In this document: positions 1 to 64,000 of the stretch, one piece after another
Position numbering within the stretch: position 1 is the stretch's first letter
How the letters are laid out: each line of letters begins with the position of its first letter
Assembly: GCF_000337735.1 (NCBI RefSeq)
Contig: NZ_AOHX01000025.1
Span: 44,539-108,538, forward strand
DNA length: 64,000 nucleotides
Source of the DNA: Natronorubrum sulfidifaciens JCM 14089
Lineage (GTDB): Archaea; Halobacteriota; Halobacteria; Halobacteriales; Natrialbaceae
Direction: 5' to 3'
The notes under the pieces: model-generated
Seen by the model: the letters and a program-made list of their open reading frames with translations, nothing else
The model's database searches: none
Told to the model about the DNA's origin: nothing
Program-made: the position numbers and the translations under genes

Positions 1-99
1 GTCCTCATGTTCTTCCTCGAGGACGTCCTCACCGAGTTCGTCCTCGAGGGCTGGCTCATTCCTGTCTGAGACCGTTGGGACGGAGACGGCAATCCACAC
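1..99 (-). CDS. Possible partial CDS at window edge (ambiguous strand)
   Basis: This is an edge fragment that I cannot assign firmly. On the minus strand a GTG at 99 opens a frame running off the window start, with an acidic haloarchaeal-looking peptide (NEPALEDELGEDVLEEEH) and a TATA-like TATTTTC about 28 nt upstream (around 125-131). On the plus strand the same bases read as the end of a frame (FFLEDVLTEFVLEGW) stopping at TGA 67-69. Only one can be real. The TATA spacing slightly favours the minus reading. No family is recognised in either. Confidence 0.25.
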   Translation of the reverse strand, partial: MWIAVSVPTVSDRNEPALEDELGEDVLEEEHED

Positions 100-294
100 G
101 CATCCAGACGCTGTGGTAATGGATGAAAATACCGTGTTCGTAAACAATCTCCCAAGACAACGTAAACAGGCACCAACTCACAGACTGCCCCCGAAGCAAA
201 ACGCCTTACTACAGGCGGCTCAAACATCAAAATCCTAGCGAAACAACCTGACTCACCCGTCGGGTTTAAGGAAATCAACTACGAATATCCCAGT
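100..294. other. Intergenic stretch with promoter of the first regulator
   Basis: No gene was found here. The stretch is less GC-rich than its surroundings. It holds a TATA-like TTTAAG at 265-270, about 28 nt before the ATG at 295, so the downstream regulator is probably transcribed without a leader. Confidence 0.5.
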
Positions 295-828
295 ATGTCA
301 TCCATCGAACTCACCCCCAGCCAGAAGAAAATCCTCCGTGCATTGACGAACCTTCACAAGGAATCCGAGTCTGCGATCAAAGGTGAGGATATCGCCGAAC
401 AGGTCGACCGAAACCCCGGCACGATCCGCAACCAGATGCAGAGTCTCAAAGCCCTGCAGTTGGTCGAAGGCGTCCCAGGCCCGAAAGGAGGGTACAAACC
501 AACCGCAGCAGCGTACGAGGCGCTCGAAATCCAGCAGATGGACGATCCAGCCTCCGTCCCACTCGAGCACGAAGGCGAACCCGTAAGCGACGTCATCGTC
601 GAGGAAATCGACCTCTCGAGTGTTCACCACCCCGAACTCTGCCGTGCCGAGATCCACATTCAGGGATCGATGGGTGAGATCCACGAGGATGACTCGGTCA
701 TCGTCGGACCGACACCACTCTCGAAACTCGTTATCGAAGGGCGTGTCGACGGGAAAGACGACACTAACAACATTCTGATTCTTCGAATCGAGGACATGGT
801 TGCGCCCGCCGAAGAACCAGCACACTGA
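295..828 (+). CDS. Winged-helix transcriptional regulator (Rrf2/TrmB-like HTH)
   Basis: This 177-aa protein is probably a DNA-binding regulator. Residues 1-75 form a winged-helix domain: SQKKILRALTNLH, then GEDIAEQVDRNPGTIRNQMQSL as the recognition helix region, and a GPKGGYKPT wing typical of archaeal wHTH proteins. The C-terminal half (about 90-170) is beta-rich (CRAEIHIQGSMGEIHEDDSVIVGP) and may be a ligand or dimerisation domain. I recall haloarchaeal relatives annotated loosely as Rrf2 family, but no Fe-S-ligating cysteine cluster is present (a single Cys). The ATG at 295 is backed by a TATA-like element at 265-270. It stands alone, so no target can be deduced. Confidence 0.75.
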   Translation: MSSIELTPSQKKILRALTNLHKESESAIKGEDIAEQVDRNPGTIRNQMQSLKALQLVEGVPGPKGGYKPTAAAYEALEIQQMDDPASVPLEHEGEPVSDVIVEEIDLSSVHHPELCRAEIHIQGSMGEIHEDDSVIVGPTPLSKLVIEGRVDGKDDTNNILILRIEDMVAPAEEPAH

Positions 829-1083
829 ACGCGCGTTCGGCGCTGACAGCCTATCCCGTCTCCGTTCGTATCAATAGCTGCTTCTATAGTAACAACTGCA
901 ACGAGTTACACACTGATCGCACAGCTGTCGTGCGATCAGGTGTGCAGTGACGTGCAGTGGCTACTATCGGAATAGACCAGCGTGGAGTCGCTTACGCACT
1001 CGAGGCCATTCCCACCGGACGTTTGCAGCCGAGTTCGCACTGATCGAGTCGTGTGCGACCGAAAAAGGAATGCGGTGCCGTGG
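829..1083. other. Intergenic, nothing recognised
   Basis: These 255 nt separate the regulator from the convergent gyrA end. The inverted repeat around tcgcacagctgtcgtgcga (about 920) could be a terminator-type hairpin. No ORF with haloarchaeal codon character was seen. Confidence 0.4.
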
Positions 1084-3558
1084 TCAGTTCTCGTCGGCGT
1101 CGACCGTTGTGGCCGCCGGAATCTCGTCGACGCTTGCGACCGCGTCGCCTGCTTCGACGTCCATGACGATCACGCCCATCGTGTTTCGTCCAACCGTCGA
1201 GATTTCGTCGACGCGCGTCCGGACGATCTGGCCGCGCTCGCTCATCATCACGAGTTCGTCGTCGTCAGCGACGGCTTTGACAGCCGTCACCGGCCCGTTT
1301 CGATCGCCCGTTTTGATGTCGATCAGGCCCTTGCCGTAGCGCGATTGGGTGCGATACGCCGAGAGGCGAGTGCGTTTGCCGTAGCCGTTTCGAGTGACGG
1401 TCAACAGCGCCCGCTCGTCGTCTTCGTCGGTCGCAACCAGTCCGGCGACCGCGTCGCCGTCCTCGAGTTTGATCCCGTTGACACCGCGGGCGTTGCGCCC
1501 CATCGAGCGGACTTCGCTCTCGTCGAAGCGGATCGTCATCCCGCCTTCAGTTGCGATGACCAGATCCTGTGAGCCGTCAGTGACTTCGACGTCGACGAGT
1601 TCGTCACCGTCCTCGAGGTCGGCCGCGATGATCCCGGTCGAGCGGATGTTGTCGAATGCCTCGCCAGCGGTTCGCTTGACGTAGCCGTTCCGGGTGGCCA
1701 TCGTCACGAACTCGCCGTCGCCGAAGGCGTCGGTGTCGACGATGGCCGTGATATCCTCATCGGTGTCGAGATCGAGGATGTTGACTGCGGATTTCCCGCG
1801 CGCGGTCCGGCCCATCTCGGGGATCTCGTAGGTCTTGAGCTGGTAGACTTTCCCCTGATTGGTAAAGCACAGCAGGTAATCGTGGGTGTTCGCGCGGAAC
1901 ACCGTCGTGACGCGGTCGCCGTCTTTGACGTCCGCGCCGATGATTCCCTTACCGCCCCGTCCCTGCGGGCTGAACTGGTCGATCGGCATCCGCTTGACGT
2001 AGTCGTCTTCGGTCATGACGACGAACACCTCCTCTTCCGGAATGAGGTCCTCGTGAGTGACCGTCCCCTGGTCCTCGATGATCGAGGTCCGGCGGTCGTC
2101 GCCGTACTCGGCTTTGATCTCGCGGAGTTCGTCTTTGATGACCGCAAGCAGTTCCTGCTCGCTCTCGAGAATCGTCGTCAGGCGCTCGATCTCGGCCTGG
2201 ACATCCTCGTACTCGGCTTCGATCTCGGCCGTCTCCATCGAGGTGAGACTGCCCAGTTGCATTCGGACGATGTGCTCTGCCTGGGCTTGAGAGAAGTCAT
2301 ACGCATCCTGCAGGGCCGCTTTCGCCGCCGCGCGATCCTCGCTGTTGCGGATCAGTTCGACGACGTCGTCGGCGTTTTCGACGGCCGTTAGTCGGCCCTC
2401 GAGGATGTGGGCTCGATCCTCGGCTTCTTCGAGGTCGTACTCACTGCGTCGGCGAACGACTTCGCGCCGGTGGGCGACGTACTCCTCGAGTGTCTCTCGC
2501 AGCGAGAGCACCTGCGGCTGGCCGTCGACTAACGCGAGGTTGATGACGCCAAACGTCTTCTCGAGGTGGTTCTCGAGCAGTTTGTTCTTGACGACTTCGA
2601 CGTTCGCGCCGCGTTTGCACTCGACGACGATCCGGACGCCGTCGCGGTCGGACTCGTCGCGTAGGTCCGAGATTCCCTCGATCTCGCCGTCGTTGACGTT
2701 TTCGGCGATTCGCTCGACCATCCGGGCCTTGTTGGCCTGGTAGGGGAGTTCGGTGATGACGATTCGCTCGCGGCCGTTTTTCCACTCCTCGACTTCGAAC
2801 TCGGCCCGCACGCGGATGCGCCCGCGACCGGTCTTGTACGCCGAGTAGATGGCGTCGCGACCGACGATGTTCGCACCCGTTGGGAAGTCGGGGCCCTTGA
2901 CGTGCTCCATCAGGTCCTCGACCGTCGCGTCAGGGTTGTCGATGAGTTCGATCGTCGCGTCGATCACCTCACCGAGGTTGTGCGGCGGGATGTTCGTGCT
3001 CATCCCGACCGCGATCCCCGAGGAGCCGTTCACCAGAAGGTTCGGGAACGCCGCCGGGAGGACGTCGGGTTCCTGCAGTCGGTCGTCGTAGTTCGCCGAG
3101 AAGTCGACTGTATCCTTCTCGATGTCCTCGAGTAACTCCTCGGAGACGGATGCCATCCGCGCCTCAGTATACCGGGGCGCGGCGGCCGGGTCACCGTCCA
3201 TCGAGCCGAAGTTCCCCTGCCCGTCGACGAGCGGATAGCGCATCGAGAAATCCTGAGCCATCCGGACGAGCGTGTCATAGATCGCGCTGTCACCGTGTGG
3301 GTGGTAGTCACCCATCGTCTCCCCGACGATCGAGGAGGATTTGCGGTGAGAAGAGCCACTCGAGACGCCCATCTCGTGCATCGCATACAGGATGCGCCGA
3401 TGGACGGGTTTGAGGCCGTCCCGGACGTCCGGGAGGGCACGCCCCGCGATGACGGACATCGCGTAGTCGATATACGACTGTTCCATCTCATCTTCGATGC
3501 GGACGTTTTCGATCGCCCGTGCCTCTACGTCGGTCGGTTCGGGTACGTCTGAACTCAT
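1084..3558 (-). CDS. gyrA: DNA gyrase subunit A
   Basis: GyrA cuts and reseals DNA as part of the A2B2 gyrase that introduces negative supercoils. The 824-aa length matches the family. The N-terminal breakage-reunion domain has the quinolone-pocket motif [20 protein letters not shown] with the wild-type type residues Ser91 and Asp95 (equivalents of E. coli Ser83/Asp87), and the catalytic Tyr130 in the RYTEARM context. The C-terminal half (from about 500) shows beta-propeller repeats, including the GyrA box-like [10 protein letters not shown] near 540. It starts 17 nt after gyrB and is surely co-transcribed with it. The acidic C-terminal tail is usual for halophiles. Halobacteria are among the archaea that acquired bacterial-type gyrase. 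Confidence 0.98.
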
Positions 3559-3575
3559 ATCTTACCTCACCACAG

Positions 3576-5498
3576 TTAGATGTCGATCCACTCGGCTTCG
3601 GGCGCGTGTTCTTTGATGAACTGCTTGCGTGGCTCGACGGCGTCGCCCATCAGCACGGAGAACATCTTGTCGGCCGCAGCCGCATCCTCGATCGTGATCT
3701 GTTTGAGGATGCGGTTGTCGGGGTTCATCGTCGTCTCCCAGAGCTGTTCGGGGTTCATCTCCCCGAGCCCCTTGAATCGCTGGACGCGAGTCGGGTTCCC
3801 GTCACACTTCTGTTCGATGATCTCGTCGCGTTCGGCTTCGGTCATTGCGTCGTACGTTTCGCCGCGGTAGCGAACCCGGTACAGCGGTGGCTGGGTCGCA
3901 TAGACGTACCCGCCCTCGAGCAGCGGGCGCATGTGTCGGTAGAAAAACGTCAACAGCAGCGTCCGGATGTGTGCGCCGTCGACGTCGGCGTCCGTCGCCA
4001 TGATGATCTTCTTGTAGCGGACGTCCTCAACGTCGAACTCGTCGCCGATCCCCGCACCGATCGCGGTGATCATGTTCCGAATTTCGTCGTTCTCGAGAAT
4101 GCGATCGAGTCGGTGTTTCTCGACGTTCAAAATCTTCCCTTTGATCGGGAGCACGGCCTGAAACTCGGGGTTTCGGGCCTGTTTGGCGCTGCCACCTGCG
4201 GAGTCACCCTCTGCGATGAACAGTTCGGCCTTTTCGGGGTCTTTGGTCTGACAGTCCGCGAGTTTGCCGGGCAGCGAGGTCGACTCGAGGGCGGACTTGC
4301 GGCGTGTCAGTTCCTCGGCCTTCTGGGCGGCCTTGCGCGCTTTGGCGGCCTCGACGGCCTTGGTGATGATCGCTTCGGCGGTGTCGGGGTGTTCCTCGAA
4401 GTAGGTGCCGAGTCCTTCGTGCATCGCGCTCTCGACGATTCCCCGAACCTCGGAGTTGCCGAGTTTCGTCTTCGTCTGGCCCTCGAACTGCGGATCGGGG
4501 TGTTTGATCGAGATAACTGCAGTGAGTCCCTCCCGGATGTCCTCGCCTTTGAGGTTCTCCTCGAGGTCGCCGAGCAGGTCGTTCTCGCCGGCGTAGTCGT
4601 TGACCGTCCGCGTGAGCGCGGTCTTGAAGCCGGTGAGGTGGCTGCCACCCTCGCGCGTGTTGATGTTGTTCGCGAAGGCGTGAATCGAGCCCTGGAGCTC
4701 TTCTGTGGCCTGCATCGCCACCTCGACTTCGATGTTCTGGTCGTCGTCCTCGAAGTAGATGACGTCCTCGTGCATCGCCGAGCGCGTCTCGTTCAGGTAC
4801 TCGACGAACTCACGGATGCCACCCTCGTACTCGTAGGTTTCCTCGGTCGGGCCGTCCTCGGCGCGTTCATCACGCAGCGTGATGCGAACGCCAGAGTTGA
4901 GGAATGCCAGCTCTCGAAGCCGATTCGAGAGCGTCGAGAAGGTGAAGTCACCGGTCTCGAAGATGTCGATGTCGGGCCAGAACCGGATCGTCGTTCCCGT
5001 CCCCTCGTCCGGGTCCATATCGCGAACCCGCTCCATATCGCCGACAGGTTCGCCCGACTCGAAGGCGTGTTCGAAGACGCCGCCGTCGCGTTTGACCTCG
5101 ACCTCGAGTCGACTCGAGAGGGCGTTGACGACCGAGACGCCGACGCCGTGGAGGCCACCGGAGACCTGGTAGGACTTGTTGTCGAACTTCCCGCCAGCGT
5201 GGAGAACAGTAAGAATCACCTCAAGCGCCGGGCGGTCGTATTCGTCGTGTGTATCGACGGGGATACCACGGCCGTCGTCTGCGACGCTCACCGAGCCGTC
5301 GTCGTGGATGGAGACGGTGATGTCGTCGCAGTGGCCAGCCAGTGCCTCGTCGATCGAGTTGTCCACCACTTCGTAGACCAGATGGTGGAGCCCTCGAGAA
5401 TCGGTAGAGCCGATGTACATCGCCGGTCGCTTTCGCACAGCCTCCAGGCCTTCTAAGACCTGAATCTGTCCGGCGCCGTACTCGCTTTCCTGGGACAT
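3576..5498 (-). CDS. gyrB: DNA gyrase subunit B
   Basis: This is the ATPase subunit of gyrase, 640 aa. It has the GHKL ATP-binding motifs (EVVDNSIDEALAGH, DDGRGIPVD, SGGLHGVGVSVVNALS) in the first 140 residues, a transducer domain, then the TOPRIM motif EGDSAGGSAKQARN and the metal-binding TDADVDGAHIRTLLLTFFYR. The open frame extends upstream to 5543, but the conventional start MSQESEYGAG at 5498 fits the family. A strong TATA-like TTTTATTA at 5531-5538 lies about 37 nt upstream, giving a short leader. It is the first gene of gyrB-gyrA. Confidence 0.98.
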   Translation of the reverse strand: MSQESEYGAGQIQVLEGLEAVRKRPAMYIGSTDSRGLHHLVYEVVDNSIDEALAGHCDDITVSIHDDGSVSVADDGRGIPVDTHDEYDRPALEVILTVLHAGGKFDNKSYQVSGGLHGVGVSVVNALSSRLEVEVKRDGGVFEHAFESGEPVGDMERVRDMDPDEGTGTTIRFWPDIDIFETGDFTFSTLSNRLRELAFLNSGVRITLRDERAEDGPTEETYEYEGGIREFVEYLNETRSAMHEDVIYFEDDDQNIEVEVAMQATEELQGSIHAFANNINTREGGSHLTGFKTALTRTVNDYAGENDLLGDLEENLKGEDIREGLTAVISIKHPDPQFEGQTKTKLGNSEVRGIVESAMHEGLGTYFEEHPDTAEAIITKAVEAAKARKAAQKAEELTRRKSALESTSLPGKLADCQTKDPEKAELFIAEGDSAGGSAKQARNPEFQAVLPIKGKILNVEKHRLDRILENDEIRNMITAIGAGIGDEFDVEDVRYKKIIMATDADVDGAHIRTLLLTFFYRHMRPLLEGGYVYATQPPLYRVRYRGETYDAMTEAERDEIIEQKCDGNPTRVQRFKGLGEMNPEQLWETTMNPDNRILKQITIEDAAAADKMFSVLMGDAVEPRKQFIKEHAPEAEWIDI

Positions 5499-5530
5499 GT
5501 AAAACCTGCTTTCGGGTAGTGGTCCCCACC

Positions 5531-5538
5531 TAATAAAA
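5531..5538 (-). promoter_or_regulatory. TATA box of gyrB-gyrA
   Basis: On the minus strand this reads TTTTATTA, centred about 37 nt before the gyrB ATG at 5498. It is one of the strongest TATA-like elements in the window and would place the transcript start roughly 9 nt ahead of the start codon. Confidence 0.6.
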
Positions 5539-5640
5539 GTCACGTGTACGCGCTCGCGCGCGAAGCCACCACAAGACAGGTGCAGTCGCTGCTTGTCGGC
5601 TCTCGGGGCGGGTATCCGGTCGTGAAGGGAGGGTCGACCT

Positions 5641-5647
5641 CTTTATA
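5641..5647 (+). promoter_or_regulatory. TATA box, probably for the ion-channel/top6 direction
   Basis: CTTTATA here is a good haloarchaeal TATA element on the plus strand. It lies about 165 nt before the ion-channel ATG, so that gene would have an unusually long leader (about 140 nt) unless a closer promoter exists. Confidence 0.45.
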
Positions 5648-5811
5648 CCCCGGTGTTTCCGGTAGATGTGTGGTTTCACGGCGCTCACTCGGCTCGAGTC
5701 ACACCCGTCTGGAGCGCTCGGCGACTGATCGCGGGCCCGTGATCGCGCTCAAAAAGCCGTGTCAGTACCCGGGGTGCCGTTGACGGTCTTCGGTCCTGTA
5801 GGGGAGACGAA

Positions 5812-6813
5812 ATGCAACCGCTGTATCTGGCCGTCGGGTTCGTCGTGCTCGTCGCCGTGGTCGTCGACATCCTCTGGACGACACTCTGGGTCGACGGCGG
5901 GGCTGGTCCGCTTTCCGGACGGCTGACGACTTGGACCTGGCGTGGCCTGCGGACGGCGAGCAACGACCACCCGCGCGCGCTGAGTCTCGCCGGGCCGCTG
6001 ATCCTCGCGTTCACGCTTGCGATGTGGATCGCACTGCTGTGGCTCGGCTGGACGATGCTTTTCGCTGGCGACGAGACGGCCCTCGTCAGCGCCCATACCG
6101 GCGCGCAAGCCGACTGGGCTGGCCGCTTCTACTACGTCGCCTACACGATGTTCACGAACGGAAACGGCGATTACACACCGACGACGAGCGGCTGGGAGCT
6201 CGCCAGTTCGTTCACGACCGCGACTGGAATGGCCTTCGTCACGTTGGGCGTCTCCTACATCCTCACCGTCCTCGGCGCAGTGTCACAAAAGCGCTCGTTC
6301 GCCAGCGACGTCACTGGGCTGGGCGAACGCAGTGAAGCGTTCGTGCGCGCGGGCTGGACCGCTGAAGACGAGTTTCGCGGCCTCGAGCGCCCACTCGAGT
6401 CACTCGCGACGCAGCTGTCTCTGCTCGCAGACCAGCACAAGGCCTACCCGGTTCTCCACTACTACCACAGCGAACGGGCCTCTCGAGCGTCGTCGATGGC
6501 CGTTCCCGTCTTCGACGAGGCGCTGACGTCCATTCGTCACGGCGTCTCGGACGATGCACAGCTCAACCCAACGCTGGTCGAAGACGCTCGCTCGAGCGTC
6601 GACAGCTATCTCGACACGCTCGAGACGGCGTTCATCGAGCCTGCCGACGAGATCCCACCGCGACCGGAACTCGGCCGACTCCGGGACGACGACATCCCAA
6701 CCGTTCAGGACGACGCGTTCGCTGACGAGATTACGGCACTGTCCGACCGTCGCCGGAAGCTACTGGGTGTTGCACGGGCCGATGCGAGACACTGGCCGCC
6801 GCTCGAGGAGTGA
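5812..6813 (+). CDS. Two-TM potassium-channel-like protein
   Basis: This 333-aa membrane protein is related to pore-loop (Ion_trans_2) channels. An N-terminal hydrophobic helix (about 2-22), a second TM (about 58-85), a pore region with TMFTNGNGDYTPTT near residue 120 and a following TM (about 135-160) are visible. The selectivity filter is not the standard TxGYGD: it reads TNGNGD, so K+ selectivity is uncertain. Residues 165-333 form a soluble, mostly helical cytoplasmic region with no recognised domain. A GGGGAG sequence just before the ATG could act as a Shine-Dalgarno site, unlike most genes here. It is divergent from gyrB and precedes top6B. Confidence 0.75.
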   Translation: MQPLYLAVGFVVLVAVVVDILWTTLWVDGGAGPLSGRLTTWTWRGLRTASNDHPRALSLAGPLILAFTLAMWIALLWLGWTMLFAGDETALVSAHTGAQADWAGRFYYVAYTMFTNGNGDYTPTTSGWELASSFTTATGMAFVTLGVSYILTVLGAVSQKRSFASDVTGLGERSEAFVRAGWTAEDEFRGLERPLESLATQLSLLADQHKAYPVLHYYHSERASRASSMAVPVFDEALTSIRHGVSDDAQLNPTLVEDARSSVDSYLDTLETAFIEPADEIPPRPELGRLRDDDIPTVQDDAFADEITALSDRRRKLLGVARADARHWPPLEE

Positions 6814-6940
6814 GAACGTCGGTTGGAGTCTGTTCCGGCGTGGCAACGGTGTGGTGCCAGTATGCCGTTGGAATCGGCATCGTGAGAGCCGTTCACAGCT
6901 GCCTCAAGCCGTCGATTCACTTTCACTCCGGTAACACACA

Positions 6941-6948
6941 CCTTTTAG
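6941..6948 (+). promoter_or_regulatory. TATA box of top6B-top6A
   Basis: CCTTTTAG is centred about 28 nt before the top6B ATG at 6973, the spacing expected for a leaderless haloarchaeal transcript. Confidence 0.6.
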
Positions 6949-6972
6949 CCCCGCCGCTAGTATGGGGGGACA

Positions 6973-9435
6973 ATGACGTCGTTTCAGTCGACACTCGAGG
7001 ACGAGGTGGGGATCGCCGAGGAGCTGGCCGAGAGCCAGCAGGCGATTTCGATCGCCGAGTTCTTCGAGAAGAACAAGCATATGCTCGGCTTCGACAGCGG
7101 CGCTCGAGGTCTCGTCACGGCTGTCAAGGAAGCCGTTGACAACGCCCTAGACGCCGCTGAAGAATCCGGGATTGCCCCGGATATCTACGTCGAAATCGAA
7201 GAGGTCGGCGACTACTACCGGCTGATCGTCGAGGACAACGGCCCGGGCCTGACAAAAGACTCTCTCCCCAAAGTCTTCGGGAAACTGCTCTACGGCTCTC
7301 GATTTCACGCGCGCGAACAGTCTCGTGGCCAGCAGGGGATCGGAATCTCCGCTGCCGTGCTGTACGCCCAGTTGACGAGCGGGAAACCCGCCAAAATCAC
7401 CAGTCGAACCCAGGGTGCAAGCGAAGCCCAGTACTTCGAACTCATCGTCGACACCGACGAGAACGAACCCGAGATCAGCGTCGAGGAGACGACCTCGTGG
7501 GATCGGCCCCACGGCACGCGCATCGAACTCGAGATGGAGGCGAACATGCGTGCCCGCGGACAGCTTCACGACTACATCAAACACACCGCGGTCGTCAATC
7601 CCCACGCCCGCCTCGAGTTGCGCGAACCGAAGAACCACTTCAAGTTCGAACGGGCGACGGACCAACTCCCCGAAGAGACCGAAGAGATCCGCCCACATCC
7701 TCACGGCGTCGAACTCGGCACCGTCATGAAGATGCTGTCGGCGACGGATTCACAGACGGTTTCTGGGTTCCTCCAGGAGGAGTTCACCCGCGTCGGCAAG
7801 AAGACTGCCGAGTCGATCATCGACGAGTTCCGCGACCGCTACTACGGGCGCGAGATGCGCTGGCGACCACCTACGACGGGCGAGGACATCGACCTCGGAG
7901 CTGCGGTGTCGGCGGCGACGGCGAACAAGGGAGCCGATGCGACGGCTGCCTTCGCCGACGCCATTGCCGACGCGGTCGCCGACCACGACCGAATCGCCCA
8001 CCACGAACTCGTCGACGCTGTCGACGTGGCCGCCGCCGACGCCGAAGCCGATTACGGAACGACGTTCGGCGACACCGTCCGCGAAAACGCCGTCGAGGCC
8101 GTCTGGCTCGAGATCATCGACGCCGCAGACGACACGGAAGCAGACAGCAAGTCCGATGGGACGGCAGCCTCACGGCTCGTCGCTGAGCTGTACACTCTCG
8201 CCGATGAGGCGACGAGCACCCGAAAGGACGACGAGATTATCCACGCCTTCGCCGAGCGCCTCGCAGCCACGTTCGACGACGAGTCCGAGGCCGACAACGT
8301 CCGCCACCGACTCACCCGGACGCAACTCCGCGAGTTCGTCGACCGTGCTGCGGAACTGACCGAGGAGTACGACGACGTCTCCTTTGGAGAGACAGCACGT
8401 GAGAACGTCACTGACGCCGTTTGGGACGTTATGGCGACGGTTCCCGACGACCCGCCACTGGTTCGCGAACTCGACAGCGACCGGGATGCCGCCAGCAACC
8501 TCGTCGACGGGATGCGTGCGGCCGACATCATGGCCCCACCGACGCGATGTCTCTCGCCGATCACGGAGGAGTTGATCACGGCTGGTCTGAAAAAGGAGTT
8601 CGACGCCGACTTCTATGCCTCTGCGACTCGAGACGCCGACGTTCACGGCGGCGATCCGTTCATCGTCGAGGCCGGCATCGCCTACGGCGGCGAGATCCAA
8701 GCCGAGGGCAGTGCCGACGTCATGCGGTTTGCAAACCGCGTTCCACTGGTCTACCAGCGCGGCGCGTGTGCGACGACGGACGTGGTCAAATCGATCGGCT
8801 GGCGCAACTACGGCCTCGACCAGCCCGGTGGCTCCGGGCTGCCGAACGGCCCTGCGGTGATCATGATCCACGTCGCCTCGACGAACGTCCCCTTCACGAG
8901 CGAGTCGAAAGACGCCGTCGCAAACGTGCCGGCGATCGAAGACGAGATCGAACTCGCGATCCGTGAAGCCGCCCGCGAACTCAAAAGCTATCTCAACAAG
9001 CGCCGCTCGATGCAACAGCGCCGGAAGAAACAGAACGTCCTTGGGAAGATCCTCCCCGAGATGGCCGCCAAAGTCGCCGAGGTGACCGACCGCGAGGAGC
9101 CCGATATCAACGACGCCGTCGCACGCATCATGAACAACGTGCTCGTCGAACGCAGCGTCAAAGAAAACGGCGACGGGCAGGCCGTCTCAGTCACCGTCGA
9201 GAACAACTCGAACACGGCCGAATCGCTCGAGATCACCGACATCGTCACCGCCGAACCGACGAACCTCTCCGAGGACGCCACCGTCGTCGAGATGGACGGC
9301 GAGTGGTTCGTCAAGTGGGACATCGACGTCTCGAGCGACGACGAGGCCGCCCTCGAGTATGTGGTTCCCGATGATGCGGCGTTCGATCTGGACGTCAAGG
9401 GCGTCGAAAGCGAGAAACTCACGGTGTCAGCATGA
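6973..9435 (+). CDS. top6B: DNA topoisomerase VI subunit B
   Basis: This is the ATP-binding subunit of the type IIB topoisomerase that decatenates and relaxes DNA. GHKL motifs are clear: [16 protein letters not shown] (N box), VEDNGPGL (G1), and [17 protein letters not shown] (G2). At 820 aa it is far longer than crenarchaeal Top6B (about 530 aa). The extra length lies mainly in an acidic Ala/Asp-rich insert of roughly 210 residues (about 305-515) in the H2TH region, which contains an internal duplication. The transducer domain resumes at [14 protein letters not shown]. The acidic C-terminal extension (about 700-820) resembles an Ig-like domain. It is followed after 49 nt by top6A. Confidence 0.97.
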
Positions 9436-9484
9436 GCGTGCGACCGAGTGCTCTGACAGAACGAAGTGACTTTACGGTGATACA

Positions 9485-10576
9485 ATGAGCGCAGACAACG
9501 ACCAACAGGCACGAGAACAGTTGATCGACCTCGCGGCACAGTTTTACGACCAGTTCGAACTGGGCGAGATCCCCCACATGTCCGTCCCGACGCGGACGAA
9601 AAACAACATCGAGTACGACGAAGACAAAGGCGTCTGGGTGTACGGCGACCGAGAGTCAACACGCTCTGCGAACTCCGTTCGTGGTGCGCGAAAGCTGCTG
9701 AAGGCCGTCTACACGATTGAGTTTCTGGCGAACCAACTCGAGGAAGACCGCTCCTCGACCCTGCGTGAGTTGTACTACCTTTCTGAAAGCTGGGACAACA
9801 ACGAGGCGCAGTTTTCCGATCAGGACGAGTCCAACGGCCTGATCGAGGATCTGGAGATCGTTTCGGGTGTGACCCGCGAGGACTTCCACATGCGCCCGGA
9901 GGAGTCGGGCGCAACGATCATGGGGCCGCTGCACCTGCGCGAACAGACCCGCCGCGGCGAACGCGATATCCACTGTCAGGAAGACGTCGGCGAAGGTGGC
10001 TACCAGATTCCGAACAACCCCGACACGATCGAGTTTCTCGACTGCGATGCCGACTTCATCCTCGCCGTCGAGACCGGTGGGATGCGGGACCGACTCGTCG
10101 AGAACGGCTTCGACGACGAGTACAACGCCCTTATTGTCCACCTCAAGGGCCAGCCCGCACGGGCGACTCGACGGATCATCAAGCGACTCCACGACGAACT
10201 CGACCTCCCGGTGACGGTCTTCGCCGACGGCGACCCGTGGTCGTACCGAATCTACGGCTCGGTCGCTTACGGCTCTATCAAGTCGGCCCACCTCTCGGAG
10301 TATCTCGCGACGCCGGCTGCCCAGTACATCGGCATCCAGCCGGCCGACATCGTCGAGTACGATCTGCCGACCGACCCGCTCAGCGACTCGGACATCAACG
10401 CCTTAGAGAGCGAACTCGAGGACCCGCGCTTCCAGACCGACTACTGGGAAGAACAGATCGAACTCCAACTCGAGATCGGCAAGAAGTCCGAACAGCAGTC
10501 GCTCGCGGCTCGGGGACTTGATTTCGTGACGGAGACGTATCTCCCCGAGCGTCTCAGCGAGATGGGCGTTATCTAA
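9485..10576 (+). CDS. top6A: DNA topoisomerase VI subunit A (Spo11-like)
   Basis: This is the DNA-cleaving subunit of topoisomerase VI, homologous to eukaryotic Spo11, 363 aa as usual. The winged-helix domain carries the catalytic-tyrosine region [13 protein letters not shown] (Tyr97/Tyr98). The TOPRIM domain has the acidic residues in [14 protein letters not shown] (Glu) and [20 protein letters not shown] (Asp-x-Asp). It lies 49 nt downstream of top6B and must form a two-gene operon with it. The neighbourhood gyrBA / top6BA keeps the two type II topoisomerases side by side. Confidence 0.98.
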
Positions 10577-10713
10577 ACGCACCTTGAGCCACGTTCGAAC
10601 CGAGCAGCAACGCCCGTGACAGACCGTTTTCAGCGCTTGACGATCGTAGAGAGTCGGGAAGCGACAGCTGTGTGGACGGGAAGGCGACAGAAAGCAGGTA
10701 ATTCGCAGTTGTG

Positions 10714-12075
10714 TTATCCGATGAAGCCGAGCCGAAGCGCAGCCCCCATCGCACCGAAGATGAGGACGAACACGAGGCTGACGACGTAGTAGATGTGCCA
10801 GGCTCGAGACGGGCGGAACGGCTCGGGTAGGTGTTTCTCGACGACGTACCAGTTGGCCGGGTAGAAGAAAATCTCCGTAACGGCGAGGATGGCGGCGACG
10901 TAGAGCAACAGCGTCACGGGGACGTCCCCGAGTGCGAGCACCATCACGCTGCTGACGGCGACGACGCCGGCGACGACGAGCTTTCGGATGCGCTCGCTGT
11001 CGATGCTCTCGTCCTCGAGCGCCATCGGGAGGATGTCACCGGTCGCACGTGCGGCCCCGTCGAGAAGCGTGATAACCGTCGAGTAGAGGGCTGCGAACGC
11101 GCCGATCAGCATGGCGTAGTACGACCATTCGCCGAAGGAGTCGCTCAGGATGTTGCCGATCGCGAACGCGAGGTTGGCGTCCGTCGGCGGGTTCGGATAG
11201 AGGACGTTCGTCGCGAGAATAACCATCGCGGCGATCAGGACGAAGCTGAACACGTAGCCGACGTTGAAGTCACGGCGGCCGGTTTTGATCCATGCGCGGA
11301 TGTAGTCGTGGTGGGCCGGATTGTTCGGATCGAGCCCCTTCTGTCGCAGTTCACCAGCCCCTTCGCCTTTGGCCATACTCCAGCTTCCGATCAGGATACT
11401 CGTACTGAAGCCGGTCGGTGCGAACCCGGCGGCCGCGGCAAACAGCGCGACGAAGGCGGGTCCGGTGAGGTCGGGGATCGCGAACGTCGTTTCGGCGATC
11501 CGTTCGGGTGATGGCGGCCCGACGAGGGCACCGAGCATGACGAGCACACCGACGGCGACCGTAAAGCCGATCAACGCCTTCTCGAGGACGGAGTAGCGCG
11601 ACGTGATCACGAGCACGCCGGCAGCGCCGACGAAGAGGACGTACGCCCACGCTGCGGTGAGCCAGCCGGGAGTCAACGCGGCGATGAACGCGGCCGTGCT
11701 CATGCCGACGCTAGCCGTAATGAACGTGTACATGACGGTGAAGACGAGGATTGTCACCCAGAGCGCCCAGTTTTTCGGCCCGGGGAGATCACCGTAGGCT
11801 TCGATCGGGTTCGCCCCGACGCCGTAGTTATACCGAATGCCCAGTTCCCAGGCACCATACTTGACGACGTAGATGAGGCCGAACATCCAGATTGCGACGA
11901 GTCCGAACGTCCCACCGAGCGTCGGGGCGAGAACGATGTGACTCCCGCCGATGCTGATCAGCGCCCAGAGCATCGACGGTCCGAAGTGGTTTTTAAAGAA
12001 GCCAGCCCACCCAGCGGACGGGTAGGTAAGCTCAGGTTGGGAGGCTTCGACCTCGGTTTCGGTTTCACCAGCCAT
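10714..12075 (-). CDS. Nramp-family divalent metal transporter-like membrane protein
   Basis: This polytopic membrane protein has 453 aa from the chosen start and about 11 hydrophobic segments. The first segment (HFGPSMLWALISIGGSHIVLAP) and a later FAPTGFSTSILIGSW resemble Nramp (MntH/SLC11) proteins, which import Mn2+/Fe2+ with protons. The classic TM1 motif DPGN is replaced by a G-G-S-H sequence here and the TM6 M-P-H motif is not evident, so it belongs to a divergent branch and its substrate is uncertain. The frame opens at 12123, but MAGETETEVE at 12075 is the likelier start. No metal regulator lies nearby. Confidence 0.75.
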   Translation of the reverse strand: MAGETETEVEASQPELTYPSAGWAGFFKNHFGPSMLWALISIGGSHIVLAPTLGGTFGLVAIWMFGLIYVVKYGAWELGIRYNYGVGANPIEAYGDLPGPKNWALWVTILVFTVMYTFITASVGMSTAAFIAALTPGWLTAAWAYVLFVGAAGVLVITSRYSVLEKALIGFTVAVGVLVMLGALVGPPSPERIAETTFAIPDLTGPAFVALFAAAAGFAPTGFSTSILIGSWSMAKGEGAGELRQKGLDPNNPAHHDYIRAWIKTGRRDFNVGYVFSFVLIAAMVILATNVLYPNPPTDANLAFAIGNILSDSFGEWSYYAMLIGAFAALYSTVITLLDGAARATGDILPMALEDESIDSERIRKLVVAGVVAVSSVMVLALGDVPVTLLLYVAAILAVTEIFFYPANWYVVEKHLPEPFRPSRAWHIYYVVSLVFVLIFGAMGAALRLGFIG

Positions 12076-12241
12076 GTGTCTCACCTGTTCGTGGAGTTGC
12101 GGCGACGGACGGCACGTGGCCACCCACCCGTGTCTCCCTCAAACGTGAAGATATGTCAACAGTAAGCATGGAGAGTATGAGTGACTAGGCGATCCGTGAC
12201 TTATGTCCATGGATTCGTCCCCCGATGAACAGTGCTTGCCG

Positions 12242-12943
12242 TTACTGTTCGCCGAGCACCACTGGAACTGCGCGGTTTGCGACGTCGACGACGAACGCGT
12301 CCGCGTCGGTCTCGAGCGCCTCGAACGTGTCGTAGTGGATCGGCAACACGAGCTCGGGGCGAATTCGTTCCGCGAGCGCGGCGGCCTCGTGGCGATCCAT
12401 CGTAAACGCGCCGCCGATCGGCGGGAGAAACAGGTCGATATCCAGGTCGTCGTGGAGTGGGAGGACATCGGTGTCGCCGGGCCAGAACGCCGAGACGCCG
12501 TCGATGGTGACGGCAAAGCCACAGCCCTCGCCTTCGGGATGATACGGGTCGCCGTGTTCGTCGACGTGTGGGCCCGCAGGATCGTTGTACGCGGGCGTGG
12601 TGAACAGATCCAGCGGGCCGAGGACGAACGATTCGTCCGCACGGACGCGCTCGACCACGTAGGGCAGGTCCTCGGGCTGTTCGTCGACCCGGTCGATCTC
12701 GCTGGCGTCGATCGATTCGTGGACGACGACGATCGCGTCCTCGTGAGCCACCCGACGAATGCCGTCGGGATCGTAGTGATCGTCGTGAGACACCAACACG
12801 AGATCGCCGTCGCGGGCGTTGTACTCCTCGAGCACCCCGTATCGACCGGGGTCCATGTAGATGACAGCACCCGTTTCGCCCTCGAGGCGAACGGTCGCGT
12901 AGCCGAGCCAGTCGACGGTCACTGCACCGAAACGGACGGTCAT
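12242..12943 (-). CDS. MBL-fold metal-dependent hydrolase (UlaG-like)
   Basis: This 233-aa protein belongs to the metallo-beta-lactamase superfamily. The metal-binding signature appears as VLVSHDDHYDPDGI (HxxHxD type), followed by the later residues GCGFAVTIDGVSAFWPGDTD and LPIHYDTF, which complete a two-metal site. The compact size and the FWPGDTD motif resemble UlaG/YtnP-like hydrolases. It is probably cytosolic since there is no signal peptide. It is followed on the same strand after 60 nt by nothing related; the upstream neighbour is the FAH-family gene. The substrate cannot be predicted. Confidence 0.85.
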   Translation of the reverse strand: MTVRFGAVTVDWLGYATVRLEGETGAVIYMDPGRYGVLEEYNARDGDLVLVSHDDHYDPDGIRRVAHEDAIVVVHESIDASEIDRVDEQPEDLPYVVERVRADESFVLGPLDLFTTPAYNDPAGPHVDEHGDPYHPEGEGCGFAVTIDGVSAFWPGDTDVLPLHDDLDIDLFLPPIGGAFTMDRHEAAALAERIRPELVLPIHYDTFEALETDADAFVVDVANRAVPVVLGEQ

Positions 12944-13003
12944 ACTGGGTCGTACACTCGAGCGACTCGAAAAAGGTTCGGCTCGCAGCGTGTGTATCGC
13001 CGC

Positions 13004-13741
13004 TTACGGCCGGCGGATCGAGTGCGAAAGCGTGCCGACGCCCTCGATTTCGATCTCGACCTCGTCGCCATCGGACAGTGGACCGACGCCTTCCGGTGTT
13101 CCGGTCGCGATCACGTCACCCGGCTCTAAGGTCATGTAGGCCGTGATCTCGGCGATCAGTTCCGGAATGGGGAAGATGAGCTGCTCGCGCGAGCCGTCCT
13201 GTTTCAACTCGCCATTGACACGGGACTGCACCGATGCGTCGGCCGGCACCTCATCGGGCGTTGCGAGCAGTGGGCCAAGCGGTGCAGCGCCGTCGAACGC
13301 CTTCCCGCGAATCCAGTTCTGTTCTTTCTCCTGATCGTCGCGGTTCGAGATGTCGTTGACACAGGTAAAGCCCTCGACGACGTCCATCGCCTCGGAGACG
13401 GGGACGTGACGGCATTGCTCGCCGATAACGACGCCCAGTTCGGCCTCGTAGTCGATGCGCTCTTTCCCGGCCGGCGCGGTGACGGTGTCGTCGTGGCTCG
13501 CGATCGTGTTCGGCGGCTTCAGAAAGATCAGCGGGCGATCCGGAACGTCGGAGCCCATCTCATCGGCGTGGTCGGCGTAGTTACGGCCGATACAGACGAT
13601 CTTCGACGGCTCACACGGTGCGAGCACGTCGATCTCATCGGACTCGAGTGCATACTTTTGGTTCCCGAAGTGAACGTGACCGTTCTCGAACTCGCCGCGG
13701 CGGACAGCACCAGCCGGATCACGGAATCGAACGTATTTCAT
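13004..13741 (-). CDS. Fumarylacetoacetate hydrolase family protein
   Basis: This 245-aa single-domain FAH protein starts at MKYVRFRD (13741), preferred over the frame opening at 13768. Family marks are IVCIGRNYADHADEMG, the PPNTIASHDDTV substrate loop, the metal ligands in DYEAELGVVIGE, and the C-terminal GDVIATGTPEGVGPL. Relatives cleave or decarboxylate acylpyruvates, 2-hydroxyhepta-dienedioates or oxaloacetate with Mg2+/Mn2+. No aromatic catabolic genes are near, so a housekeeping acylpyruvase or oxaloacetate decarboxylase role is more plausible than a degradation pathway. Confidence 0.9.
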   Translation of the reverse strand: MKYVRFRDPAGAVRRGEFENGHVHFGNQKYALESDEIDVLAPCEPSKIVCIGRNYADHADEMGSDVPDRPLIFLKPPNTIASHDDTVTAPAGKERIDYEAELGVVIGEQCRHVPVSEAMDVVEGFTCVNDISNRDDQEKEQNWIRGKAFDGAAPLGPLLATPDEVPADASVQSRVNGELKQDGSREQLIFPIPELIAEITAYMTLEPGDVIATGTPEGVGPLSDGDEVEIEIEGVGTLSHSIRRP

Positions 13742-14002
13742 GCGGGATGGGTCGTGGCGTGTGGTCAAAAGGATTGAGATGGCGGCGGCACTCGCGCTGT
13801 CTGTCCCGTGGGTACGTAAGCAGTGCTGGCCCTACGTCACCGGGCACCGAGACGGCGTCGACTCGAGTGGATGTGACAGGAACGCAAGTACGTCAGTAAC
13901 TGCCACGACGGACGCAGAACGGAACGCTTTTTACTAGGCCGGCGCAATCGACTAATGCGTTCGAAGGATGCGCCGGAAACCCGGTGCGAGAACGCGATGA
14001 AC

Positions 14003-14077
14003 GCTCCGTTGGTGTAGTCCGGCCAATCATTTCGGCCTTTCGAGCCGATGACCAGGGTTCAAATCCCTGACGGAGCA
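14003..14077 (+). tRNA. tRNA-Glu (UUC)
   Basis: This is a complete 75-nt cloverleaf: acceptor GCTCCGT pairs with ACGGAGC, with discriminator A at 14077. The anticodon stem TCGGC/GCCGA encloses the loop CTTTCGA, giving anticodon TTC (Glu). The T arm contains GGTTCAAATCC. CCA is not encoded and no intron is present. The 5' leader contains a small stem (GCGCCGG / CCCGGTGC) immediately before the gene. Confidence 0.96.
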
Positions 14078-14206
14078 CTTTTCAACTTACGCTACTCTCC
14101 CTGAGTGGTACGACCGTTGGATACGCGCCGACCCGGGTTTGAGCGTCGATCAGACTCGAGGGGCGTCGACTCGGTCGCTCGAGTGGAGACAGTGTGTGCC
14201 GACAGC

Positions 14207-15310
14207 TTACGTGCTGGCTTCGGGAGCCAACGCCTCGTCGAGACGCGTGCAGCCGTCGGGACCGAAAATCGATAGCTGCTGTGCTGGGAGTGCAACGGCG
14301 ACCGCATCGCCGACGGTGGGTGGACTCGCGGGTTGCTCGACGACGAGGTCGTTTGCGGCGTCGACGCTGATCGTCACGTCGTAGCGTTTTCCGAGGTCCG
14401 TAACGCGTGTCACCGTTCCCGCCAGTGAGAGCGGTGTGTCGGCACTGTCAGGCGGTCGTATCGAGAGTGCTGTCGGTCGAACGTGACACGTCACGGTGGT
14501 TCCAGTCGGCAACTCGGTCTGTGTGTCGGTCAGCACGAGCTGTTGCTCACCAAGCGAAACCGTGAGTGGCTGTTGGTCGGTGATCGGTCCCGAAACAGTG
14601 TTCGAACGGCCGAGAAATGACGCCACGAACGCCGTCGGTGGGGATTCATACAGTGACCGTGGCTCCCCGGAGCCCGATACGGTGCCCTCGTTCATCACGA
14701 CGAGTCGATCAGCGAGCGCCATCGCCTCGTCCTGATCGTGTGTGACAAACAGCGTTGTGACACCGGTTTCCCGCTGAATGCGAGCGATCTCGTCACGCAA
14801 CCGTTCGCGCAGCGTCCGATCGAGTGCCGACAACGGTTCGTCGAGCAACAACACGTCAGGCTGGGGTGCTAACGCTCGAGCGAGTTCGACTCGGCGTTGT
14901 TGGCCGCCGCTGAGTTCGGCTGGATACGCTGCTCGCTGATCGGACAGATCGACCAGCTCGAGATACTCGCTGACGAGTTCCGTTCGCCGTTCGGAGTCGA
15001 TGTTCCGTGCTGTAAGCCCGTAGGCGACGTTGTCGCTGACTGTCATATGCGGATACAGCGTCGATTGCTGAAAGACGACGCTGATGTGGCGAGATTCGGG
15101 GGGCGTGTCGGTGACGTCTGCGCCACGGAGAGCCACCTGCCCCGACGTTGGGTGGATGTGGCCAGCGATCGCCTGCACGATCGTCGTCTTCCCACACCCA
15201 CTCGGCCCGAGCAGCGCGACTAGCTCGCCTTCCTCAACGCCGAACGAGACGTCGTCGACCGCCAGTTCGCTCCCGTAGCGATGGGTGAGCGAGTCGAGTT
15301 CGAGCATCAT
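14207..15310 (-). CDS. wtpC: Molybdate/tungstate ABC importer, ATP-binding protein
   Basis: This 367-aa ATPase energises oxyanion uptake. Walker A GPSGCGKTT lies at 35-43, the signature LSGGQQRRVELARAL and Walker [14 protein letters not shown] follow, and the C-terminal third is a TOBE-like region, as in ModC/WtpC/CysA proteins. The start is set by the overlap with the permease: ATGATG at 15310 overlaps the permease stop TGA (15307-15309), implying translational coupling. It is the last gene of a binding protein-permease-ATPase operon. Molybdate versus tungstate (or sulfate) specificity is inferred from the partner binding protein and from the neighbouring tungstate genes. Confidence 0.88.
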   Translation of the reverse strand: MMLELDSLTHRYGSELAVDDVSFGVEEGELVALLGPSGCGKTTIVQAIAGHIHPTSGQVALRGADVTDTPPESRHISVVFQQSTLYPHMTVSDNVAYGLTARNIDSERRTELVSEYLELVDLSDQRAAYPAELSGGQQRRVELARALAPQPDVLLLDEPLSALDRTLRERLRDEIARIQRETGVTTLFVTHDQDEAMALADRLVVMNEGTVSGSGEPRSLYESPPTAFVASFLGRSNTVSGPITDQQPLTVSLGEQQLVLTDTQTELPTGTTVTCHVRPTALSIRPPDSADTPLSLAGTVTRVTDLGKRYDVTISVDAANDLVVEQPASPPTVGDAVAVALPAQQLSIFGPDGCTRLDEALAPEAST

Positions 15311-16125
15311 TTGTCGATCACCGTTGGCACGCGCCCGAATCGCTGGACGGCTGCGAGAACGACGAGCGTGATCCCAAGCAGAGCCACCGCAAGCGGGACG
15401 ATCGCATCGATTCCGCCGGCGATGAAGTCGACCCAGATCCGCGTCGGCATCGTTCGTGGGTTGTATGCGACCATCATCGTCGCGCCGAACTCCCCGATCG
15501 CTCGAGCGAACGTCAAGCTGATTCCCGCGAGAATCGCCCCGCGAGCTAACGGCAGTGAGACGTTCCAAAACGTCGAGAGCGGGCCGTAGCCAAGCGACCG
15601 TGAGGCCTGTTCTAACCGTTCGTCAACCGCGCCAAAGCCTGCTCGAGCGGTAATGATGACGAACGGCGCAGCGACGAACGTCTGTGCGAGGATAACACCG
15701 AGCAGACTGTCCGTAAGCGGGAGGCCAACGGCGGCAGCGGCCGCACCGATCGGGGTGAACCGTCCAACGGCCGAGATGAGCATTGCGCCACCGACGACGG
15801 GTGGGATAATGAGCGGGAGGATCACCAGCGCTTCGACGAGTCGCTTCCCGGGAAACGACCGTCGGGCGAGGACGTACGCGAGCGGAACCCCGAGGACGGT
15901 CGCAATCGCAGTCGATACTGGTGCGGTGAGCAGCGAGTTGCGAATCGCGCCTTGGGCGGCCGGCGTGGACAACGCCGCGACGATGTTCGTCGTTCCCGTT
16001 CGTGAGAGAAACGTAACGAACGGGAGCGCAAAATACACGAGGATGAGTCCACCAAGGAGCGCCGGGATCAGTAGTTCCGTACTCCGTTTCGAGTGGCGAG
16101 ATTGCAGTCCAGTGCCGAGGCTCAT
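15307..16125 (-). CDS. wtpB: Molybdate/tungstate ABC importer, permease
   Basis: This 272-aa inner-membrane permease has six hydrophobic segments and the cytoplasmic EAA loop EQASRSLGYGPLSTFWNVSLPLARGAILAG that docks on the ATPase. Sequence style (ILPLIIPPVVGGAMLI, FARAIGEFGATMMVAYNPRT) matches the ModB/WtpB/CysT class. The stop codon overlaps the ATPase start, and its own start overlaps the binding-protein stop at 16122-16125, so all three genes are coupled. Confidence 0.9.
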   Translation of the reverse strand: MSLGTGLQSRHSKRSTELLIPALLGGLILVYFALPFVTFLSRTGTTNIVAALSTPAAQGAIRNSLLTAPVSTAIATVLGVPLAYVLARRSFPGKRLVEALVILPLIIPPVVGGAMLISAVGRFTPIGAAAAAVGLPLTDSLLGVILAQTFVAAPFVIITARAGFGAVDERLEQASRSLGYGPLSTFWNVSLPLARGAILAGISLTFARAIGEFGATMMVAYNPRTMPTRIWVDFIAGGIDAIVPLAVALLGITLVVLAAVQRFGRVPTVIDK

Positions 16126-17072
16126 ACGTCGACCGCCTCCGGCAGAGTCCCCGTTGGACGGGGGAGACTGTCCCCAACGGTCAACCCGGCGTCGACGAGC
16201 AACTCAGGAGTGTCGATGAGAAACTGAACGAGTTGGTGCCCGGCATCGGGGGCGTCAGCCTCGTCGTTGACCGTCGCGTTGTACAGGATCGGGCGGCCGA
16301 CTGCAGTGTATCCCTCCTCATCCGTCGTAAACTCGGCCGTCGCATACTGATCGGCCAGTTCGGGGGTTGCGAAGTTGTATGCCTCGGGGAACTCGACGAA
16401 CGGCATCCCGTGATCGACCGCCATATTGTGATAGACAATCGCTGCGGCCCGTGACCCGCTTTCGACTCCCGCCATCATCTGTGGCTCGTCCGGTTCCTCA
16501 TGAACGAGCGCCAACAGGTCGTCGCGAAAGCCCTCGAGGCCGTATTCGCGTTCGGCAAGTTCGAACGCCTGCACAGCGCGATAGCCGAGTGGATCGAGGT
16601 CTGGATCACCGATCGAGAGGTCGCCCTCGTCGGTGTCCAGTGCGATTTCATACCACGGCTCGCCGTCCTCGAGTCGCTGCCCAAACCGGGTGTTTTCGTT
16701 GTAGCCGATCCCGAGGCTGTTGGCGGCAAATTCGACGTCCCAGTCGGTGAACTCGCCGTACAGTCGGTCACGGAGAAGTGTTGCGTCGGCACTGACGATG
16801 ACATCTGGATGTTTGGTTCGGTCTTCGACCATCCGCATCACCGCATTTGCGCCGTAGTACTCTCCACGAACCTCGATTCCGGTCTCCGCTTCGAACGCCG
16901 GCCCGATGTGATACTCGAACGTGTGAGCGAGGCTTCCGGCGGACAGCACACTCACTGTGCTGGTGTCGGCTCCGAGACAGCCAGCGATACCCAACCCGAT
17001 GACGCTGCTCGAGGTCGTAAGCACCGTCCGGCGATGCACACGGTCTCGAGCGTGATCGCCAGTGTGGTTCAT
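16122..17072 (-). CDS. wtpA: Molybdate/tungstate-binding lipoprotein (WtpA/ModA type)
   Basis: This is an extracellular solute-binding protein of 316 aa from the start MNHTGDHARD (17072). A twin-arginine-like HRRTVLTT and a lipobox GIAGC near residue 33 indicate Tat export and lipid anchoring. The mature part has the ModA/WtpA hallmarks: VSVLSAGSLAHTFE (oxyanion-binding Ser), FEAETGIEVRGEYYGANAVMR, PDVIVSADATLL and IGYNENTR. The upstream frame to 17192 lacks a rationale, and a TATA box sits about 28 nt before 17072. Tungstate, molybdate or both could be bound; the sequence cannot separate them. Confidence 0.88.
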   Translation of the reverse strand: MNHTGDHARDRVHRRTVLTTSSSVIGLGIAGCLGADTSTVSVLSAGSLAHTFEYHIGPAFEAETGIEVRGEYYGANAVMRMVEDRTKHPDVIVSADATLLRDRLYGEFTDWDVEFAANSLGIGYNENTRFGQRLEDGEPWYEIALDTDEGDLSIGDPDLDPLGYRAVQAFELAEREYGLEGFRDDLLALVHEEPDEPQMMAGVESGSRAAAIVYHNMAVDHGMPFVEFPEAYNFATPELADQYATAEFTTDEEGYTAVGRPILYNATVNDEADAPDAGHQLVQFLIDTPELLVDAGLTVGDSLPRPTGTLPEAVDV

Positions 17073-17097
17073 GTTCACTTGTTTATCCTCGCCCCAC

Positions 17098-17103
17098 ATA
17101 TAA
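17098..17103 (-). promoter_or_regulatory. TATA box of wtpABC
   Basis: On the minus strand TTATAT lies 28 nt upstream of the wtpA ATG (17072), consistent with a leaderless transcript. It partly overlaps the proximal TAACC-n7-GTTT dyad. Confidence 0.65.
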
Positions 17104-17148
17104 CCATTCCAAGTTTCTATACGGAAAATTAGTAACCGATTTTGGTTT
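17101..17148 (-). promoter_or_regulatory. Paired operator-like dyads upstream of wtpA
   Basis: Two copies of the pattern TAAC-n8-GTTT are present, at 17101-17116 (TAACCATTCCAAGTTT) and 17133-17148 (TAACCGATTTTGGTTT), with starts 32 bp apart (about three helical turns). The first overlaps the TATA box, so a bound protein would block transcription. A related site occurs upstream of tupA. The nearby ModE-like gene is the obvious candidate binder. Confidence 0.55.
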
Positions 17149-17432
17149 CCAGCTATGTCGGTTCGGCGACGAAACGGACGCATGGTGAGCACCGTAAACG
17201 AGACTCGTTACCCACGTGCGTCTCGGCTGATACGGGACTGCGACACTCCGACTGATCGACCACGGCGTCGTGCAGACGCTAAGTTCGTTGTCCTTTGATA
17301 CGAACTGCGGTCGGTACGGCCCCATCGACTCCGCCATCCCGTACTCGAGACCCCAGTTCGTCTCAGTGGACAGACTGCTGTTGCCAGTCCGAAACGACGA
17401 CAGCGGTGATGCCAACCGACGTCGCTGGCCGG
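17149..17432. other. Intergenic, nothing further recognised
   Basis: This lies between the wtpA promoter dyads and the end of the ModE-like gene. Frames crossing it have no haloarchaeal protein character, and I see no RNA gene. Confidence 0.4.
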
Positions 17433-18137
17433 TCACACGCGTCGATCCGACTCGAGGTGGATCGCTCGTGCTGCGGTCGCTTTGAACGAAGCAGTGATCG
17501 GCTGGTCGGTCTCGAGCCCCAGCCGGGTTGCGCTGGCGTTCGTGATGAGCGCCTGCAGGGGACTGTCCGTGCCAAGTTGGATCGTCACTCTGGTGATCGC
17601 ATCGCCTGATTCGATGGCCGTGACGGGACCCGTGAATTGGTTGCGAAGGCTGGTATCGTCCGCTTGAGGTGTTTCGTCCGGGTCGGTCAGGACGACCGCA
17701 TCCGAACGGACCGTAACTTGAACCGCGTGGGCATCGTCGGGAACGAGCGCCAGTATCGAGCCGATGGCCGTCTCGACAGTCGCGAGTTCGCCCGTTCGCT
17801 CCCGAACGGTGCCTGGAAAGACGGACTCCGTGACTCGAGCGACACCGTCGAGTTCGGCCTCGTGGCGGTCGAACTGCCGGCGTAGCTCGTTGGCTGTCTC
17901 CGTAAGCACTGTGCCACCGCCGCCGCTCCCGCCCCGTTTCCGTTCCGTGATGGGGCCAACTGCATCCTCGATTTCGACGACACGGTTTTGCAGGCGGGCA
18001 TACGACCGACCCAGCCGGTCGGCTGCCTTGTGCATCGAGCCGTGCTGGTCGATCGCGTCGAGCATTTCGATATCGCGGCGATCGATCGTCACCTCGTCGA
18101 CCGCGAGCTTCGTACTGTATTCTTTTTCGATCGTCAT
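17433..18137 (-). CDS. ModE-like molybdate/tungstate-responsive regulator (HTH-TOBE)
   Basis: This 234-aa protein combines an N-terminal LysR/ModE-type winged helix (about 18-95; EMLDAIDQHGSMHKAADRLG, SYARLQNRVVEIED, GGSGGGGTVLT wing) with two Mop/TOBE oxyanion-binding units (about 108-165 and 170-232; FPGTVRERTG and FTGPVTAIESGDAITRVTIQL). The architecture matches E. coli ModE, which represses molybdate uptake when metal is plentiful. The start overlaps or abuts the tupC stop (18140), making it the last gene of the tup operon, so it probably regulates itself. Shared dyads upstream of both wtpA and tupA are its likely targets. Whether it senses Mo, W or both is unknown. Confidence 0.87.
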   Translation of the reverse strand: MTIEKEYSTKLAVDEVTIDRRDIEMLDAIDQHGSMHKAADRLGRSYARLQNRVVEIEDAVGPITERKRGGSGGGGTVLTETANELRRQFDRHEAELDGVARVTESVFPGTVRERTGELATVETAIGSILALVPDDAHAVQVTVRSDAVVLTDPDETPQADDTSLRNQFTGPVTAIESGDAITRVTIQLGTDSPLQALITNASATRLGLETDQPITASFKATAARAIHLESDRRV

Positions 18138-18139
18138 TC

Positions 18140-18943
18140 TCAGTAGATCAACTCTCCGTCGATAAATTTCTGCGCACGGTCGTCTGACGGGCGTTCGAAC
18201 ACCGTTTCGGTGGGGCCGACCTCGATAATCTCGGTCCCGAGGAGGACCGCAACCCGATCCGCGATACGCTCTGCCTGATGCATATCGTGGGTTGCGATGG
18301 CGACGCCGATGCCTCGATCCCGTGCCTCGAGGACGGCATCCTCGAGGACGGCCGTGTTCCGCGGATCGAGATCCGAGGTCGGTTCGTCGAGCAAGAGCAC
18401 GTCGGGATCGTACGCGAGTGCGCGGGCGAAGGCGACCCGCTGGGCCTCGCCGCCGGAAAGCGAGGTCGCCTCCTGGTCGGCTTTCTCGCCCAAGCCGACG
18501 CTCTCGAGGGCGTCGACCACATCACTGGTGGCGTTTGCTCGCCCGACGAGACTGGCGAGTTCGTGGCGAAGCCGGTCGGGCCACGACTGGCGAACTCGCA
18601 CCCCGTACTCGGCGTTGCGCCGCACGCTCGCATCGAAGAGACTCGCGTCCTGAAAGACCATGCCGATCCGTCGTCGACACTCGAGTCGGCGCTGTTCGGA
18701 CGCCTGCCAGATGTCGACGCCACCGTGGGTTATCGTGCCCTGGTCGGGCGCATCGAAGAGTGCAAGCAGTCGCAACAGGGTCGACTTGCCGACGCCGGAG
18801 GGACCGATGATCGCGACGACTTCGCCGGCCGACACCGACAGCGAGAGGCCCTCGAAAACGGGTTCATCGCCGTAGCTGTGGTGGATGTCGATCGCCTCGA
18901 GCGTCGTCGCTGCCCCCCGCACATCGGTCGGTTTGAGCGTCAT
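18140..18943 (-). CDS. tupC: Tungstate ABC importer, ATP-binding protein
   Basis: This 267-aa ABC ATPase has Walker [10 protein letters not shown] (47-55), a signature [19 protein letters not shown], and Walker [14 protein letters not shown]. It lacks the C-terminal TOBE region seen in the WtpC protein nearby, as is usual for TupC/phosphate-type ATPases. It overlaps the permease stop by four bases (18940-18943). Together with the TupA-type binding protein it forms the second oxyanion importer in this region. Confidence 0.88.
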
Positions 18944-19659
18944 CGGTAGCCTCCGTCGTCGCTTCCCAGTCGAACCACGATTGCGTTGACGAGCAAGACG
19001 AGGACGACGAGGATCGCGCCGAGGATCATCGCTGTCTCGTACTGACCCTGTCGGGCCTCGAGTTGGATGGCCGTCGTCAGCGTTCGTGTCTTCGACGTGC
19101 CGTCCGAGCTGGCGATGTTGCCGCCGACGATGAGGACGGAGCCGACCTCGCTGATCGCCCGGCCAAAACCGGCGAGCACTGCCGTTGCGATGCCGTATCG
19201 GGCCTCTTTGATCGTGACGAGCGCCACGTCGAGGCGCGTCCCGCCCATCGCGTACGCCGCATCGCGAACGTTCTGCTCGACGCTACTCACCGCAGCGAGG
19301 CTGACGCCGGTGATAACTGGGGCCGCGAGGATGAACTGTGACATGATCATCGCCTCGGGCGTGAACACGAGCTCGAGCGAGCCAAGCGGCCCCTGATTGG
19401 ACACCGCAAACAACACGATGAGTCCGACGACGACGCTTGGAAAGCCCATCCCGGTGTTGATGATCGACGTGAGCAACGCCTTTCCGCGAAACTCTTTGAA
19501 TCCGACGAGCAGTGCAATCGGGAGGCTACACAGCGTACTCAGCGTGACGGCGACGAGACTCACATAGAGTGAGACATAGATGATACTCCGGATGTAGTTC
19601 CACTCGAAGGGGAACTCACCCACGAACGCGGTGGTAATATCAACTATCATATCAACCAT
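18940..19659 (-). CDS. tupB: Tungstate ABC importer, permease
   Basis: This 239-aa permease has about six TM segments and an EAA loop ([20 protein letters not shown]). TupB features include [20 protein letters not shown] and [17 protein letters not shown]. The start may be the first Met (19659) or MIVDITTAF at 19650. It lies 221 nt after tupA, a wider gap than elsewhere in the operon. A TATATC-like sequence within the gap (about 19768-19775) leaves room for a second promoter. Confidence 0.88.
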
Positions 19660-19880
19660 CCGCTATCGGTTCGGGAGCGTTCTCGGAGTCGTCGTTCGCC
19701 AGACAACCAGACAGAACTGTAGTCGCAGCGCCAACGCCCCCGAGGCCCGTATGACGTTGTATCCCCATGGATATATCGCTGTTCGAAGAACGTATAGAGG
19801 TTTCGGCTTTCACAACTTCGGACAGTCGACTCGATCAACCACAAACGCGCGTGGTCGTCCGTCGTCGCGACCAGTCGACG

Positions 19881-20825
19881 CTACGAGTTTCCGCCGTCGT
19901 CGCTTGCACTCCAGCCTTCGGGCACGTACTGCTGGAAGTTCGGGGCTTCCGAAAGCGCTTCCGGGAAGAACAGTTGTTCGTCTTCGGTGGTGTAGTTCTC
20001 GATGATCTCCTGACCCTCGGGTCCCGTGATGTACCCGATGTACGCCAGCGCGAGATCGTAGTTGACGTGGTCGTGCGCGTCCGGATTGACAGCGACGATG
20101 CCGTACGGGTTCATCAGACTTTCCGGACCGTCTTCGACAGGCCCCTGAACGAGAATCTCGAGGGTGATGTTCCCGTGCATCGAGAGATACGTCCCGCGGT
20201 CGGACAGCGTGTACGCGTCGAGTTCGCTGGCCCGGTTGAGCGCTTCGCCCATCCCACCGCCGACGTCTACGTACCACTCACCGTGGGTTTCGGAGTCGAT
20301 TCCTGCGTCTGCCCAGAGTTCCAGTTCTTTCGTATGCGTCCCCGAGTTGTCGCCGCGAGAGACGAACGTCGATTCCGAATCTGCGATCGCGTTCAGTGCC
20401 TCGCTCGCGTCGTCGCTACTCGCGATCGATGCCGGATCGTCCGGGCCGCCGACGATGACGAAGTCATTGAACATGAGGTCGCGCCGGTTGATACCGTAGC
20501 CGTCCTCGATGAACTCGTCCTCGAGCGATCGAGCGTGGACCATCACCACGTCCGAGTCGCCGCTTCGCGCGGTCTCGAGGGCAGCACCGGTCCCCTGTGC
20601 AACGGTGTCGACAGTCACGCCGTACCGGTCTTCGAACGGTGCGTTGAGTTCGTCGAGCAGGCCGGTGTCCTCGGTGCTCGTCGTCGTCGTGAGCGTCAGC
20701 GTTTCGCCGCTGATTTCGGGACCGCCATCGTCGCCATCGTCGCCGCTGAGTGCCGTACAGCCGGCCAAGCCGACCGCGGCACCGCTTCCGATCGCCGCGA
20801 TGAACTCTCGTCGTTGTATCGTCAT
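19881..20825 (-). CDS. tupA: Tungstate-binding lipoprotein (TupA type)
   Basis: This solute-binding protein is 314 aa from [13 protein letters not shown] at 20825. A Tat-like QRREF start plus lipobox GLAGC (near residue 21) predicts an exported lipoprotein. TupA marks are [45 protein letters not shown] and [16 protein letters not shown], the conserved TTTS and GTG-Ala oxyanion contacts. TupA binds tungstate with high selectivity over molybdate in bacteria; that specificity is inferred here. The short start is supported by a TATA box 28 nt upstream, whereas the frame opening at 20900 would bury the promoter. Confidence 0.9.
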
Positions 20826-20850
20826 AGATACCACGTCAAACGCGGGATGG

Positions 20851-20856
20851 ATATAG
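20851..20856 (-). promoter_or_regulatory. TATA box of the tup operon
   Basis: CTATAT on the minus strand is centred about 28 nt before the tupA ATG, giving a leaderless transcript. Confidence 0.6.
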
Positions 20857-20869
20857 ATTTGGGTAGTCG

Positions 20870-20888
20870 AGTAACCGAAATCAGTTAT
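20870..20888 (-). promoter_or_regulatory. Operator-like dyad upstream of tupA
   Basis: AGTAACCGAAATCAGTTAT shares the nine-base block AGTAACCGA and the GTT right arm with the distal dyad of the wtpA promoter (17131-17148). It lies 14-32 bp upstream of the TATA box. It is a candidate binding site for the ModE-like regulator. Confidence 0.55.
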
Positions 20889-21194
20889 AGAACGTTGCAC
20901 ACTGAATCGACTTCGTACGACTGTACCCGTTTTTTCAGCACGGCTGGCACAGCAGTGATACCGGAATCAGGTACATAACCAAGAGCAATCGTTAGTGACG
21001 GACGCACTGTCTCGTCAGTGACGTCGGCTCGAGTCGAGCGTGCGTTTGGCGGCGGATCGGGCCCGCCCACGCCGCTTGCCGGTCACGGAGACTCATCGAG
21101 ACACCAATCCAGCTCAGACGGTGTACTGGAGTGACGTCCCGCCGATCGCCGACCCGTGCTGGCGATCGACGGAACATCGGGACAGCAATCCGTA
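20889..21194. other. Intergenic, nothing recognised
   Basis: This 306-nt stretch lies between the tup promoter and the 105-aa minus-strand gene. Apart from a looser TAAC-n11-GTTA at 20976-20994 I find no gene, RNA or repeat. Confidence 0.4.
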
Positions 21195-21512
21195 TCAGTG
21201 ATCGAGACTGGGTCGCTGAAACGTGGTTTCGTCCGTCGTCGGCTCCTCGAGTGCCGACTCGAGTTCCGGGGCCGCGAGGATTTCGTTTCGGGTGGGTTCG
21301 TTCGGCTGGTAGAAGTAGTACGTGTCCGCACAGCCAGCAACCAACTCCGAAAGCGGTCGCTCCTCGTCGTGGACAACCGATACGAGATCGCCCGTGACGG
21401 CGATCAACACGGCATCGGCTGGTTTGTACAGGGCTGTTCGAAGCTCGTCGACGGTACAGTCGGCGGGCACCTCGAGGAAAACGCCGTCGACGGTCACCCA
21501 TCGGGTCTCCAT
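21195..21512 (-). CDS. Small acidic protein of unknown function
   Basis: This 105-aa soluble protein with no recognised family begins [21 protein letters not shown]. The first 75 residues alternate beta strands with one helix ([33 protein letters not shown]), which could be a beta-grasp (ubiquitin-like) fold; this is only a pattern impression. The tail (75-105) is acidic and probably disordered. It is monocistronic on the minus strand, upstream of the tup operon by more than 300 nt, so no functional link is implied. Confidence 0.65.
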
Positions 21513-21684
21513 ACGCCTCCGTTCGGGCGTCAGCCCCTATACGATTGGGCCCGCAGCATCAGGTCGCAGTCGGCCTCCAGTGGCGCTGTATGCTCGTCGG
21601 CGACAGCGGCGTGCGTTCGCGTGCGATCGGTGCGTGAATCGTTTCGTCCGGCAGTATTACCCGTCGGCTCGTCCAACGCCGAGT

Positions 21685-22173
21685 ATGGACGAGCATACCC
21701 ACGACCCGACCGTCTCCCCACCGGCCGGCTCCGGGAGCCCGACGGGGTGGCTCGCCGACGACGACCGCTGGGAACACGGCACCCTTCGGCGGGCGGTCGT
21801 CCACGGTGTCCGGCTGTACAACGCCGGGGCGTACCACGAGTCACACGACTGTTTCGAAGCGGAATGGTACAACTACGGGCGGGGAACCACCGAGAGTGCC
21901 TTCGCTCACGGAATGGTGCAAGTCGCAGCGGGCGCGTACAAACACGTTGATTTCGAGACCGACGACGGCATGCGGAGTCTCTTCGAGACGGCGCTCCAGT
22001 ATCTACAGGGCATTCCGCGGGATTACTACGGCGTCGATATCCTCGAGGTCCGAACCACGCTGACCAACGCCATCGAAGAGCCGAGCGTGATCGACAACTG
22101 GCAGCTCTCGCTTGACGGCGAGCGGCCGACCGCCCGAGCGGTCGATTTCGAGTACGCGGCGTCACTCGACTAA
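21685..22173 (+). CDS. DUF309 family protein
   Basis: This 162-aa helical protein carries the DUF309 signature [27 protein letters not shown] (residues about 36-62, described in parts: the His-Glu pair in [12 protein letters not shown] is diagnostic), followed by [16 protein letters not shown] and [19 protein letters not shown]309 proteins are small, widespread and of unknown biochemical role; the conserved His/Glu residues suggest metal or substrate binding. The start [10 protein letters not shown] at 21685 is chosen because the longer frame from 21322 antisense-overlaps another gene and has non-halophilic composition there. It stands alone on the plus strand. Confidence 0.85.
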
Positions 22174-22331
22174 CATCCCAGCTGAACCGAAGGACACACA
22201 TCGCACTGTCCGCTGGTTTCGCTCGCGCCGTTCGCTCACGGGTCGTTCCTCCCCGTTCGCGTTCCGATCCGCGCTCTCGTCGTTGGTAAGAGACCGAATC
22301 GCCTTTGAGCGCAGAGCCCAATTACTTGGTA

Positions 22332-23129
22332 ATGAGAGTTGCACAGCTCGGGTCGGGAACGCCGGAAATCGCCGTCGTTGCAGGGGTCCATGGCGATGAA
22401 CCTTGTGGCGTTCGGGCCGTCGAGCGGTTGCTCGACGAACGCCCGCCCGTCAAACGACCCGTCAAGCTTATCGTCGCCAACGAGGCGGCCCTCGAGCGAC
22501 GCGTGCGGTTCGTCGACGAGGATTTGAATCGAACGTTTCCCGGCCACCCGGATGCACCGACCCACGAGGGACAACTCGCACACCAACTCGTCGAGGAACT
22601 CGAGGACTGTTTGGCGTTCTCGATGCACTCGACGCAGAGCCACGCCGATCCGTTCGCGATCGTCAACGGCATCAACGAGACCGCACGGGAGCTGGTGCCA
22701 CAGCTACCAGTGGCGGCGATGGTCGAGACGAGCAACTTCGCGGAGGGGCGACTCTTCTCGAAGGTCAACACGATCGAAGTCGAGTGTGGACTGCAGGGTT
22801 CGGAGACGGCCGCTCAGAACGCGGACCGGCTGACACGATCGTTCCTGACGGCTGTCGGCGCGTTGCCCGGCGATACCGTGGCTCGAGATCTGCCGGTCTA
22901 CCAGCTCACCGACGTCATCGGCAAAACACAGGCCGACACCTACGAGGTGTTCGTCGATAACTTCACCGAGGTCGACGCCGGTGATCCGTTCGCCGCAGCC
23001 GACGGCGACACCCAAGTCGCCGAGGAGCCGTTCTATCCCGTTCTCATGTCTCCGAACGGCTATCGCGACGTCTTCGGCTACGCCGCTGACAAACTCGAGA
23101 TTCTGACGACGCCACCGACCGCGGACTAA
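22332..23129 (+). CDS. Succinylglutamate desuccinylase/aspartoacylase family protein
   Basis: This 265-aa zinc carboxypeptidase-like amidohydrolase has zinc ligands in GVHGDEPCG (His-Glu) and in AFSMHSTQSHADPF (second His), with DLNRTFPGHPDAP between them, as in the AstE/aspartoacylase superfamily. Members remove acyl groups from N-acyl amino acids or act on other amides. The start MRVAQLGSG at 22332 is chosen over 22305 because the family begins there. The C-terminal 90 residues form a beta-rich domain typical of the family. No arginine catabolism genes are nearby, so the substrate is open. Confidence 0.85.
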   Translation: MRVAQLGSGTPEIAVVAGVHGDEPCGVRAVERLLDERPPVKRPVKLIVANEAALERRVRFVDEDLNRTFPGHPDAPTHEGQLAHQLVEELEDCLAFSMHSTQSHADPFAIVNGINETARELVPQLPVAAMVETSNFAEGRLFSKVNTIEVECGLQGSETAAQNADRLTRSFLTAVGALPGDTVARDLPVYQLTDVIGKTQADTYEVFVDNFTEVDAGDPFAAADGDTQVAEEPFYPVLMSPNGYRDVFGYAADKLEILTTPPTAD

Positions 23130-23318
23130 TATCGGCATCCATCCGTAGTGTCAGGCCACCCGCGCTGTCCTGTGAGGCTATCGGGACAACATTCTATCAA
23201 CGGTGCTCGCTCTTGCAGTCCGCTTTTCAGCAGCATCGACCGAAGCGGTCGTCAGAGATATACACAAGTTTCCCCGCGGCAGCAGTGTTGATACGCTCTC
23301 GTCCCCTTCCGCTGAGTG

Positions 23319-23807
23319 ATGACTGCAACGATTATCGTCGCCATGCTTGCGGAGCTGTTCCCCAACGGGATCAGCCACTACGCAGTCGGCGGCCTGTTCG
23401 TCGGTCTCGGGGCCGCCGTGATCTACCTCGGGACCGGCATTGCCCCCGGCGCGAGCACGTTCCTCGAGTCGACGCTTTCCTACGGCTCGAGTCTCTCGCG
23501 GTTCCAGCAGTATCGCCCCTCGCGTGACTGGCGAGTCGTGTTCACGCTCGGCATCGTCGCCGGTGCAGCCGTCTACGCGCTGGCGTTTCAAGACGGTATC
23601 TGGACGACCGACGTGCAGTGGTGGCGGCTCCTGTTCGGCGGCGTCCTCGTCGGCATCGGGACCCGTGTCGGGAAGGGCTGTACCTCGGGCCACGGCGTCT
23701 GTGGCGTCGGCTCCGTCTCGGGGACGTCGTTCGTCGGCGTCGCGACGTTCCTGTTCGTCGCGATCGGTGTCGCACAGCTGGTACAGGCACTGGGGGTGAG
23801 CCCGTAG
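23319..23807 (+). CDS. YeeE/YedE sulfur-compound transporter, first half
   Basis: This 162-aa membrane protein has four or five hydrophobic segments. The signature GTRVGKGCTSGHGVCGVGSVSG (conserved Cys in the pore, residues about 110-131) marks the YeeE/YedE (TsuA-like) family that transports thiosulfate or other sulfur species. The start is MTATIIVAM at 23319, one codon inside the open frame. The partner gene begins two bases after this stop (stop at 23805-23807, ATG at 23809), so the two are translated together as a split transporter. Confidence 0.88.
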   Translation: MTATIIVAMLAELFPNGISHYAVGGLFVGLGAAVIYLGTGIAPGASTFLESTLSYGSSLSRFQQYRPSRDWRVVFTLGIVAGAAVYALAFQDGIWTTDVQWWRLLFGGVLVGIGTRVGKGCTSGHGVCGVGSVSGTSFVGVATFLFVAIGVAQLVQALGVSP

Positions 23808-23808
23808 T

Positions 23809-24276
23809 ATGGCCGCCGACCACGAGCAACACCCGTTGTTTCTGCCGCTGATCTTCGTCGGCGGGCTGCTCTTTGGCTTCGGGCTCGGCTTCAGCCATAT
23901 GGCCCAGCCCGAGGTCGTCCTGAACTTCCTGCAGTTCGAAGATTTCGGCCTGCTGTTCGTGATGTTCGGAGCGGCGATCGTGACCGGCATCACCTTTTTC
24001 GGCATCAAGCAGATCCGCACGACGGCTCCACTGACAGGGGACACCTACGTCCGACGGCTGAAAACGCTCGACAAGAACGTCGTCATCGGCGGCGGTATCT
24101 TCGGCGTCGGCTGGGGACTGTCGGGGATCTGTCCCGGCGCAGCCTACGCCAGCCTCGGGATCGGCAACTACGCCATCCTCTGGGGGATCCTCGGCATGTT
24201 TATCGGCGCGTACATTCAGGGCTTTTGGCGCTCGACACGTGCCGAACAGGGGTCGCAGGCAACGACCGCTGACTAA
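23809..24276 (+). CDS. YeeE/YedE sulfur-compound transporter, second half (DUF6691-like)
   Basis: This 155-aa membrane protein is the complementary half of the transporter. GWGLSGICPGAAYASLGIGN carries the second conserved cysteine-containing motif (Cys in GICPG). In single-chain relatives the two halves are fused and related by pseudosymmetry. Four TM segments are visible. The usual rhodanese, TusA or persulfide dioxygenase partners are absent from the immediate neighbourhood. Confidence 0.87.
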   Translation: MAADHEQHPLFLPLIFVGGLLFGFGLGFSHMAQPEVVLNFLQFEDFGLLFVMFGAAIVTGITFFGIKQIRTTAPLTGDTYVRRLKTLDKNVVIGGGIFGVGWGLSGICPGAAYASLGIGNYAILWGILGMFIGAYIQGFWRSTRAEQGSQATTAD

Positions 24277-24367
24277 CGCCACCCCTCGTTTGCTGGCGCG
24301 TCTTTCCGGCCGGACTCGAGGGTATGCCCACCGATGAACACTCCCGTCGTCGTCCCGTTGGTCGACT

Positions 24368-25690
24368 ATGGGCGCACCAACACGACGGCGTGTCCTCGCA
24401 ACGACTGGCGGCCTCGTAGCGCTTGCCGGCTGTCTGCTGGGGTCGAACTCAGCGGTCGATGAGCTGACAGTTCCTGAAACGACGCCCGACGATGACTGGG
24501 CCGACCCCGAGTGGCGGCCGGCAGCGGGCGTCCCCTCCGAGGACGACGTGACCACGACGACGGCAGTCACCGGCCTCGAGATTCCGTGGGACCTCGTCTT
24601 CGCTGCGGACGACGCCTTTCTCACCGAACGCGACGGCGGTGTCCGCCGGTTCGATGCAGCCACGCTGGCGACTGACGCCGAGCTGTCTCCCGACGACGGC
24701 GAACTGCTTCTCGAGGCAGCCGACCTGCCCGACCGATCGGCACCCGGGGAGGGCGGCACCTTGGGGATCACCGCGCATCCGGAGTATCCAGACCGAGCCG
24801 AGCTGTTCATTTACTATACGGTCGCCGACGGCGCAGTCGGCAACCGGGTTGTCAGCTACGACCTCGAGTCGGAGACGCTCGAGGCCGTCCTCGACGGGAT
24901 TCCGGGGGCAACGACACACAATGGTGGTCGGATCACGTTCGGACCCGACGGCTATCTGTGGGTGGTGACCGGTGACGCCGAGAATCCGGCGCTGACTCAG
25001 GACCCCGGCGCTCGTGCAGGTGCCGTGTTTCGGCTCACACCGGACGGTGAGCCAGCCTCCGGCAACCCCGACTGGGGGACAGACGGCGACCGGCGGATCT
25101 ACACGCTCGGTCATCGCAACCCACAGGGTATCGCCTTCACGCCGCAGGGAACGCCGATCGTGGCCGAGCACGGGCCGTCGGCTCGAGACGAGGTGTCGAT
25201 CCTCCGACCGGGCGGCAACTACGGCTGGGACCTCGTCCGCGGCGGCCCGGACGACCCGGAGTACGGCAGCTACGCCGAGTACGATGATGCCATGCCGCCG
25301 GTCGTCAACACCGGGCCTGAGACGACCTGGGCACCCTCCGGGATCGCCTTCTACGACGGCGATGCAATCGTTCCGTGGGAAAACCACGTCCTCGTCTGTG
25401 GACTCGGTTCGAACGCGCTGTATGCTCTGAAACTCGTCCCAGACGGAGCGACGCTCGAGGATGGGGACGGCGTTCGCTATGACGCGCCGTGGCTCGACGA
25501 TCGACTCACCGCGACGGCGTACACCCTGTTCGAGGGCGAGTTCGGTCGACTTCGCCACGTCGAACCCGGTCCGGACGGCTCGCTGTACCTGCTCACGTCG
25601 AACCGGGACGGGCGTGCAAGTGCCGGCTTCCCGACGGACGAGGACGACCGCCTGATTCGTCTCGAGCCTGCATCGTCCTCAGCCGCGTAG
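24368..25690 (+). CDS. PQQ-type glucose/sorbosone dehydrogenase family lipoprotein
   Basis: This 440-aa exported protein begins with a Tat-type signal (PTRRRVLATTGG) and lipobox ALAGC near residue 21. The six-bladed propeller shows soluble aldose/glucose-sorbosone dehydrogenase motifs in order: GTLGITAHPEYPDRAELFIYY, HNGGRITFGPDGYLWVVTGD, RIYTLGHRNPQGIAFTP, EHGPSARDEVSILRPGGNYGW and PSGIAFYDGDAI. Relatives oxidise sugars with pyrroloquinoline quinone and Ca2+. Whether this archaeon makes PQQ cannot be seen here. It appears monocistronic. Confidence 0.88.
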   Translation: MGAPTRRRVLATTGGLVALAGCLLGSNSAVDELTVPETTPDDDWADPEWRPAAGVPSEDDVTTTTAVTGLEIPWDLVFAADDAFLTERDGGVRRFDAATLATDAELSPDDGELLLEAADLPDRSAPGEGGTLGITAHPEYPDRAELFIYYTVADGAVGNRVVSYDLESETLEAVLDGIPGATTHNGGRITFGPDGYLWVVTGDAENPALTQDPGARAGAVFRLTPDGEPASGNPDWGTDGDRRIYTLGHRNPQGIAFTPQGTPIVAEHGPSARDEVSILRPGGNYGWDLVRGGPDDPEYGSYAEYDDAMPPVVNTGPETTWAPSGIAFYDGDAIVPWENHVLVCGLGSNALYALKLVPDGATLEDGDGVRYDAPWLDDRLTATAYTLFEGEFGRLRHVEPGPDGSLYLLTSNRDGRASAGFPTDEDDRLIRLEPASSSAA

Positions 25691-25776
25691 CGAGTCGAGC
25701 GAATTCGGTCCGATCGATCGCGTCGGGATGTGCAAATGACGCAAGGCCTATCCCCTTTCATCGACACAGACTGGAT

Positions 25777-26121
25777 ATGGACTTCCCACCGAACCAAGGT
25801 CTCGATCAGGACGAAGTCGACGAGCAAGTCGAACAGGTCATCGCCGACAACGACGTCGTCCTCTTCATGAAGGGGACCGAGCTGATGCCCCAGTGTGGGT
25901 ACTCCCGCAAGGCGCTCGGCCTCATCAGCCAGTATCGTGACGACTACGAGTGTGTCGACGTCCTCGAGAGCCTGGACGAATATCGCAGCGCACTCGAGTC
26001 CCACAGCGGCTGGGAGACGATTCCGCAGACGTTCGTCGACGGCGAGTTCGTCGGCGGCTCGGACATCCTCGAGGAACTCGACGAACGCGGCGAACTCGAC
26101 GAGACGCTCGACACGGCGTAA
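25777..26121 (+). CDS. Monothiol glutaredoxin (Grx4/GrxD type)
   Basis: This 114-aa protein belongs to the monothiol glutaredoxin family, which carries and delivers [2Fe-2S] clusters using glutathione or, in haloarchaea, gamma-glutamylcysteine. Family motifs are VVLFMKGTELMPQCGYSRKA, WETIPQTFVDGEFVGGSDIL. The active site reads CGYS rather than the usual CGFS. The start at 25777 is chosen because the longer frame from 25489 overlaps the preceding gene out of frame. It lies 86 nt after the sugar dehydrogenase and is probably independent. Confidence 0.92.
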   Translation: MDFPPNQGLDQDEVDEQVEQVIADNDVVLFMKGTELMPQCGYSRKALGLISQYRDDYECVDVLESLDEYRSALESHSGWETIPQTFVDGEFVGGSDILEELDERGELDETLDTA

Positions 26122-26243
26122 GCCGAACACATAATCCGGACGATATTCATCCGGGCCCAAGCGACACGTATTCAATAGCAGGTCATATAAGTCCCGCGCT
26201 CGTACTAGGAACCCAGCGACTGTCGCCGCACACCTTCCCACCT

Positions 26244-26825
26244 ATGTCAACAGAGGAATCCAGACACGTATATCGGCTGCACTCGACCCTCGAACTGCCC
26301 CTCGAAGACCTTCGCACGCATATCGACGAGGCGACGTTTCCGGACGGCGTCACCGACGTAGAGATAACGCGACGAAACAACACACTCATCCTCAAAGCGG
26401 TCGCCGAGGACGAATCGGTCAGCAAGTACACGCCGACTGCACAGCTCAAAGCCAGCATCACGGAAAACCGGGTCTACGAGGAAGACCCCGATGAGCGCCG
26501 CAACTCGTTCCGCTGGGACGAAGACGAAGAAGAAGAGATCGAGTCCGAACTCGTGGAGTTCGCGGCGTTCAAAGGCGACCGCGAAACCGTCCTCCAGAAC
26601 TCGTTGCTCCAGTACCAGATGTTCCTCGTCCTCTGTGGCATCGCCGAAGCCGCCGAGAAAGGCACCCTGACGGCAATTTCCGAACGCGACGGCGATCTCG
26701 AGGCAACCCGAATCGTCGAAGGCGAGCCACGGCCGGCCGACATCGAAGTCGTCGAGGGGCCACGAGACCACAACTCGAGTCAGGGCGGCGTCAACTGGCG
26801 GGATAACAAGTTCATCAGCGACTAA
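26244..26825 (+). CDS. Haloarchaeal conserved protein of unknown function
   Basis: This 193-aa acidic cytosolic protein begins MSTEESRHVYRLHSTLELPL. The N-terminal 70 residues look like a small alpha/beta domain (DVEITRRNNTLILKAVAED), the middle is highly acidic (DEDEEEEIESELVEFAAFKGD), and a hydrophobic helix-like LLQYQMFLVLCGIAEAA follows near 130. No known catalytic motif is seen. It resembles proteins widely kept in Halobacteria, from memory. A TATA-like CATATAAG at about 26183-26190 would give a leader of around 30 nt. Confidence 0.75.
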   Translation: MSTEESRHVYRLHSTLELPLEDLRTHIDEATFPDGVTDVEITRRNNTLILKAVAEDESVSKYTPTAQLKASITENRVYEEDPDERRNSFRWDEDEEEEIESELVEFAAFKGDRETVLQNSLLQYQMFLVLCGIAEAAEKGTLTAISERDGDLEATRIVEGEPRPADIEVVEGPRDHNSSQGGVNWRDNKFISD

Positions 26826-27352
26826 CGGACGAGACACTATTCGTTCGAGCGGAGCCACGGATTGCAATCGCTGTTCTCGCGAGCCACAGCTTTGTCGCGG
26901 ACCGTTCGCGCGCCACACAAAATGGCGGCCCCAGCGAGGCCGGACCGTGGTGGCACGAGTCGCGGCGTCGACCACCGACCTGAGCGGGGCGTCTCGAGTG
27001 AGTGGTCGTGTCGGCCGGGGATCGCACGGACCGCCGGTCGAGGACGGAATGGGTGGTTCTCGACCACATGTCAGTTCGAAGCCATTGGAAATAAGACATT
27101 TGGTTCGATTATCAAACCGCACAACACTCGCTGGTCGCGTCGATAGCGGGACGCGACCGACCCCGAACTGTTCTCGAGTCTCCGTTTCAGGGTCGGGGTG
27201 GTTGTCGTCACGGGAGAGTCATCCGACGACAGTGACTCGGACGCACACGAGCGGTGTTGTGTTATGAGACAATTGGACACTCGAGACGCACGGACACGTG
27301 AAGTGGCGTGTCGCAGACTTTCGACGGATGTCGAACTATCGAACGACAATAT
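26826..27352. other. Long intergenic region before HMG-CoA synthase
   Basis: This roughly 530-nt stretch holds no ORF with haloarchaeal protein character and no recognisable RNA gene. A weak CCGACCC/GGGTCGG inverted repeat lies near 27158-27196. It could host an unrecognised small RNA or simply a long upstream region. Confidence 0.35.
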
Positions 27353-27358
27353 CATATA
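27353..27358 (+). promoter_or_regulatory. TATA box of hmgS
   Basis: CATATA is centred about 26 nt before the ATG at 27381, fitting a leaderless transcript. Confidence 0.6.
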
Positions 27359-27380
27359 GCCTCGTCAATAGTCACTACCT

Positions 27381-28718
27381 ATGACAGCAGTCGGTATCGA
27401 CGCCATCGAGATCTGGACCGGGAATCTCAAACTCGACTTGCCGGGGACGTTCGCGCCACAGAAGGGCGAAGACCCCGAAAAGTACACGAAAGGGCTCGGC
27501 CTCAACGCGAGTTCGTTCCCCGACAGCTACGAGGACATCGTCACGATGGGCGCAAACGCTGCCCACCGTCTGATGGAGCGTAAGGGTCTCGAGCCCGACG
27601 ATATCGGCCGCATCGACGTTGCGACCGAGAGCGCCTTCGACAACTCCAAGCCCGTTTCGACGTACGTCGCTGGCTGTTTAGAGCAGGTGTACGACGGTGA
27701 CTTCCACCACGCGAACAAAGGCGAGCGGAAGTTCGCCTGTATCGCGGGAACACAGAGTCTTGACGACGCCTACAACTGGATCCGTGCCGGCCGAAATCGT
27801 GGCCGCGGCGCGCTCGTGATCGCAACCGACACGGCACTGTACGCCCGCGGTGACGCTGGCGAGGCCACGCAGGGTGCCGGTGCCGTCGCGATGTATATCT
27901 CTGAGGACCCAAGTCTCGTCGAACTCTCGACCGAGCAGGGCTACGGCTCGGCTGACGAGACCGACTTCCTCAAACCCAACCAGCAGTTCCCCTCCGTCGA
28001 CGGCAAACGCTCGGTGCAGGTGTATCTCGCCCGCATGCGCGAAGCCCTCGAGGACTACGAGAGCGTCGCCGGCGATACCCATCCGGACCAGTTCGCCTAC
28101 GTGCCGTTCCACACGCCGTTCCCGGGCATGGTTCGCAAGGCCGGTCTGTTGGTCTACCGGCACATGATTCGCGACACGCCGATCGAGGAGGAACTAGCCG
28201 ACGAAATCGGTCGTCAGCCGCGTCCCGAAGCGTTCGACGACGAGGAGGCATACCACGACGCGCTTCGCGAGTACACGGACGAACTCAAGCGCACCGACAC
28301 GTATCAGGAGTGGTACGGCAAGACGATCGACCCGACGCTGACGATCTCGCGCGAGGTTGGCAACTGGTACACCGGCTCCGTCCACGTCGCCCGCGTGAGC
28401 GCGTTGAAACACGGCCTCGAGAACGATCTCGACCTTGCCGGCAGCCAGCTACTGGTCGGTTCCTACGGCTCCGGGGCGCAGGCGGAAGGCCACGCGGAAA
28501 CGGTTCAGGACGGCTGGGAGGACGAAATCGAGGCGCTGAACCTCGAGGAACAACTCGAGGCACGATACGATCTGAGCTGGGAGGACTACGAGGAGATCCA
28601 CGACGTCCACAACCACGATATGGACGTCGACGTCGAGGAGTTCACGACGCCGGAAGCCGAGTTCGTCTTCGACGGCTGGGGCCGGATGGGCGAACGGAAG
28701 TACCGGTACGTCGAGTAG
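27381..28718 (+). CDS. hmgS: Hydroxymethylglutaryl-CoA synthase
   Basis: This enzyme condenses acetyl-CoA with acetoacetyl-CoA to HMG-CoA, the entry to the mevalonate pathway for archaeal isoprenoid lipids, carotenoids and quinones. It has 445 aa, close to the eukaryote-type HMGS length. Catalytic residues are visible: Glu83 in VATESAFDNSKP, the nucleophile Cys120 in RKFACIAGTQS, and the His of PFHTPFPGM. Haloarchaeal HMGS is of the eukaryal/bacterial type without the archaeal DUF35 partner found in thermophilic euryarchaea. It is monocistronic with its own TATA box. HMG-CoA reductase is not in the window. Confidence 0.97.
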   Translation: MTAVGIDAIEIWTGNLKLDLPGTFAPQKGEDPEKYTKGLGLNASSFPDSYEDIVTMGANAAHRLMERKGLEPDDIGRIDVATESAFDNSKPVSTYVAGCLEQVYDGDFHHANKGERKFACIAGTQSLDDAYNWIRAGRNRGRGALVIATDTALYARGDAGEATQGAGAVAMYISEDPSLVELSTEQGYGSADETDFLKPNQQFPSVDGKRSVQVYLARMREALEDYESVAGDTHPDQFAYVPFHTPFPGMVRKAGLLVYRHMIRDTPIEEELADEIGRQPRPEAFDDEEAYHDALREYTDELKRTDTYQEWYGKTIDPTLTISREVGNWYTGSVHVARVSALKHGLENDLDLAGSQLLVGSYGSGAQAEGHAETVQDGWEDEIEALNLEEQLEARYDLSWEDYEEIHDVHNHDMDVDVEEFTTPEAEFVFDGWGRMGERKYRYVE

Positions 28719-28843
28719 CACCATCTCACACTCGATTCGAGAGATGAACCACTGAGACACGGGTCATCGGTCGAACCGAGGCGAAACCGATTACCTCCTC
28801 GAGTGGCTACCTCGAGCAACGCACGTTCGCGACACGATCACGT

Positions 28844-29632
28844 ATGGATCCACTCACACTCCTCGGCGTCGACGTTCTGTTGTTTCTCGTGATTGGCCTG
28901 CTTGCCGGTGCCCACTGTATCGGGATGTGTGGACCGCTCGTAACGGTCTATGCGGGGCAGATGGACAGCGGCAGGGACAGCCAGCGCGGCCATCTCACGA
29001 CGTATGAAGTCCGCCAGCACGCGCTGTTCAACATCGGTCGGACGGCGAGTTACACCCTGCTCGGGGCGGTGTTCGGCACGCTTGGGAGCGTCCTACTTGT
29101 CTCGACGGCCGAACTCTCGCCTGTCGTCGAGTTCGCTCGTGGCAGCGTCGGACTCGTCATCGGTGGCTTCGTCATCGCCACTGGCGTCTACTACCTGCTG
29201 GGGCGGACGACCGGTGGCATCAACGTACCCGGCCTCGAGCGAGTCGTTGGCTGGCTGACGGCTCGGGTCCACCGGCTGGCGAACGGCCCCGGCATCGTTG
29301 GGCTGGGCGCGCTCCATGGCCTCCTGCCCTGTCCGATCCTCTATCCGGCGTTTCTGTACGCGTTTGCGATTGGCTCGCCGACGGGCGGCGCACTCGCGCT
29401 GGCTGCACTCGGCGTTGGGACCATTCCCGCCGTCTTCGCCTACGGGACGTTCATCGACCGTGTCGACATTACCCACCGGCGGCGTGTTCACCGCCTGCTC
29501 GGCGTCGCGTTCGTCGTGCTCGGCTACGTGCTGTTCGCCCACGGGCTGATGAGCCTTGGCTACCACGTCCCGCATCCGGAGTTGCCGTTCTACGAGGGAC
29601 TCGACGCGCCGGGCGGACACGACCACCACTGA
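28844..29632 (+). CDS. TauE/SafE-like membrane protein (UreH_2 type, copper-ATPase partner)
   Basis: This 262-aa protein has about six TM helices. The motif LAGAHCIGMCGPLVTVYAG near residue 22 is diagnostic of the small TauE/SafE/UreH_2 branch that accompanies CcoI-type copper ATPases in cytochrome oxidase assembly (CcoH/RdxS-like region proteins in bacteria). The conserved His and Cys may bind copper. The middle repeats the pattern (LGALHGLLPCPILYPAFLYAF). The end is His-rich (GGHDHH). It lies 21 nt before the copper ATPase, so the two form an operon. Confidence 0.85.
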   Translation: MDPLTLLGVDVLLFLVIGLLAGAHCIGMCGPLVTVYAGQMDSGRDSQRGHLTTYEVRQHALFNIGRTASYTLLGAVFGTLGSVLLVSTAELSPVVEFARGSVGLVIGGFVIATGVYYLLGRTTGGINVPGLERVVGWLTARVHRLANGPGIVGLGALHGLLPCPILYPAFLYAFAIGSPTGGALALAALGVGTIPAVFAYGTFIDRVDITHRRRVHRLLGVAFVVLGYVLFAHGLMSLGYHVPHPELPFYEGLDAPGGHDHH

Positions 29633-29653
29633 AATCACGGTTCATAGATCACG

Positions 29654-32128
29654 ATGACTACCGACCAATCGACCGACTCCGGCTGTACGCTGTGTGACCT
29701 CCCCGTCGAGGGCAGTGGCGTGACAGCCGACGGCGACGACTTCTGCTGTGTGGGCTGTCGCGACGTCTATCAGACACTCGGCGACCTCGAGGACCTCGAG
29801 GTCGACGCCGAAGCCATCCGTCGCACGCGAGCGGCTGACGACGATGCGGACGGCATGCGGGAGGTGCCCGCCGACCACGAGGCGACGTTCCTCGAGGTCG
29901 ACGGGATGCACTGTGCGACCTGCGAGGCGTTCATCGAGTCGGTTTCGTGTGAGACCGACGGCGTCAGCAACGCGAGTGCGAGCTACGTGACCGACACGGT
30001 CCGGATCGACCACGATCCGGAGGCAGTGACACAGGAAGATCTACAGGAGACGATCAGCGGGCTTGGCTACAGCGCCTACGACCGCGAGGACGCGTTTAGC
30101 CGCCGGCAAGCCGACAACTGGGCGATGGGGCGAGTTGTCGTCGGCACGCTCATGGGGATGATGGTGATGTTACAGTACATCGTCCTCATCTACCCCATCT
30201 ACTTCGGGGGCCTGTTCTACGACGAGCGAACGACGGAGTTCCTCGAGGCGACGCTTGCGAGCGAGCTTGCGACGCCGTTTTACCTCGCCATTGCGGCGCT
30301 AACGACGATCGTACTGGCCGTGACGGGGAAGCCGATCCTGCAGGGGGCGTACGTCAGCGCACGGACTCGGTCGCCGAACATGGATCTACTCGTCACGATT
30401 GCTGCCGTCAGTGCGTATCTCTACAGCACGCTGTCGATCGTCGTTGGTGGCGATCACATTTATTACGACGTTACTGTCGCCATCATCGTCATCGTCTCCG
30501 TCGGCAACTACTACGAGACGACGATCAAACAGCAGGCGACCGAACGCCTCTCGGATCTCACCTCCATTCAGGTCGACGAGGCCCGCCGCGTTCGTGACGA
30601 CGGCGGCCACGACGACGTCGCCGTGGGTGACCTCGAGGCCGGCGATCACGTCCTCGTTCGCGCTGGCGAGCGGATTCCCGTCGACGGCGACGTCGTCGAT
30701 GGGGAGGCCGCGGTCGACGAGGCGGTCATCACCGGCGAGTCGCTGCCGGTCGGCAAGGCTGCCGGCGACACCGTCGTCGGTGGGTCCATGGTCGCCGACG
30801 GCGCGGTCACTGTCCGCGTTGGCGACGACGCGACGAGCAGCCTCGACCGCATCACCGAACTCGTCTGGGACCTCCAAAGTGGCACCCACGGCATTCAGAA
30901 ACTCGCGGATAAACTGGCGACGATCTTCGTCCCGGTCGTCCTCGTCCTCGCCGTCGTTGCCACGACGGTGTACATCGCCTTGGGCGACGGGGTCGCCGAT
31001 GCGTTGCTCATCGGCCTGACGGTGTTGATCGTCTCCTGTCCGTGTGCACTCGGGCTGGCGACACCGCTTGCAGTCGCGGCCGGGATTCGGGACGCCCTCG
31101 AGCGATCGATCGTCGTCTTCGACGACAGCGTCTTCGAGCGCATCCGCACCGCTGACACCGTCGTCTTCGATAAGACCGGGACGCTGACGACCGGCGAGAT
31201 GACCGTCGTCGAAGCCGATTGCGACGACGACCTCACGGAGCAGGCGGCACTGCTCGAGGCCCAGTCGGCCCACCCGATCGGGCAGGCGATCGCCGCCTTG
31301 CGCCCAGCGACGGACGGTGGCTCGGACGTCCTCGAGGAACCGACAGAAGAAGACACGGCCCTCGAGTCGGAGGCGAGAGCCGAGAGCGACCGCGTGGGGT
31401 CGTTCGAGACCCATAGAAACGGCGTGAGCGGCGTCGTCGACGGCGAAGAGGTCATCGTTGGGCATCCGGATCTCTTCGCCGACCGTGGCTGGACGATCCC
31501 CACCGAGATCACCACACAGATCGACGACAGTCGAGAGACGGGACAGGTGCCGGTCGCCGTCGGCCGCAACGGGAGTGCCGAGGGCGTCATCGTCGTCGGC
31601 GACGAACTCCGCGAGGCGTGGGACGAGACGCTGACGGCGATCTCGGAGACCGACACTGAAATCGTCGTCCTCACCGGCGATGACGCGAAAGCAGCGAGCC
31701 GCTTCCGCGAGCATTCGGCCGTCGATCAGGTGTTCGCGGGCGTTCCACCCGAAGGCAAAGCCGAGACCGTCGAGCGCCTCAAAGAGCGCGGTCAGACAGT
31801 GATGATCGGCGACGGAACCAACGACGCGCCAGCGCTCGCGGCCGCCGACCTCGGGATCGCCCTCGGCGGCGGGACCGCGATGGCTGCCGATGCGGCCGAC
31901 GTCGCCCTCGTCGACGACAATCTGAGTTCGGTCGACACCGTCTTCGAACTCGCTCGAGCTACCGATCGACGCGTGAAAGGCAACATCGGCTGGGCGTTCT
32001 GTTACAACGCGATCGCGATCCCACTCGCCATAACGGGACTGCTCAATCCGTTGTTCGCGGCGCTCGCGATGGGGGCGAGCAGCCTGCTGGTCGTCACGAA
32101 CTCGTCGCGACCGTTGCTCGACGACTGA
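29654..32128 (+). CDS. Copper-translocating P-type ATPase (CcoI/CopA-like)
   Basis: This 824-aa P1B-type ATPase exports Cu+ or delivers it to an extracytoplasmic oxidase. In order: an N-terminal treble-clef-like cysteine region (CTLC at 11-14 and CCVGC at 31-35), a heavy-metal-associated domain with GMHCATC (84-90), eight TM helices, the TGES-containing actuator (VITGESLPVGK), the ion-path motif SCPCALG (Cys462 and Cys464), phosphorylation Asp506 in FDKTGTLTTG, HP motif (SAHPIGQAI) and GDGTNDAPAL. The N-terminal cysteine region plus the TauE-like partner resemble bacterial CcoI (FixI), used for cbb3 oxidase copper loading, rather than a simple detoxifying CopA. No copper regulator is adjacent. 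Confidence 0.92.
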   Translation: MTTDQSTDSGCTLCDLPVEGSGVTADGDDFCCVGCRDVYQTLGDLEDLEVDAEAIRRTRAADDDADGMREVPADHEATFLEVDGMHCATCEAFIESVSCETDGVSNASASYVTDTVRIDHDPEAVTQEDLQETISGLGYSAYDREDAFSRRQADNWAMGRVVVGTLMGMMVMLQYIVLIYPIYFGGLFYDERTTEFLEATLASELATPFYLAIAALTTIVLAVTGKPILQGAYVSARTRSPNMDLLVTIAAVSAYLYSTLSIVVGGDHIYYDVTVAIIVIVSVGNYYETTIKQQATERLSDLTSIQVDEARRVRDDGGHDDVAVGDLEAGDHVLVRAGERIPVDGDVVDGEAAVDEAVITGESLPVGKAAGDTVVGGSMVADGAVTVRVGDDATSSLDRITELVWDLQSGTHGIQKLADKLATIFVPVVLVLAVVATTVYIALGDGVADALLIGLTVLIVSCPCALGLATPLAVAAGIRDALERSIVVFDDSVFERIRTADTVVFDKTGTLTTGEMTVVEADCDDDLTEQAALLEAQSAHPIGQAIAALRPATDGGSDVLEEPTEEDTALESEARAESDRVGSFETHRNGVSGVVDGEEVIVGHPDLFADRGWTIPTEITTQIDDSRETGQVPVAVGRNGSAEGVIVVGDELREAWDETLTAISETDTEIVVLTGDDAKAASRFREHSAVDQVFAGVPPEGKAETVERLKERGQTVMIGDGTNDAPALAAADLGIALGGGTAMAADAADVALVDDNLSSVDTVFELARATDRRVKGNIGWAFCYNAIAIPLAITGLLNPLFAALAMGASSLLVVTNSSRPLLDD

Positions 32129-32243
32129 TTCTGTCGAACAGTCGTCCGTTTCGAGCCGGCATCGCCCTCGTGATCGACACTGTGAAGCCGAAAACTGCAA
32201 CCAGTCAGTGGACTAATGCGTTAGCACGGCCATAGTGTGAGGT

Positions 32244-33479
32244 ATGTCCGACCGGGACGATGCGTCGGGATGGTTCGCCGAGGGACGGGCGCTGACTGCC
32301 CTCGCAGTGGTCAGCGTCGCGCTCGCCACGTTCATTATTCTGCCGTATCTCCAGTATGTCCTCCTTGGAATCGTCCTCGCGTACGTTCTGGCACCGGCAC
32401 AACGTCGCCTCGAGCGAGTCGTGGGCTCGATGACCGCAGCGCTCACGCTCGTCATCGTCGCCATCCTCACGATTCTCTTACCGGTCGCGTACGTGCTCGC
32501 GATCGCGTTCCGCCAGGCACTCGACGTCGTGAGCGCGGTTCAAGACGGGACGCTAAACGCCACCGACATCGAACAACGACTCGAGGAGACGGGTGTTGCC
32601 GTCGATCTGGGGGAGATGTACGGCACCTATCAGGAACCGATCGCGACCGGGTTACAGGGCCTTGCAACGAGTGGAATCGAGTTCGTCAGCGGCCTTCCCG
32701 GGATTCTGATCGGCGTCACGGTGACGCTGTTCGTGCTCTTTGCGCTGTTGCGAGACGGTGAGCAACTCGTCGCGTGGAGTCAGGCCGTGATCCCAATCGA
32801 CGACGAGGTTCAACGGGAGTTGCTCTCGGAACTGGATCAGCTCATGTGGGCCTCCGTCGTCGGTAACGTCGGCGTCGCGGCCATTCAGGCAGTGTTGCTC
32901 GGCGTCGGGCTGGCCGTCCTCGACGTTCCCGCCGTCGTCTTGCTCACCGTCGGAACGTTCGTCTTCGCGTTACTCCCACTGATCGGCGCGTTCGGTATCT
33001 GGCTCCCCGTCTCGCTCTATCTGTTCGCCATCGGCCAGTTCGTTCCCGCGGCAGCACTCGTCGTCTACGGCTCGCTGGTCAGCGCCTCCGATACCTACCT
33101 GCGACCCGCACTGATCGGCCGAACGAGCGCGTTCAACTCCGCGATCATCGTCGTCGGCATCTTCGGCGGCCTCGTCGTCTTCGGCGCGGTCGGGCTCTTC
33201 ATCGGCCCCGTCGTGCTCGGCGGCGCAAAAGTCACACTCGACGTGTTCGCTCGAGAGCGAACCCGGGAGCTGACACCGACGGGCGAGGCGGCAGAGACGG
33301 ACGCGGCCGAAGCGGCTGCCGTCGACACCGAGCCCGAAACTGGTGTACTCGAGGAACCGGACGAGGAGCACACCGGAACCGACGACGAGCACGCCCTCAG
33401 CGCGGACGAGACGGATGACCCGGTCACGGATTCAGAGACCGAGACTGCAGACGACTCCGATACCGACCACCCGTCGTAG
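32244..33479 (+). CDS. AI-2E family transporter
   Basis: This 411-aa membrane protein of the AI-2E (PerM/TqsA) family has about eight TM helices with the typical order: two pairs of helices at the N terminus, a soluble segment (about 85-150), then FALLRDGEQLV, VGNVGVAAIQAVLLGVGL and LPLIGAFGIWLPVSLYLF, PALIGRTSAFNSAIIVVGIFGG. Some members export autoinducer-2, others are Na+(Li+)/H+ antiporters; the archaeal role is unknown. The C-terminal 70 residues are an acidic Glu/Asp/Thr-rich cytoplasmic tail. It is separated by 157 nt from gcvPA and not obviously co-transcribed. Confidence 0.87.
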   Translation: MSDRDDASGWFAEGRALTALAVVSVALATFIILPYLQYVLLGIVLAYVLAPAQRRLERVVGSMTAALTLVIVAILTILLPVAYVLAIAFRQALDVVSAVQDGTLNATDIEQRLEETGVAVDLGEMYGTYQEPIATGLQGLATSGIEFVSGLPGILIGVTVTLFVLFALLRDGEQLVAWSQAVIPIDDEVQRELLSELDQLMWASVVGNVGVAAIQAVLLGVGLAVLDVPAVVLLTVGTFVFALLPLIGAFGIWLPVSLYLFAIGQFVPAAALVVYGSLVSASDTYLRPALIGRTSAFNSAIIVVGIFGGLVVFGAVGLFIGPVVLGGAKVTLDVFARERTRELTPTGEAAETDAAEAAAVDTEPETGVLEEPDEEHTGTDDEHALSADETDDPVTDSETETADDSDTDHPS

Positions 33480-33636
33480 CCGCCGTGTGCCGGTTGTCGA
33501 GCCGACACGATCGCAGCCGAAGGGGTGCGTTCATTACCCCGTGACTGCAACGCACACGTATCATGTCTCGACGCGACACGGACGGGCGATACGGACGGGG
33601 ACTCGCCGGTCGTAGTCGGCCGGGACAGTACTAGCT

Positions 33637-34974
33637 ATGCACGGATCAGACGCGATAGGGAGTCCATACGCTCCACACACGGACGAGGAACGTTCGAAAA
33701 TGCTCGAGGCCGTCGGCGCAGCGACTGTCGAGGAGCTGTTCGATATTCCGCCAGCGATCGAGTTCGACGGGGCGTTCGGTATCGATGCCCGGTCAGAACG
33801 GGAGACGAGACGACTGGTACGCTCGATGCTGGATCGAAACGACACGCTGACTGAACTGTTGGGTCGTGGCCACTACGGCTACTACATTCCGTCGCTGGTC
33901 GACCACCTCGCGGATCGCTCGGAGTTTCTGACCTCCTACACGCAGTATCAGCCGGAGGTCTCGCAGGGCTTCCTGCAGGTCCTCTTCGAGTACCAGTCGC
34001 TGCTGGTCGAGTTGACCGGCCTCGAGATTGCCAACTGCTCGATGTACGACGCGGCGACGGCACTCGGCGAAGCCGCCACCCTCGCCGAGCGCGTTCGGGA
34101 GACGAGCGGCCACCGCGTGCTCGTTCCCGACCGCCTGCTCGAGGGTCGGCGCTCGACGCTCGAGAACTACGTCGCCGGAACGGACCTCGTCGTCGAGGAG
34201 TACCCCCTCGATGACGGCGTCGTCGACCTCGAAGCCCTCGAGGGGATGGTCGACGAGGACGTCGTCATGCTCTACGCCGAGAACCCGACGGTCCGCGGGA
34301 CGATCGAGGAGGGACTCGAGTCGATCGGCGACCTCGCGACGGCCCACGACGCGCTGTACGTGCTGGGCTCGGACCCGATCGCACTCTCCTTGCTCCAGCG
34401 GCCGGCAGATGTCGGTGCCGACGTCGTCGTCGGCGACGCGAGCGTGCTCGGCCTGCCGACCAGCTACGGGATGGGGCTTGGCCTGTTCGCGACGCGCGAG
34501 GATTTCCTCCGGCAGGTCCCCGGCCGACTGGTTGGGGTTAGCGAGGACGCGACCGATCGGCGTGCGTACACGCTCACCCTCCAGACCCGCGAACAGCACA
34601 TTCGCCGAGAGCGTGCAACGAGTAACATCTGTACGAATCAGGCGTGGGTCGCGCTCCGAACCGCGATTCACGCCGCGTCGCTCGGGCCACACGGCATGGT
34701 CGACCTCGCAAAACGCGGCGTGACTCGCGCCGAGGATCTCGCGGAGCACCTCGACGAGATGACCGGTGTCGCGGCACCAGTCCACGACCGGCGTCATTTC
34801 CGCGAGTTCGTCGCCCACGTCGACCAGCCCGCAGCCCCGATCGCCGAAGATCTCGAGCGCCGTGGCTTTGCGGTCCACGTCGTCGGAGAACACGAGATTC
34901 AGGTGTGTGTCGCTGGCGTGTCAGATGCGAAACTCGAGCGGTTTGTTGCCGCGTTCAAAGAGGTGGTACAATGA
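33637..34974 (+). CDS. gcvPA: Glycine dehydrogenase (decarboxylating) subunit 1
   Basis: This is the N-terminal half of the split P protein of the glycine cleavage system, 445 aa. Together with subunit 2 it decarboxylates glycine and transfers the aminomethyl group to lipoyl-H protein. Marks are the N-terminal [56 protein letters not shown] and [23 protein letters not shown]. Its stop overlaps the subunit 2 start (ATGA at 34971-34974). The partner genes gcvT and gcvH are not in the window. Confidence 0.95.
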
Positions 34975-36449
34975 CCAACAACGCAGAAACGCCCGAAGAC
35001 GGATCGGTTCGCTACGACCAGGCTCGCTACGTCGAGAACGGCCAGTACGAGCCGTTGCTCGCCGAGAAGGATCAGACACGCGTCGAGATCGGCGACGATG
35101 ACGACTCGCCGCTGCCCGACGACCTCACGCGTGACAGCCTCGAGTTACCCGAACTCTCCGAGCCCGAGCTGGCGCGCCACTACACGCGCCTCTCGCAGAT
35201 GATCTACGGGATCGACAGCGGCCCCTACCCGCTTGGCTCGTGTACGATGAAGTACAACCCCAAGTTCACCGAGGACGTGGCCGCGCTGCCGAGCGCGGCC
35301 GTCCACCCGGACCGCTCGGAGCGCTCGACGCAGGGGAGCCTCGAGCTCATGTACCGCCTGCAGGACTATCTTGGCCGAATCGGCGGGATGGACGCCGTCA
35401 CCCTCCAGCCGCCGGCAGGTGCAGCCGGCGAGTTCGTCGGCATCCGCGTCGCTGCAGCCTACCACGAGCACAACGGCGAGGGCCACCGCGACGAGGTCAT
35501 CATCCCCGACAGCGCCCACGGGACGAACTTCGCAACCGCCGCACTCGGCGGCTACGACGTGGTCTCCCTGCCCAGCGACGAGGATGGCCGGGTCGACCTC
35601 GAGGCACTCGAGGCTGCCCTCTCGGAGAACACTGCGGCACTCATGCTGACGAATCCGAACACGCTCGGCCTGTTCGAACGCGACATCACCGAAATCGCCG
35701 AGATGGTCCACGACGTCGGCGGGCTGCTCTACTACGACGGCGCGAACCTGAACGCCCTGCTCGGCCGCGCTCGCCCGGGCGATATGGGCTTCGACGTGAT
35801 GCACTACAACGTCCACAAGACGTTCGCGACGCCTCACGGCGGCGGCGGCCCCGGTGCCGGGCCGGTCGGCGTCGTCTCCGAACTCGCTCCGTTCTTGCCG
35901 TCGCCGCGGGTTCGCGAAAGCGAGGATGGTGCGAGCGAGCCGAGCTACGAGCTGTTCGAGCCCGACCACACCATCGGCAAGGTCCACGGGTTTCAGGGTA
36001 ACTGGCTCGTCCTCGTCAAGACCTTCGCCTATATCGCACGACTCGGTGACGCGGGACTGGCCGACGCCAGCGCGAAAGCCGTGCTGAACGCGAACTACCT
36101 CGCGAGCCAGATCGGCTACGACGTCCCCTACGAGCCGTTCCACCACGAGTTCGTCGCCAGCGCCGGCGAGCAAGACGCCGCGGATGTCGCCAAACGCATG
36201 CTCGACTACGGCGTCCACCCGCCGACGACCAAATGGCCCGAAATCGTCCCCGAGGCGCTGATGACCGAGCCGACGGAAGTCGAAAGCAAGGCCACGCTCG
36301 ATCGCCTCGCCGCCGCGTTCAACGCCGTCGCCGACGAGGCCGACGGGGCGCTCGAGGCCGCCCCCAACCGAACGACGGCGCGTCGGATCGACCAGACCAG
36401 CGCCGCCCGAAACCCGCGGCTGTCCTGGCACGCGCTCGAGGACGAGTAA
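34971..36449 (+). CDS. gcvPB: Glycine dehydrogenase (decarboxylating) subunit 2
   Basis: This is the PLP-binding half of the split P protein, 492 aa from [10 protein letters not shown] at 34971. PLP lysine is Lys283 in [19 protein letters not shown], the invariant glycine-rich loop that holds the cofactor. Other signatures are [11 protein letters not shown] near the N terminus, [25 protein letters not shown] and [12 protein letters not shown]. The longer open frame from 34644 runs through gcvPA out of frame and is discarded. The overlap indicates coupled translation for 1:1 subunit assembly. Confidence 0.96.
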
Positions 36450-36474
36450 CCACGAATCCGTCCGTTTCTGGCCG

Positions 36475-38193
36475 CTACTCCACGGGCGTCGTGAGCCCGT
36501 CGGCCAAGTGCTCGAGCAAGGCGGGATGGAGCGAGCCGTTCGAGCCGAGCAGTGCCCGTCGGTCGTCGGTATCGAGGACGAACTCGAAGGGGACACCCGA
36601 TTCGTCGGTGATCGTCGCCCCGGCAGCGCGGGCGATGACGAGGCCAGCGGCGATATCCCACGAGTAGGTGTCGTGCTCCCAGACCGCGTCGGCGCTGCCG
36701 CTGGCGAGATAACAGAGGTTGAGCGCCGCCGAACCGAGCCGTCGGACGCCGCGAGACTCCTGATAAAAGTGCGAGAGGAACAGCCCGTCGGGATCATACC
36801 CCGAGATGAGCATACTCTCGTCGAGTCGGTCCCGATCGGTCGTCCGAATCGGATCGCCGTCGCGCCACGCCCCCTGAGTTGCGATTGCGGTGAATAATTC
36901 GTCGGTTTCGGGGACGTAGACGACGCCCATCACTGGCTCACCGTCCTTGATCAGTGCGACCGAAACCGAGTAGTTGGGGTTGCCGTGTGCGAAGTTCCCG
37001 GTACCGTCGAGGGGGTCGATCACCCACAGATACGCCGTGTTCTCGCCGGTCTGACGGGTACTCTCCTCGGAGAAGATCGCGTGGTCGGGAAACTCGTTGC
37101 CGACGGCGGTCGTGATGATCCGGTCGGCTTGGTGGTCGGCCTCGGTCACGATGTCGGATTTGTCGCTTTTGACGGCGATCGATTCGACCTGTCCGTGGAG
37201 TTCTCGAAGCGGCTCACCGGCGGCTTTGGCGGCTTCCGTCGCCACCGTAAGCGCGCGTTCGACGGTATCCATCCCCTCACAGTCCGTCGCAGCCGTCCCC
37301 GGGTGTGAGGGGGGCTCGAGTTGTTTTTCGGGTGGGACCGTCGCGTCTCGAAGGTTCCAGCCGAGTTTCTTCGTGATCGCCGTAAAGAAGTGATCGTCGT
37401 AGCTGGTTCGGACGACGTGGGCGCGTTTTGCAGCCCCCGTCACCGTAATCTCGTCATCCCGACTCAAGATCGTGTGGGCGCGGCCGCCGTCGACCAGCAG
37501 ACTGGCCTGTCCTCGCGTGATGATCCGGAGCTCCGTCTCGGGGGAGACGACGATCGGTCTGACGCCGAGGTTGTGCGTATGGAGCGGCACGATCTGGAGG
37601 GTATGGTTGTTCACGGGGTAGTGGACGGGGCCGTTGGCCGACAGCGAGATCCCGGTCGAACCGGTCGGTGTCGAGACGGCAAGCCCCGTTCCCTCGAACT
37701 CGCCGATGTACTCGTTGTCCGCGTAGACGTCGAGTCGCGTCACCTTCCGGTCGATGGGGTTCTCCGGGGGCACCTGCTGGACCATGACGTCGTTGATCCC
37801 CGTGGCGTCCACGCCGGGCGCGGTGACGTGGACCTGTTGGCGGCTGTCGACTGCCGCCCGCCCGTGTAACACCTCCTCGAGTGCGTCCTCGAGGTCTTCG
37901 GGTTCGACACGGGCGAGAAAGGCCAACGTGCCCGTGTTGACGCCTAACTGTGGAATCTCCCGCGGCGCAAACGTCTTGACTCCCTCGAGAAACGTCCCGT
38001 CGCCACCAAGGGTGATCCCGAGCGTGGCCCGGCTCTCGTCGTAGACCGCGCCGATATCGTCGCCGACGTCGACGGTCGAGAGGCCGATACCACGCTCGGT
38101 GGTCCACTCCGTGAGCGTCTCGAGTGGCCCCTCGCTGTCGGGACTGACGATCGCGATAATTTCGTCCGTCGTTGCCAGTCTGCGCCCTTGCAT
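36475..38193 (-). CDS. NAD kinase fused to inositol-monophosphatase-type phosphatase
   Basis: This is a 572-aa two-domain protein. Residues 1-290 are an NAD(+) kinase: LGITLGGDGTFLEGVK (GGDG at 63-66), NTGTLAFLA, ENPIDRKVTRLDVY, and STPTGSTGISLSANGPV. Residues 305-572 are an inositol monophosphatase/FBPase-like domain: SDIVTEADHQAD, FSEES (metal ligands), VIDPLDGTGNFAHGNP (393-406) and WDIAAGLVIARAAGA. The pair could make NADP+ and remove its 2' phosphate, balancing NAD and NADP. In Methanocaldococcus MJ0917, from memory, the phosphatase precedes the kinase, the reverse order. Alternatively the phosphatase acts on inositol phosphate or fructose bisphosphate. Confidence 0.9.
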   Translation of the reverse strand: MQGRRLATTDEIIAIVSPDSEGPLETLTEWTTERGIGLSTVDVGDDIGAVYDESRATLGITLGGDGTFLEGVKTFAPREIPQLGVNTGTLAFLARVEPEDLEDALEEVLHGRAAVDSRQQVHVTAPGVDATGINDVMVQQVPPENPIDRKVTRLDVYADNEYIGEFEGTGLAVSTPTGSTGISLSANGPVHYPVNNHTLQIVPLHTHNLGVRPIVVSPETELRIITRGQASLLVDGGRAHTILSRDDEITVTGAAKRAHVVRTSYDDHFFTAITKKLGWNLRDATVPPEKQLEPPSHPGTAATDCEGMDTVERALTVATEAAKAAGEPLRELHGQVESIAVKSDKSDIVTEADHQADRIITTAVGNEFPDHAIFSEESTRQTGENTAYLWVIDPLDGTGNFAHGNPNYSVSVALIKDGEPVMGVVYVPETDELFTAIATQGAWRDGDPIRTTDRDRLDESMLISGYDPDGLFLSHFYQESRGVRRLGSAALNLCYLASGSADAVWEHDTYSWDIAAGLVIARAAGATITDESGVPFEFVLDTDDRRALLGSNGSLHPALLEHLADGLTTPVE

Positions 38194-38384
38194 ACGTCGT
38201 CTCCTAGCGGCCGGACCTGTTTAGGGGTTCGCCGTAACTCGACGCGTGCGAACCCGTTTCCAGCCGTAAACAGACTCGCCATTCGCCCCAGTCTGACGAG
38301 GCCGACTCGAGTCGGGAGATGGATGTGAGACGGCAGCCGTCGAACTGGGGGAACACTTGTATCGCTCAGGAGTGACGTGCGTGT

Positions 38385-38828
38385 ATGGCAGTCATCGATA
38401 TCGCCCGCGGGTCCGTCGTGACCGTCGACCCGGACGCATCGCTTTCGGACGTGGTTCGGACGATGCGAACGGAACGGGTCGGCAGTGTGATCGTCGCCTC
38501 GGCAGCGGAACCGCTCGGACTCGTCACCGACCGCGACCTCGCGTTCGAAGTCCTCGATGAGAACGACGTGACACAGGAGACGCCGGTCGCCGAGATCGTC
38601 GACGACGACCTGCGGACAGTGCCCGCCGACGCGGGCGTCTACGAGCTCGTTGAGCTCATGTCCACGAACGGCGTTCGCCGACTTCCCGTAGTCGACGACG
38701 GCGACCTCGTCGGTATCGTCTCACTTTCCGATGTCGTCGTGTTGCTGGGGATGGAACTCCAACACGTCGCAAACACCATCCGGGCCGTCTCGCCGGCTTA
38801 CGAACGGGCCGCGACGAAACTGGAGTGA
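38385..38828 (+). CDS. CBS domain-pair protein
   Basis: This 147-aa protein consists of two CBS motifs: residues about 5-62 (VTVDPDASLSDVVRTMRTERVGSVIVASAAEPLGLVTDRDLAF, read in parts) and about 70-125 (LRTVPADAGVYELVELMSTNGVRRLPVVDDGDLVGIVSLSDVVV). CBS pairs bind adenine nucleotides or SAM and regulate partners. No effector domain is attached, so it acts by binding another protein, or as an energy sensor. A TATA-like TTGTATC at about 38357-38363 is 28 nt before the ATG. Confidence 0.92.
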   Translation: MAVIDIARGSVVTVDPDASLSDVVRTMRTERVGSVIVASAAEPLGLVTDRDLAFEVLDENDVTQETPVAEIVDDDLRTVPADAGVYELVELMSTNGVRRLPVVDDGDLVGIVSLSDVVVLLGMELQHVANTIRAVSPAYERAATKLE

Positions 38829-38887
38829 CGACTCGAGACCTCAGTTGTGTCACACACCACGAGCAAAAACGACGCCGGTCCCGACCG

Positions 38888-39061
38888 TTAGGCGCTCGAG
38901 TCGACGGCGGTTCCGTTGTCGCTGATTCGAACGAAGCCGTAGTCACACTCCGGACAGTGCCACTTGACCTTCTCGCCGAGGTGCACCGTCGTGCTCGCAG
39001 CGCGGTAGAACGTCCGGTCGGCGTCGCAGTCGGGACAGTAGTGCTCGAGTTCCATAGCCAT
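38888..39061 (-). CDS. Small zinc-ribbon protein
   Basis: This 57-aa protein has two CxxC knuckles (HYCPDCDAD at about 8-13 and WHCPECDYGF at about 35-39), the pattern of a single treble-clef or ribbon zinc finger. Such tiny halophile proteins are common; I recall this one as a conserved haloarchaeal family of unknown function. The start is MAMELEHY at 39061, supported by a TATA-like TATCTTCAA at 39088-39096 (minus strand); MELEHY at 39055 is an alternative. The longer frame to 39145 has no support. Confidence 0.8.
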   Translation of the reverse strand: MAMELEHYCPDCDADRTFYRAASTTVHLGEKVKWHCPECDYGFVRISDNGTAVDSSA

Positions 39062-39196
39062 GTGCGGGAGTTGCGCACGGGGCCTGTTGAAGATACTGAT
39101 TCCGGCATCCGTTGTCGTCCCGTCGTCGCTCGAGGGCACCATCAAGGCGCTTGCGGGCGACAGACGAGCGTCGTGTCACACAGCCTGCCTGACAGA

Positions 39197-39203
39197 AGTT
39201 AAG
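39197..39203 (+). promoter_or_regulatory. TATA box of the cobalamin adenosyltransferase gene
   Basis: AGTTAAG is centred 28 nt before the ATG at 39228, fitting leaderless transcription. Confidence 0.55.
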
Positions 39204-39227
39204 TACTCACCGGCCCTCAACTCGAGT

Positions 39228-39761
39228 ATGTCGATCTACACAGGTCGCGGTGATGAGGGGAAGACCGATCTCCGAGATATGACTCGCGTCTCGAAATCGA
39301 GCGCGCGCATCGAAGCCTACGGCACCGTCGACGAACTCAACGCCCTCATCGGCACGATTCGGCCGACTGACCACGACGACATCAACGAGCGGCTGCGGAC
39401 GATCCAGAACCAACTCCACGTCGTGCTGGCGGACTTCGCCAACCCCGACCCCGACGAGGACGATCCTGTCGTCCGCGCCGAACACGTCGACACCATCGAG
39501 GCGTGGATCGACGAGTACGACGAGGAACTCGAGCCGCTGACCTCGTTTATCCTGCCAACCGGCAGCGAACACGGCTCGAAACTCCACCACGCGCGGACGG
39601 TCTGTCGACGTTCCGAACGACGGGCGGTCGCACTCGCCAACGAAGAGCCGATCAACGAACAGGCCGTCCAGTACCTCAACCGCCTTTCTGACGGCCTGTT
39701 CACCCTCGCTCGTGTCGTGAACAAACGCGACGGCGAGCGCGAAGAACAGCCCCAGTACTAA
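39228..39761 (+). CDS. Cob(I)alamin adenosyltransferase (PduO type)
   Basis: This 177-aa enzyme transfers the 5'-deoxyadenosyl group of ATP to cob(I)alamin or cob(I)yrinate, making adenosylcobalamin. PduO-type signatures are YTGRGDEGKTDL at the N terminus (ATP binding), RVSKSSARIEAYGTVDELNALIG, and CRRSERRAVALANEEPIN with LNRLSDGLFTLARVVN at the C terminus. The start at 39228 (MSIYTGRGD) is the family start and is preceded by a TATA box. It stands apart from other cobalamin genes. Confidence 0.95.
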   Translation: MSIYTGRGDEGKTDLRDMTRVSKSSARIEAYGTVDELNALIGTIRPTDHDDINERLRTIQNQLHVVLADFANPDPDEDDPVVRAEHVDTIEAWIDEYDEELEPLTSFILPTGSEHGSKLHHARTVCRRSERRAVALANEEPINEQAVQYLNRLSDGLFTLARVVNKRDGEREEQPQY

Positions 39762-39905
39762 CCCCGTCGCACGTGGTCGGCCTCGAGTGACCATCGAGTG
39801 CTGACTCGGATTCACAGGCGTGCTCGAGCGCGATGAACCCATGCGGCCGTATTCTGTTGTCTGCGAAAGGGCTATATTCTCAGGTCGCCTGCAGATGTGT
39901 GAGAC

Positions 39906-40166
39906 ATGAACAACCACTTCCACGACAGCCTGTACTATCTCACCCGCGCCGCCGAACACGCAAAACAGGGCCTGCTCGAGACCCTCGAGCCCTACACGGC
40001 CGCGGTCCGAAGACGGCTTGGCCGGGAGCCAGCCCCCGAACCGACTCGCTTCGATACCGTTCGAACCGGCGTCTCGAGTGGCGAACGTCGCGTTCGTGGG
40101 GCTGTCGGACGAACTCGTGCGACGCTCTCGAGGGCTCGCTCGAGCGAGCGTGTTGACGACCGATGA
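39906..40166 (+). CDS. Small haloarchaeal protein of unknown function
   Basis: This 86-aa protein begins MNNHFHDSLYYLTRAAEHAK and is predicted to be helical, with a charged, Arg-rich C-terminal half unusual among acidic neighbours. It resembles a small family I remember as DUF7553 in Halobacteria, but that name is not verified. A TATA-like CTATATT at 39872-39878 lies about 30 nt upstream. It is followed directly by tRNA-Val. Confidence 0.65.
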   Translation: MNNHFHDSLYYLTRAAEHAKQGLLETLEPYTAAVRRRLGREPAPEPTRFDTVRTGVSSGERRVRGAVGRTRATLSRARSSERVDDR

Positions 40167-40206
40167 AAGGAAGTCTTAAGTTGACTGCACGGAAATAATC
40201 CCGTGC

Positions 40207-40281
40207 GGGTTGGTGATCTAGTCCGGTTATGATACCTCCTTCACACGGAGGAAGTCGGCAGTTCAAATCTGCCCCAACCCA
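40207..40281 (+). tRNA. tRNA-Val (CAC)
   Basis: This is a 75-nt cloverleaf: acceptor GGGTTGG pairs with CCAACCC, discriminator A at 40281. The anticodon stem CCTCC/GGAGG holds the loop TTCACAC, giving anticodon CAC (Val). The T arm contains CAGTTCAAATCTG. No intron or encoded CCA. A TATA-like CTTAAG lies about 33 nt upstream. Confidence 0.96.
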
Positions 40282-40423
40282 TTTCTGACGACACAACGAC
40301 GAGGAGCGCAGCGACGAGTCCGCGTCGTCAGAAATGGAGATGGCAGTTTGAACCAGACGAGTCGCGCACAGCGAACGGACGTGAGCGAGCACGTCTCGGC
40401 GTGGTTCAAATCTGGCCCATCCC
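40281..40423 (+). repeat. Post-tRNA inverted repeat and tRNA T-arm-like remnant
   Basis: A perfect 12-bp inverted repeat (ATTTCTGACGAC at 40281-40292 and GTCGTCAGAAAT at 40324-40335) begins on the last base of tRNA-Val. Further on, 40403-40423 repeats the tRNA 3' end in degenerate form: the 11-mer GTTCAAATCTG of the T arm (40261-40271) recurs at 40404-40414, followed by a CCCATCCC acceptor-like tail. This looks like tRNA-end duplication, as left by site-specific integration, or a haloarchaeal tRNA-associated repeat. Confidence 0.6.
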
Positions 40424-40558
40424 TATTCAAGGCAAACTTCAGTAGAGTCGCACCCGCCAGTCTTTCGGTGATTGATAGTGTGCTATCAGCGGTTTCTCGA
40501 GCCACACACTGAGTCGACCGAACGGATGCCAGCTCGCATCCGAGATACCCGACGTCGG
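40424..40558. other. Intergenic, nothing recognised
   Basis: This is the gap between the tRNA-like debris and the convergent MFS gene. No integrase fragment or ORF of note was found. Confidence 0.4.
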
Positions 40559-42289
40559 TTAGTCCTCTGTGGCCGTTTCAGACGCCTCACGTGTCGCATC
40601 CGGTGACGACTCGAGGTGGTCGGTTCCGTCGTCGGCGTCCGGTATCTGCCGTGGTAGGAACGTCGATGCGATAAGCAGGAGTAACACGAACAAGACGAGA
40701 AGCAGCAGCGTTGCCCGTTGCGCGTCGAACATCGCCGCCTCGAAGATGCCCTCGAGCAATTGTCGTTGTGCCGGAGTGAGTTGGGTCAGGAACTGTTGTT
40801 GCGTGGCGTCGGTCGCTGTCTCTGCGGCATCCTCGAGTGCGATTACCAGGTCAGTTCGTTGTTCGGCCGAAACGGTCTCGTGTTCCGCTCGGAGGACGCC
40901 ATCGACGACACTGCCATAGAATCGGCCGAGAAAATATGAGCCGATCACTGCGGTCCCCAGGGAAAACCCGATCGAATAGCTGACGTTCAGGACGCCGGAT
41001 GCCTCGGCGGAGTACGCGGTCGGGACGGCCGACATCGTCATATTGGTGATCTGTGCCAGTATGAGGCCGACGCCAGCCCCATACAGTGCCACCGGGAGCG
41101 CCATCCTGACGATCGTCTGACTGGGGCCCGTCTGCTCGTACAACAGCACCAACGCAACGCCCATACACACGATACCGATCTGGATAAGCGTCTTTGGTGA
41201 GATGTACTTCCGCCAGTTGGGCGTAACCGTCGAAAATAGGACCGACGTAAGTGAATACGGTAATAGCGCAACCCCAGTTTCAAAGGCGGTGTATCCGAGT
41301 ACTGCTTGGAGATAGACCGGGAAGATGAAAAAGAAGCCAGCCGAGACGATCGAGCGCATATTGTAGGTGAACACGCCGGCCAAAAACGGACGATTCGTCA
41401 GGACGTGCAACGGAACGAGCGGCGACTTCCCGGCCCGTTCCAGTCGACGTTCGTACTGAACGAACGCGGCGAACCCGAGCAGTCCGACCCCGAGAAACCA
41501 GATCGCTGGCGACGTCCCGAACGGATTGAACTGCAACTCGCCGACGACGAACGGCCGGCGTTCGACTAACCACCCGTACTTCCCGCTCAGAAGAAACCCG
41601 GTGACGAGCGACGTCGCACCGACGATGGACAGCACTGTCCCGCCTTTATCCAGCGAACGGCGCGTTTCTGACAGCGGGTTCGGACTGACGTACTGTGTGA
41701 AAAAGAGCACGACCCCCACACCGACGAGTTGCAACGTAAACCCCCACCGCCAACTCGCGTACGTGGTGAGTGCGCCACCGATAATCGGTCCAATAGTCGA
41801 TCCAACTCCGCTCACGCCAGCTAACAGTCCAAACGCCTTCGCTCGGTCATCGTCCTCGTAACTGATTATCAACACAGTGAACGTCAGGGGAAAGATCACG
41901 GCGGCCGCGGAACCCTGGATGAGCGACCAGCCGAGATAGAGGATCGTCGTATTCCAACTCAGCGACGCCACCAGCGTCCCACCGGCATAGACGAGCAGTG
42001 CGACTGCCAGCACACGCCGAATACTATGCCGAGACGGCAGCGTCCCGGCTGGGAGAACCAGCGCAGCTGTCACCAGCGAGTACAGTGCAACCGCCCCTTG
42101 AATCATGGTGACCGTGGTATCGAACTCGTCCACCATCGTGGGGATCGCCACGTTCATCAGGGATGCATTGAGGACCACGATGAACGTCGTCAGACTCACG
42201 GCAATTGCCGGTGCCCAGTACTGCACGCCTGCCTTGAGGTCCGTAGAGAGACGAGTACTCCCGTTGGAAGCAGACTCATCTGTGGGCAT
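40559..42289 (-). CDS. MFS transporter, DHA2 (14-TM) drug-exporter type
   Basis: This 576-aa multidrug-type exporter starts at MPTDESASNG (42289). The N-terminal motif IAVSLTTFIVVLNASLMNVAIPTM is characteristic of 14-TM DHA2/EmrB-QacA proteins (motif D1 LNxxxxNVALP-like), followed by GTLPSRHSIRR loop and GVGSTIGPIIGGALTTYASWRWGF (motif C). An unusual large loop (about 480-545) precedes the last TM: QQQFLTQLTPAQRQLLEGIFE, and the tail is acidic. Substrates are unknown. The gene is divergent from the stress protein at 42472. Confidence 0.88.
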   Translation of the reverse strand: MPTDESASNGSTRLSTDLKAGVQYWAPAIAVSLTTFIVVLNASLMNVAIPTMVDEFDTTVTMIQGAVALYSLVTAALVLPAGTLPSRHSIRRVLAVALLVYAGGTLVASLSWNTTILYLGWSLIQGSAAAVIFPLTFTVLIISYEDDDRAKAFGLLAGVSGVGSTIGPIIGGALTTYASWRWGFTLQLVGVGVVLFFTQYVSPNPLSETRRSLDKGGTVLSIVGATSLVTGFLLSGKYGWLVERRPFVVGELQFNPFGTSPAIWFLGVGLLGFAAFVQYERRLERAGKSPLVPLHVLTNRPFLAGVFTYNMRSIVSAGFFFIFPVYLQAVLGYTAFETGVALLPYSLTSVLFSTVTPNWRKYISPKTLIQIGIVCMGVALVLLYEQTGPSQTIVRMALPVALYGAGVGLILAQITNMTMSAVPTAYSAEASGVLNVSYSIGFSLGTAVIGSYFLGRFYGSVVDGVLRAEHETVSAEQRTDLVIALEDAAETATDATQQQFLTQLTPAQRQLLEGIFEAAMFDAQRATLLLLVLFVLLLLIASTFLPRQIPDADDGTDHLESSPDATREASETATED

Positions 42290-42471
42290 ATAGTGGTCTA
42301 ACGCGTTTGACCTCCAAATAGCAGTCACCAGCGTCGAAGCGAACATTCGAGGAGAAAATCGACCGCCGCATTGCTCTCAGCGTTCGCTCCACCTCCCCGT
42401 TTGTACGCTCGAGATGACTGTCTTCCAATCGTATCCGAGAGTATTCAGCCCTGTGGTACCAAATACCAATC

Positions 42472-43368
42472 ATGGCGACGGCATCGGAAGAACGGCCGGT
42501 ACTGGTTGCGATCGCAAACCCCGAGCACGCCGAGCAGTTGGCACGGACGGCCGGTGACCTCGCTCGAGCGACCGACGGTGTCGTACAGATCGTCTCGGTC
42601 GTGGTCAAGTCCCACGAGTCGCCGTTTTCGGTGTACACCGACGATGCGATCCTCGAGCAGTACTCGGGCGACGCACAGGAGACGCTGGATCGAGCAACCA
42701 GCGTCGCGCCGGATGACGTGACGGTCACCGGCGAGTTAGTGGTCGGCAACTCGGTGTCCGATGGCCTGCTAACAGCGATCGAACGAACCGACGCGCGGGC
42801 GCTCGTAATCGGCTGGGAAGAGCGTCGCGGGCGGACCGACGCGGTGCTCGGGACGACCGTGGATCGGCTGCTCGAGCGAGCGCCCTGTGATCTCTACGTC
42901 GAACGAATCGGGAGCGAAGCAAACGGCGTCGACTCGGTCCTGTTGCCGGTCGCTGGTGGCCCACACGTTCGTCCGGCAGCCACCATCGCGAAGGCGATCG
43001 CGGCTCGTAACGACGCCACGGTGACCATCGCCTCGGTCATCGGCGCTGACGTCGGTACTGACGTCGCACAGGAGTCGGCCGTCGACGCACAGTTAGCCCT
43101 CGAGGAGACGCCGGGGCCGAGTGTCGACGTGGAGATACGGCTTCACGACGTCGACGATATCGTCGGGGCGCTCGTCGACGAGGCAGCCACCCACGACGTG
43201 CTGGTGTTCGGTGCGACACGACAAGGGGCGTTACATCGCCGACTCGTTGGGTCGATCCCGCGGACCGTCGTCCATCGAACCGATCGAACGGTGATCATCG
43301 CCCGTGCTGGCGACGCCGTCGGCGGGCCGATCTACCGACAGCTCCGACGACTCGTGAAGGTTCCGTGA
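42472..43368 (+). CDS. Universal stress protein, tandem UspA domains
   Basis: This 298-aa protein consists of two UspA folds (about 8-150 and 155-295). Each starts with a beta strand (VLVAIANPEHAEQLAR; SVLLPVAGGPHVRPAATIAKAI). The second domain ends with the nucleotide-binding-like loop GATRQGALHRRLVGSIPRTVVHRTDRTVIIAR (read in parts: G-A-x-R-x-G then the GS-x-P motif). Tandem UspA proteins are common in Halobacteria. The ATP-binding type is suggested by the second domain. It could follow the neighbouring exporter in a stress response, but only by position. Confidence 0.85.
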   Translation: MATASEERPVLVAIANPEHAEQLARTAGDLARATDGVVQIVSVVVKSHESPFSVYTDDAILEQYSGDAQETLDRATSVAPDDVTVTGELVVGNSVSDGLLTAIERTDARALVIGWEERRGRTDAVLGTTVDRLLERAPCDLYVERIGSEANGVDSVLLPVAGGPHVRPAATIAKAIAARNDATVTIASVIGADVGTDVAQESAVDAQLALEETPGPSVDVEIRLHDVDDIVGALVDEAATHDVLVFGATRQGALHRRLVGSIPRTVVHRTDRTVIIARAGDAVGGPIYRQLRRLVKVP

Positions 43369-43567
43369 CGGTGCGTTCCTGTGACTTCGATGGGGAGTAC
43401 TCGGACTGGCCAACGGCAAACAGAGATGCCAGTCAGCACGAGGCAGCGTCTCCCGATCACTGGGTGAGCATCGACGACCTGTAGGACGTCTGAGCGCCGA
43501 CAACCGCCCGACCGTGTCGGGTATCGTTTCCATAGACTCTTGTTTGCGTGACACACAGTTTACGAGG

Positions 43568-44017
43568 ATGCAACACTACGAAGACATCGAGATTGGTGAC
43601 ACAGAGGAGTTCGGCGAGTATCAGGTCACGAAAGACGAGATCGTCGAGTTCGCCGAGCAGTACGATCCACAGGCGTTTCACGTCGACGAGGCGGCAGCCG
43701 AAGACTCCGCGTTCGGGACGCTCGTCGCCTCGGGGTGGCATACCGCCTCGATCTGTATGCGACTACTCGTCAACGGTATCCTCGGCGAGCAGGCCGGGAT
43801 GGGTGCCCGCGGCGTCGACGACCTCCGCTGGAAACAACCAGTCAAACCGGGCGATACGCTGTCGGTTCGAACGGAGGTCGTCGACAAGCGGGTCTCCGAA
43901 AGCGACCCCAAACGCGGCTACGTCGATACCCGTCTCGAGGGGCGCAATCAGGACGGCGAGGTCGTCATCACGTGGCTCGCACACGGGATGGTCGAACGCC
44001 GTAATCCCGGCGAATAA
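43568..44017 (+). CDS. MaoC-family hotdog dehydratase
   Basis: This 149-aa single hotdog-fold protein has the MaoC/(R)-specific enoyl-CoA hydratase signature: FAEQYDPQAFHVDEAAAEDSAFGTLVASGWHTAS (read in parts, catalytic Asp-His pair in YDPQAFHVDE). It would hydrate 2-enoyl-CoA to (R)-3-hydroxyacyl-CoA. Relatives in haloarchaea supply the polyhydroxyalkanoate or acid oxidation routes. The start at 43568 (MQHYEDIEIGD) matches the family. It is monocistronic. Confidence 0.9.
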   Translation: MQHYEDIEIGDTEEFGEYQVTKDEIVEFAEQYDPQAFHVDEAAAEDSAFGTLVASGWHTASICMRLLVNGILGEQAGMGARGVDDLRWKQPVKPGDTLSVRTEVVDKRVSESDPKRGYVDTRLEGRNQDGEVVITWLAHGMVERRNPGE

Positions 44018-44057
44018 GTGATCGGGAACCGGCTCGAGCACAGTACCCCTACGATCT

Positions 44058-44462
44058 TCACACCGTCGGCTCGACGTCGAGTGCAGCGGCGAGAATCGCG
44101 GTTTGAACTGTCCGCAAGTCCGTCTCTTGAATGGTCGCGGCGGCCCGGAACCGCTCTCGAAGGCCTGTGACACGCTGTGGAATTGCAGCGAGGTGAACGA
44201 GTTCGAACGCCTCGGGGTCGACGCGTTCGGTCGCTTCGAAATCGGCGTGATCGTATAGGGTGGCGAACGATTCGAGTACGTCCGCAGCAAATGCATCCGT
44301 CGCCTCGGCCCCCGGATCGCCAGCGGGAACCGACTCCGACGTGTCGTCGAAGTACGTCTCGAGGTCGACGACGCCGGCCTCCTCGTAGAGCGCGTCGGCG
44401 AGCGCGTCGACGACCGATTCCGAAGCGTACACGCCGAACAGCTTGTAGTCGTCGCCGGTCAT
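44058..44462 (-). CDS. Hypothetical haloarchaeal protein
   Basis: This 134-aa soluble protein begins MTGDDYKLFGVYASESVVDAL and is mostly helical. No catalytic or binding motif is evident. An acidic segment (about 38-60) is flanked by the helical stretches YEEAGVVDLETYF and ALYEE-like patterns, and the C-terminal 40 residues (QRVTGLRERFRAAATIQETD) are helical. Codon use is typical. It may be read with the small zinc-ribbon gene at 44694, but the 231-nt gap argues against a tight operon. Confidence 0.65.
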   Translation of the reverse strand: MTGDDYKLFGVYASESVVDALADALYEEAGVVDLETYFDDTSESVPAGDPGAEATDAFAADVLESFATLYDHADFEATERVDPEAFELVHLAAIPQRVTGLRERFRAAATIQETDLRTVQTAILAAALDVEPTV

Positions 44463-44693
44463 ACCCGACGGTTCGAGCGCGACGTATAAAAAAGACGAGC
44501 AACGATCACGCCCGCAGTGGCGTCTCGGCTGCGATCTCGACCGAAGCCGTCGTCGAGCGATCCCATTCGCGGTCGTGAGATTCCGAACCGTCGCGTCCGA
44601 TGTGGCAGCGATCCGATGCGGGCCGTAGCGATGGCTGCGTCGCTCGAGTGACGACAGCGTGGAGACGAGCGATAGACGCGACGATCATGGGGT

Positions 44694-44837
44694 TCAAATC
44701 TCGTAGTGGGCGATCTCGGTCGATCGGCACGATCGACACTCATCGCGGTCGGTGTCGAACGTCTCGCCGCAGTGCCGGCATTCGTACAGGTCTGCGCCAC
44801 TGTCGACGACCGATCGAAGTCGAGTCAGTACCCCCAT
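44694..44837 (-). CDS. Very small zinc-ribbon protein (47 aa)
   Basis: The frame codes 47 residues starting MGVLTRLRSVV. Two CxxC-like knuckles (YECRHCGETF and DECRSCRSTEIAHYEI) form a single zinc ribbon of the rubredoxin-like or zinc-finger type. The ATG lies at 44837 and the TGA at 44694-44696. This size class is missed by length cut-offs but resembles small haloarchaeal ribbon proteins with an N-terminal helix and C-terminal EIAxYxI. Codon third positions are GC-rich as in genuine genes. Confidence 0.75.
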   Translation of the reverse strand: MGVLTRLRSVVDSGADLYECRHCGETFDTDRDECRSCRSTEIAHYEI

Positions 44838-45017
44838 CAACTCAGCTATCGGCCGGAGTGAGTATTAATCGATCTGCAGGCATTGTTCGGAAGCCGACGA
44901 CTCGAGGGGGCGAGACCACCTCGTGAGTGTGACAGCGTCCATCGCGTTGACGCAGACGGATTGCTGGAGTCATCGATCACCGACGCCGCCGCCCCGTGAT
45001 CAGTACAACAGTCCCTC

Positions 45018-46034
45018 TCAGTTCTCGAGGACGACCGGGACTCGGTCACCAGTTCGAGCCGCCTCGTAGGCCGCTTCCGTCAGCGCTGTGACCCGCAGTG
45101 CATCTCGAGCCGTCGCCGGTGGATCGCTGCCGGTCCGGACGCTCTCGAGAAACGCATCGGCTCGCGTTTGTTCGGTGCGGAAGTCGATGTAGGGGTCGTA
45201 CTCGTTGGCATCGGCATCGATCTCGCGGACGTCGCGTGGCCCCCACTGGCGGCCCTCGAGGTAGACGGCTCCGTCGTCGTCCCAGCAATGGATGTGTTCG
45301 CGAACCGACGGCGCGTCGCCGTGAAACGAGAACGTTCCGGTCGCTCCGTTCGTAAACCGGACGTCGAGATGAGCACGGGCGTCGATTCGCCGGTCGTCGT
45401 CGTGAAAGTCCATACTCGCCGTGACGGAGTCCGGCTCGAGCCCGGTCGTCCAGAGCACACCGTCGATGACGTGACTGCCCGTATCGTAAAGAAAGCCACC
45501 GCCGGAGAGCGCCGGCTCGAGCCGCCACGTGCCGCGTGCGTCGTCGATCCAGTCCTGTGTGATCGACGCCGTCAACCAGTTCGGTTGCCGGTCGCCAAAC
45601 CGCTCTCGAGCGGTTCGAAACGCCGTCTGGAGGTGGCGTTGATAGCCGACCATCAGTGTCTGGTGGCTCCGTTCGGCCCGTTCCGTCAGATCGCGTGCGT
45701 GCTCGAGGTCGGTTGCGAGGGGTTTGTCACAGTAGACGTGATAGCCGCGTTGGAGCGCCATACGAACCTGTTCGTAGTGGAGCGTGTGCGGCGTACCGAT
45801 GAGGACGGCGTCGATGGGGTCGGCCTCGAGCATCGCCGTATAGTCGGTGTAGCGTCTCTCAGCCGGGACGTCGAACTCGCGTCCGCTCTCGGTGAGTCGG
45901 TCCGCCTCGAGATCGCAGAGGGCATGAACCGTCGCGTCCGAATGCCGGTGAAACTGCCTGCCGACTGTCGTTCCGATGTAGCCGAGTCCAACGACACCGA
46001 TTCGAAGCGGTGTCTCGAGATGGTCCGCGTGCAT
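45018..46034 (-). CDS. Gfo/Idh/MocA family oxidoreductase
   Basis: This 338-aa NAD(P)-dependent dehydrogenase has an N-terminal Rossmann fold with IGVVGLGYIGTTVGRQF (GxGxxG near residue 17) and the family Lys in VYCDKPLATDLEHARDL (E/D-K-P motif). The second half is an alpha/beta substrate domain with GGGFLYDTGSHVIDGVLW, where the conserved Asp-x-x-x-His is catalytic. It is likely to oxidise or reduce a sugar, inositol or sugar-nucleotide. No sugar cluster is nearby. Confidence 0.9.
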   Translation of the reverse strand: MHADHLETPLRIGVVGLGYIGTTVGRQFHRHSDATVHALCDLEADRLTESGREFDVPAERRYTDYTAMLEADPIDAVLIGTPHTLHYEQVRMALQRGYHVYCDKPLATDLEHARDLTERAERSHQTLMVGYQRHLQTAFRTARERFGDRQPNWLTASITQDWIDDARGTWRLEPALSGGGFLYDTGSHVIDGVLWTTGLEPDSVTASMDFHDDDRRIDARAHLDVRFTNGATGTFSFHGDAPSVREHIHCWDDDGAVYLEGRQWGPRDVREIDADANEYDPYIDFRTEQTRADAFLESVRTGSDPPATARDALRVTALTEAAYEAARTGDRVPVVLEN

Positions 46035-46607
46035 ACCGTAGGCCTCAGGCTCCGCCGGTATTGTTCTGCGGGCGTCGACAGCAAGTCGCCGGGTGTGAGC
46101 ACACTCGAGAGCAGGGCCCGTCGTGCGATCAGTCGCCGTAGCGACCGCTTAGCGATTCGAAGGGGCATCCAAACGGGTTCCAGTCCGAGACTGTGCCCGG
46201 GTTATTCGGTGCCTGTCAATGGGTTGCCTCGACTACTATGAGACAAGTGCCTGCATAACAATGGATGGCACACACAATCTGGCAGTTGCGGGGATGAACA
46301 ACCCCGCCGGGTACACGCTCCAACAGACCACGACGCGCTGACCAGCCGATTGCGTGCGTTCGTGCCCGGATCGCTCGAACGTGGACTCGCCCCCGCTTCG
46401 AGTTAGCTCATGTCTCTCACGCCAGGGCGGGCTCCCGCCCCCGCCCGGGTTTACTGCCCCTGACTCGTCTCGAGCCGGACGGCCCTGTCACCGACGAGTC
46501 AGGCACCCAGTATCGCCGTTGCATACAACGAGCAGAGACGCGGTCTCGAGTCCCAATATGTTAACCGACTGGCCGTTCACAGTTCATCTCCGTAACTGAC
46601 CGCTTTG
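46035..46607. other. Long intergenic region with two strong inverted repeats
   Basis: No convincing gene in this roughly 570-nt stretch. It contains a perfect 7-bp hairpin GGGCGGG-CT-CCCGCCC at 46425-46440 and a perfect 11-bp inverted repeat CCTGACTCGTC / GACGAGTCAGG at 46459-46469 and 46493-46503. A 26-codon frame at 46261-46341 is too short to support. Confidence 0.5.
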
Positions 46608-46621
46608 TTGTACATTTACAA
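46608..46621 (+). promoter_or_regulatory. Operator-like dyad at the acyl-CoA dehydrogenase promoter
   Basis: TTGTACATTTACAA is a perfect 5-4-5 dyad covering the position of the TATA box (23-36 nt before the ATG at 46644). It matches 11 of 14 bases of the dyad at 49247-49260 ahead of the dehydratase gene. A repressor bound here would block TBP. Confidence 0.6.
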
Positions 46622-46643
46622 TGTTGTATGCATATGCCTCGGT

Positions 46644-47894
46644 ATGGAGTACCACGACTCTGAGAAAGCGAAGGCGGTTGCAGGACGCGTTGAGGACTTT
46701 ATGGACGAGGTCGTCCTCCCGCGCGAACGCGAGGCGCTTGCGACCGGCGAGCCGATCACGACCGACGAACTCGAGGGCCTCTGGGAGCAGGCCAAAGCGC
46801 GGGACCTGTTCGCCCCGCAGATGCCCGAGAAGTACGGTGGTCAAGGACTCGATTTCAGCGATATGCTCCCCTCGTTCGAACAGGTCGGGCGCTCGCTGAT
46901 CGGCGCACACGCGATCCGCGCGAACGCCCCGCAGGAAGGAAACATGCACACCTTGGAGATGGTTGGGACAGAAGACCAGAAAGAAGAGTGGCTGCGGCCG
47001 CTCGTTCAGGGTGAGATCTCCTCGGCGTTTGCGATGACCGAGCCCAAACAGGGCGGCGGGTCGGACCCGAAGATGCTCCAGAGCACCGCCGTCAAAGATG
47101 GCGACGAGTGGGTCGTCAACGCCCACAAGTGGTGGACGACCGACGGCCTCGACGCGGATTTCTATCTCGTGATGGCTCGAACCGATCTGGACGCCCACCC
47201 CTACGAGGGAACGTCGATCATCCTCGTCCCCGCCGATGCGGATGGCGTCGAAGTCGTCCGCAACATCCCCCACCTCGGCGGCCACGACATCACCGAACGC
47301 GAGGGCGGCCACGCCGAGATGAAGTTCAACAACGTTCGCGTGCCGGTCGAAAACACGATCGGCGAGGAAGGGCAGGGCTTTCAGGTCGCCCAGATGCGAC
47401 TCGGCGGCGGGCGACTCACCCACTGTATGCGCTACTCCGGGATGGCCGAGCGCTCGCTCAACATCGCGAAGGCGTATCTCAGCGAGCGCGAGGCGTTCGG
47501 AACGACCTTAGACGAGAAACAGGCGCTTCGCCACCGGATCGCCGACGCCGAAACGCAGCTCCACGCCGCACGGACGATGGTCCGCCACGCCGCGCGCGAA
47601 CTCGACCGCAGCGACGCCCGAATCGAGGTCGCGATGTCGAAGGTATTCACCGCGAACGTTACCAACGAGGCGATCGATCTCGCGCTCCAGTGTTGTGGCG
47701 GCAACGGCATCGGGAAAGACCTCCCAATCGCGCACTTCTACGAGGACGTCCGTGCGTTCCGGATCGTCGACGGAGCCGACGAGGTCCACCGTCGCTCGAT
47801 CGCTCGCTGGGCGTTCGACGACATCGCCGACGAAGAGATCGAACACGCCCTCCAGTTCGACGAGAACCTGCGTATCGACGCCCTCGACGAGTAA
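46644..47894 (+). CDS. Acyl-CoA dehydrogenase
   Basis: This 416-aa FAD enzyme oxidises acyl-CoA to 2-enoyl-CoA. ACAD marks: FAMTEPKQGGGSDP (substrate/FAD loop), WVVNAHKWWTTDG, NVRVPVENTIGEEGQGF, GGGRLTHCMRYSGMAER, QCCGGNGIGKDLPI and EVHRRSIARW at the C terminus. The catalytic base is not fixed by reading alone. The start MEYHDSEKAK at 46644 follows an operator-like dyad at the TATA position; the frame opening at 46605 would start within that dyad. It lies opposite the thiolase gene (convergent ends) and fits beta-oxidation. Confidence 0.95.
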   Translation: MEYHDSEKAKAVAGRVEDFMDEVVLPREREALATGEPITTDELEGLWEQAKARDLFAPQMPEKYGGQGLDFSDMLPSFEQVGRSLIGAHAIRANAPQEGNMHTLEMVGTEDQKEEWLRPLVQGEISSAFAMTEPKQGGGSDPKMLQSTAVKDGDEWVVNAHKWWTTDGLDADFYLVMARTDLDAHPYEGTSIILVPADADGVEVVRNIPHLGGHDITEREGGHAEMKFNNVRVPVENTIGEEGQGFQVAQMRLGGGRLTHCMRYSGMAERSLNIAKAYLSEREAFGTTLDEKQALRHRIADAETQLHAARTMVRHAARELDRSDARIEVAMSKVFTANVTNEAIDLALQCCGGNGIGKDLPIAHFYEDVRAFRIVDGADEVHRRSIARWAFDDIADEEIEHALQFDENLRIDALDE

Positions 47895-47938
47895 CCTCGA
47901 GCGTTCGTTTCGCGGTCGTAATTTCGAGTCGTGGCCGT

Positions 47939-49126
47939 CTAGACGCGCTCGATAATCGTCGCGATCCCCTGTCCGAAGCCGATACACATCGTCGAGAGCG
48001 CGGTATCCTGGCCCGTCCGCTCGAGTTCGTGCACGAGCTTCGTCAGCAACGCTGCGCCGGTCGCCCCGAGCGGGTGGCCGTGTGCGATCGCGCCGCCGTT
48101 GACGTTGACGTCCTCCCACGACGCGCCGGTTTCCTCAAGCCAGGCGGCGACGACTGACGCGAACGCCTCGTTGACTTCGAAAAGGTCGATGTCGCCGATC
48201 GTCATACCGGCTTTCTCGAGGACCTGTTCAGTCGCCGGGATCGGCCCGGTGAGCATCGTCACGGGATCGACGCCGACGACCTCGGTCTGGGTGATGCGGG
48301 CCATCGGCTCCCAGCCGTGTTCCGCGGCGGCCGCCTCGCTCGTGACCAGCAGCGCCGACGCGCCGTCGACGATCCCCGAGGAGTTGCCCGGATGGTGGAC
48401 GCCTTCGCCGTCTTCGCGGAACGACAGCGGCAGCTTCGAGAGGGTCTCGAGGTCGGTTTCGGGTCGCGGATGTTCGTCCTGCTCGACGGTGATTGTCTCA
48501 CGGGTCGCTTCGCTCTCACCCTCGAGTTCGGTCTCGACGGGCACGACCTGATCGTCGTACCGGCCCGCCTCCCACGCGTCGCCCCAGCGGCGCTGGGAGT
48601 CGACCGCGAGTTCGTCCAGTTGCTCGCGCGTGAAGCCGTAGTTCTCCGCGATCCGTTCGGCCCCTTCACCCTGATGGGTTAGCTCGTCGAAGTGCTCGAA
48701 GTAGGTGTCCGTGACGGCATTCCCGCCAGAGACGCCGTCAGCGCCGTCCGAACCCAACGGCACGCGAGTCATGTGCTCGACGCCGCCGGCGATCAGTACG
48801 TCGTGTTGGCCGGCCATGACGTTCGTCGCGGCGAAGTTGACCGCCTGCTGGCCGGAGCCACACATTCGATTGAGCTGGACGCCGGGGACGACGTCGCCCC
48901 AGCCGGCGACCATCGGTGCGAGGCGACCGATATTGAGCCCCTGCTCGTCGATCGGCGTAACACAGCCGTAGATGACGTCCTCGATCGTTTCGGGGTCGAA
49001 CCCGTTGCGCTCAGCGAGCGCCTCGAGCGGTTTCGCTGCCAGATCCTGCGGATGTGTGTCCCGGAACGAGCCGTCTCGCTTGCCGAAAGGGGTCCGAACC
49101 GCGTCGACGATGACTGCATTGGTCAT
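47939..49126 (-). CDS. Acetyl-CoA C-acyltransferase (thiolase)
   Basis: This 395-aa thiolase catalyses the last step of beta-oxidation or the reverse condensation. The nucleophile Cys lies in QLNRMCGSGQQAVNFAA (residue about 89), the His in GGAIAHGHPLGATGAALLTK and the second Cys in TMCIGFGQGIATI near the C terminus. The start MTNAVIVDAV at 49126 is chosen over 49135. On the opposite strand and divergently, the dehydratase gene follows. The divergent region carries a dyad at 49246-49261. Confidence 0.95.
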   Translation of the reverse strand: MTNAVIVDAVRTPFGKRDGSFRDTHPQDLAAKPLEALAERNGFDPETIEDVIYGCVTPIDEQGLNIGRLAPMVAGWGDVVPGVQLNRMCGSGQQAVNFAATNVMAGQHDVLIAGGVEHMTRVPLGSDGADGVSGGNAVTDTYFEHFDELTHQGEGAERIAENYGFTREQLDELAVDSQRRWGDAWEAGRYDDQVVPVETELEGESEATRETITVEQDEHPRPETDLETLSKLPLSFREDGEGVHHPGNSSGIVDGASALLVTSEAAAAEHGWEPMARITQTEVVGVDPVTMLTGPIPATEQVLEKAGMTIGDIDLFEVNEAFASVVAAWLEETGASWEDVNVNGGAIAHGHPLGATGAALLTKLVHELERTGQDTALSTMCIGFGQGIATIIERV

Positions 49127-49245
49127 TGTTCTCATGGTACTCTCTCAGCGCACCCCATAGACGTTCCGCTCGATCTCGAGGCCGTGTTCGGTGCACAGCG
49201 AGCCCGTTACGGGGGATCGGGGACTCGAGAGGGACACTTATGACA

Positions 49246-49261
49246 GTTGTTCACTAACAAC
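49246..49261 (+). promoter_or_regulatory. Operator-like dyad at the thiolase/dehydratase divergent region
   Basis: GTTGTTCACTAACAAC is a perfect 6-4-6 dyad. Its central 14 bases share 11 with the acyl-CoA dehydrogenase dyad (46608-46621), consensus TTGTWCAYTWACAA. A TATA-like CTTATG at about 49238-49243 immediately precedes it. Confidence 0.6.
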
Positions 49262-49297
49262 CCCGGAGATGGAGCGAAACCGGACCACGACGTCACG

Positions 49298-49357
49298 ATG
49301 CCCGCAGCTGAAGACGTGCCCGACCGCCCGGTCGACGCAGACGAGTACTCGAGGTGA
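49298..49357 (+). CDS. Possible short acidic leader ORF (19 aa)
   Basis: ATG at 49298 reads MPAAEDVPDRPVDADEYSR and stops with TGA at 49355-49357, overlapping the GTG start of the dehydratase gene in the GTGA style. The codons look haloarchaeal, and the frame can be followed upstream without a stop to about 49244 (TNNPGDGAKPDHDV). It may be a translated leader, the remnant of a longer upstream gene, or chance. Confidence 0.3.
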   Translation: MPAAEDVPDRPVDADEYSR

Positions 49358-50379
49358 TATCCGTGCCCAGTAAGTCGATGGCCGACCTCGAGGCGATGGT
49401 CGGCGACTCGCGGGTTACCGTCGAAGAGTTTCGGATCGAGCGGGGCAAAGTCGAGGAGTTCGCGCGGGCGATCACGGACCGGAACCCAGTGTTTCGGGAC
49501 GCAGTCGTCGCACGCGAGCGCGGTTACGACCGAATTCCGGCCCCACTGACGTACGCCCGTGTCAGCACGTTTCCACGGTATCGAGCCGACGGCGTCGAGG
49601 GTCACGGCTTCGACCTCGGCTTCGAGCCCGAGTACGTCCTCCACGGCGAGCAGGCCTACGAGTACGAACGGCCGCTACAGGTCGGCGACGTGCTGACGGG
49701 TACGACCACGCTTTCCGACGTCTACCAGCGCGACGGCGGCCGGGCCGGGACGATGACGTTCGCCGTCTACGAGACTGCCTACCGAGACGGCGATGACGAA
49801 CTCGTCCTCACGGAACGGGCGACCGTGATCGAAACCGAGGGTGCCGTACAGAACGCCGACGCGGAGGAACGTCGCGACACGGCAGCCGGCTCGAGCGACG
49901 CCACCAGCGAAACGGCGGCAGCGACGGTCGGCACTGAACCGGACGCGGAGGTGCGTTCCCCCGTCACATCCATCGATGACATCGCCGTCGGCGACACCGG
50001 GCCGACGATCGTCGTCGACGACCTCTCGCGCCAGCAGTTCGTCAAATACGCGGGTGCGAGCGGCGATTTCAATCCGATCCACTACGACGAGCCCTACGCC
50101 CGCGCGGCCGGTAACGAAAGCGTCTTCGGACAGGGGATGTTCACTGCCGGCGTCACCTCGCGGGCCGTCACCGACTGGGTCGGCCTCGAGGCCGTGTCGT
50201 CGTTCCGGGTCCGCTTTCACTCGCAGGTCTTCCCCGGCGAGACGATCATCGCGAACGGCGAGGTCGTCGACAGCCAGCCCAGCGATGGCGTCGTCGAACT
50301 GGCTCTCGAGGCGACGACTCACCACGGCGAGCCGGTACTGACCGGGACGGCGACAGTGGCGCTCTCGACCGACAACTGA
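49354..50379 (+). CDS. Double-hotdog MaoC-type enoyl-CoA hydratase/dehydratase
   Basis: This 341-aa protein has two hotdog domains. Residues about 15-135 form a FAS1/HADH-like N-terminal domain (EFRIERGKVEEFARAITDRNPVF, GRAGTMTFAVYETAYRD). Residues about 205-340 form a MaoC domain with the catalytic pattern FVKYAGASGDFNPIHYDEPYARAAG (Asp-His) and GQGMFTAGVTSRAVTDWVG. Such double proteins hydrate longer enoyl-CoAs. The start is one of GTG 49354, GTG 49363 or ATG 49378; the first overlaps a short upstream frame. It shares an operator-like dyad with the acyl-CoA dehydrogenase gene, supporting a role in beta-oxidation. Confidence 0.87.
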   Translation: MISVPSKSMADLEAMVGDSRVTVEEFRIERGKVEEFARAITDRNPVFRDAVVARERGYDRIPAPLTYARVSTFPRYRADGVEGHGFDLGFEPEYVLHGEQAYEYERPLQVGDVLTGTTTLSDVYQRDGGRAGTMTFAVYETAYRDGDDELVLTERATVIETEGAVQNADAEERRDTAAGSSDATSETAAATVGTEPDAEVRSPVTSIDDIAVGDTGPTIVVDDLSRQQFVKYAGASGDFNPIHYDEPYARAAGNESVFGQGMFTAGVTSRAVTDWVGLEAVSSFRVRFHSQVFPGETIIANGEVVDSQPSDGVVELALEATTHHGEPVLTGTATVALSTDN

Positions 50380-50644
50380 GACGGGCTGCGGTCCCGGGCG
50401 AAAGGACACGTTCCTCGCTGTTTGTCGACTACTAATGTGCGTCTGCAACGCCGGTCGTATCGCGCCGCCGGCTTGCATTATGTGGTCTTTACTCCGGTTT
50501 CATATGCTGCCAGCGAGCGCGAGTGGCTCGTCCCAGTGGCACCCCCTCGAGACACGGTCAAAAACGGGGTAAGAACTGCATAGACAACGATTGCTTTCGG
50601 TTACAAGCCGGATAACTACAACCGGTCACAGCTACCGACCGAGT

Positions 50645-50860
50645 ATGATCACCTGCAGTAACTGCGAGACGCCCCAATTCCTGCAGATTACCCAGAGCCG
50701 TGTCTACTTCGAAGACGGAGAGATGATCAACGAAATCTCCGAGACCTACGAGTGTACGCTCTGTGAGGGCAACGGCCGATACGTCTACGACGAGGATCGG
50801 AACAAAGAGACCGTCACCGGTGACGTCGAACTCACGACTGAACGGCCGAAGTTCGCCTGA
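50645..50860 (+). CDS. Small cysteine-knuckle protein of unknown function
   Basis: This 71-aa protein begins MITCSNCETPQFLQITQSRV. Two CxxC pairs (CSNC at residues 4-7 and CTLC at about 37-40) suggest a zinc ribbon. The C-terminal part is polar and acidic (GNGRYVYDEDRNKETVTGD). It is conserved-looking but unrecognised. It precedes the convergent end of the gvp operon by 114 nt and need not be related to it. Confidence 0.7.
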   Translation: MITCSNCETPQFLQITQSRVYFEDGEMINEISETYECTLCEGNGRYVYDEDRNKETVTGDVELTTERPKFA

Positions 50861-50974
50861 GCACTCGCCGACTCGAGCGATGATCCAACGAAACCGCGCA
50901 CGATCGCTGGCGTATGGTCTTGTCCGCGTTCGGTTCCGAGGTCGAATCGGCTCGAGCAGTGGGTGATGCTTGTT

Positions 50975-51241
50975 TTATAAGGTTTCAGTTCCGTCTCGAG
51001 AGTGACGATTGCGCTGGTGCTGACGACGGGTGACCGCCGATCGCCGGCGTTCGATATCCCATGCTTCGAAAAGGCCGTACTCGTTCATCGTCTCCATGCC
51101 CGCGATGGCCGCCGTGAGTTTGATTCCGACGAGCGGAATCTCTGCGATCGAGACGATCACGTCCGCACGGAGGATCGCCCCGTCTCTGAGCAGGACATCG
51201 AGGACATCGACGAGCGCCTCGTCGTCTTTTCGCGGTCTCAT
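50975..51241 (-). CDS. gvpM: Gas vesicle protein GvpM
   Basis: This 88-aa member of the GvpA/J/M family is a minor gas vesicle component needed early in assembly. The GvpA-like core is clear: VDVLDVLLRDGAILRADVIVSIAEIPLVGIKLTAAIAGME (residues about 11-50, read in parts), followed by MNEYGLFEAWD. It lacks the GvpA C-terminal half. The start overlaps gvpL by four bases (51238-51241). It is the last gene of the gvpF-M operon. Confidence 0.93.
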   Translation of the reverse strand: MRPRKDDEALVDVLDVLLRDGAILRADVIVSIAEIPLVGIKLTAAIAGMETMNEYGLFEAWDIERRRSAVTRRQHQRNRHSRDGTETL

Positions 51242-52146
51242 TGCTGGTGGAGATCCGAATCCGCTGGCTCATCGTCGCCGCCCAGTTCCGGCGCGAACGT
51301 GTAGGGCGGCCACGGGCCGGTAAATCTGACCTCGAGGCCGTCGGTCGCCGCGACGTCGTCGAGAATCGACCCGATCACTCCCTCGTCGTCTTCGTGGGCG
51401 AGTATGGTGAGCCGACAGAGCGATTCGCCGTTGTGTTCGTCGCCGGCGATCTCGGCCACGTCATCCGAGAGCGATGCCGTCGGCGAGCGCTCGAGGGTGT
51501 GGACCTCTCGCGTATGCTCGTCGAGTCGCGCCTTGAGGTCGGCCGTCAGTGACTCGCGACGACCCGCCCGCAGTTCCGTGAGTCGCTGGTCGAGCTGCTT
51601 CTCGAGCAGGTACGCCGTCCCCTCGGTTGCGTCGTCGATCTTCGACGTGAGTTCCTGAAGCCGGTCGTCACGGGCAACCAGTTCGTCGTCGCTGATCGGG
51701 TCGGTCTCGACGACCTCGACCCGGTACTCCCAGTGGGCTGTAAGCTCCGAGAGGGTCTGCTCGAGGGTGTCCGCCTCCTCGCGAAGCCACTCGCGGACAC
51801 CGTCGTCGTCGCCGCGGAGGATCGTGTCGAACTGGAACGGGATTGGAGTGCCGAAGGCCTCGCCGGCCTCGTCGACGACCGTCTGGTGGCGGACGAGCCA
51901 GCGCCGGATCTGCGTGAGATCCGCCGAGTCGTAGATGCCATCGCAGGCGTGGACGACCGCGCCGATACCGTCCTCGACGACGACCGAGACTGACTCACCG
52001 TCGACGCCGGTCGTCTCGAGCGAGTCGCCCGCGTCGGCCCGGACGAGACAGTAGAGATACCGTCCGTCCTCGATCTCGGGGACCCCGTCGCCGGCCGTCT
52101 CGGCATCGTCGACGCCCTCGAGGCGGTCCACTCGATCGGAGCTCAC
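51238..52146 (-). CDS. gvpL: Gas vesicle protein GvpL
   Basis: This 302-aa member of the GvpF/L family is thought to bind GvpA and other accessory proteins during nucleation. The N-terminal YLYCLVRAD and the C-terminal [17 protein letters not shown] are the hallmark start and end of GvpF/L proteins. The middle contains charged coiled-coil-like helices (about 130-230). The N-terminal 25 residues are an acidic extension. It overlaps gvpK by four bases (52143-52146). Confidence 0.94.
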
Positions 52147-52487
52147 TGCTCGTCACCTCCGAACACGGAGTAGCCGGGTGCGGGCGCGATCTCGGGCTCG
52201 CCGTGGAGCTGTTCGATCACGTCGTTGACCAGCCCGTTCAGGTCGTCGCGGAGATCGTCGACACTGTCTTCGATCTCCTCGTCGCGTTTGAGCTGTTCGA
52301 TCTCGGCTTCGATCGTCGCGAGCTGGCGGCCGAGGCGCTCGATTTCTTCGTCTGAGAGATTGCCCGACTCCATGCGGCGGACGGCTTCGCGCTCTAAGGC
52401 GGCGATCAAAATCTCGATGACAGTGACGACGAGACTCACCAGTCCCTGACGTGCGTCCTCACCGTCGCCGACGTCGATCTGCGTCAT
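52143..52487 (-). CDS. gvpK: Gas vesicle protein GvpK
   Basis: This 114-aa GvpK family protein carries [46 protein letters not shown], and [15 protein letters not shown], all typical of GvpK. The long amphipathic helix suggests oligomerisation. It overlaps gvpJ and gvpL by four bases on both sides. GvpK is an accessory protein required for assembly in Halobacterium and bacteria. Confidence 0.95.
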
Positions 52488-53047
52488 TCGTTCTCACCAT
52501 CCGTATCCGCCGTCTCCGTGTCGCCGTCTGTTGTCTCCGTGTCAGCACTGTCGTTCGCGTCGGCATCGTCGTCGCTGAGCAGATCGAATCCGCCGCTCGT
52601 CGGCTGGTCCGGCTCCGGCCGCGCGCCGACGTGTTCAGTTCCACGATTGTCGTTCTCGTCGCGTCCACCACGGCTGGTTGACTCGCCATCGGCACTCGAG
52701 TCCTCCGCCCGCGTCTCGTCTGCGTACCGTTCGTCAGGCGTGACGTTGACACCGCGTGTCGGGTCGATCGGTGGTTTCGGCCGGTCCATCTCGGCGAGTT
52801 CGGGCTCGTCGACCGCGGCGGCGACGCGGCGCATGTCGGTCCCCTCGGGGAACTCGAGGCCGTATTTGGCCGCCGTCTCGAAGGAGGCGATGGCAGCCCG
52901 AACCTGCACGCCGAGCAGTTGCGTGTCGCCGATCGAGACGGCGATGTCGGCGTTGATGACGATGCCCTTGTCAAGCAGCATCTCGACGACTTCCGCGAGG
53001 TCGGTCTTCTGGCGACTCGGCTGGAAGTCAGTAACCACGCCGTTCAC
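52484..53047 (-). CDS. gvpJ: Gas vesicle protein GvpJ
   Basis: This 187-aa GvpA/J/M-type protein has the core [52 protein letters not shown] (residues about 14-66, read in parts) and an acidic, low-complexity C-terminal tail (about 75-187) rich in Asp/Glu/Thr/Ser, longer than the core itself. GvpJ is a minor wall or tip component. An 80-nt gap separates it from the upstream gvpI-position gene, the only sizeable gap in this operon, so a promoter there is possible. Confidence 0.94.
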
Positions 53048-53127
53048 CTCCGACTCGAGTCATCGGGGTCGGCCGTTCGCAGGCGATATTCGTCGGCTCA
53101 CGTCGTCTCCGGGTCAGTGTGGGTCGG

Positions 53128-54027
53128 TCAGTCATGTTCGGTCCTCCGTTTTTCCCGTTCGATCTCGAACCGGCGACCGTAGATCCGTTTGCGGCTGGGT
53201 GCCGTCGAGAGTTTGACCTCCTGTGGGACGGTCGAGTAGCGAGCGCCGCTCCCGAGGTCGCGGCGGTCGGTCGGGATCGTCGACGCCGCCGTCGGGTTCC
53301 GCGAGTTCGTGCTGGTGTCCTGCCGACGCATCTTCTCGCGGTTTTGTTCGTAGAGTCGTTCGAACTTCTCGTGGGTCTCGAGCAGCGCCCATCGGAAGGC
53401 GTCGATCCCCTTCATCGCCTGCTGCTGGATGGCGACCTGATACGCCTCCGGGTCGTCCTCGACGTCGATATCGCCGAGGGCCTCTTTCGCCGCGGTCGTC
53501 GAATCCATCTCCGTCCCGAGGAGACCGTCGTCACCGCCGAGGAGTTGCCCGCCATCATCGTCGGCGATGCCCGACACCGCCTTTTCGACCACTCCGGCGT
53601 CGTCGCCGTCCTCGAGGTCGTCGACCGCGTCGTCGAGTTCGCGTTTCTCCTCCCAGATGGCGGCCAGATCCGCGGCGTTCCAGGCGTTCAGCAGGTCGAT
53701 CGCATCGACCAGTGCCGTGACGTCGACGAGTTCGCTGACGCCCTTGTCCTCGTTCGCCAGCACGTCGGGGATCTCGCCCAGTTCGATCGCCTCGAGGAGT
53801 TCGTCTCCGTTGACCGCCGCCGGCAACTCGCGCAGATCGATCGCCTCGAGCAGGTCCCCGACTTCGGTTGCCACCCGCGCGAGGGTGTCGACGTCGCCGA
53901 TTGCCGTCTCGATGATCTCATCGTCGAGTGCGTCGAGCGTCTCCGCGTCGCCGAGCGTCGACTCGAGCCGCTGGAGGCTCTCCGTAGCGTCCTCGAGCAG
54001 TGTTTCGAAACCGTCGTCGGGGCTCAT
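53128..54027 (-). CDS. Unusual 299-aa protein in the gvpI position
   Basis: The gene sits exactly where gvpI lies in halobacterial clusters and overlaps gvpH by four bases (54024-54027). GvpI proteins are, from memory, about 140-150 aa and basic. Here residues 1-170 are acidic and Leu-rich with a repeated pattern: DLLEAIDLRELPAAV (58-72), ELLEAIELGEIPDVL (76-90), then ALVDAIDLLNAW (105-116). Residues 195-299 are polar and end basic (KLSTAPSRKRIYGRRFEIER, KRRTEHD), which suits a GvpI-like tail. This may be a fusion of an unrelated acidic helical domain with a GvpI-like end, or a separate protein. The start MSPDDGFETLL at 54027 is preferred over the frame opening at 54132. Confidence 0.8.
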   Translation of the reverse strand: MSPDDGFETLLEDATESLQRLESTLGDAETLDALDDEIIETAIGDVDTLARVATEVGDLLEAIDLRELPAAVNGDELLEAIELGEIPDVLANEDKGVSELVDVTALVDAIDLLNAWNAADLAAIWEEKRELDDAVDDLEDGDDAGVVEKAVSGIADDDGGQLLGGDDGLLGTEMDSTTAAKEALGDIDVEDDPEAYQVAIQQQAMKGIDAFRWALLETHEKFERLYEQNREKMRRQDTSTNSRNPTAASTIPTDRRDLGSGARYSTVPQEVKLSTAPSRKRIYGRRFEIEREKRRTEHD

Positions 54028-54578
54028 TCGTCGCCCTCCTGGTCGTCGGTCCCGGTTTCCGTCGGTTCCGGCGTGATCCGGACCGTAAGCACGCCGTTTG
54101 TGATCACCGCGTCGGCCGTCCGGTCGCGCCACGGGACCTCGAGGCGGCCGAGTTCGCGATCCGAGACGGCAACGACGAGCGTGGCGTCGTCACCGAAGCC
54201 GACGGTGACGTCGTCCGGATCGGCACCGGCCACGTCGGCGATCACGAGCAGTTCGTCCTCGAACTCTCGCGTCGTCAGATGGTGGTCGCTCGAGGGTGTC
54301 GATGGGGGCGTCTCCGCACGGGTGCGTCGCGTTCGTGGCCGACGTCCCGATCGCTCCCGGCCGGCCGCTGTTCCGGAGCGGCGTTCGACGCGCGGGCGGT
54401 CGTCGGACGACAACCCGGTTCGAATCGACACGTTGTACTCGAATCGAGTTCGGTCGGGCTGTCGCCCCGACGCCGAGTCGTCGAGCCACTGCAACGCCGT
54501 GAGCAGATTCGAGAGCCAGTGGCGCTCGTCGGTCGATGCATCCGGAGTGTCGTCCCGTTCGGGATCGTCTCGTGACAT
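54024..54578 (-). CDS. gvpH: Gas vesicle protein GvpH (Hsp20-like)
   Basis: This 184-aa protein has an N-terminal WLSNLLTALQWLDDS, a low-complexity Arg/Ser-rich middle (about 60-100), and an alpha-crystallin/Hsp20-like domain at the C terminus (about 100-175: HHLTTREFEDELLVIADVAGADPDDVTVGFG, then ITNGVLTVRI). GvpH acts as a chaperone-like partner of GvpI and GvpA. Its start overlaps the gvpG stop by one base (TAATG-type arrangement at 54576-54580). Confidence 0.92.
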   Translation of the reverse strand: MSRDDPERDDTPDASTDERHWLSNLLTALQWLDDSASGRQPDRTRFEYNVSIRTGLSSDDRPRVERRSGTAAGRERSGRRPRTRRTRAETPPSTPSSDHHLTTREFEDELLVIADVAGADPDDVTVGFGDDATLVVAVSDRELGRLEVPWRDRTADAVITNGVLTVRITPEPTETGTDDQEGDE

Positions 54579-54832
54579 TACGATTTTACCTCCACACGCC
54601 CGCTTGTGAGCCGTTCGTGGACGTCGCGGGCGATCTCGAGTTCGGCCTCGAGTTCGGCTTTCCGTTCCTGATACACCGTCTCGGGGCGTTCGCCGAGTTC
54701 GTACAGCAGCTGGTTTTCCTTGAGCTCGTCCTCGAGCGCGTCGACGTCGTAGAGTTCGCTGAGCGCCATCGTGTGGAGCGTATCCACGATGCCGACGAAC
54801 GGCCGGAACAGGAGGTCATCGAGAATGAACAT
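54578..54832 (-). CDS. gvpG: Gas vesicle protein GvpG
   Basis: This 84-aa helical protein begins MFILDDLLFRPFVGIVDTLHTMA, the typical GvpG start, and has the charged helix ELKENQLLYELGERPETVYQ, DVHERLTSGRVEVKS. GvpG works with GvpF and GvpL in early assembly. It is 2 nt from gvpF and overlaps gvpH by one base. Confidence 0.95.
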   Translation of the reverse strand: MFILDDLLFRPFVGIVDTLHTMALSELYDVDALEDELKENQLLYELGERPETVYQERKAELEAELEIARDVHERLTSGRVEVKS

Positions 54833-54834
54833 GG

Positions 54835-55458
54835 TTAGCGCTGGGCCCCGATTGTGACGTCGACGAAGCTGTACGGTGCGAACGGCCCCGTATACCGAAC
54901 GATGAGGTCGTCGTGGGCGTCCTCGAGTCGAGCGACTGCCTCGTCGAAGCGCTCACGATCGTCGCGCTCGACGAGATAGGAGCGATTGAGGACGAGGCGG
55001 TCGCTGAACAGGTCGTTCGGGACCGACTGGGCGGCGATCGGCTCGAGTTCGTCAGCGACGGCATCCTCGAGGGCGTCGTCGTCGATGTCTGTGTCTTCCT
55101 CGCGAACGAGCTTGAGTCCGAGTTCGATCCGGCCCTCGATGTCGTTCAATGCACGTCGAAACGCCGGTCTGGCACCCCGGAGGACGTTTTTCAGCTCCCG
55201 GTCGCTCTCGAAAGCCATCCCGAACTGCATCGGGACGACCGTCCGTCCGCCGTCGCGGTCCATGACCTCACGGAGGACCTCGTCGTGGCGCGTGGCGTCC
55301 TCGTCGGTCTCTTCGGGCTCTGTCGTATCGATGTTGGAGACGACGGCACTGAGTCGGCGGTGTGAAACCGTGTAGACGTGGTCTGCGCCGGCGACGGCGT
55401 CGGTTTCGAACTCGACTGGCTCATCCGCCATGATGCCGTAGACGTATCGATTCGTCAT
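54835..55458 (-). CDS. gvpF: Gas vesicle protein GvpF
   Basis: This 207-aa GvpF/L family member has NRYVYGIMAD at the N terminus, SHRRLSAVVSNID, VVPMQFGMAFES, VLRGARPAFRRALNDIEGRIELGLKL (read in parts) and VRYTGPFAPYSFVDVTI at the C terminus, all family hallmarks. GvpF has been shown to bind GvpA in related species. It is the first gene of the gvpFGHIJKLM operon and is divergent from gvpA, sharing a 345-nt promoter region. Confidence 0.96.
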   Translation of the reverse strand: MTNRYVYGIMADEPVEFETDAVAGADHVYTVSHRRLSAVVSNIDTTEPEETDEDATRHDEVLREVMDRDGGRTVVPMQFGMAFESDRELKNVLRGARPAFRRALNDIEGRIELGLKLVREEDTDIDDDALEDAVADELEPIAAQSVPNDLFSDRLVLNRSYLVERDDRERFDEAVARLEDAHDDLIVRYTGPFAPYSFVDVTIGAQR

Positions 55459-55587
55459 CGGTCGACCACCAACCGAGCGTGTCGGCGACCGCTCGACGAC
55501 GCTACTCGTGCCCGTCGGCGCGGGCCCAGTTCAGCTTCGGTTTCCGGAGGGATCGGTCGGACGGATATCATGGGTGTAGATTGTCGA

Positions 55588-55734
55588 CTACCCGGCGCGC
55601 CGCCCCGTCTCGCACCGTCTGGGCGTCACCTGCGGGTACTCGAGGAACGCATCACAGGTCGTACACCACCGCAGCGGGTTATCGTGGTGCTTGCAGGCGC
55701 AGCCTCTGGTGTTCCAGCCGGAGAGCTGGGGCAT
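55588..55734 (-). CDS. Possible tiny cysteine-rich zinc-knuckle ORF in the gvpF-gvpA promoter
   Basis: The minus-strand frame from ATG 55734 to TAG 55588-55590 gives 48 residues beginning MPQLSGWNTRG and containing CAC, KHH and WCTTC, which could bind zinc (C-x-C ... H-H ... C-x-x-C). A TTG at 55767 would extend it to 59 residues and add another C-V-C-K. GC3 is high, as in coding sequence. But the region is a divergent promoter, so coding status is unproven. The C-x-C-K segments derive from a direct repeat, described separately. Confidence 0.35.
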   Translation of the reverse strand: MPQLSGWNTRGCACKHHDNPLRWCTTCDAFLEYPQVTPRRCETGRRAG

Positions 55735-55763
55735 CCGAGGTCGGGTCGGCTTGCAGACGCAGC
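55689..55763 (+). repeat. Direct repeat in the gvpA upstream region
   Basis: GCTTGCAGGCGCAGC (55689-55703) and GCTTGCAGACGCAGC (55749-55763) match at 14 of 15 bases, 60 bp apart, 40-114 bp before the gvpA ATG. They may be activator sites, or the coding copies of a duplicated Cys motif on the minus strand (60 bp equals 20 codons). Confidence 0.55.
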
Positions 55764-55802
55764 GCAAGCCGTGTTACGGGTCCCGGATGAACCCCAGACC
55801 GT

Positions 55803-56087
55803 ATGGCCCAACCACAACGAAGACCCGACTCCTCGAGTCTCGCGGAGGTACTGGACCGAATCCTCGACAAAGGCGTCGTCATCGACGTCTGGGCGCGGGT
55901 CTCGGTCGTCGGGATCGAGTTGCTGACGATCGAAGCGCGTGTCGTCGTCGCCTCGGTCGACACCTTCCTGCACTACGCGGAGGAGATCGCAAAAATTGAG
56001 CAAGCCACTGCAGAGGGCGACCTCGAGGAACTCGAGGAACTCGAGGTCGAACCGCGTCCGGAATCGTCGCCACAGTCCGCCGAATAG
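55803..56087 (+). CDS. gvpA: Gas vesicle structural protein GvpA
   Basis: GvpA is the small hydrophobic protein that forms the ribbed wall of the gas vesicle. The core is canonical: [56 protein letters not shown] (residues about 13-68, read in parts). This version has 94 aa, longer than the about 76-aa Halobacterium GvpA I remember: a PQRRPDSS-type N-terminal insertion and an acidic extra tail ([14 protein letters not shown]). It is the first gene of gvpA-gvpN-gvpO. The stop adjoins the gvpN ATG (56088) with no gap. Confidence 0.97.
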
Positions 56088-57125
56088 ATGGCCGACGATT
56101 CCTCGCGCAAGCGAAAGGTTAGAGGGCGGAAGATCAGGAGCGATCGCTCGACGAAAGAAGGACGGCGAGCCAAGAAAGAACTCGCCCGAAAGGCGTCGAA
56201 TGCGGGCGCGAAAGACGGCGACAGTCCACTCGCCGATCCAGCAGCCGTCGCTCCCGAGCCGTTCGTCGAGACGGACGCCGTCACCGCGCTTCGAGACCGG
56301 ATTACGGGCTGGCTCGAGGCGGAGCAGCCGGTCCATCTGATCGGACCGACAGGCTGTGGGAAGACGGCGCTTGCGCTGTCGGCCGCCGAAACGCGCGGTC
56401 GCCCGGTCGTCTGGCTCAACGGTGACGAGGCCGTCGACACGGCCGCACTCGTCGGCGACCACGCTGGCGGCGAACGGTACAAAGAGGACGATCGGTTCGT
56501 CAGCGGCGTGAGCAAACAGACGGAAATCGTCCGTGAGCGCTGGGTGGACAACCCGCTCTCGGTGGCCGTCCGAGAAGGGGCGACGCTCGTCTACAACGAG
56601 TTCTCGCGCAGCGATCCGGCAGCTCACAACGTCCTGCTCTCGGTTTTCGAGGAGGGTGTGTTGGAGCGGCCGGGTAAACGCGGCGAGGATCGAACGATCG
56701 ACGTCCACCCCGAGTTTCGAGCAATCTTGACCTCGAACGATACCGAGTACGCGGGCGTCCACGACCAACAGGACGCGCTGCTCGATCGGTTCGTCGGCGT
56801 TCACGTCGACTACTACGACGCAGAAACCGAGCGCGAAATCGTCCGCGCCCACGTCGACATCGCGAATGAGGACGTCGAGACGGTGGTCACCACGATGCGG
56901 ACGCTTCGAGACGACCTCGAGATCGTCGTCGGCACGCGGGCGGCGATCACGGCTGCGAAGGGGCTCGCGGTCTTCGACGGGAAACGCAACGGCAAGAGCG
57001 AGACCGGCGAGTTCGACGACGACCTGCTGACGGACGTCTTCATGGACGTCCTCGTTCCGAAGATCGCCGGCGACGGGCCGGACGACGTCTCGACGCTCCG
57101 ATCACGAATCGCCGACTCGGTCTAG
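56088..57125 (+). CDS. gvpN: Gas vesicle ATPase GvpN
   Basis: This 345-aa AAA+ ATPase needed for vesicle enlargement has Walker A GPTGCGKTAL (86-95), Walker B in GATLVYNEFSR, and sensor residues around VHPEFRAILTSNDTEYAG. The first 45 residues are very basic (SSRKRKVRGRKIRSDRSTKE), which is unusual among acidic neighbours and may bind nucleic acid or an acidic partner. It follows gvpA directly, without the gvpC seen between them in Halobacterium. GvpN works with GvpA and GvpC in other species. Confidence 0.95.
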   Translation: MADDSSRKRKVRGRKIRSDRSTKEGRRAKKELARKASNAGAKDGDSPLADPAAVAPEPFVETDAVTALRDRITGWLEAEQPVHLIGPTGCGKTALALSAAETRGRPVVWLNGDEAVDTAALVGDHAGGERYKEDDRFVSGVSKQTEIVRERWVDNPLSVAVREGATLVYNEFSRSDPAAHNVLLSVFEEGVLERPGKRGEDRTIDVHPEFRAILTSNDTEYAGVHDQQDALLDRFVGVHVDYYDAETEREIVRAHVDIANEDVETVVTTMRTLRDDLEIVVGTRAAITAAKGLAVFDGKRNGKSETGEFDDDLLTDVFMDVLVPKIAGDGPDDVSTLRSRIADSV

Positions 57126-57203
57126 GTCGGCGGCCACCAAGGACACACCACGTTCACACACGAACACACGAAAGCAACGAGATCAACGATCCGTTCACAC
57201 GAA

Positions 57204-57761
57204 ATGGCCGACGCCGATACACAATCGACGACGCAGTGTCAAGCGCTCACTGAGGACGGCGAGCGCTGTTCACGGCCAGCCGAAGACGACGGCTTTTGCC
57301 ACCAGCACGACGAGAGTGATCCAACCGTGAGTGATAGTCAGACGCAACCAGCCGACGACGAGCAGGAGCAACGCACGCAGGACGCCGACGAGACGGCAGA
57401 AAGCGAGCCCAAGAGTCGGGACCTCGGCGTCGACATGACCGCCGAGGAGAAGACCGACCCCGACGCGGTCGACGCCGACGTCGAGACCGACCACGACGAG
57501 ATCGCCGGCGTCCTCGCCGTTCGACGGACGGTCGAGTCGACGGCAAGCGAACTCATCGGGCGGGAGTTCGACGCCGTCAGCGAGATCGCCCCGACCGACG
57601 ACGGCTGGCGCGCGATCGTCGAAGTCGTCGAACGCCGTGCCGTCCCCGACACACAGGACATCATCGGCCGCTACGAGATCGAACTCGACGACGGCGCGAC
57701 CGTCCACGGCTATCGCCGACTGGATCGCTACCGGCGCGGCGATACGGGCGCGTTCGAATAG
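57204..57761 (+). CDS. gvpO: Gas vesicle protein GvpO, halobacterium type
   Basis: This 185-aa halobacterial GvpO has a C-terminal domain (about 95-180) with AVRRTVESTASELIGREFDAV, GWRAIVEVVERRAVPD and LIGRYEIELDDGATVHGYRRLDRYRRGDTG (read in parts), typical of the family. The N terminus contains a short zinc-knuckle-like segment: Cys12, Cys22, Cys32 and His35 (CQALTEDGERCSRPAEDDGF...CHQH pattern). Between them the acidic linker (about 40-90) is low complexity. It is 78 nt downstream of gvpN in the same operon. Confidence 0.92.
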   Translation: MADADTQSTTQCQALTEDGERCSRPAEDDGFCHQHDESDPTVSDSQTQPADDEQEQRTQDADETAESEPKSRDLGVDMTAEEKTDPDAVDADVETDHDEIAGVLAVRRTVESTASELIGREFDAVSEIAPTDDGWRAIVEVVERRAVPDTQDIIGRYEIELDDGATVHGYRRLDRYRRGDTGAFE

Positions 57762-57910
57762 GACCGTCGTCCAACTCACCCGCCGTGTGTGGCTCGCTCG
57801 AGTCACAACGCCGTCCCCTGTCACGTCCCGTCTCACCCACGTACCGACCCACCACGACACTGAATCACAAACACGAAGTGCCGCGGACACGTTGGGCCGG
57901 CAGACGAACC

Positions 57911-58243
57911 GTGTCAGAAATCCCGGTCCGCGGCGTCGATGTCGGCCCCGAAACCCGGTGTGAACACTACCACACCGACCGCGACGTCGTCGCGTTCAAA
58001 TTCGCGTGCTGTGAACCGTATTTTCCGTGCTATCGGTGTCACGAGGCCATCACGGACCACGACGCGGTGCCGTGGCCGCGCGACCGCGCCGACGAGCCCT
58101 CCGTGCTGTGTGGTGTCTGTGAGACCGAACTCACCGTTCCAGCGTATCTCGAGGCCGACTATCGCTGTCCGTCGTGTGACGCGCCGTTCAACCCCGGTTG
58201 TCGCGCCCACGCCGATCGCTACTTCGAAATCGAACGCAGTTAG
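57911..58243 (+). CDS. CHY zinc-finger protein
   Basis: This 110-aa protein with a CHY-type zinc-binding domain: the stretch CEHYHTDRDVVAFKFACCEPYFPCYRC near residues 17-43 (read in parts: C-x-H-Y, C-C, C-x-x-C), then CGVCETELTVP and CPSCDAPFNPGC. The eight or more Cys/His ligands would hold two or three zinc ions. The likely start is GTG 57911 (SEIPVRGVDVG). CHY domains occur in ubiquitin-type ligases of eukaryotes, but archaeal ones are stand-alone and of unknown role. It follows gvpO by 149 nt. Confidence 0.85.
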   Translation: MSEIPVRGVDVGPETRCEHYHTDRDVVAFKFACCEPYFPCYRCHEAITDHDAVPWPRDRADEPSVLCGVCETELTVPAYLEADYRCPSCDAPFNPGCRAHADRYFEIERS

Positions 58244-59643
58244 TCGTCCGCCGGCACCGTCTCCGTTCCACTCGAGTCGTCCTCGAGTGGCCGTTCGGCC
58301 GCGCCGAGCGCCGCCACAACCTCGGGTGCGAGCGCGTTGCGCATCGATCGGCCGTTTCGGGTGCGGACGACGAGGCCATCGTCTGCGAGCGCGCGTAGGT
58401 GGTGTGAGACGGTACTCGGATCGCGCTCGAGTTCGTCGGCCAGTCGACCGTTGGAAGCCGACTCGAGGGCGGCGAGCGTCTCGAGCACCTCGCGTTTCGC
58501 GGGTTCTACGAGGGCGGCATGGAGTGCGATGTCGGCGCTGTCGCCACCGGCGGCTGGCACAGCCTCGTCATCGGCCTCGAGATAGTAGCGGCGCTTGCCG
58601 TTCACTTTGGCCGCGGTCACCAGCCCCTCGTCCTCGAGGACGCGGACGTGATGGCGGACCGTCGAGAGGGCGATGTCGCTGTCGTCGCTCACCTGCGAGA
58701 GATAACTGCCGGGCTCGGCCGCAATCGTTTCGTAGACGGCGCGACGGCGCTCGTTCTCGAGGGGGTCGGAGTCGTCGTACCGGCTGTACTTGAAGATGGG
58801 GACGAGTTCCCACGGCAGCAGTGAGCCTATGCGTCGAAGCCAGCGGAGGCCACTCGACTGACCGAGCCAGTTGGCGAGGAGTCCGCTCAGGCCGGCCACA
58901 CCACCCGCAGCGCCAGCCGATCCCGCCGACGCGCCAGCACCGGCACCAGCGCCAGCACCCGCCGCTGCGGCTCCGGACGCGGTGATCGCTCCCAGCAGGC
59001 CGACGAGCACGGCATCCGTTGCCAGTGACGTTCCACCCGCCGGCAGTCCGTTTGTGCCACCGTCAGCCGCTCTCGTCTCGGATGCGTTTGCCCCGGCGCT
59101 CCCCTCGCTCGTCGAGACGCCCGCCGAGGCCTCGAGTCCAGCACCCGGTCCACCGATCCGAACCGACGTTTCGAACGCTCCCTCGAGGCCGCCAGCAGTC
59201 GCATTGGTCGTCTCTTCGACCGTGTCAGCCGTGTCGTTGGCCGTCGCAGTCGTTCCGTCGACCGTCTCGCCGAGCGTGTCAGTCGCCCCGGCAGTCACGC
59301 CGTCGAGGTCGTCGGTAGGCTCGTCGGTCGTGGTCTCGAGGCCGTCGCTCGTCCCGTCGACCGTCTCGGTGAGCGTCTCGGTCGTGTCGTTCGTCGTGGT
59401 CTCGAGGTCGTCGGTAGTCGCGTTGGTCGTCTCTTCGATCGTGTCCGTCGTCCCGTCGACGGCCCCCTCGAGGTCGTCGCCCGTCTCGCCCGTCTCCTCG
59501 AGCGAGTCGGCGTCCGTCTCGAGTGCGATCGCTCCGCTGGCTGGCGTCGTCGCTGTCGCGACGCCCGTGGCCCCGACACTGACGAGCGAGACGAGAAACA
59601 AACACACGAGTATACGGCTCGCGGTCGACGAACGGGTGGGCAT
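58240..59643 (-). CDS. Membrane-anchored double winged-helix protein with Thr-rich secreted repeats
   Basis: This 467-aa protein has a signal/TM segment (about 10-32), an extracellular Thr/Asp-rich region (about 45-157) of degenerate ETTNATTDDLETTT-type repeats, a Gly/Ala-rich segment (about 200-255) containing a TM (about 206-226), then two cytoplasmic winged-helix domains: wHTH1 about 296-357 (VYETIAAEPGSYLSQVSDDS, STVRHHVRVLEDEGLV) and wHTH2 about 371-438 (REVLETLAALESASNGRLA, DPSTVSHHLRALADDGLVV, both ArsR/MarR-like). This is the design of a one-component membrane-tethered regulator. It is transcribed toward the CHY gene, with a four-base overlap of the two stops (58240-58243). Confidence 0.85.
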   Translation of the reverse strand: MPTRSSTASRILVCLFLVSLVSVGATGVATATTPASGAIALETDADSLEETGETGDDLEGAVDGTTDTIEETTNATTDDLETTTNDTTETLTETVDGTSDGLETTTDEPTDDLDGVTAGATDTLGETVDGTTATANDTADTVEETTNATAGGLEGAFETSVRIGGPGAGLEASAGVSTSEGSAGANASETRAADGGTNGLPAGGTSLATDAVLVGLLGAITASGAAAAGAGAGAGAGASAGSAGAAGGVAGLSGLLANWLGQSSGLRWLRRIGSLLPWELVPIFKYSRYDDSDPLENERRRAVYETIAAEPGSYLSQVSDDSDIALSTVRHHVRVLEDEGLVTAAKVNGKRRYYLEADDEAVPAAGGDSADIALHAALVEPAKREVLETLAALESASNGRLADELERDPSTVSHHLRALADDGLVVRTRNGRSMRNALAPEVVAALGAAERPLEDDSSGTETVPADD

Positions 59644-59781
59644 ACTACTCGAGTCCCCTTCTGCGGTCGATCGTTATACATGTTTCTCGTTTCGTGATAC
59701 TCTACCAAGGAGAACGGTCGGCGGTCGACAGCTCCGCCCGATCCAGCAAGCTATTTCCGCGCTCGAGGGTGGGTTCCCCAT
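59644..59781. other. Divergent promoter region of the membrane HTH gene and mutS
   Basis: This 138-nt divergent region contains a TATA-like GCTATTT at 59750-59756, 28 nt before the mutS ATG at 59782. Confidence 0.5.
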
Positions 59782-62478
59782 ATGGACCCGGCGCTTGGCC
59801 CGCCTGCAGCGATGGCCGAGAAACGCGACGAGCTGACGCCGATGATGGCGCAGTATCACGATCTCTGTGCGCGTTATGACGATGCGATCGTGCTCTTTCA
59901 GGTGGGGGATTTCTACGAGACGTTCTGTGGAGCCGCCGAACGGACCGCACGGCTGCTCGAGATTGCCTTGACCAGCCGCGAGGATAGCACCGGCGAGTAT
60001 CCGATGGCGGGGATTCCGATCGACAACGCCGAGTCGTACATCGAAACGCTGCTCGAGGCAGGGTATCGGGTCGCCGTCGCGGATCAGGTCGAAGCGCCCG
60101 GCGAGTCGCCGGGAGTCGTCGAACGCGCCGTCACGCGCGTCGTCACGCCCGGGACGCTCACCGAGGACGAACTGCTCGCCAGTGACGACAACAACTTCGT
60201 CGCGGCGCTGGCCCGAGGGCACGACACTGACGAACTCGCCCTCGCCTTACTCGACGTTTCGACGGGCGACTTCGTAACGACGAGTTCGGACTCGAGCGAG
60301 GCCATCGCCGACGAGATCAGTCGGTTCGAGCCGTCGGAGGCCGTCGTCGGGCCAGACGCACCCGAGGCCGTCTTCGACCAACACTGTATGGTGACGCCGT
60401 TCGACGCGGCCGCGTTCGACCACGAGCGCGCAAGAGACATGCTCTCGAGATACGTGCGCAACCCCGACGCCTTGCTCGCGAGCGAGACCGAGATTCGAGC
60501 CTGTGGCGCACTGCTCGCCTACGCGGAGTACGTCCGCGGCGGCGACCACGAGGGCGAGCGCGAGACCCCGACCGAGACGGGACACGACGAACTCGAGGCG
60601 GACGCCGAGGAGCCGGAACAGAAGCGACTCGAGTACATCACGCAGCTCACTCGCTACGACCCCCGCGAGTACCTCCTGCTGGATGCCGTTGCGCTGCGCA
60701 GCCTCGAACTGTTCGAGCCCCGTGGCGTCCACGGCGACGACGAGGCGACGCTCGTCGGCGTGCTGGACGAGACGGCGTGTGCGCTCGGCGGCCGCAAGCT
60801 CAGAGACTGGCTTCGCCGACCGCTGCTCGAGCCCCGCCGAATCGAGGCGCGGCTGGACGCCGTCGAGGAGTTGACCGCTGCCGTCCAGCGTCGGGAGACG
60901 CTCCACGAACTGCTCCGGAACGTCTACGACGTAGAGCGGCTGATCGGTCGGATCTCCCGCGAACGGGCGAACGCGAGAGACCTCCGGTCGCTTCGGGAGA
61001 CGCTGGCCGTCGTGCCCGACATCCGGGACCAACTCGCCGACGCCGACTGCGACCGACTGGGGGAACTGCACGCGAATCTCGACCCGCTCGTCGACGTGCG
61101 CGAGCTGATCGATGACGCCATCGTCACCGAGCCGCCGATCGAGATCACCGAGGGCGACATCATCGCGGAGGGATACGACGACGCGCTGGACGAGTTGCGG
61201 GCGACCGCCCGCGAGGGCAAACAGTGGATCGACGACTTAGAAGACGGCGAGCGCGAGCGCACCGGCATCGACTCGCTGAAAGTCGGCTACAACTCGGTCC
61301 ACGGCTACTACATCGAGGTGACGAACCCGAACCTCGAGGCCGTCCCCGAGAACTACGAGCGCCGACAGACGCTGAAAAACTCGGAACGATTCGTCACGCC
61401 GGCGCTCAAAGACCGCGAGGACCAGATCGTCGGGGCCGAAGAGCGGGCCGACGACCGCGAGTACGACCTCTTCTGTGACGTCCGGAAAACGATCGGCGAG
61501 GAGGTCGAGCGCGTGCAGGAACTCGCCCGAGCACTCGCCACGCTCGATGCGCTCGTCTCGCTTGCAACCGTCGCCGCACAGTACGACTACTGTCGCCCCG
61601 AGATCATCGAGGGCGACCAGCACGGCCTCGAAATTGACATCGAAGGCGGCCGTCACCCCGTCGTCGAGCGTACCCAAGCGTCGTTCGTCCCCAACGACGC
61701 AGCCCTGACCGACGACCAGCGACTGGCGGTGATCACGGGGCCGAACATGTCCGGCAAATCGACGTACATGCGACAGGTCGCACAGATCGTCCTGCTGGCG
61801 CAGGTCGGCAGCTTCGTCCCCGCGAAAGCTGCGAGACTGACGCCTGTCGATCGAATCTTCACCCGTGTGGGGGCCAGCGACGATATCGCGGGCGGGCGCT
61901 CGACGTTCATGGTCGAGATGGACGAACTCGCGACGATCCTGCGCGAGGCCGACGAGCGCTCGCTGGTCCTGTTAGACGAGGTCGGCCGCGGCACGTCGAC
62001 CGCCGACGGCCTCGCCATCGCACAAGCGATCACCGAGCACATCCACGATGCGGTCGGTGCGACGACGCTGTTTGCGACCCACCACCATCCGCTGACCGAA
62101 CTGGCTGACGACCTCGAGGCCGCGTTCACGCTCCACTTCGAAGTCGAACAGGACGACGGCGAGGTCGTCTTCCACCACGAAATCGCCCCCGGGGCGGCGA
62201 CGGGCTCCTACGGCGTCGAGGTGGCGACCGCTGCCGGGGTTCCCGAAACCGTCGTCGAACGATCGCGTGAACTCGTCTCAGCGGCCGCGAAGACACCGAA
62301 CGACACCGTCGAGACAGCTACGGACACCGACTCGAGCGCGCCGACACAGGCGACGGCCGATGGCGGCGCGCTCCCGCCGGACCTCGCCGCCGAACTCCGT
62401 GCCCTCGAGGTCGCCCATCTCACGCCGGTCGAGGCGCTGACGGAACTCGACCGGTTGCAGCGGCTGCTCGAGGAATGA
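59782..62478 (+). CDS. mutS: DNA mismatch repair protein MutS
   Basis: This 898-aa MutS1-type protein recognises mismatches and insertion loops. The mismatch-binding Phe-x-Glu motif lies in [18 protein letters not shown] (GDFYETF about 44-50). The ATPase core has Walker [10 protein letters not shown] (653-661), [16 protein letters not shown], and [13 protein letters not shown]. The start at 59782 ([10 protein letters not shown]) is supported by a TATA element; [10 protein letters not shown] at 59812 is the alternative. The C-terminal region carries an acidic extension and an HTH-like end ([22 protein letters not shown]). MutL is not in the window. Confidence 0.97.
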
Positions 62479-62560
62479 GGCGGCGACTGGACAGATAACA
62501 CCGCTCACGGGGACGTCTCCAGCCTGAAACGGGAGTCACGTCACCGCAGCCAGCGCCGGC

Positions 62561-63331
62561 CTACTCGCTCGTCGGCTCGAGGGAAACGAACTCGAGGCCG
62601 TGATCGACGAGTAGTCGGTCGGCGCGGTCGGTCACCGAGGGGGCGACCAGAATCCCGCGGATGTCGGCATCAGCGTGCAACTCACGTTCTAACGCGTCGA
62701 CGTATCGCCGAAGTTGGCCCACGGCATCCGGGCCAACGCGGCGGCGTTTGAGTTCGACGACGACGGTTCGGCCGGCCGCGTCCTCACCGTAGATGTCGAC
62801 AGCACCCGCGGCCGTCTCGCGTTCGGTCGCAAGCGGTTTAAAGCCGGCCTCGAGCAGCGCTGGCTCCTCGAGGATTCGCTGGCGGAGGTCCGCTTCGGTG
62901 CCCGACAGCGTGAGATCGGTCTCGTCGGTGCCCGAAAACGCCGAGACCTGCAACACGTCCTGAAAGCGAACGCACAATCGCTCCTCGGGTGTCGACCGGA
63001 CGCTTTCGAGGACGAGCGCATCCTCGCCGTCCCCATCGGCGGGACGATCACAGAACACGTCGTGTGTACAGCCCGGCGGCTGCCAGTTGACCGGCTGTTG
63101 GCCTTCGTCGGTGTGGACCAGCGCTGCCCCGTCGGGCTTGAGCATCACGTGGCGATCGCCCGCCTCGAGCGTGCTCGAGGCCCGCCCCTCGTAGTCGACG
63201 GTACAGCGGCCGAAGACGGTCACTAACGCGGCGCGCTCGAGCCCGTCGGCAATGGCCTCACAGGCAGCCTCGAGTGCGGGCTGCTCGAGCGTGACGGCCC
63301 GTGCGGCAGATGTCGATGTCCCAGCAGTCAC
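62561..63331 (-). CDS. nucS: Endonuclease NucS/EndoMS
   Basis: This 256-aa enzyme cuts both strands around mismatches (EndoMS) or flaps and works with PCNA. The C-terminal PD-(D/E)xK nuclease core is visible: ILEEPALLEAGFKPLATERE, GAVDIYGEDAAGRTVVVELKRRRVG (catalytic Asp, Glu and Lys), and QLRRYVDAL. The N-terminal half is the DNA-binding domain (VTVFGRCTVDYEGRASSTL, VLKP-like GDRHVMLKPDGAALVH). It ends GLEFVSLEP. It converges on mutS with 82 nt between the stops. Confidence 0.95.
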   Translation of the reverse strand: MTAGTSTSAARAVTLEQPALEAACEAIADGLERAALVTVFGRCTVDYEGRASSTLEAGDRHVMLKPDGAALVHTDEGQQPVNWQPPGCTHDVFCDRPADGDGEDALVLESVRSTPEERLCVRFQDVLQVSAFSGTDETDLTLSGTEADLRQRILEEPALLEAGFKPLATERETAAGAVDIYGEDAAGRTVVVELKRRRVGPDAVGQLRRYVDALERELHADADIRGILVAPSVTDRADRLLVDHGLEFVSLEPTSE

Positions 63332-63428
63332 TGCAACAGCGTAGCTGTCGAGTGGGCAAAAACGATCCGGACTGCCCGAGAGACGACCAAACGGTCGAAT
63401 CCGGGACTGTCAGCGCGTGTCAAAAAGC

Positions 63429-63435
63429 CTTATGG
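63429..63435 (+). promoter_or_regulatory. TATA box of the terminal lipoprotein gene
   Basis: CTTATGG is centred about 28 nt before the ATG at 63461. Confidence 0.55.
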
Positions 63436-63460
63436 CCATACATCCACGCGTTCGAACTGA

Positions 63461-64000
63461 ATGACGAACGGACACAACCGCCGACGGTTTCTCCAGCTCA
63501 CCGGCACCGGCGCTGTTGCATCACTTGCTGGCTGTACCGATCTCGGACTGTTGAGTGACGACGAAGCCGACGAGCGGCTGACCGCCATCGTCGAACCGGA
63601 TCAGGCTGCTGTCGAAGCACTTTACGACGACCTCGAGTCGGGCGAGATCGACGAGATGGAGTTCCAACAGCGCGCTCAGGAACTGCAAGAGGAGACGATC
63701 GCGGAGTTCGAAGCGTATGCGGACGACGAAGACATCCAGATCGACGAGTCCACGACGGAAGGTGCCGGGCTGTATCTGATCGACGGCCCGGACGAGGCGA
63801 TTCTCAGCGCCCTCCGAAGCGGCCCCGTCACCGTACTGTACGGCAGCGATGCCTACGACCTGATCCTCGAACAGCAGGCACAGCAACAGCAACAACAAGA
63901 ACAGCCCGAGCTGGACGAAGACGACCTCGAGGAGCAACTCGAGGACGAACTCGAAGACGATGGCAGCACCGAGGAGGACACTGACGACGAAAGCGACGCC
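63461..64000 (+). CDS. Lipoprotein of unknown function (truncated by window end)
   Basis: The gene is cut at the window end; 180 codons are visible without a stop. It begins MTNGHNRRRFLQLTGTGAVA with a twin-arginine signal (NRRRFLQ) and a lipobox SLAGC near residue 25, so it is probably Tat-exported and lipid-anchored. The visible part is acidic, with a helical segment (AAVEALYDDLESGEIDEM), then a Gln-rich run (about 145-152) and an Asp/Glu-rich tail. No family is recognised. Confidence 0.75.
   Translation, partial: MTNGHNRRRFLQLTGTGAVASLAGCTDLGLLSDDEADERLTAIVEPDQAAVEALYDDLESGEIDEMEFQQRAQELQEETIAEFEAYADDEDIQIDESTTEGAGLYLIDGPDEAILSALRSGPVTVLYGSDAYDLILEQQAQQQQQQEQPELDEDDLEEQLEDELEDDGSTEEDTDDESDA

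Follow-up and report, generated by a model that had tools for sequence, protein, structure and literature searches.

Upstream of a wtpA-like gene of Natronorubrum sulfidifaciens, in the 64,000-nucleotide stretch of DNA analysed here (the window), two copies of an inverted repeat stand side by side at a putative promoter. Are they an operator for genes of molybdenum and tungsten (Mo/W) metabolism, and if so, which protein reads them? A preliminary description had taken them to be paired TAACC-n7-GTTT dyads, laid out as for a putative dimer-of-dimers repressor, and had connected them with the ModE-like gene next door. The genes of the locus, for which some of the neighbour-protein calls are based on sequence reading or single-domain matches, are as follows.

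14207-15310, minus strand: wtpC-like ATPase gene
15307-16125, minus strand: wtpB-like permease gene
16122-17072, minus strand: wtpA-like tungstate-binding protein gene (NCBIfam WtpA match below the curated cut-off)
17433-18137, minus strand: modE-like gene, winged HTH plus di-Mop (TOBE), last gene of tupABC-modE
18140-18943, minus strand: tupC-like ATPase gene
18940-19659, minus strand: tupB-like permease gene
19881-20825, minus strand: tupA-like tungstate-binding protein gene

A tRNA gene (14003-14077, plus strand) lies immediately downstream of the wtpABC operon. The elements at the wtpA promoter are these.

17133-17148, minus strand: distal wtpA dyad, minus-strand reading GAAACCAAAATCGGTTAC, forward strand TAACCGATTTTGGTTT; best operator match in the window
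17101-17116, minus strand: proximal wtpA dyad, minus-strand reading GAAACTTGGAATGGTTAT / GAAACTTGGAATGGTTATAT, forward strand TAACCATTCCAAGTTT; exact sequence, overlaps the TATA box
17098-17105, minus strand: TATA-like element GGTTATAT of wtpA, about 26 bp 5' of the ATG (17072); putative promoter element

The two TAACC-n7-GTTT copies were confirmed at 17101-17116 and 17133-17148, 32 bp apart, and they lie far above chance. TAACCN7GTTT matches twice in the window against 0.09 expected, a number that none of 100 shuffles reaches, and has six matches in the whole genome (3.46 Mb). For the 32-bp pair, AACN8GTT-N18-AACN8GTT, 0.01 matches are expected in the window and one is present, which is also its single match genome-wide and stands at wtpA. 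The overlap of the proximal copy with the wtpA TATA box also held, since the copy runs into GGTTATAT. A distance of about 26 bp from the ATG is usual for the TATA box of a leaderless haloarchaeal transcript, and GTTATAT is present at this position in most relatives. The pattern exists as it had been described, but it was read off centre, because the true core is an 18-bp palindrome, G-W-AACC-n6-GGTT-A-C (18-bp consensus GAAACCGAAATCGGTTAC), and a third copy in the window, before tupA, had been missed. With a position weight matrix (PWM) for this dyad, the distal copy scores 30.9 and ranks first among 127,956 positions; the proximal one is a weaker copy, at 12.2.

Conservation upstream of wtpA orthologues had been named as the check that the dyads should pass, and they do. 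We collected wtpA orthologues with their upstream DNA and scored 64 Natrialbaceae wtpA promoters with a matrix trained on moaA and aor sites only. The best pair of dyads is spaced at exactly 32 bp in 52 of the 64, compared with 1.6% of shuffled promoters, and in a few further promoters it falls at 62-64 bp, owing to an additional dyad copy farther upstream. Across 125 Natrialbaceae genomes the 32-bp pair pattern has about 55 distinct matches, about 35 of which fall at wtpA; the reversed control has 4. Halobellus has a pair at 32 bp as well, and Halorubrum a less perfect one at 31 bp.

The search near other Mo/W genes of this genome and its relatives, also proposed in the preliminary description, found sites before tupA, moaA and aor too. 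The one in the window is a single dyad.

20872-20887, minus strand: dyad before tupA, minus-strand reading ATAACTGATTTCGGTTAC; TAACCGAAATCAGTTA; 61 bp 5' of the ATG

This site scores 25.8 on one strand and 23.7 on the other, and a dyad scoring at least 10 is found in 31 of 37 Natrialbaceae tupA promoters, mostly at -60 to -62 or -112 to -114. Positions are similarly constrained at moaA, where 61 of 71 promoters (one per genome) have the dyad and 58 have it at -69/-70, and at aor, which encodes aldehyde:ferredoxin oxidoreductase of a tungstoenzyme family (28 of 29 promoters, 27 at -72). In 436 kb of the window's own genome, the four sites of wtpA (distal, 30.9), tupA (25.8), moaA (20.3) and aor (20.2) take ranks 1-4 and the next-best site scores 14.4, with a matrix whose training set included the genome's own moaA and aor sites and excluded those of wtpA and tupA. 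One position-conserved site is thus shared by several Mo/W genes in many genomes. From its presence at moaA, aor and tupA and from the matrix ranking, we infer that the dyad is very probably the operator of a Mo/W regulon comprising wtpABC, tupABC-modE, moaA (cofactor synthesis) and aor (tungstoenzyme). Loose matches to the dyad number 13 in the genome, as they do in the reversed control, and those inspected beyond wtpA, tupA and moaA are coding or have no link to Mo/W genes. In another genome (G106, locus L414) a strong dyad, GTAACTTCCAGTGGTTAC, precedes a putative aldehyde dehydrogenase gene, a possible extra member of the regulon. The palindrome AAAACTGTAAACAGTTAT, upstream of a putative V-type ATPase subunit D gene at G000:C37:165789-165806 (L192) and in other congeners, is probably an unrelated promoter element.

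The window also holds sites of another kind. The ModE box has the consensus CGTTATAT-n8-ATATAACG, and two boxes of this type are present where 0.10 are expected.

20812-20835, minus strand: canonical ModE-type box CGTGGTAT-CTATGACG-ATACAACG (CGTNNTAT-n8-ATACAACG), on the tupA start codon
19755-19778, minus strand: second ModE-type box CGATATAT-CCATGGGG-ATACAACG, in the tupA-tupB gap

A box sits on the tupA start codon in all 31 genomes compared. Its right half is spelled with rare codons: ATA is used there in 31 of 31 tupA genes and CAA in 28 of 31, against 9 of 402 isoleucine codons and 24 of 272 glutamine codons in the rest of tupA; the left half, which is non-coding, is likewise conserved. 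A perfect box also lies between divergent modE and wtpA genes in Halomicrobium, Halorhabdus and G013. Given these locations of the classical box, ModE appears to have an operator of a different kind, and the neighbouring ModE probably uses a site other than the dyad. No inverted repeat resembling CGTTATRT-n8-AYATAACG was found at the wtpA dyads (17101-17148); within three mismatches, it occurs in the window only at 19755 and 20812. In this way the new dyad can be told apart from the classical box at the tupA start codon, a site type with which it is otherwise easily lumped. The preliminary description was only partly right in calling the archaeal ModE recognition sequence poorly fixed; by the title of their 2003 paper, Studholme and Pau reportedly found a ModE DNA element conserved in Archaea. 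Between tupA and tupB, at 19660-19770 on the minus strand, a short frame, MGIQRHTGLGGVGAATTVLSGCLAND..., resembles a truncated tupA start, and the 19755 box sits on the start of this apparent partial duplicate of the tupA 5' end, presumably a remnant.

The neighbouring protein itself had been correctly placed: by sequence and predicted fold, the product of 17433-18137 is a genuine ModE. Its N-terminal winged HTH gives 56.8 bits with TIGR00637, below the cut-off of 98.5, and in a phmmer search residues 15-90 match 1o7l/1b9m (E 1e-8), which makes E. coli ModE the closest solved relative. A TOBE domain occupies residues 162-222, with a conserved TS.RN motif. An AlphaFold model (pLDDT 82, from a six-sequence alignment) has E. 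coli ModE as its top Foldseek matches and also matches ModG and the ModE di-Mop domain. Both parts of a ModE, the N-terminal HTH and the C-terminal di-Mop oxyanion-binding domain, are therefore recognizable. Natronococcus genomes without tupABC keep modE, preceded at two loci (L164 and L170) by an apparent fossil of the tupC C-terminus.

Could the wtpA pair be an artefact, its proximal copy a BRE/TATA element plus chance and its distal copy a chance match? GTTATAT is indeed the TATA box, and the proximal score is low, but 52 of the 64 wtpA promoters have the exact 32-bp spacing and the dyad recurs at three other Mo/W promoters, which contradicts this reading; we reject it as extremely improbable. 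The identity of the reader is harder to decide. The link to the neighbouring ModE is doubtful, given the classical box at tupA, the genomes that keep dyads without ModE, and the rarity of tup-modE beside wtpA (among the type-1 wtpA loci compared, the block adjoins wtpA only in the window's genome). Alternatively, ModE might act on the dyads in trans. In its tungstate- or molybdate-bound form it would repress wtpA by way of the pair, and single sites would serve for its action on tupA, moaA and aor; its specificity in Natrialbaceae would have shifted or widened beyond the classical box. The dyad does tend to accompany ModE. It precedes the modE-containing operon in the 31 of 37 Natrialbaceae tupA promoters noted above, and the tup-modE operon of Salinibaculum, from another family, also has one upstream; among five tup operons without adjacent modE, four have no dyad and the fifth (Halobaculum litoreum) has one weak match. 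At moaA it is found in 52 of 54 genomes with ModE and in 9 of 17 without (Fisher P = 8e-5, uncorrected for relatedness; the counts come from related genomes, so P values overstate independence). The association is broken, however, in six genomes of 95-99% completeness (G007, G008, G021, G027, G031 and G120), in which neither a ModE nor any HTH-TOBE protein was detectable (TIGR00637 was also negative in G021 and G027) and which keep the moaA dyad and, where wtpA or aor is present, the dyads of these genes. In G027 the tupABC-modE block has been cleanly deleted with its flanking genes joined, so the loss is possibly recent; the wtpA, moaA and aor dyads are intact. The congeneric G007 and G008 have a common modE loss, and both half-sites have been kept although the flanking DNA has changed. 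The protein sequences are similarly divided: the recognition helix of this ModE clade, RSY[AP]RLQ[NRQ]R, differs from that of clades with classical boxes (RSYSRAHKR / RSYSRSQ[QR]R), as would fit a shifted specificity, yet the tupA genes of these genomes retain classical boxes, and G001 has dyads at moaA and aor although a differing ModE helix stands there beside classical-looking half-sites. Two further points speak for ModE, its retention in Natronococcus G088 and G093 despite the loss of tupABC, and the activation of moa by E. coli ModE in the presence of molybdate (PMC2408646), a functional parallel and not proof. On this evidence we consider it unlikely that ModE reads the dyads.

The best present candidate is a Bat-type HTH_10 protein. 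In many relatives, small HTH_10/BAT proteins (PF04967 plus PF15915) have their genes on the other side of the dyad from moaA and divergent to it (ancestral order rtcB-small gene-HTH_10 / moaA), and in the type-1b wtp operons of relatives an HTH_10 gene directly follows wtpB. Of the six near-complete, ModE-less genomes with the dyad, five have an HTH_10 gene at moaA. The moaA- and wtp-linked proteins are about 40% identical overall, yet their recognition helix, ISHQALSERLRRA, is the same; as proof of HTH_10 reading this is weakened, for HTH_10 proteins with no link to Mo genes have it too. The window's genome, like several relatives, has no HTH_10 gene at moaA or in the wtp operon, and none of this subfamily was found in the 436 kb (13%) of its 3.46 Mb that were examined. 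That absence, together with G021, which has dyads at wtpA and moaA and neither ModE nor this HTH_10 subfamily at the expected spots, would fit a third, unlinked regulator distinct from ModE and from the moaA- and wtp-linked HTH_10 proteins. No gene outside the ModE and HTH_10 families was found linked to the dyads, and the HTH_10 survey covered 13% of the genome, and we hold such a protein to be slightly less probable than ModE. The HTH_10 candidate itself we put at somewhat under an even chance, with a small remainder for there being no such regulator. Taken as a whole, the account that we favour, on balance, is that the wtpA dyads are one case of a Mo/W regulon operator whose reader is probably not ModE and for which HTH_10 is the best candidate.

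Two other DNA-binding proteins were considered and rejected as readers. The first, a sensor-like protein of 675 aa with PAS-like and GAF-like regions and an HTH_10 at its C-terminus (L451:382-2409), has its gene immediately 5' of aor in almost every aor locus (L363-L392). Its recognition helix is another one, and it probably serves an aor-specific element. On the downstream side of the dyad, aor promoters have a further element in common, about GTGAGAACGACTAACA. A second wtpA-like class (L104-L109, L096-L098, L112, L257, L261 and L241) is accompanied by an apparent divergent Tfx-family HTH gene and has a dyad TCAAACA...GTGTTTGAGATAA (TCAAACA...TGTTTGA) over its promoter, possibly a second Mo/W operator system. 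Tfx was rejected on the ground that Tfx-like genes go with this different wtpA class and different dyad.

How the sites might act is suggested by their layout, from which we infer the metal response, the direction of control and co-operative binding. At wtpA, two and occasionally three dyads would face the same side of the DNA, their 32-bp spacing being three helical turns. When metal is plentiful, the regulator would occupy both dyads; because the proximal dyad overlies the TATA box, binding there should keep TBP/TFB away and switch uptake off. The single site at moaA and aor, at a fixed position upstream of the core promoter, would fit activation. At tupA, one dyad, usually upstream of the core promoter, would fit activation or a milder effect, and may add to the separate ModE site at the start codon. 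A two-layer circuit for Mo/W in haloarchaea can be proposed tentatively: ModE would act only locally, through the tupA start-codon box, and a Bat-type HTH_10 protein, of a kind so far unlinked to metals, would govern uptake, cofactor synthesis and a tungstoenzyme through the new palindrome, used singly or in arrays spaced at 32 bp. The literature that we searched contained no published description of a haloarchaeal ModE or W/Mo regulon operator, and the present analysis supplies a concrete candidate operator and a four-operon regulon for W/Mo control in halophilic archaea. It also allows a clean test of which regulator family reads the dyad and of whether metal supply sets opposite responses in uptake and enzyme genes.

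Several known systems resemble parts of this one. The haloarchaeal Bat/HTH_10 regulators NarO and DmsR, which control molybdoenzyme genes, have PF04967 and PF15915 in common with the moaA- and wtp-linked proteins of relatives, but the latter are candidate binders of the dyad only, and the examined 13% of the window's genome yielded none. The Moco RNA motif (PMC2408646) controls Mo/W cofactor and transport genes, as the dyad very probably does; it differs in being a bacterial RNA element, and an RNA switch was rejected here, the only Rfam match in 13000-22000 of the window being a tRNA. Tfx of Methanothermobacter (fmdECB; PMC3087415) is an archaeal DNA-binding protein in Mo/W-dependent control, as the reader of the dyad would be, whereas the Tfx-like genes of the relatives appear to go with the second wtpA class and not with the dyad studied here. 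The proteobacterial ModE regulon (E. coli modA and moa) differs in its site, since the dyad AACC-n6-GGTT, with 10 bp between half-site centres, is unlike the ModE box, a site of which kind is present separately in the window, at tupA. In content and arrangement it is similar: a Mo/W transporter, moa cofactor genes and a Mo/W enzyme, with one site over the transporter promoter and another upstream of moaA, and with a ModE homologue encoded next door.
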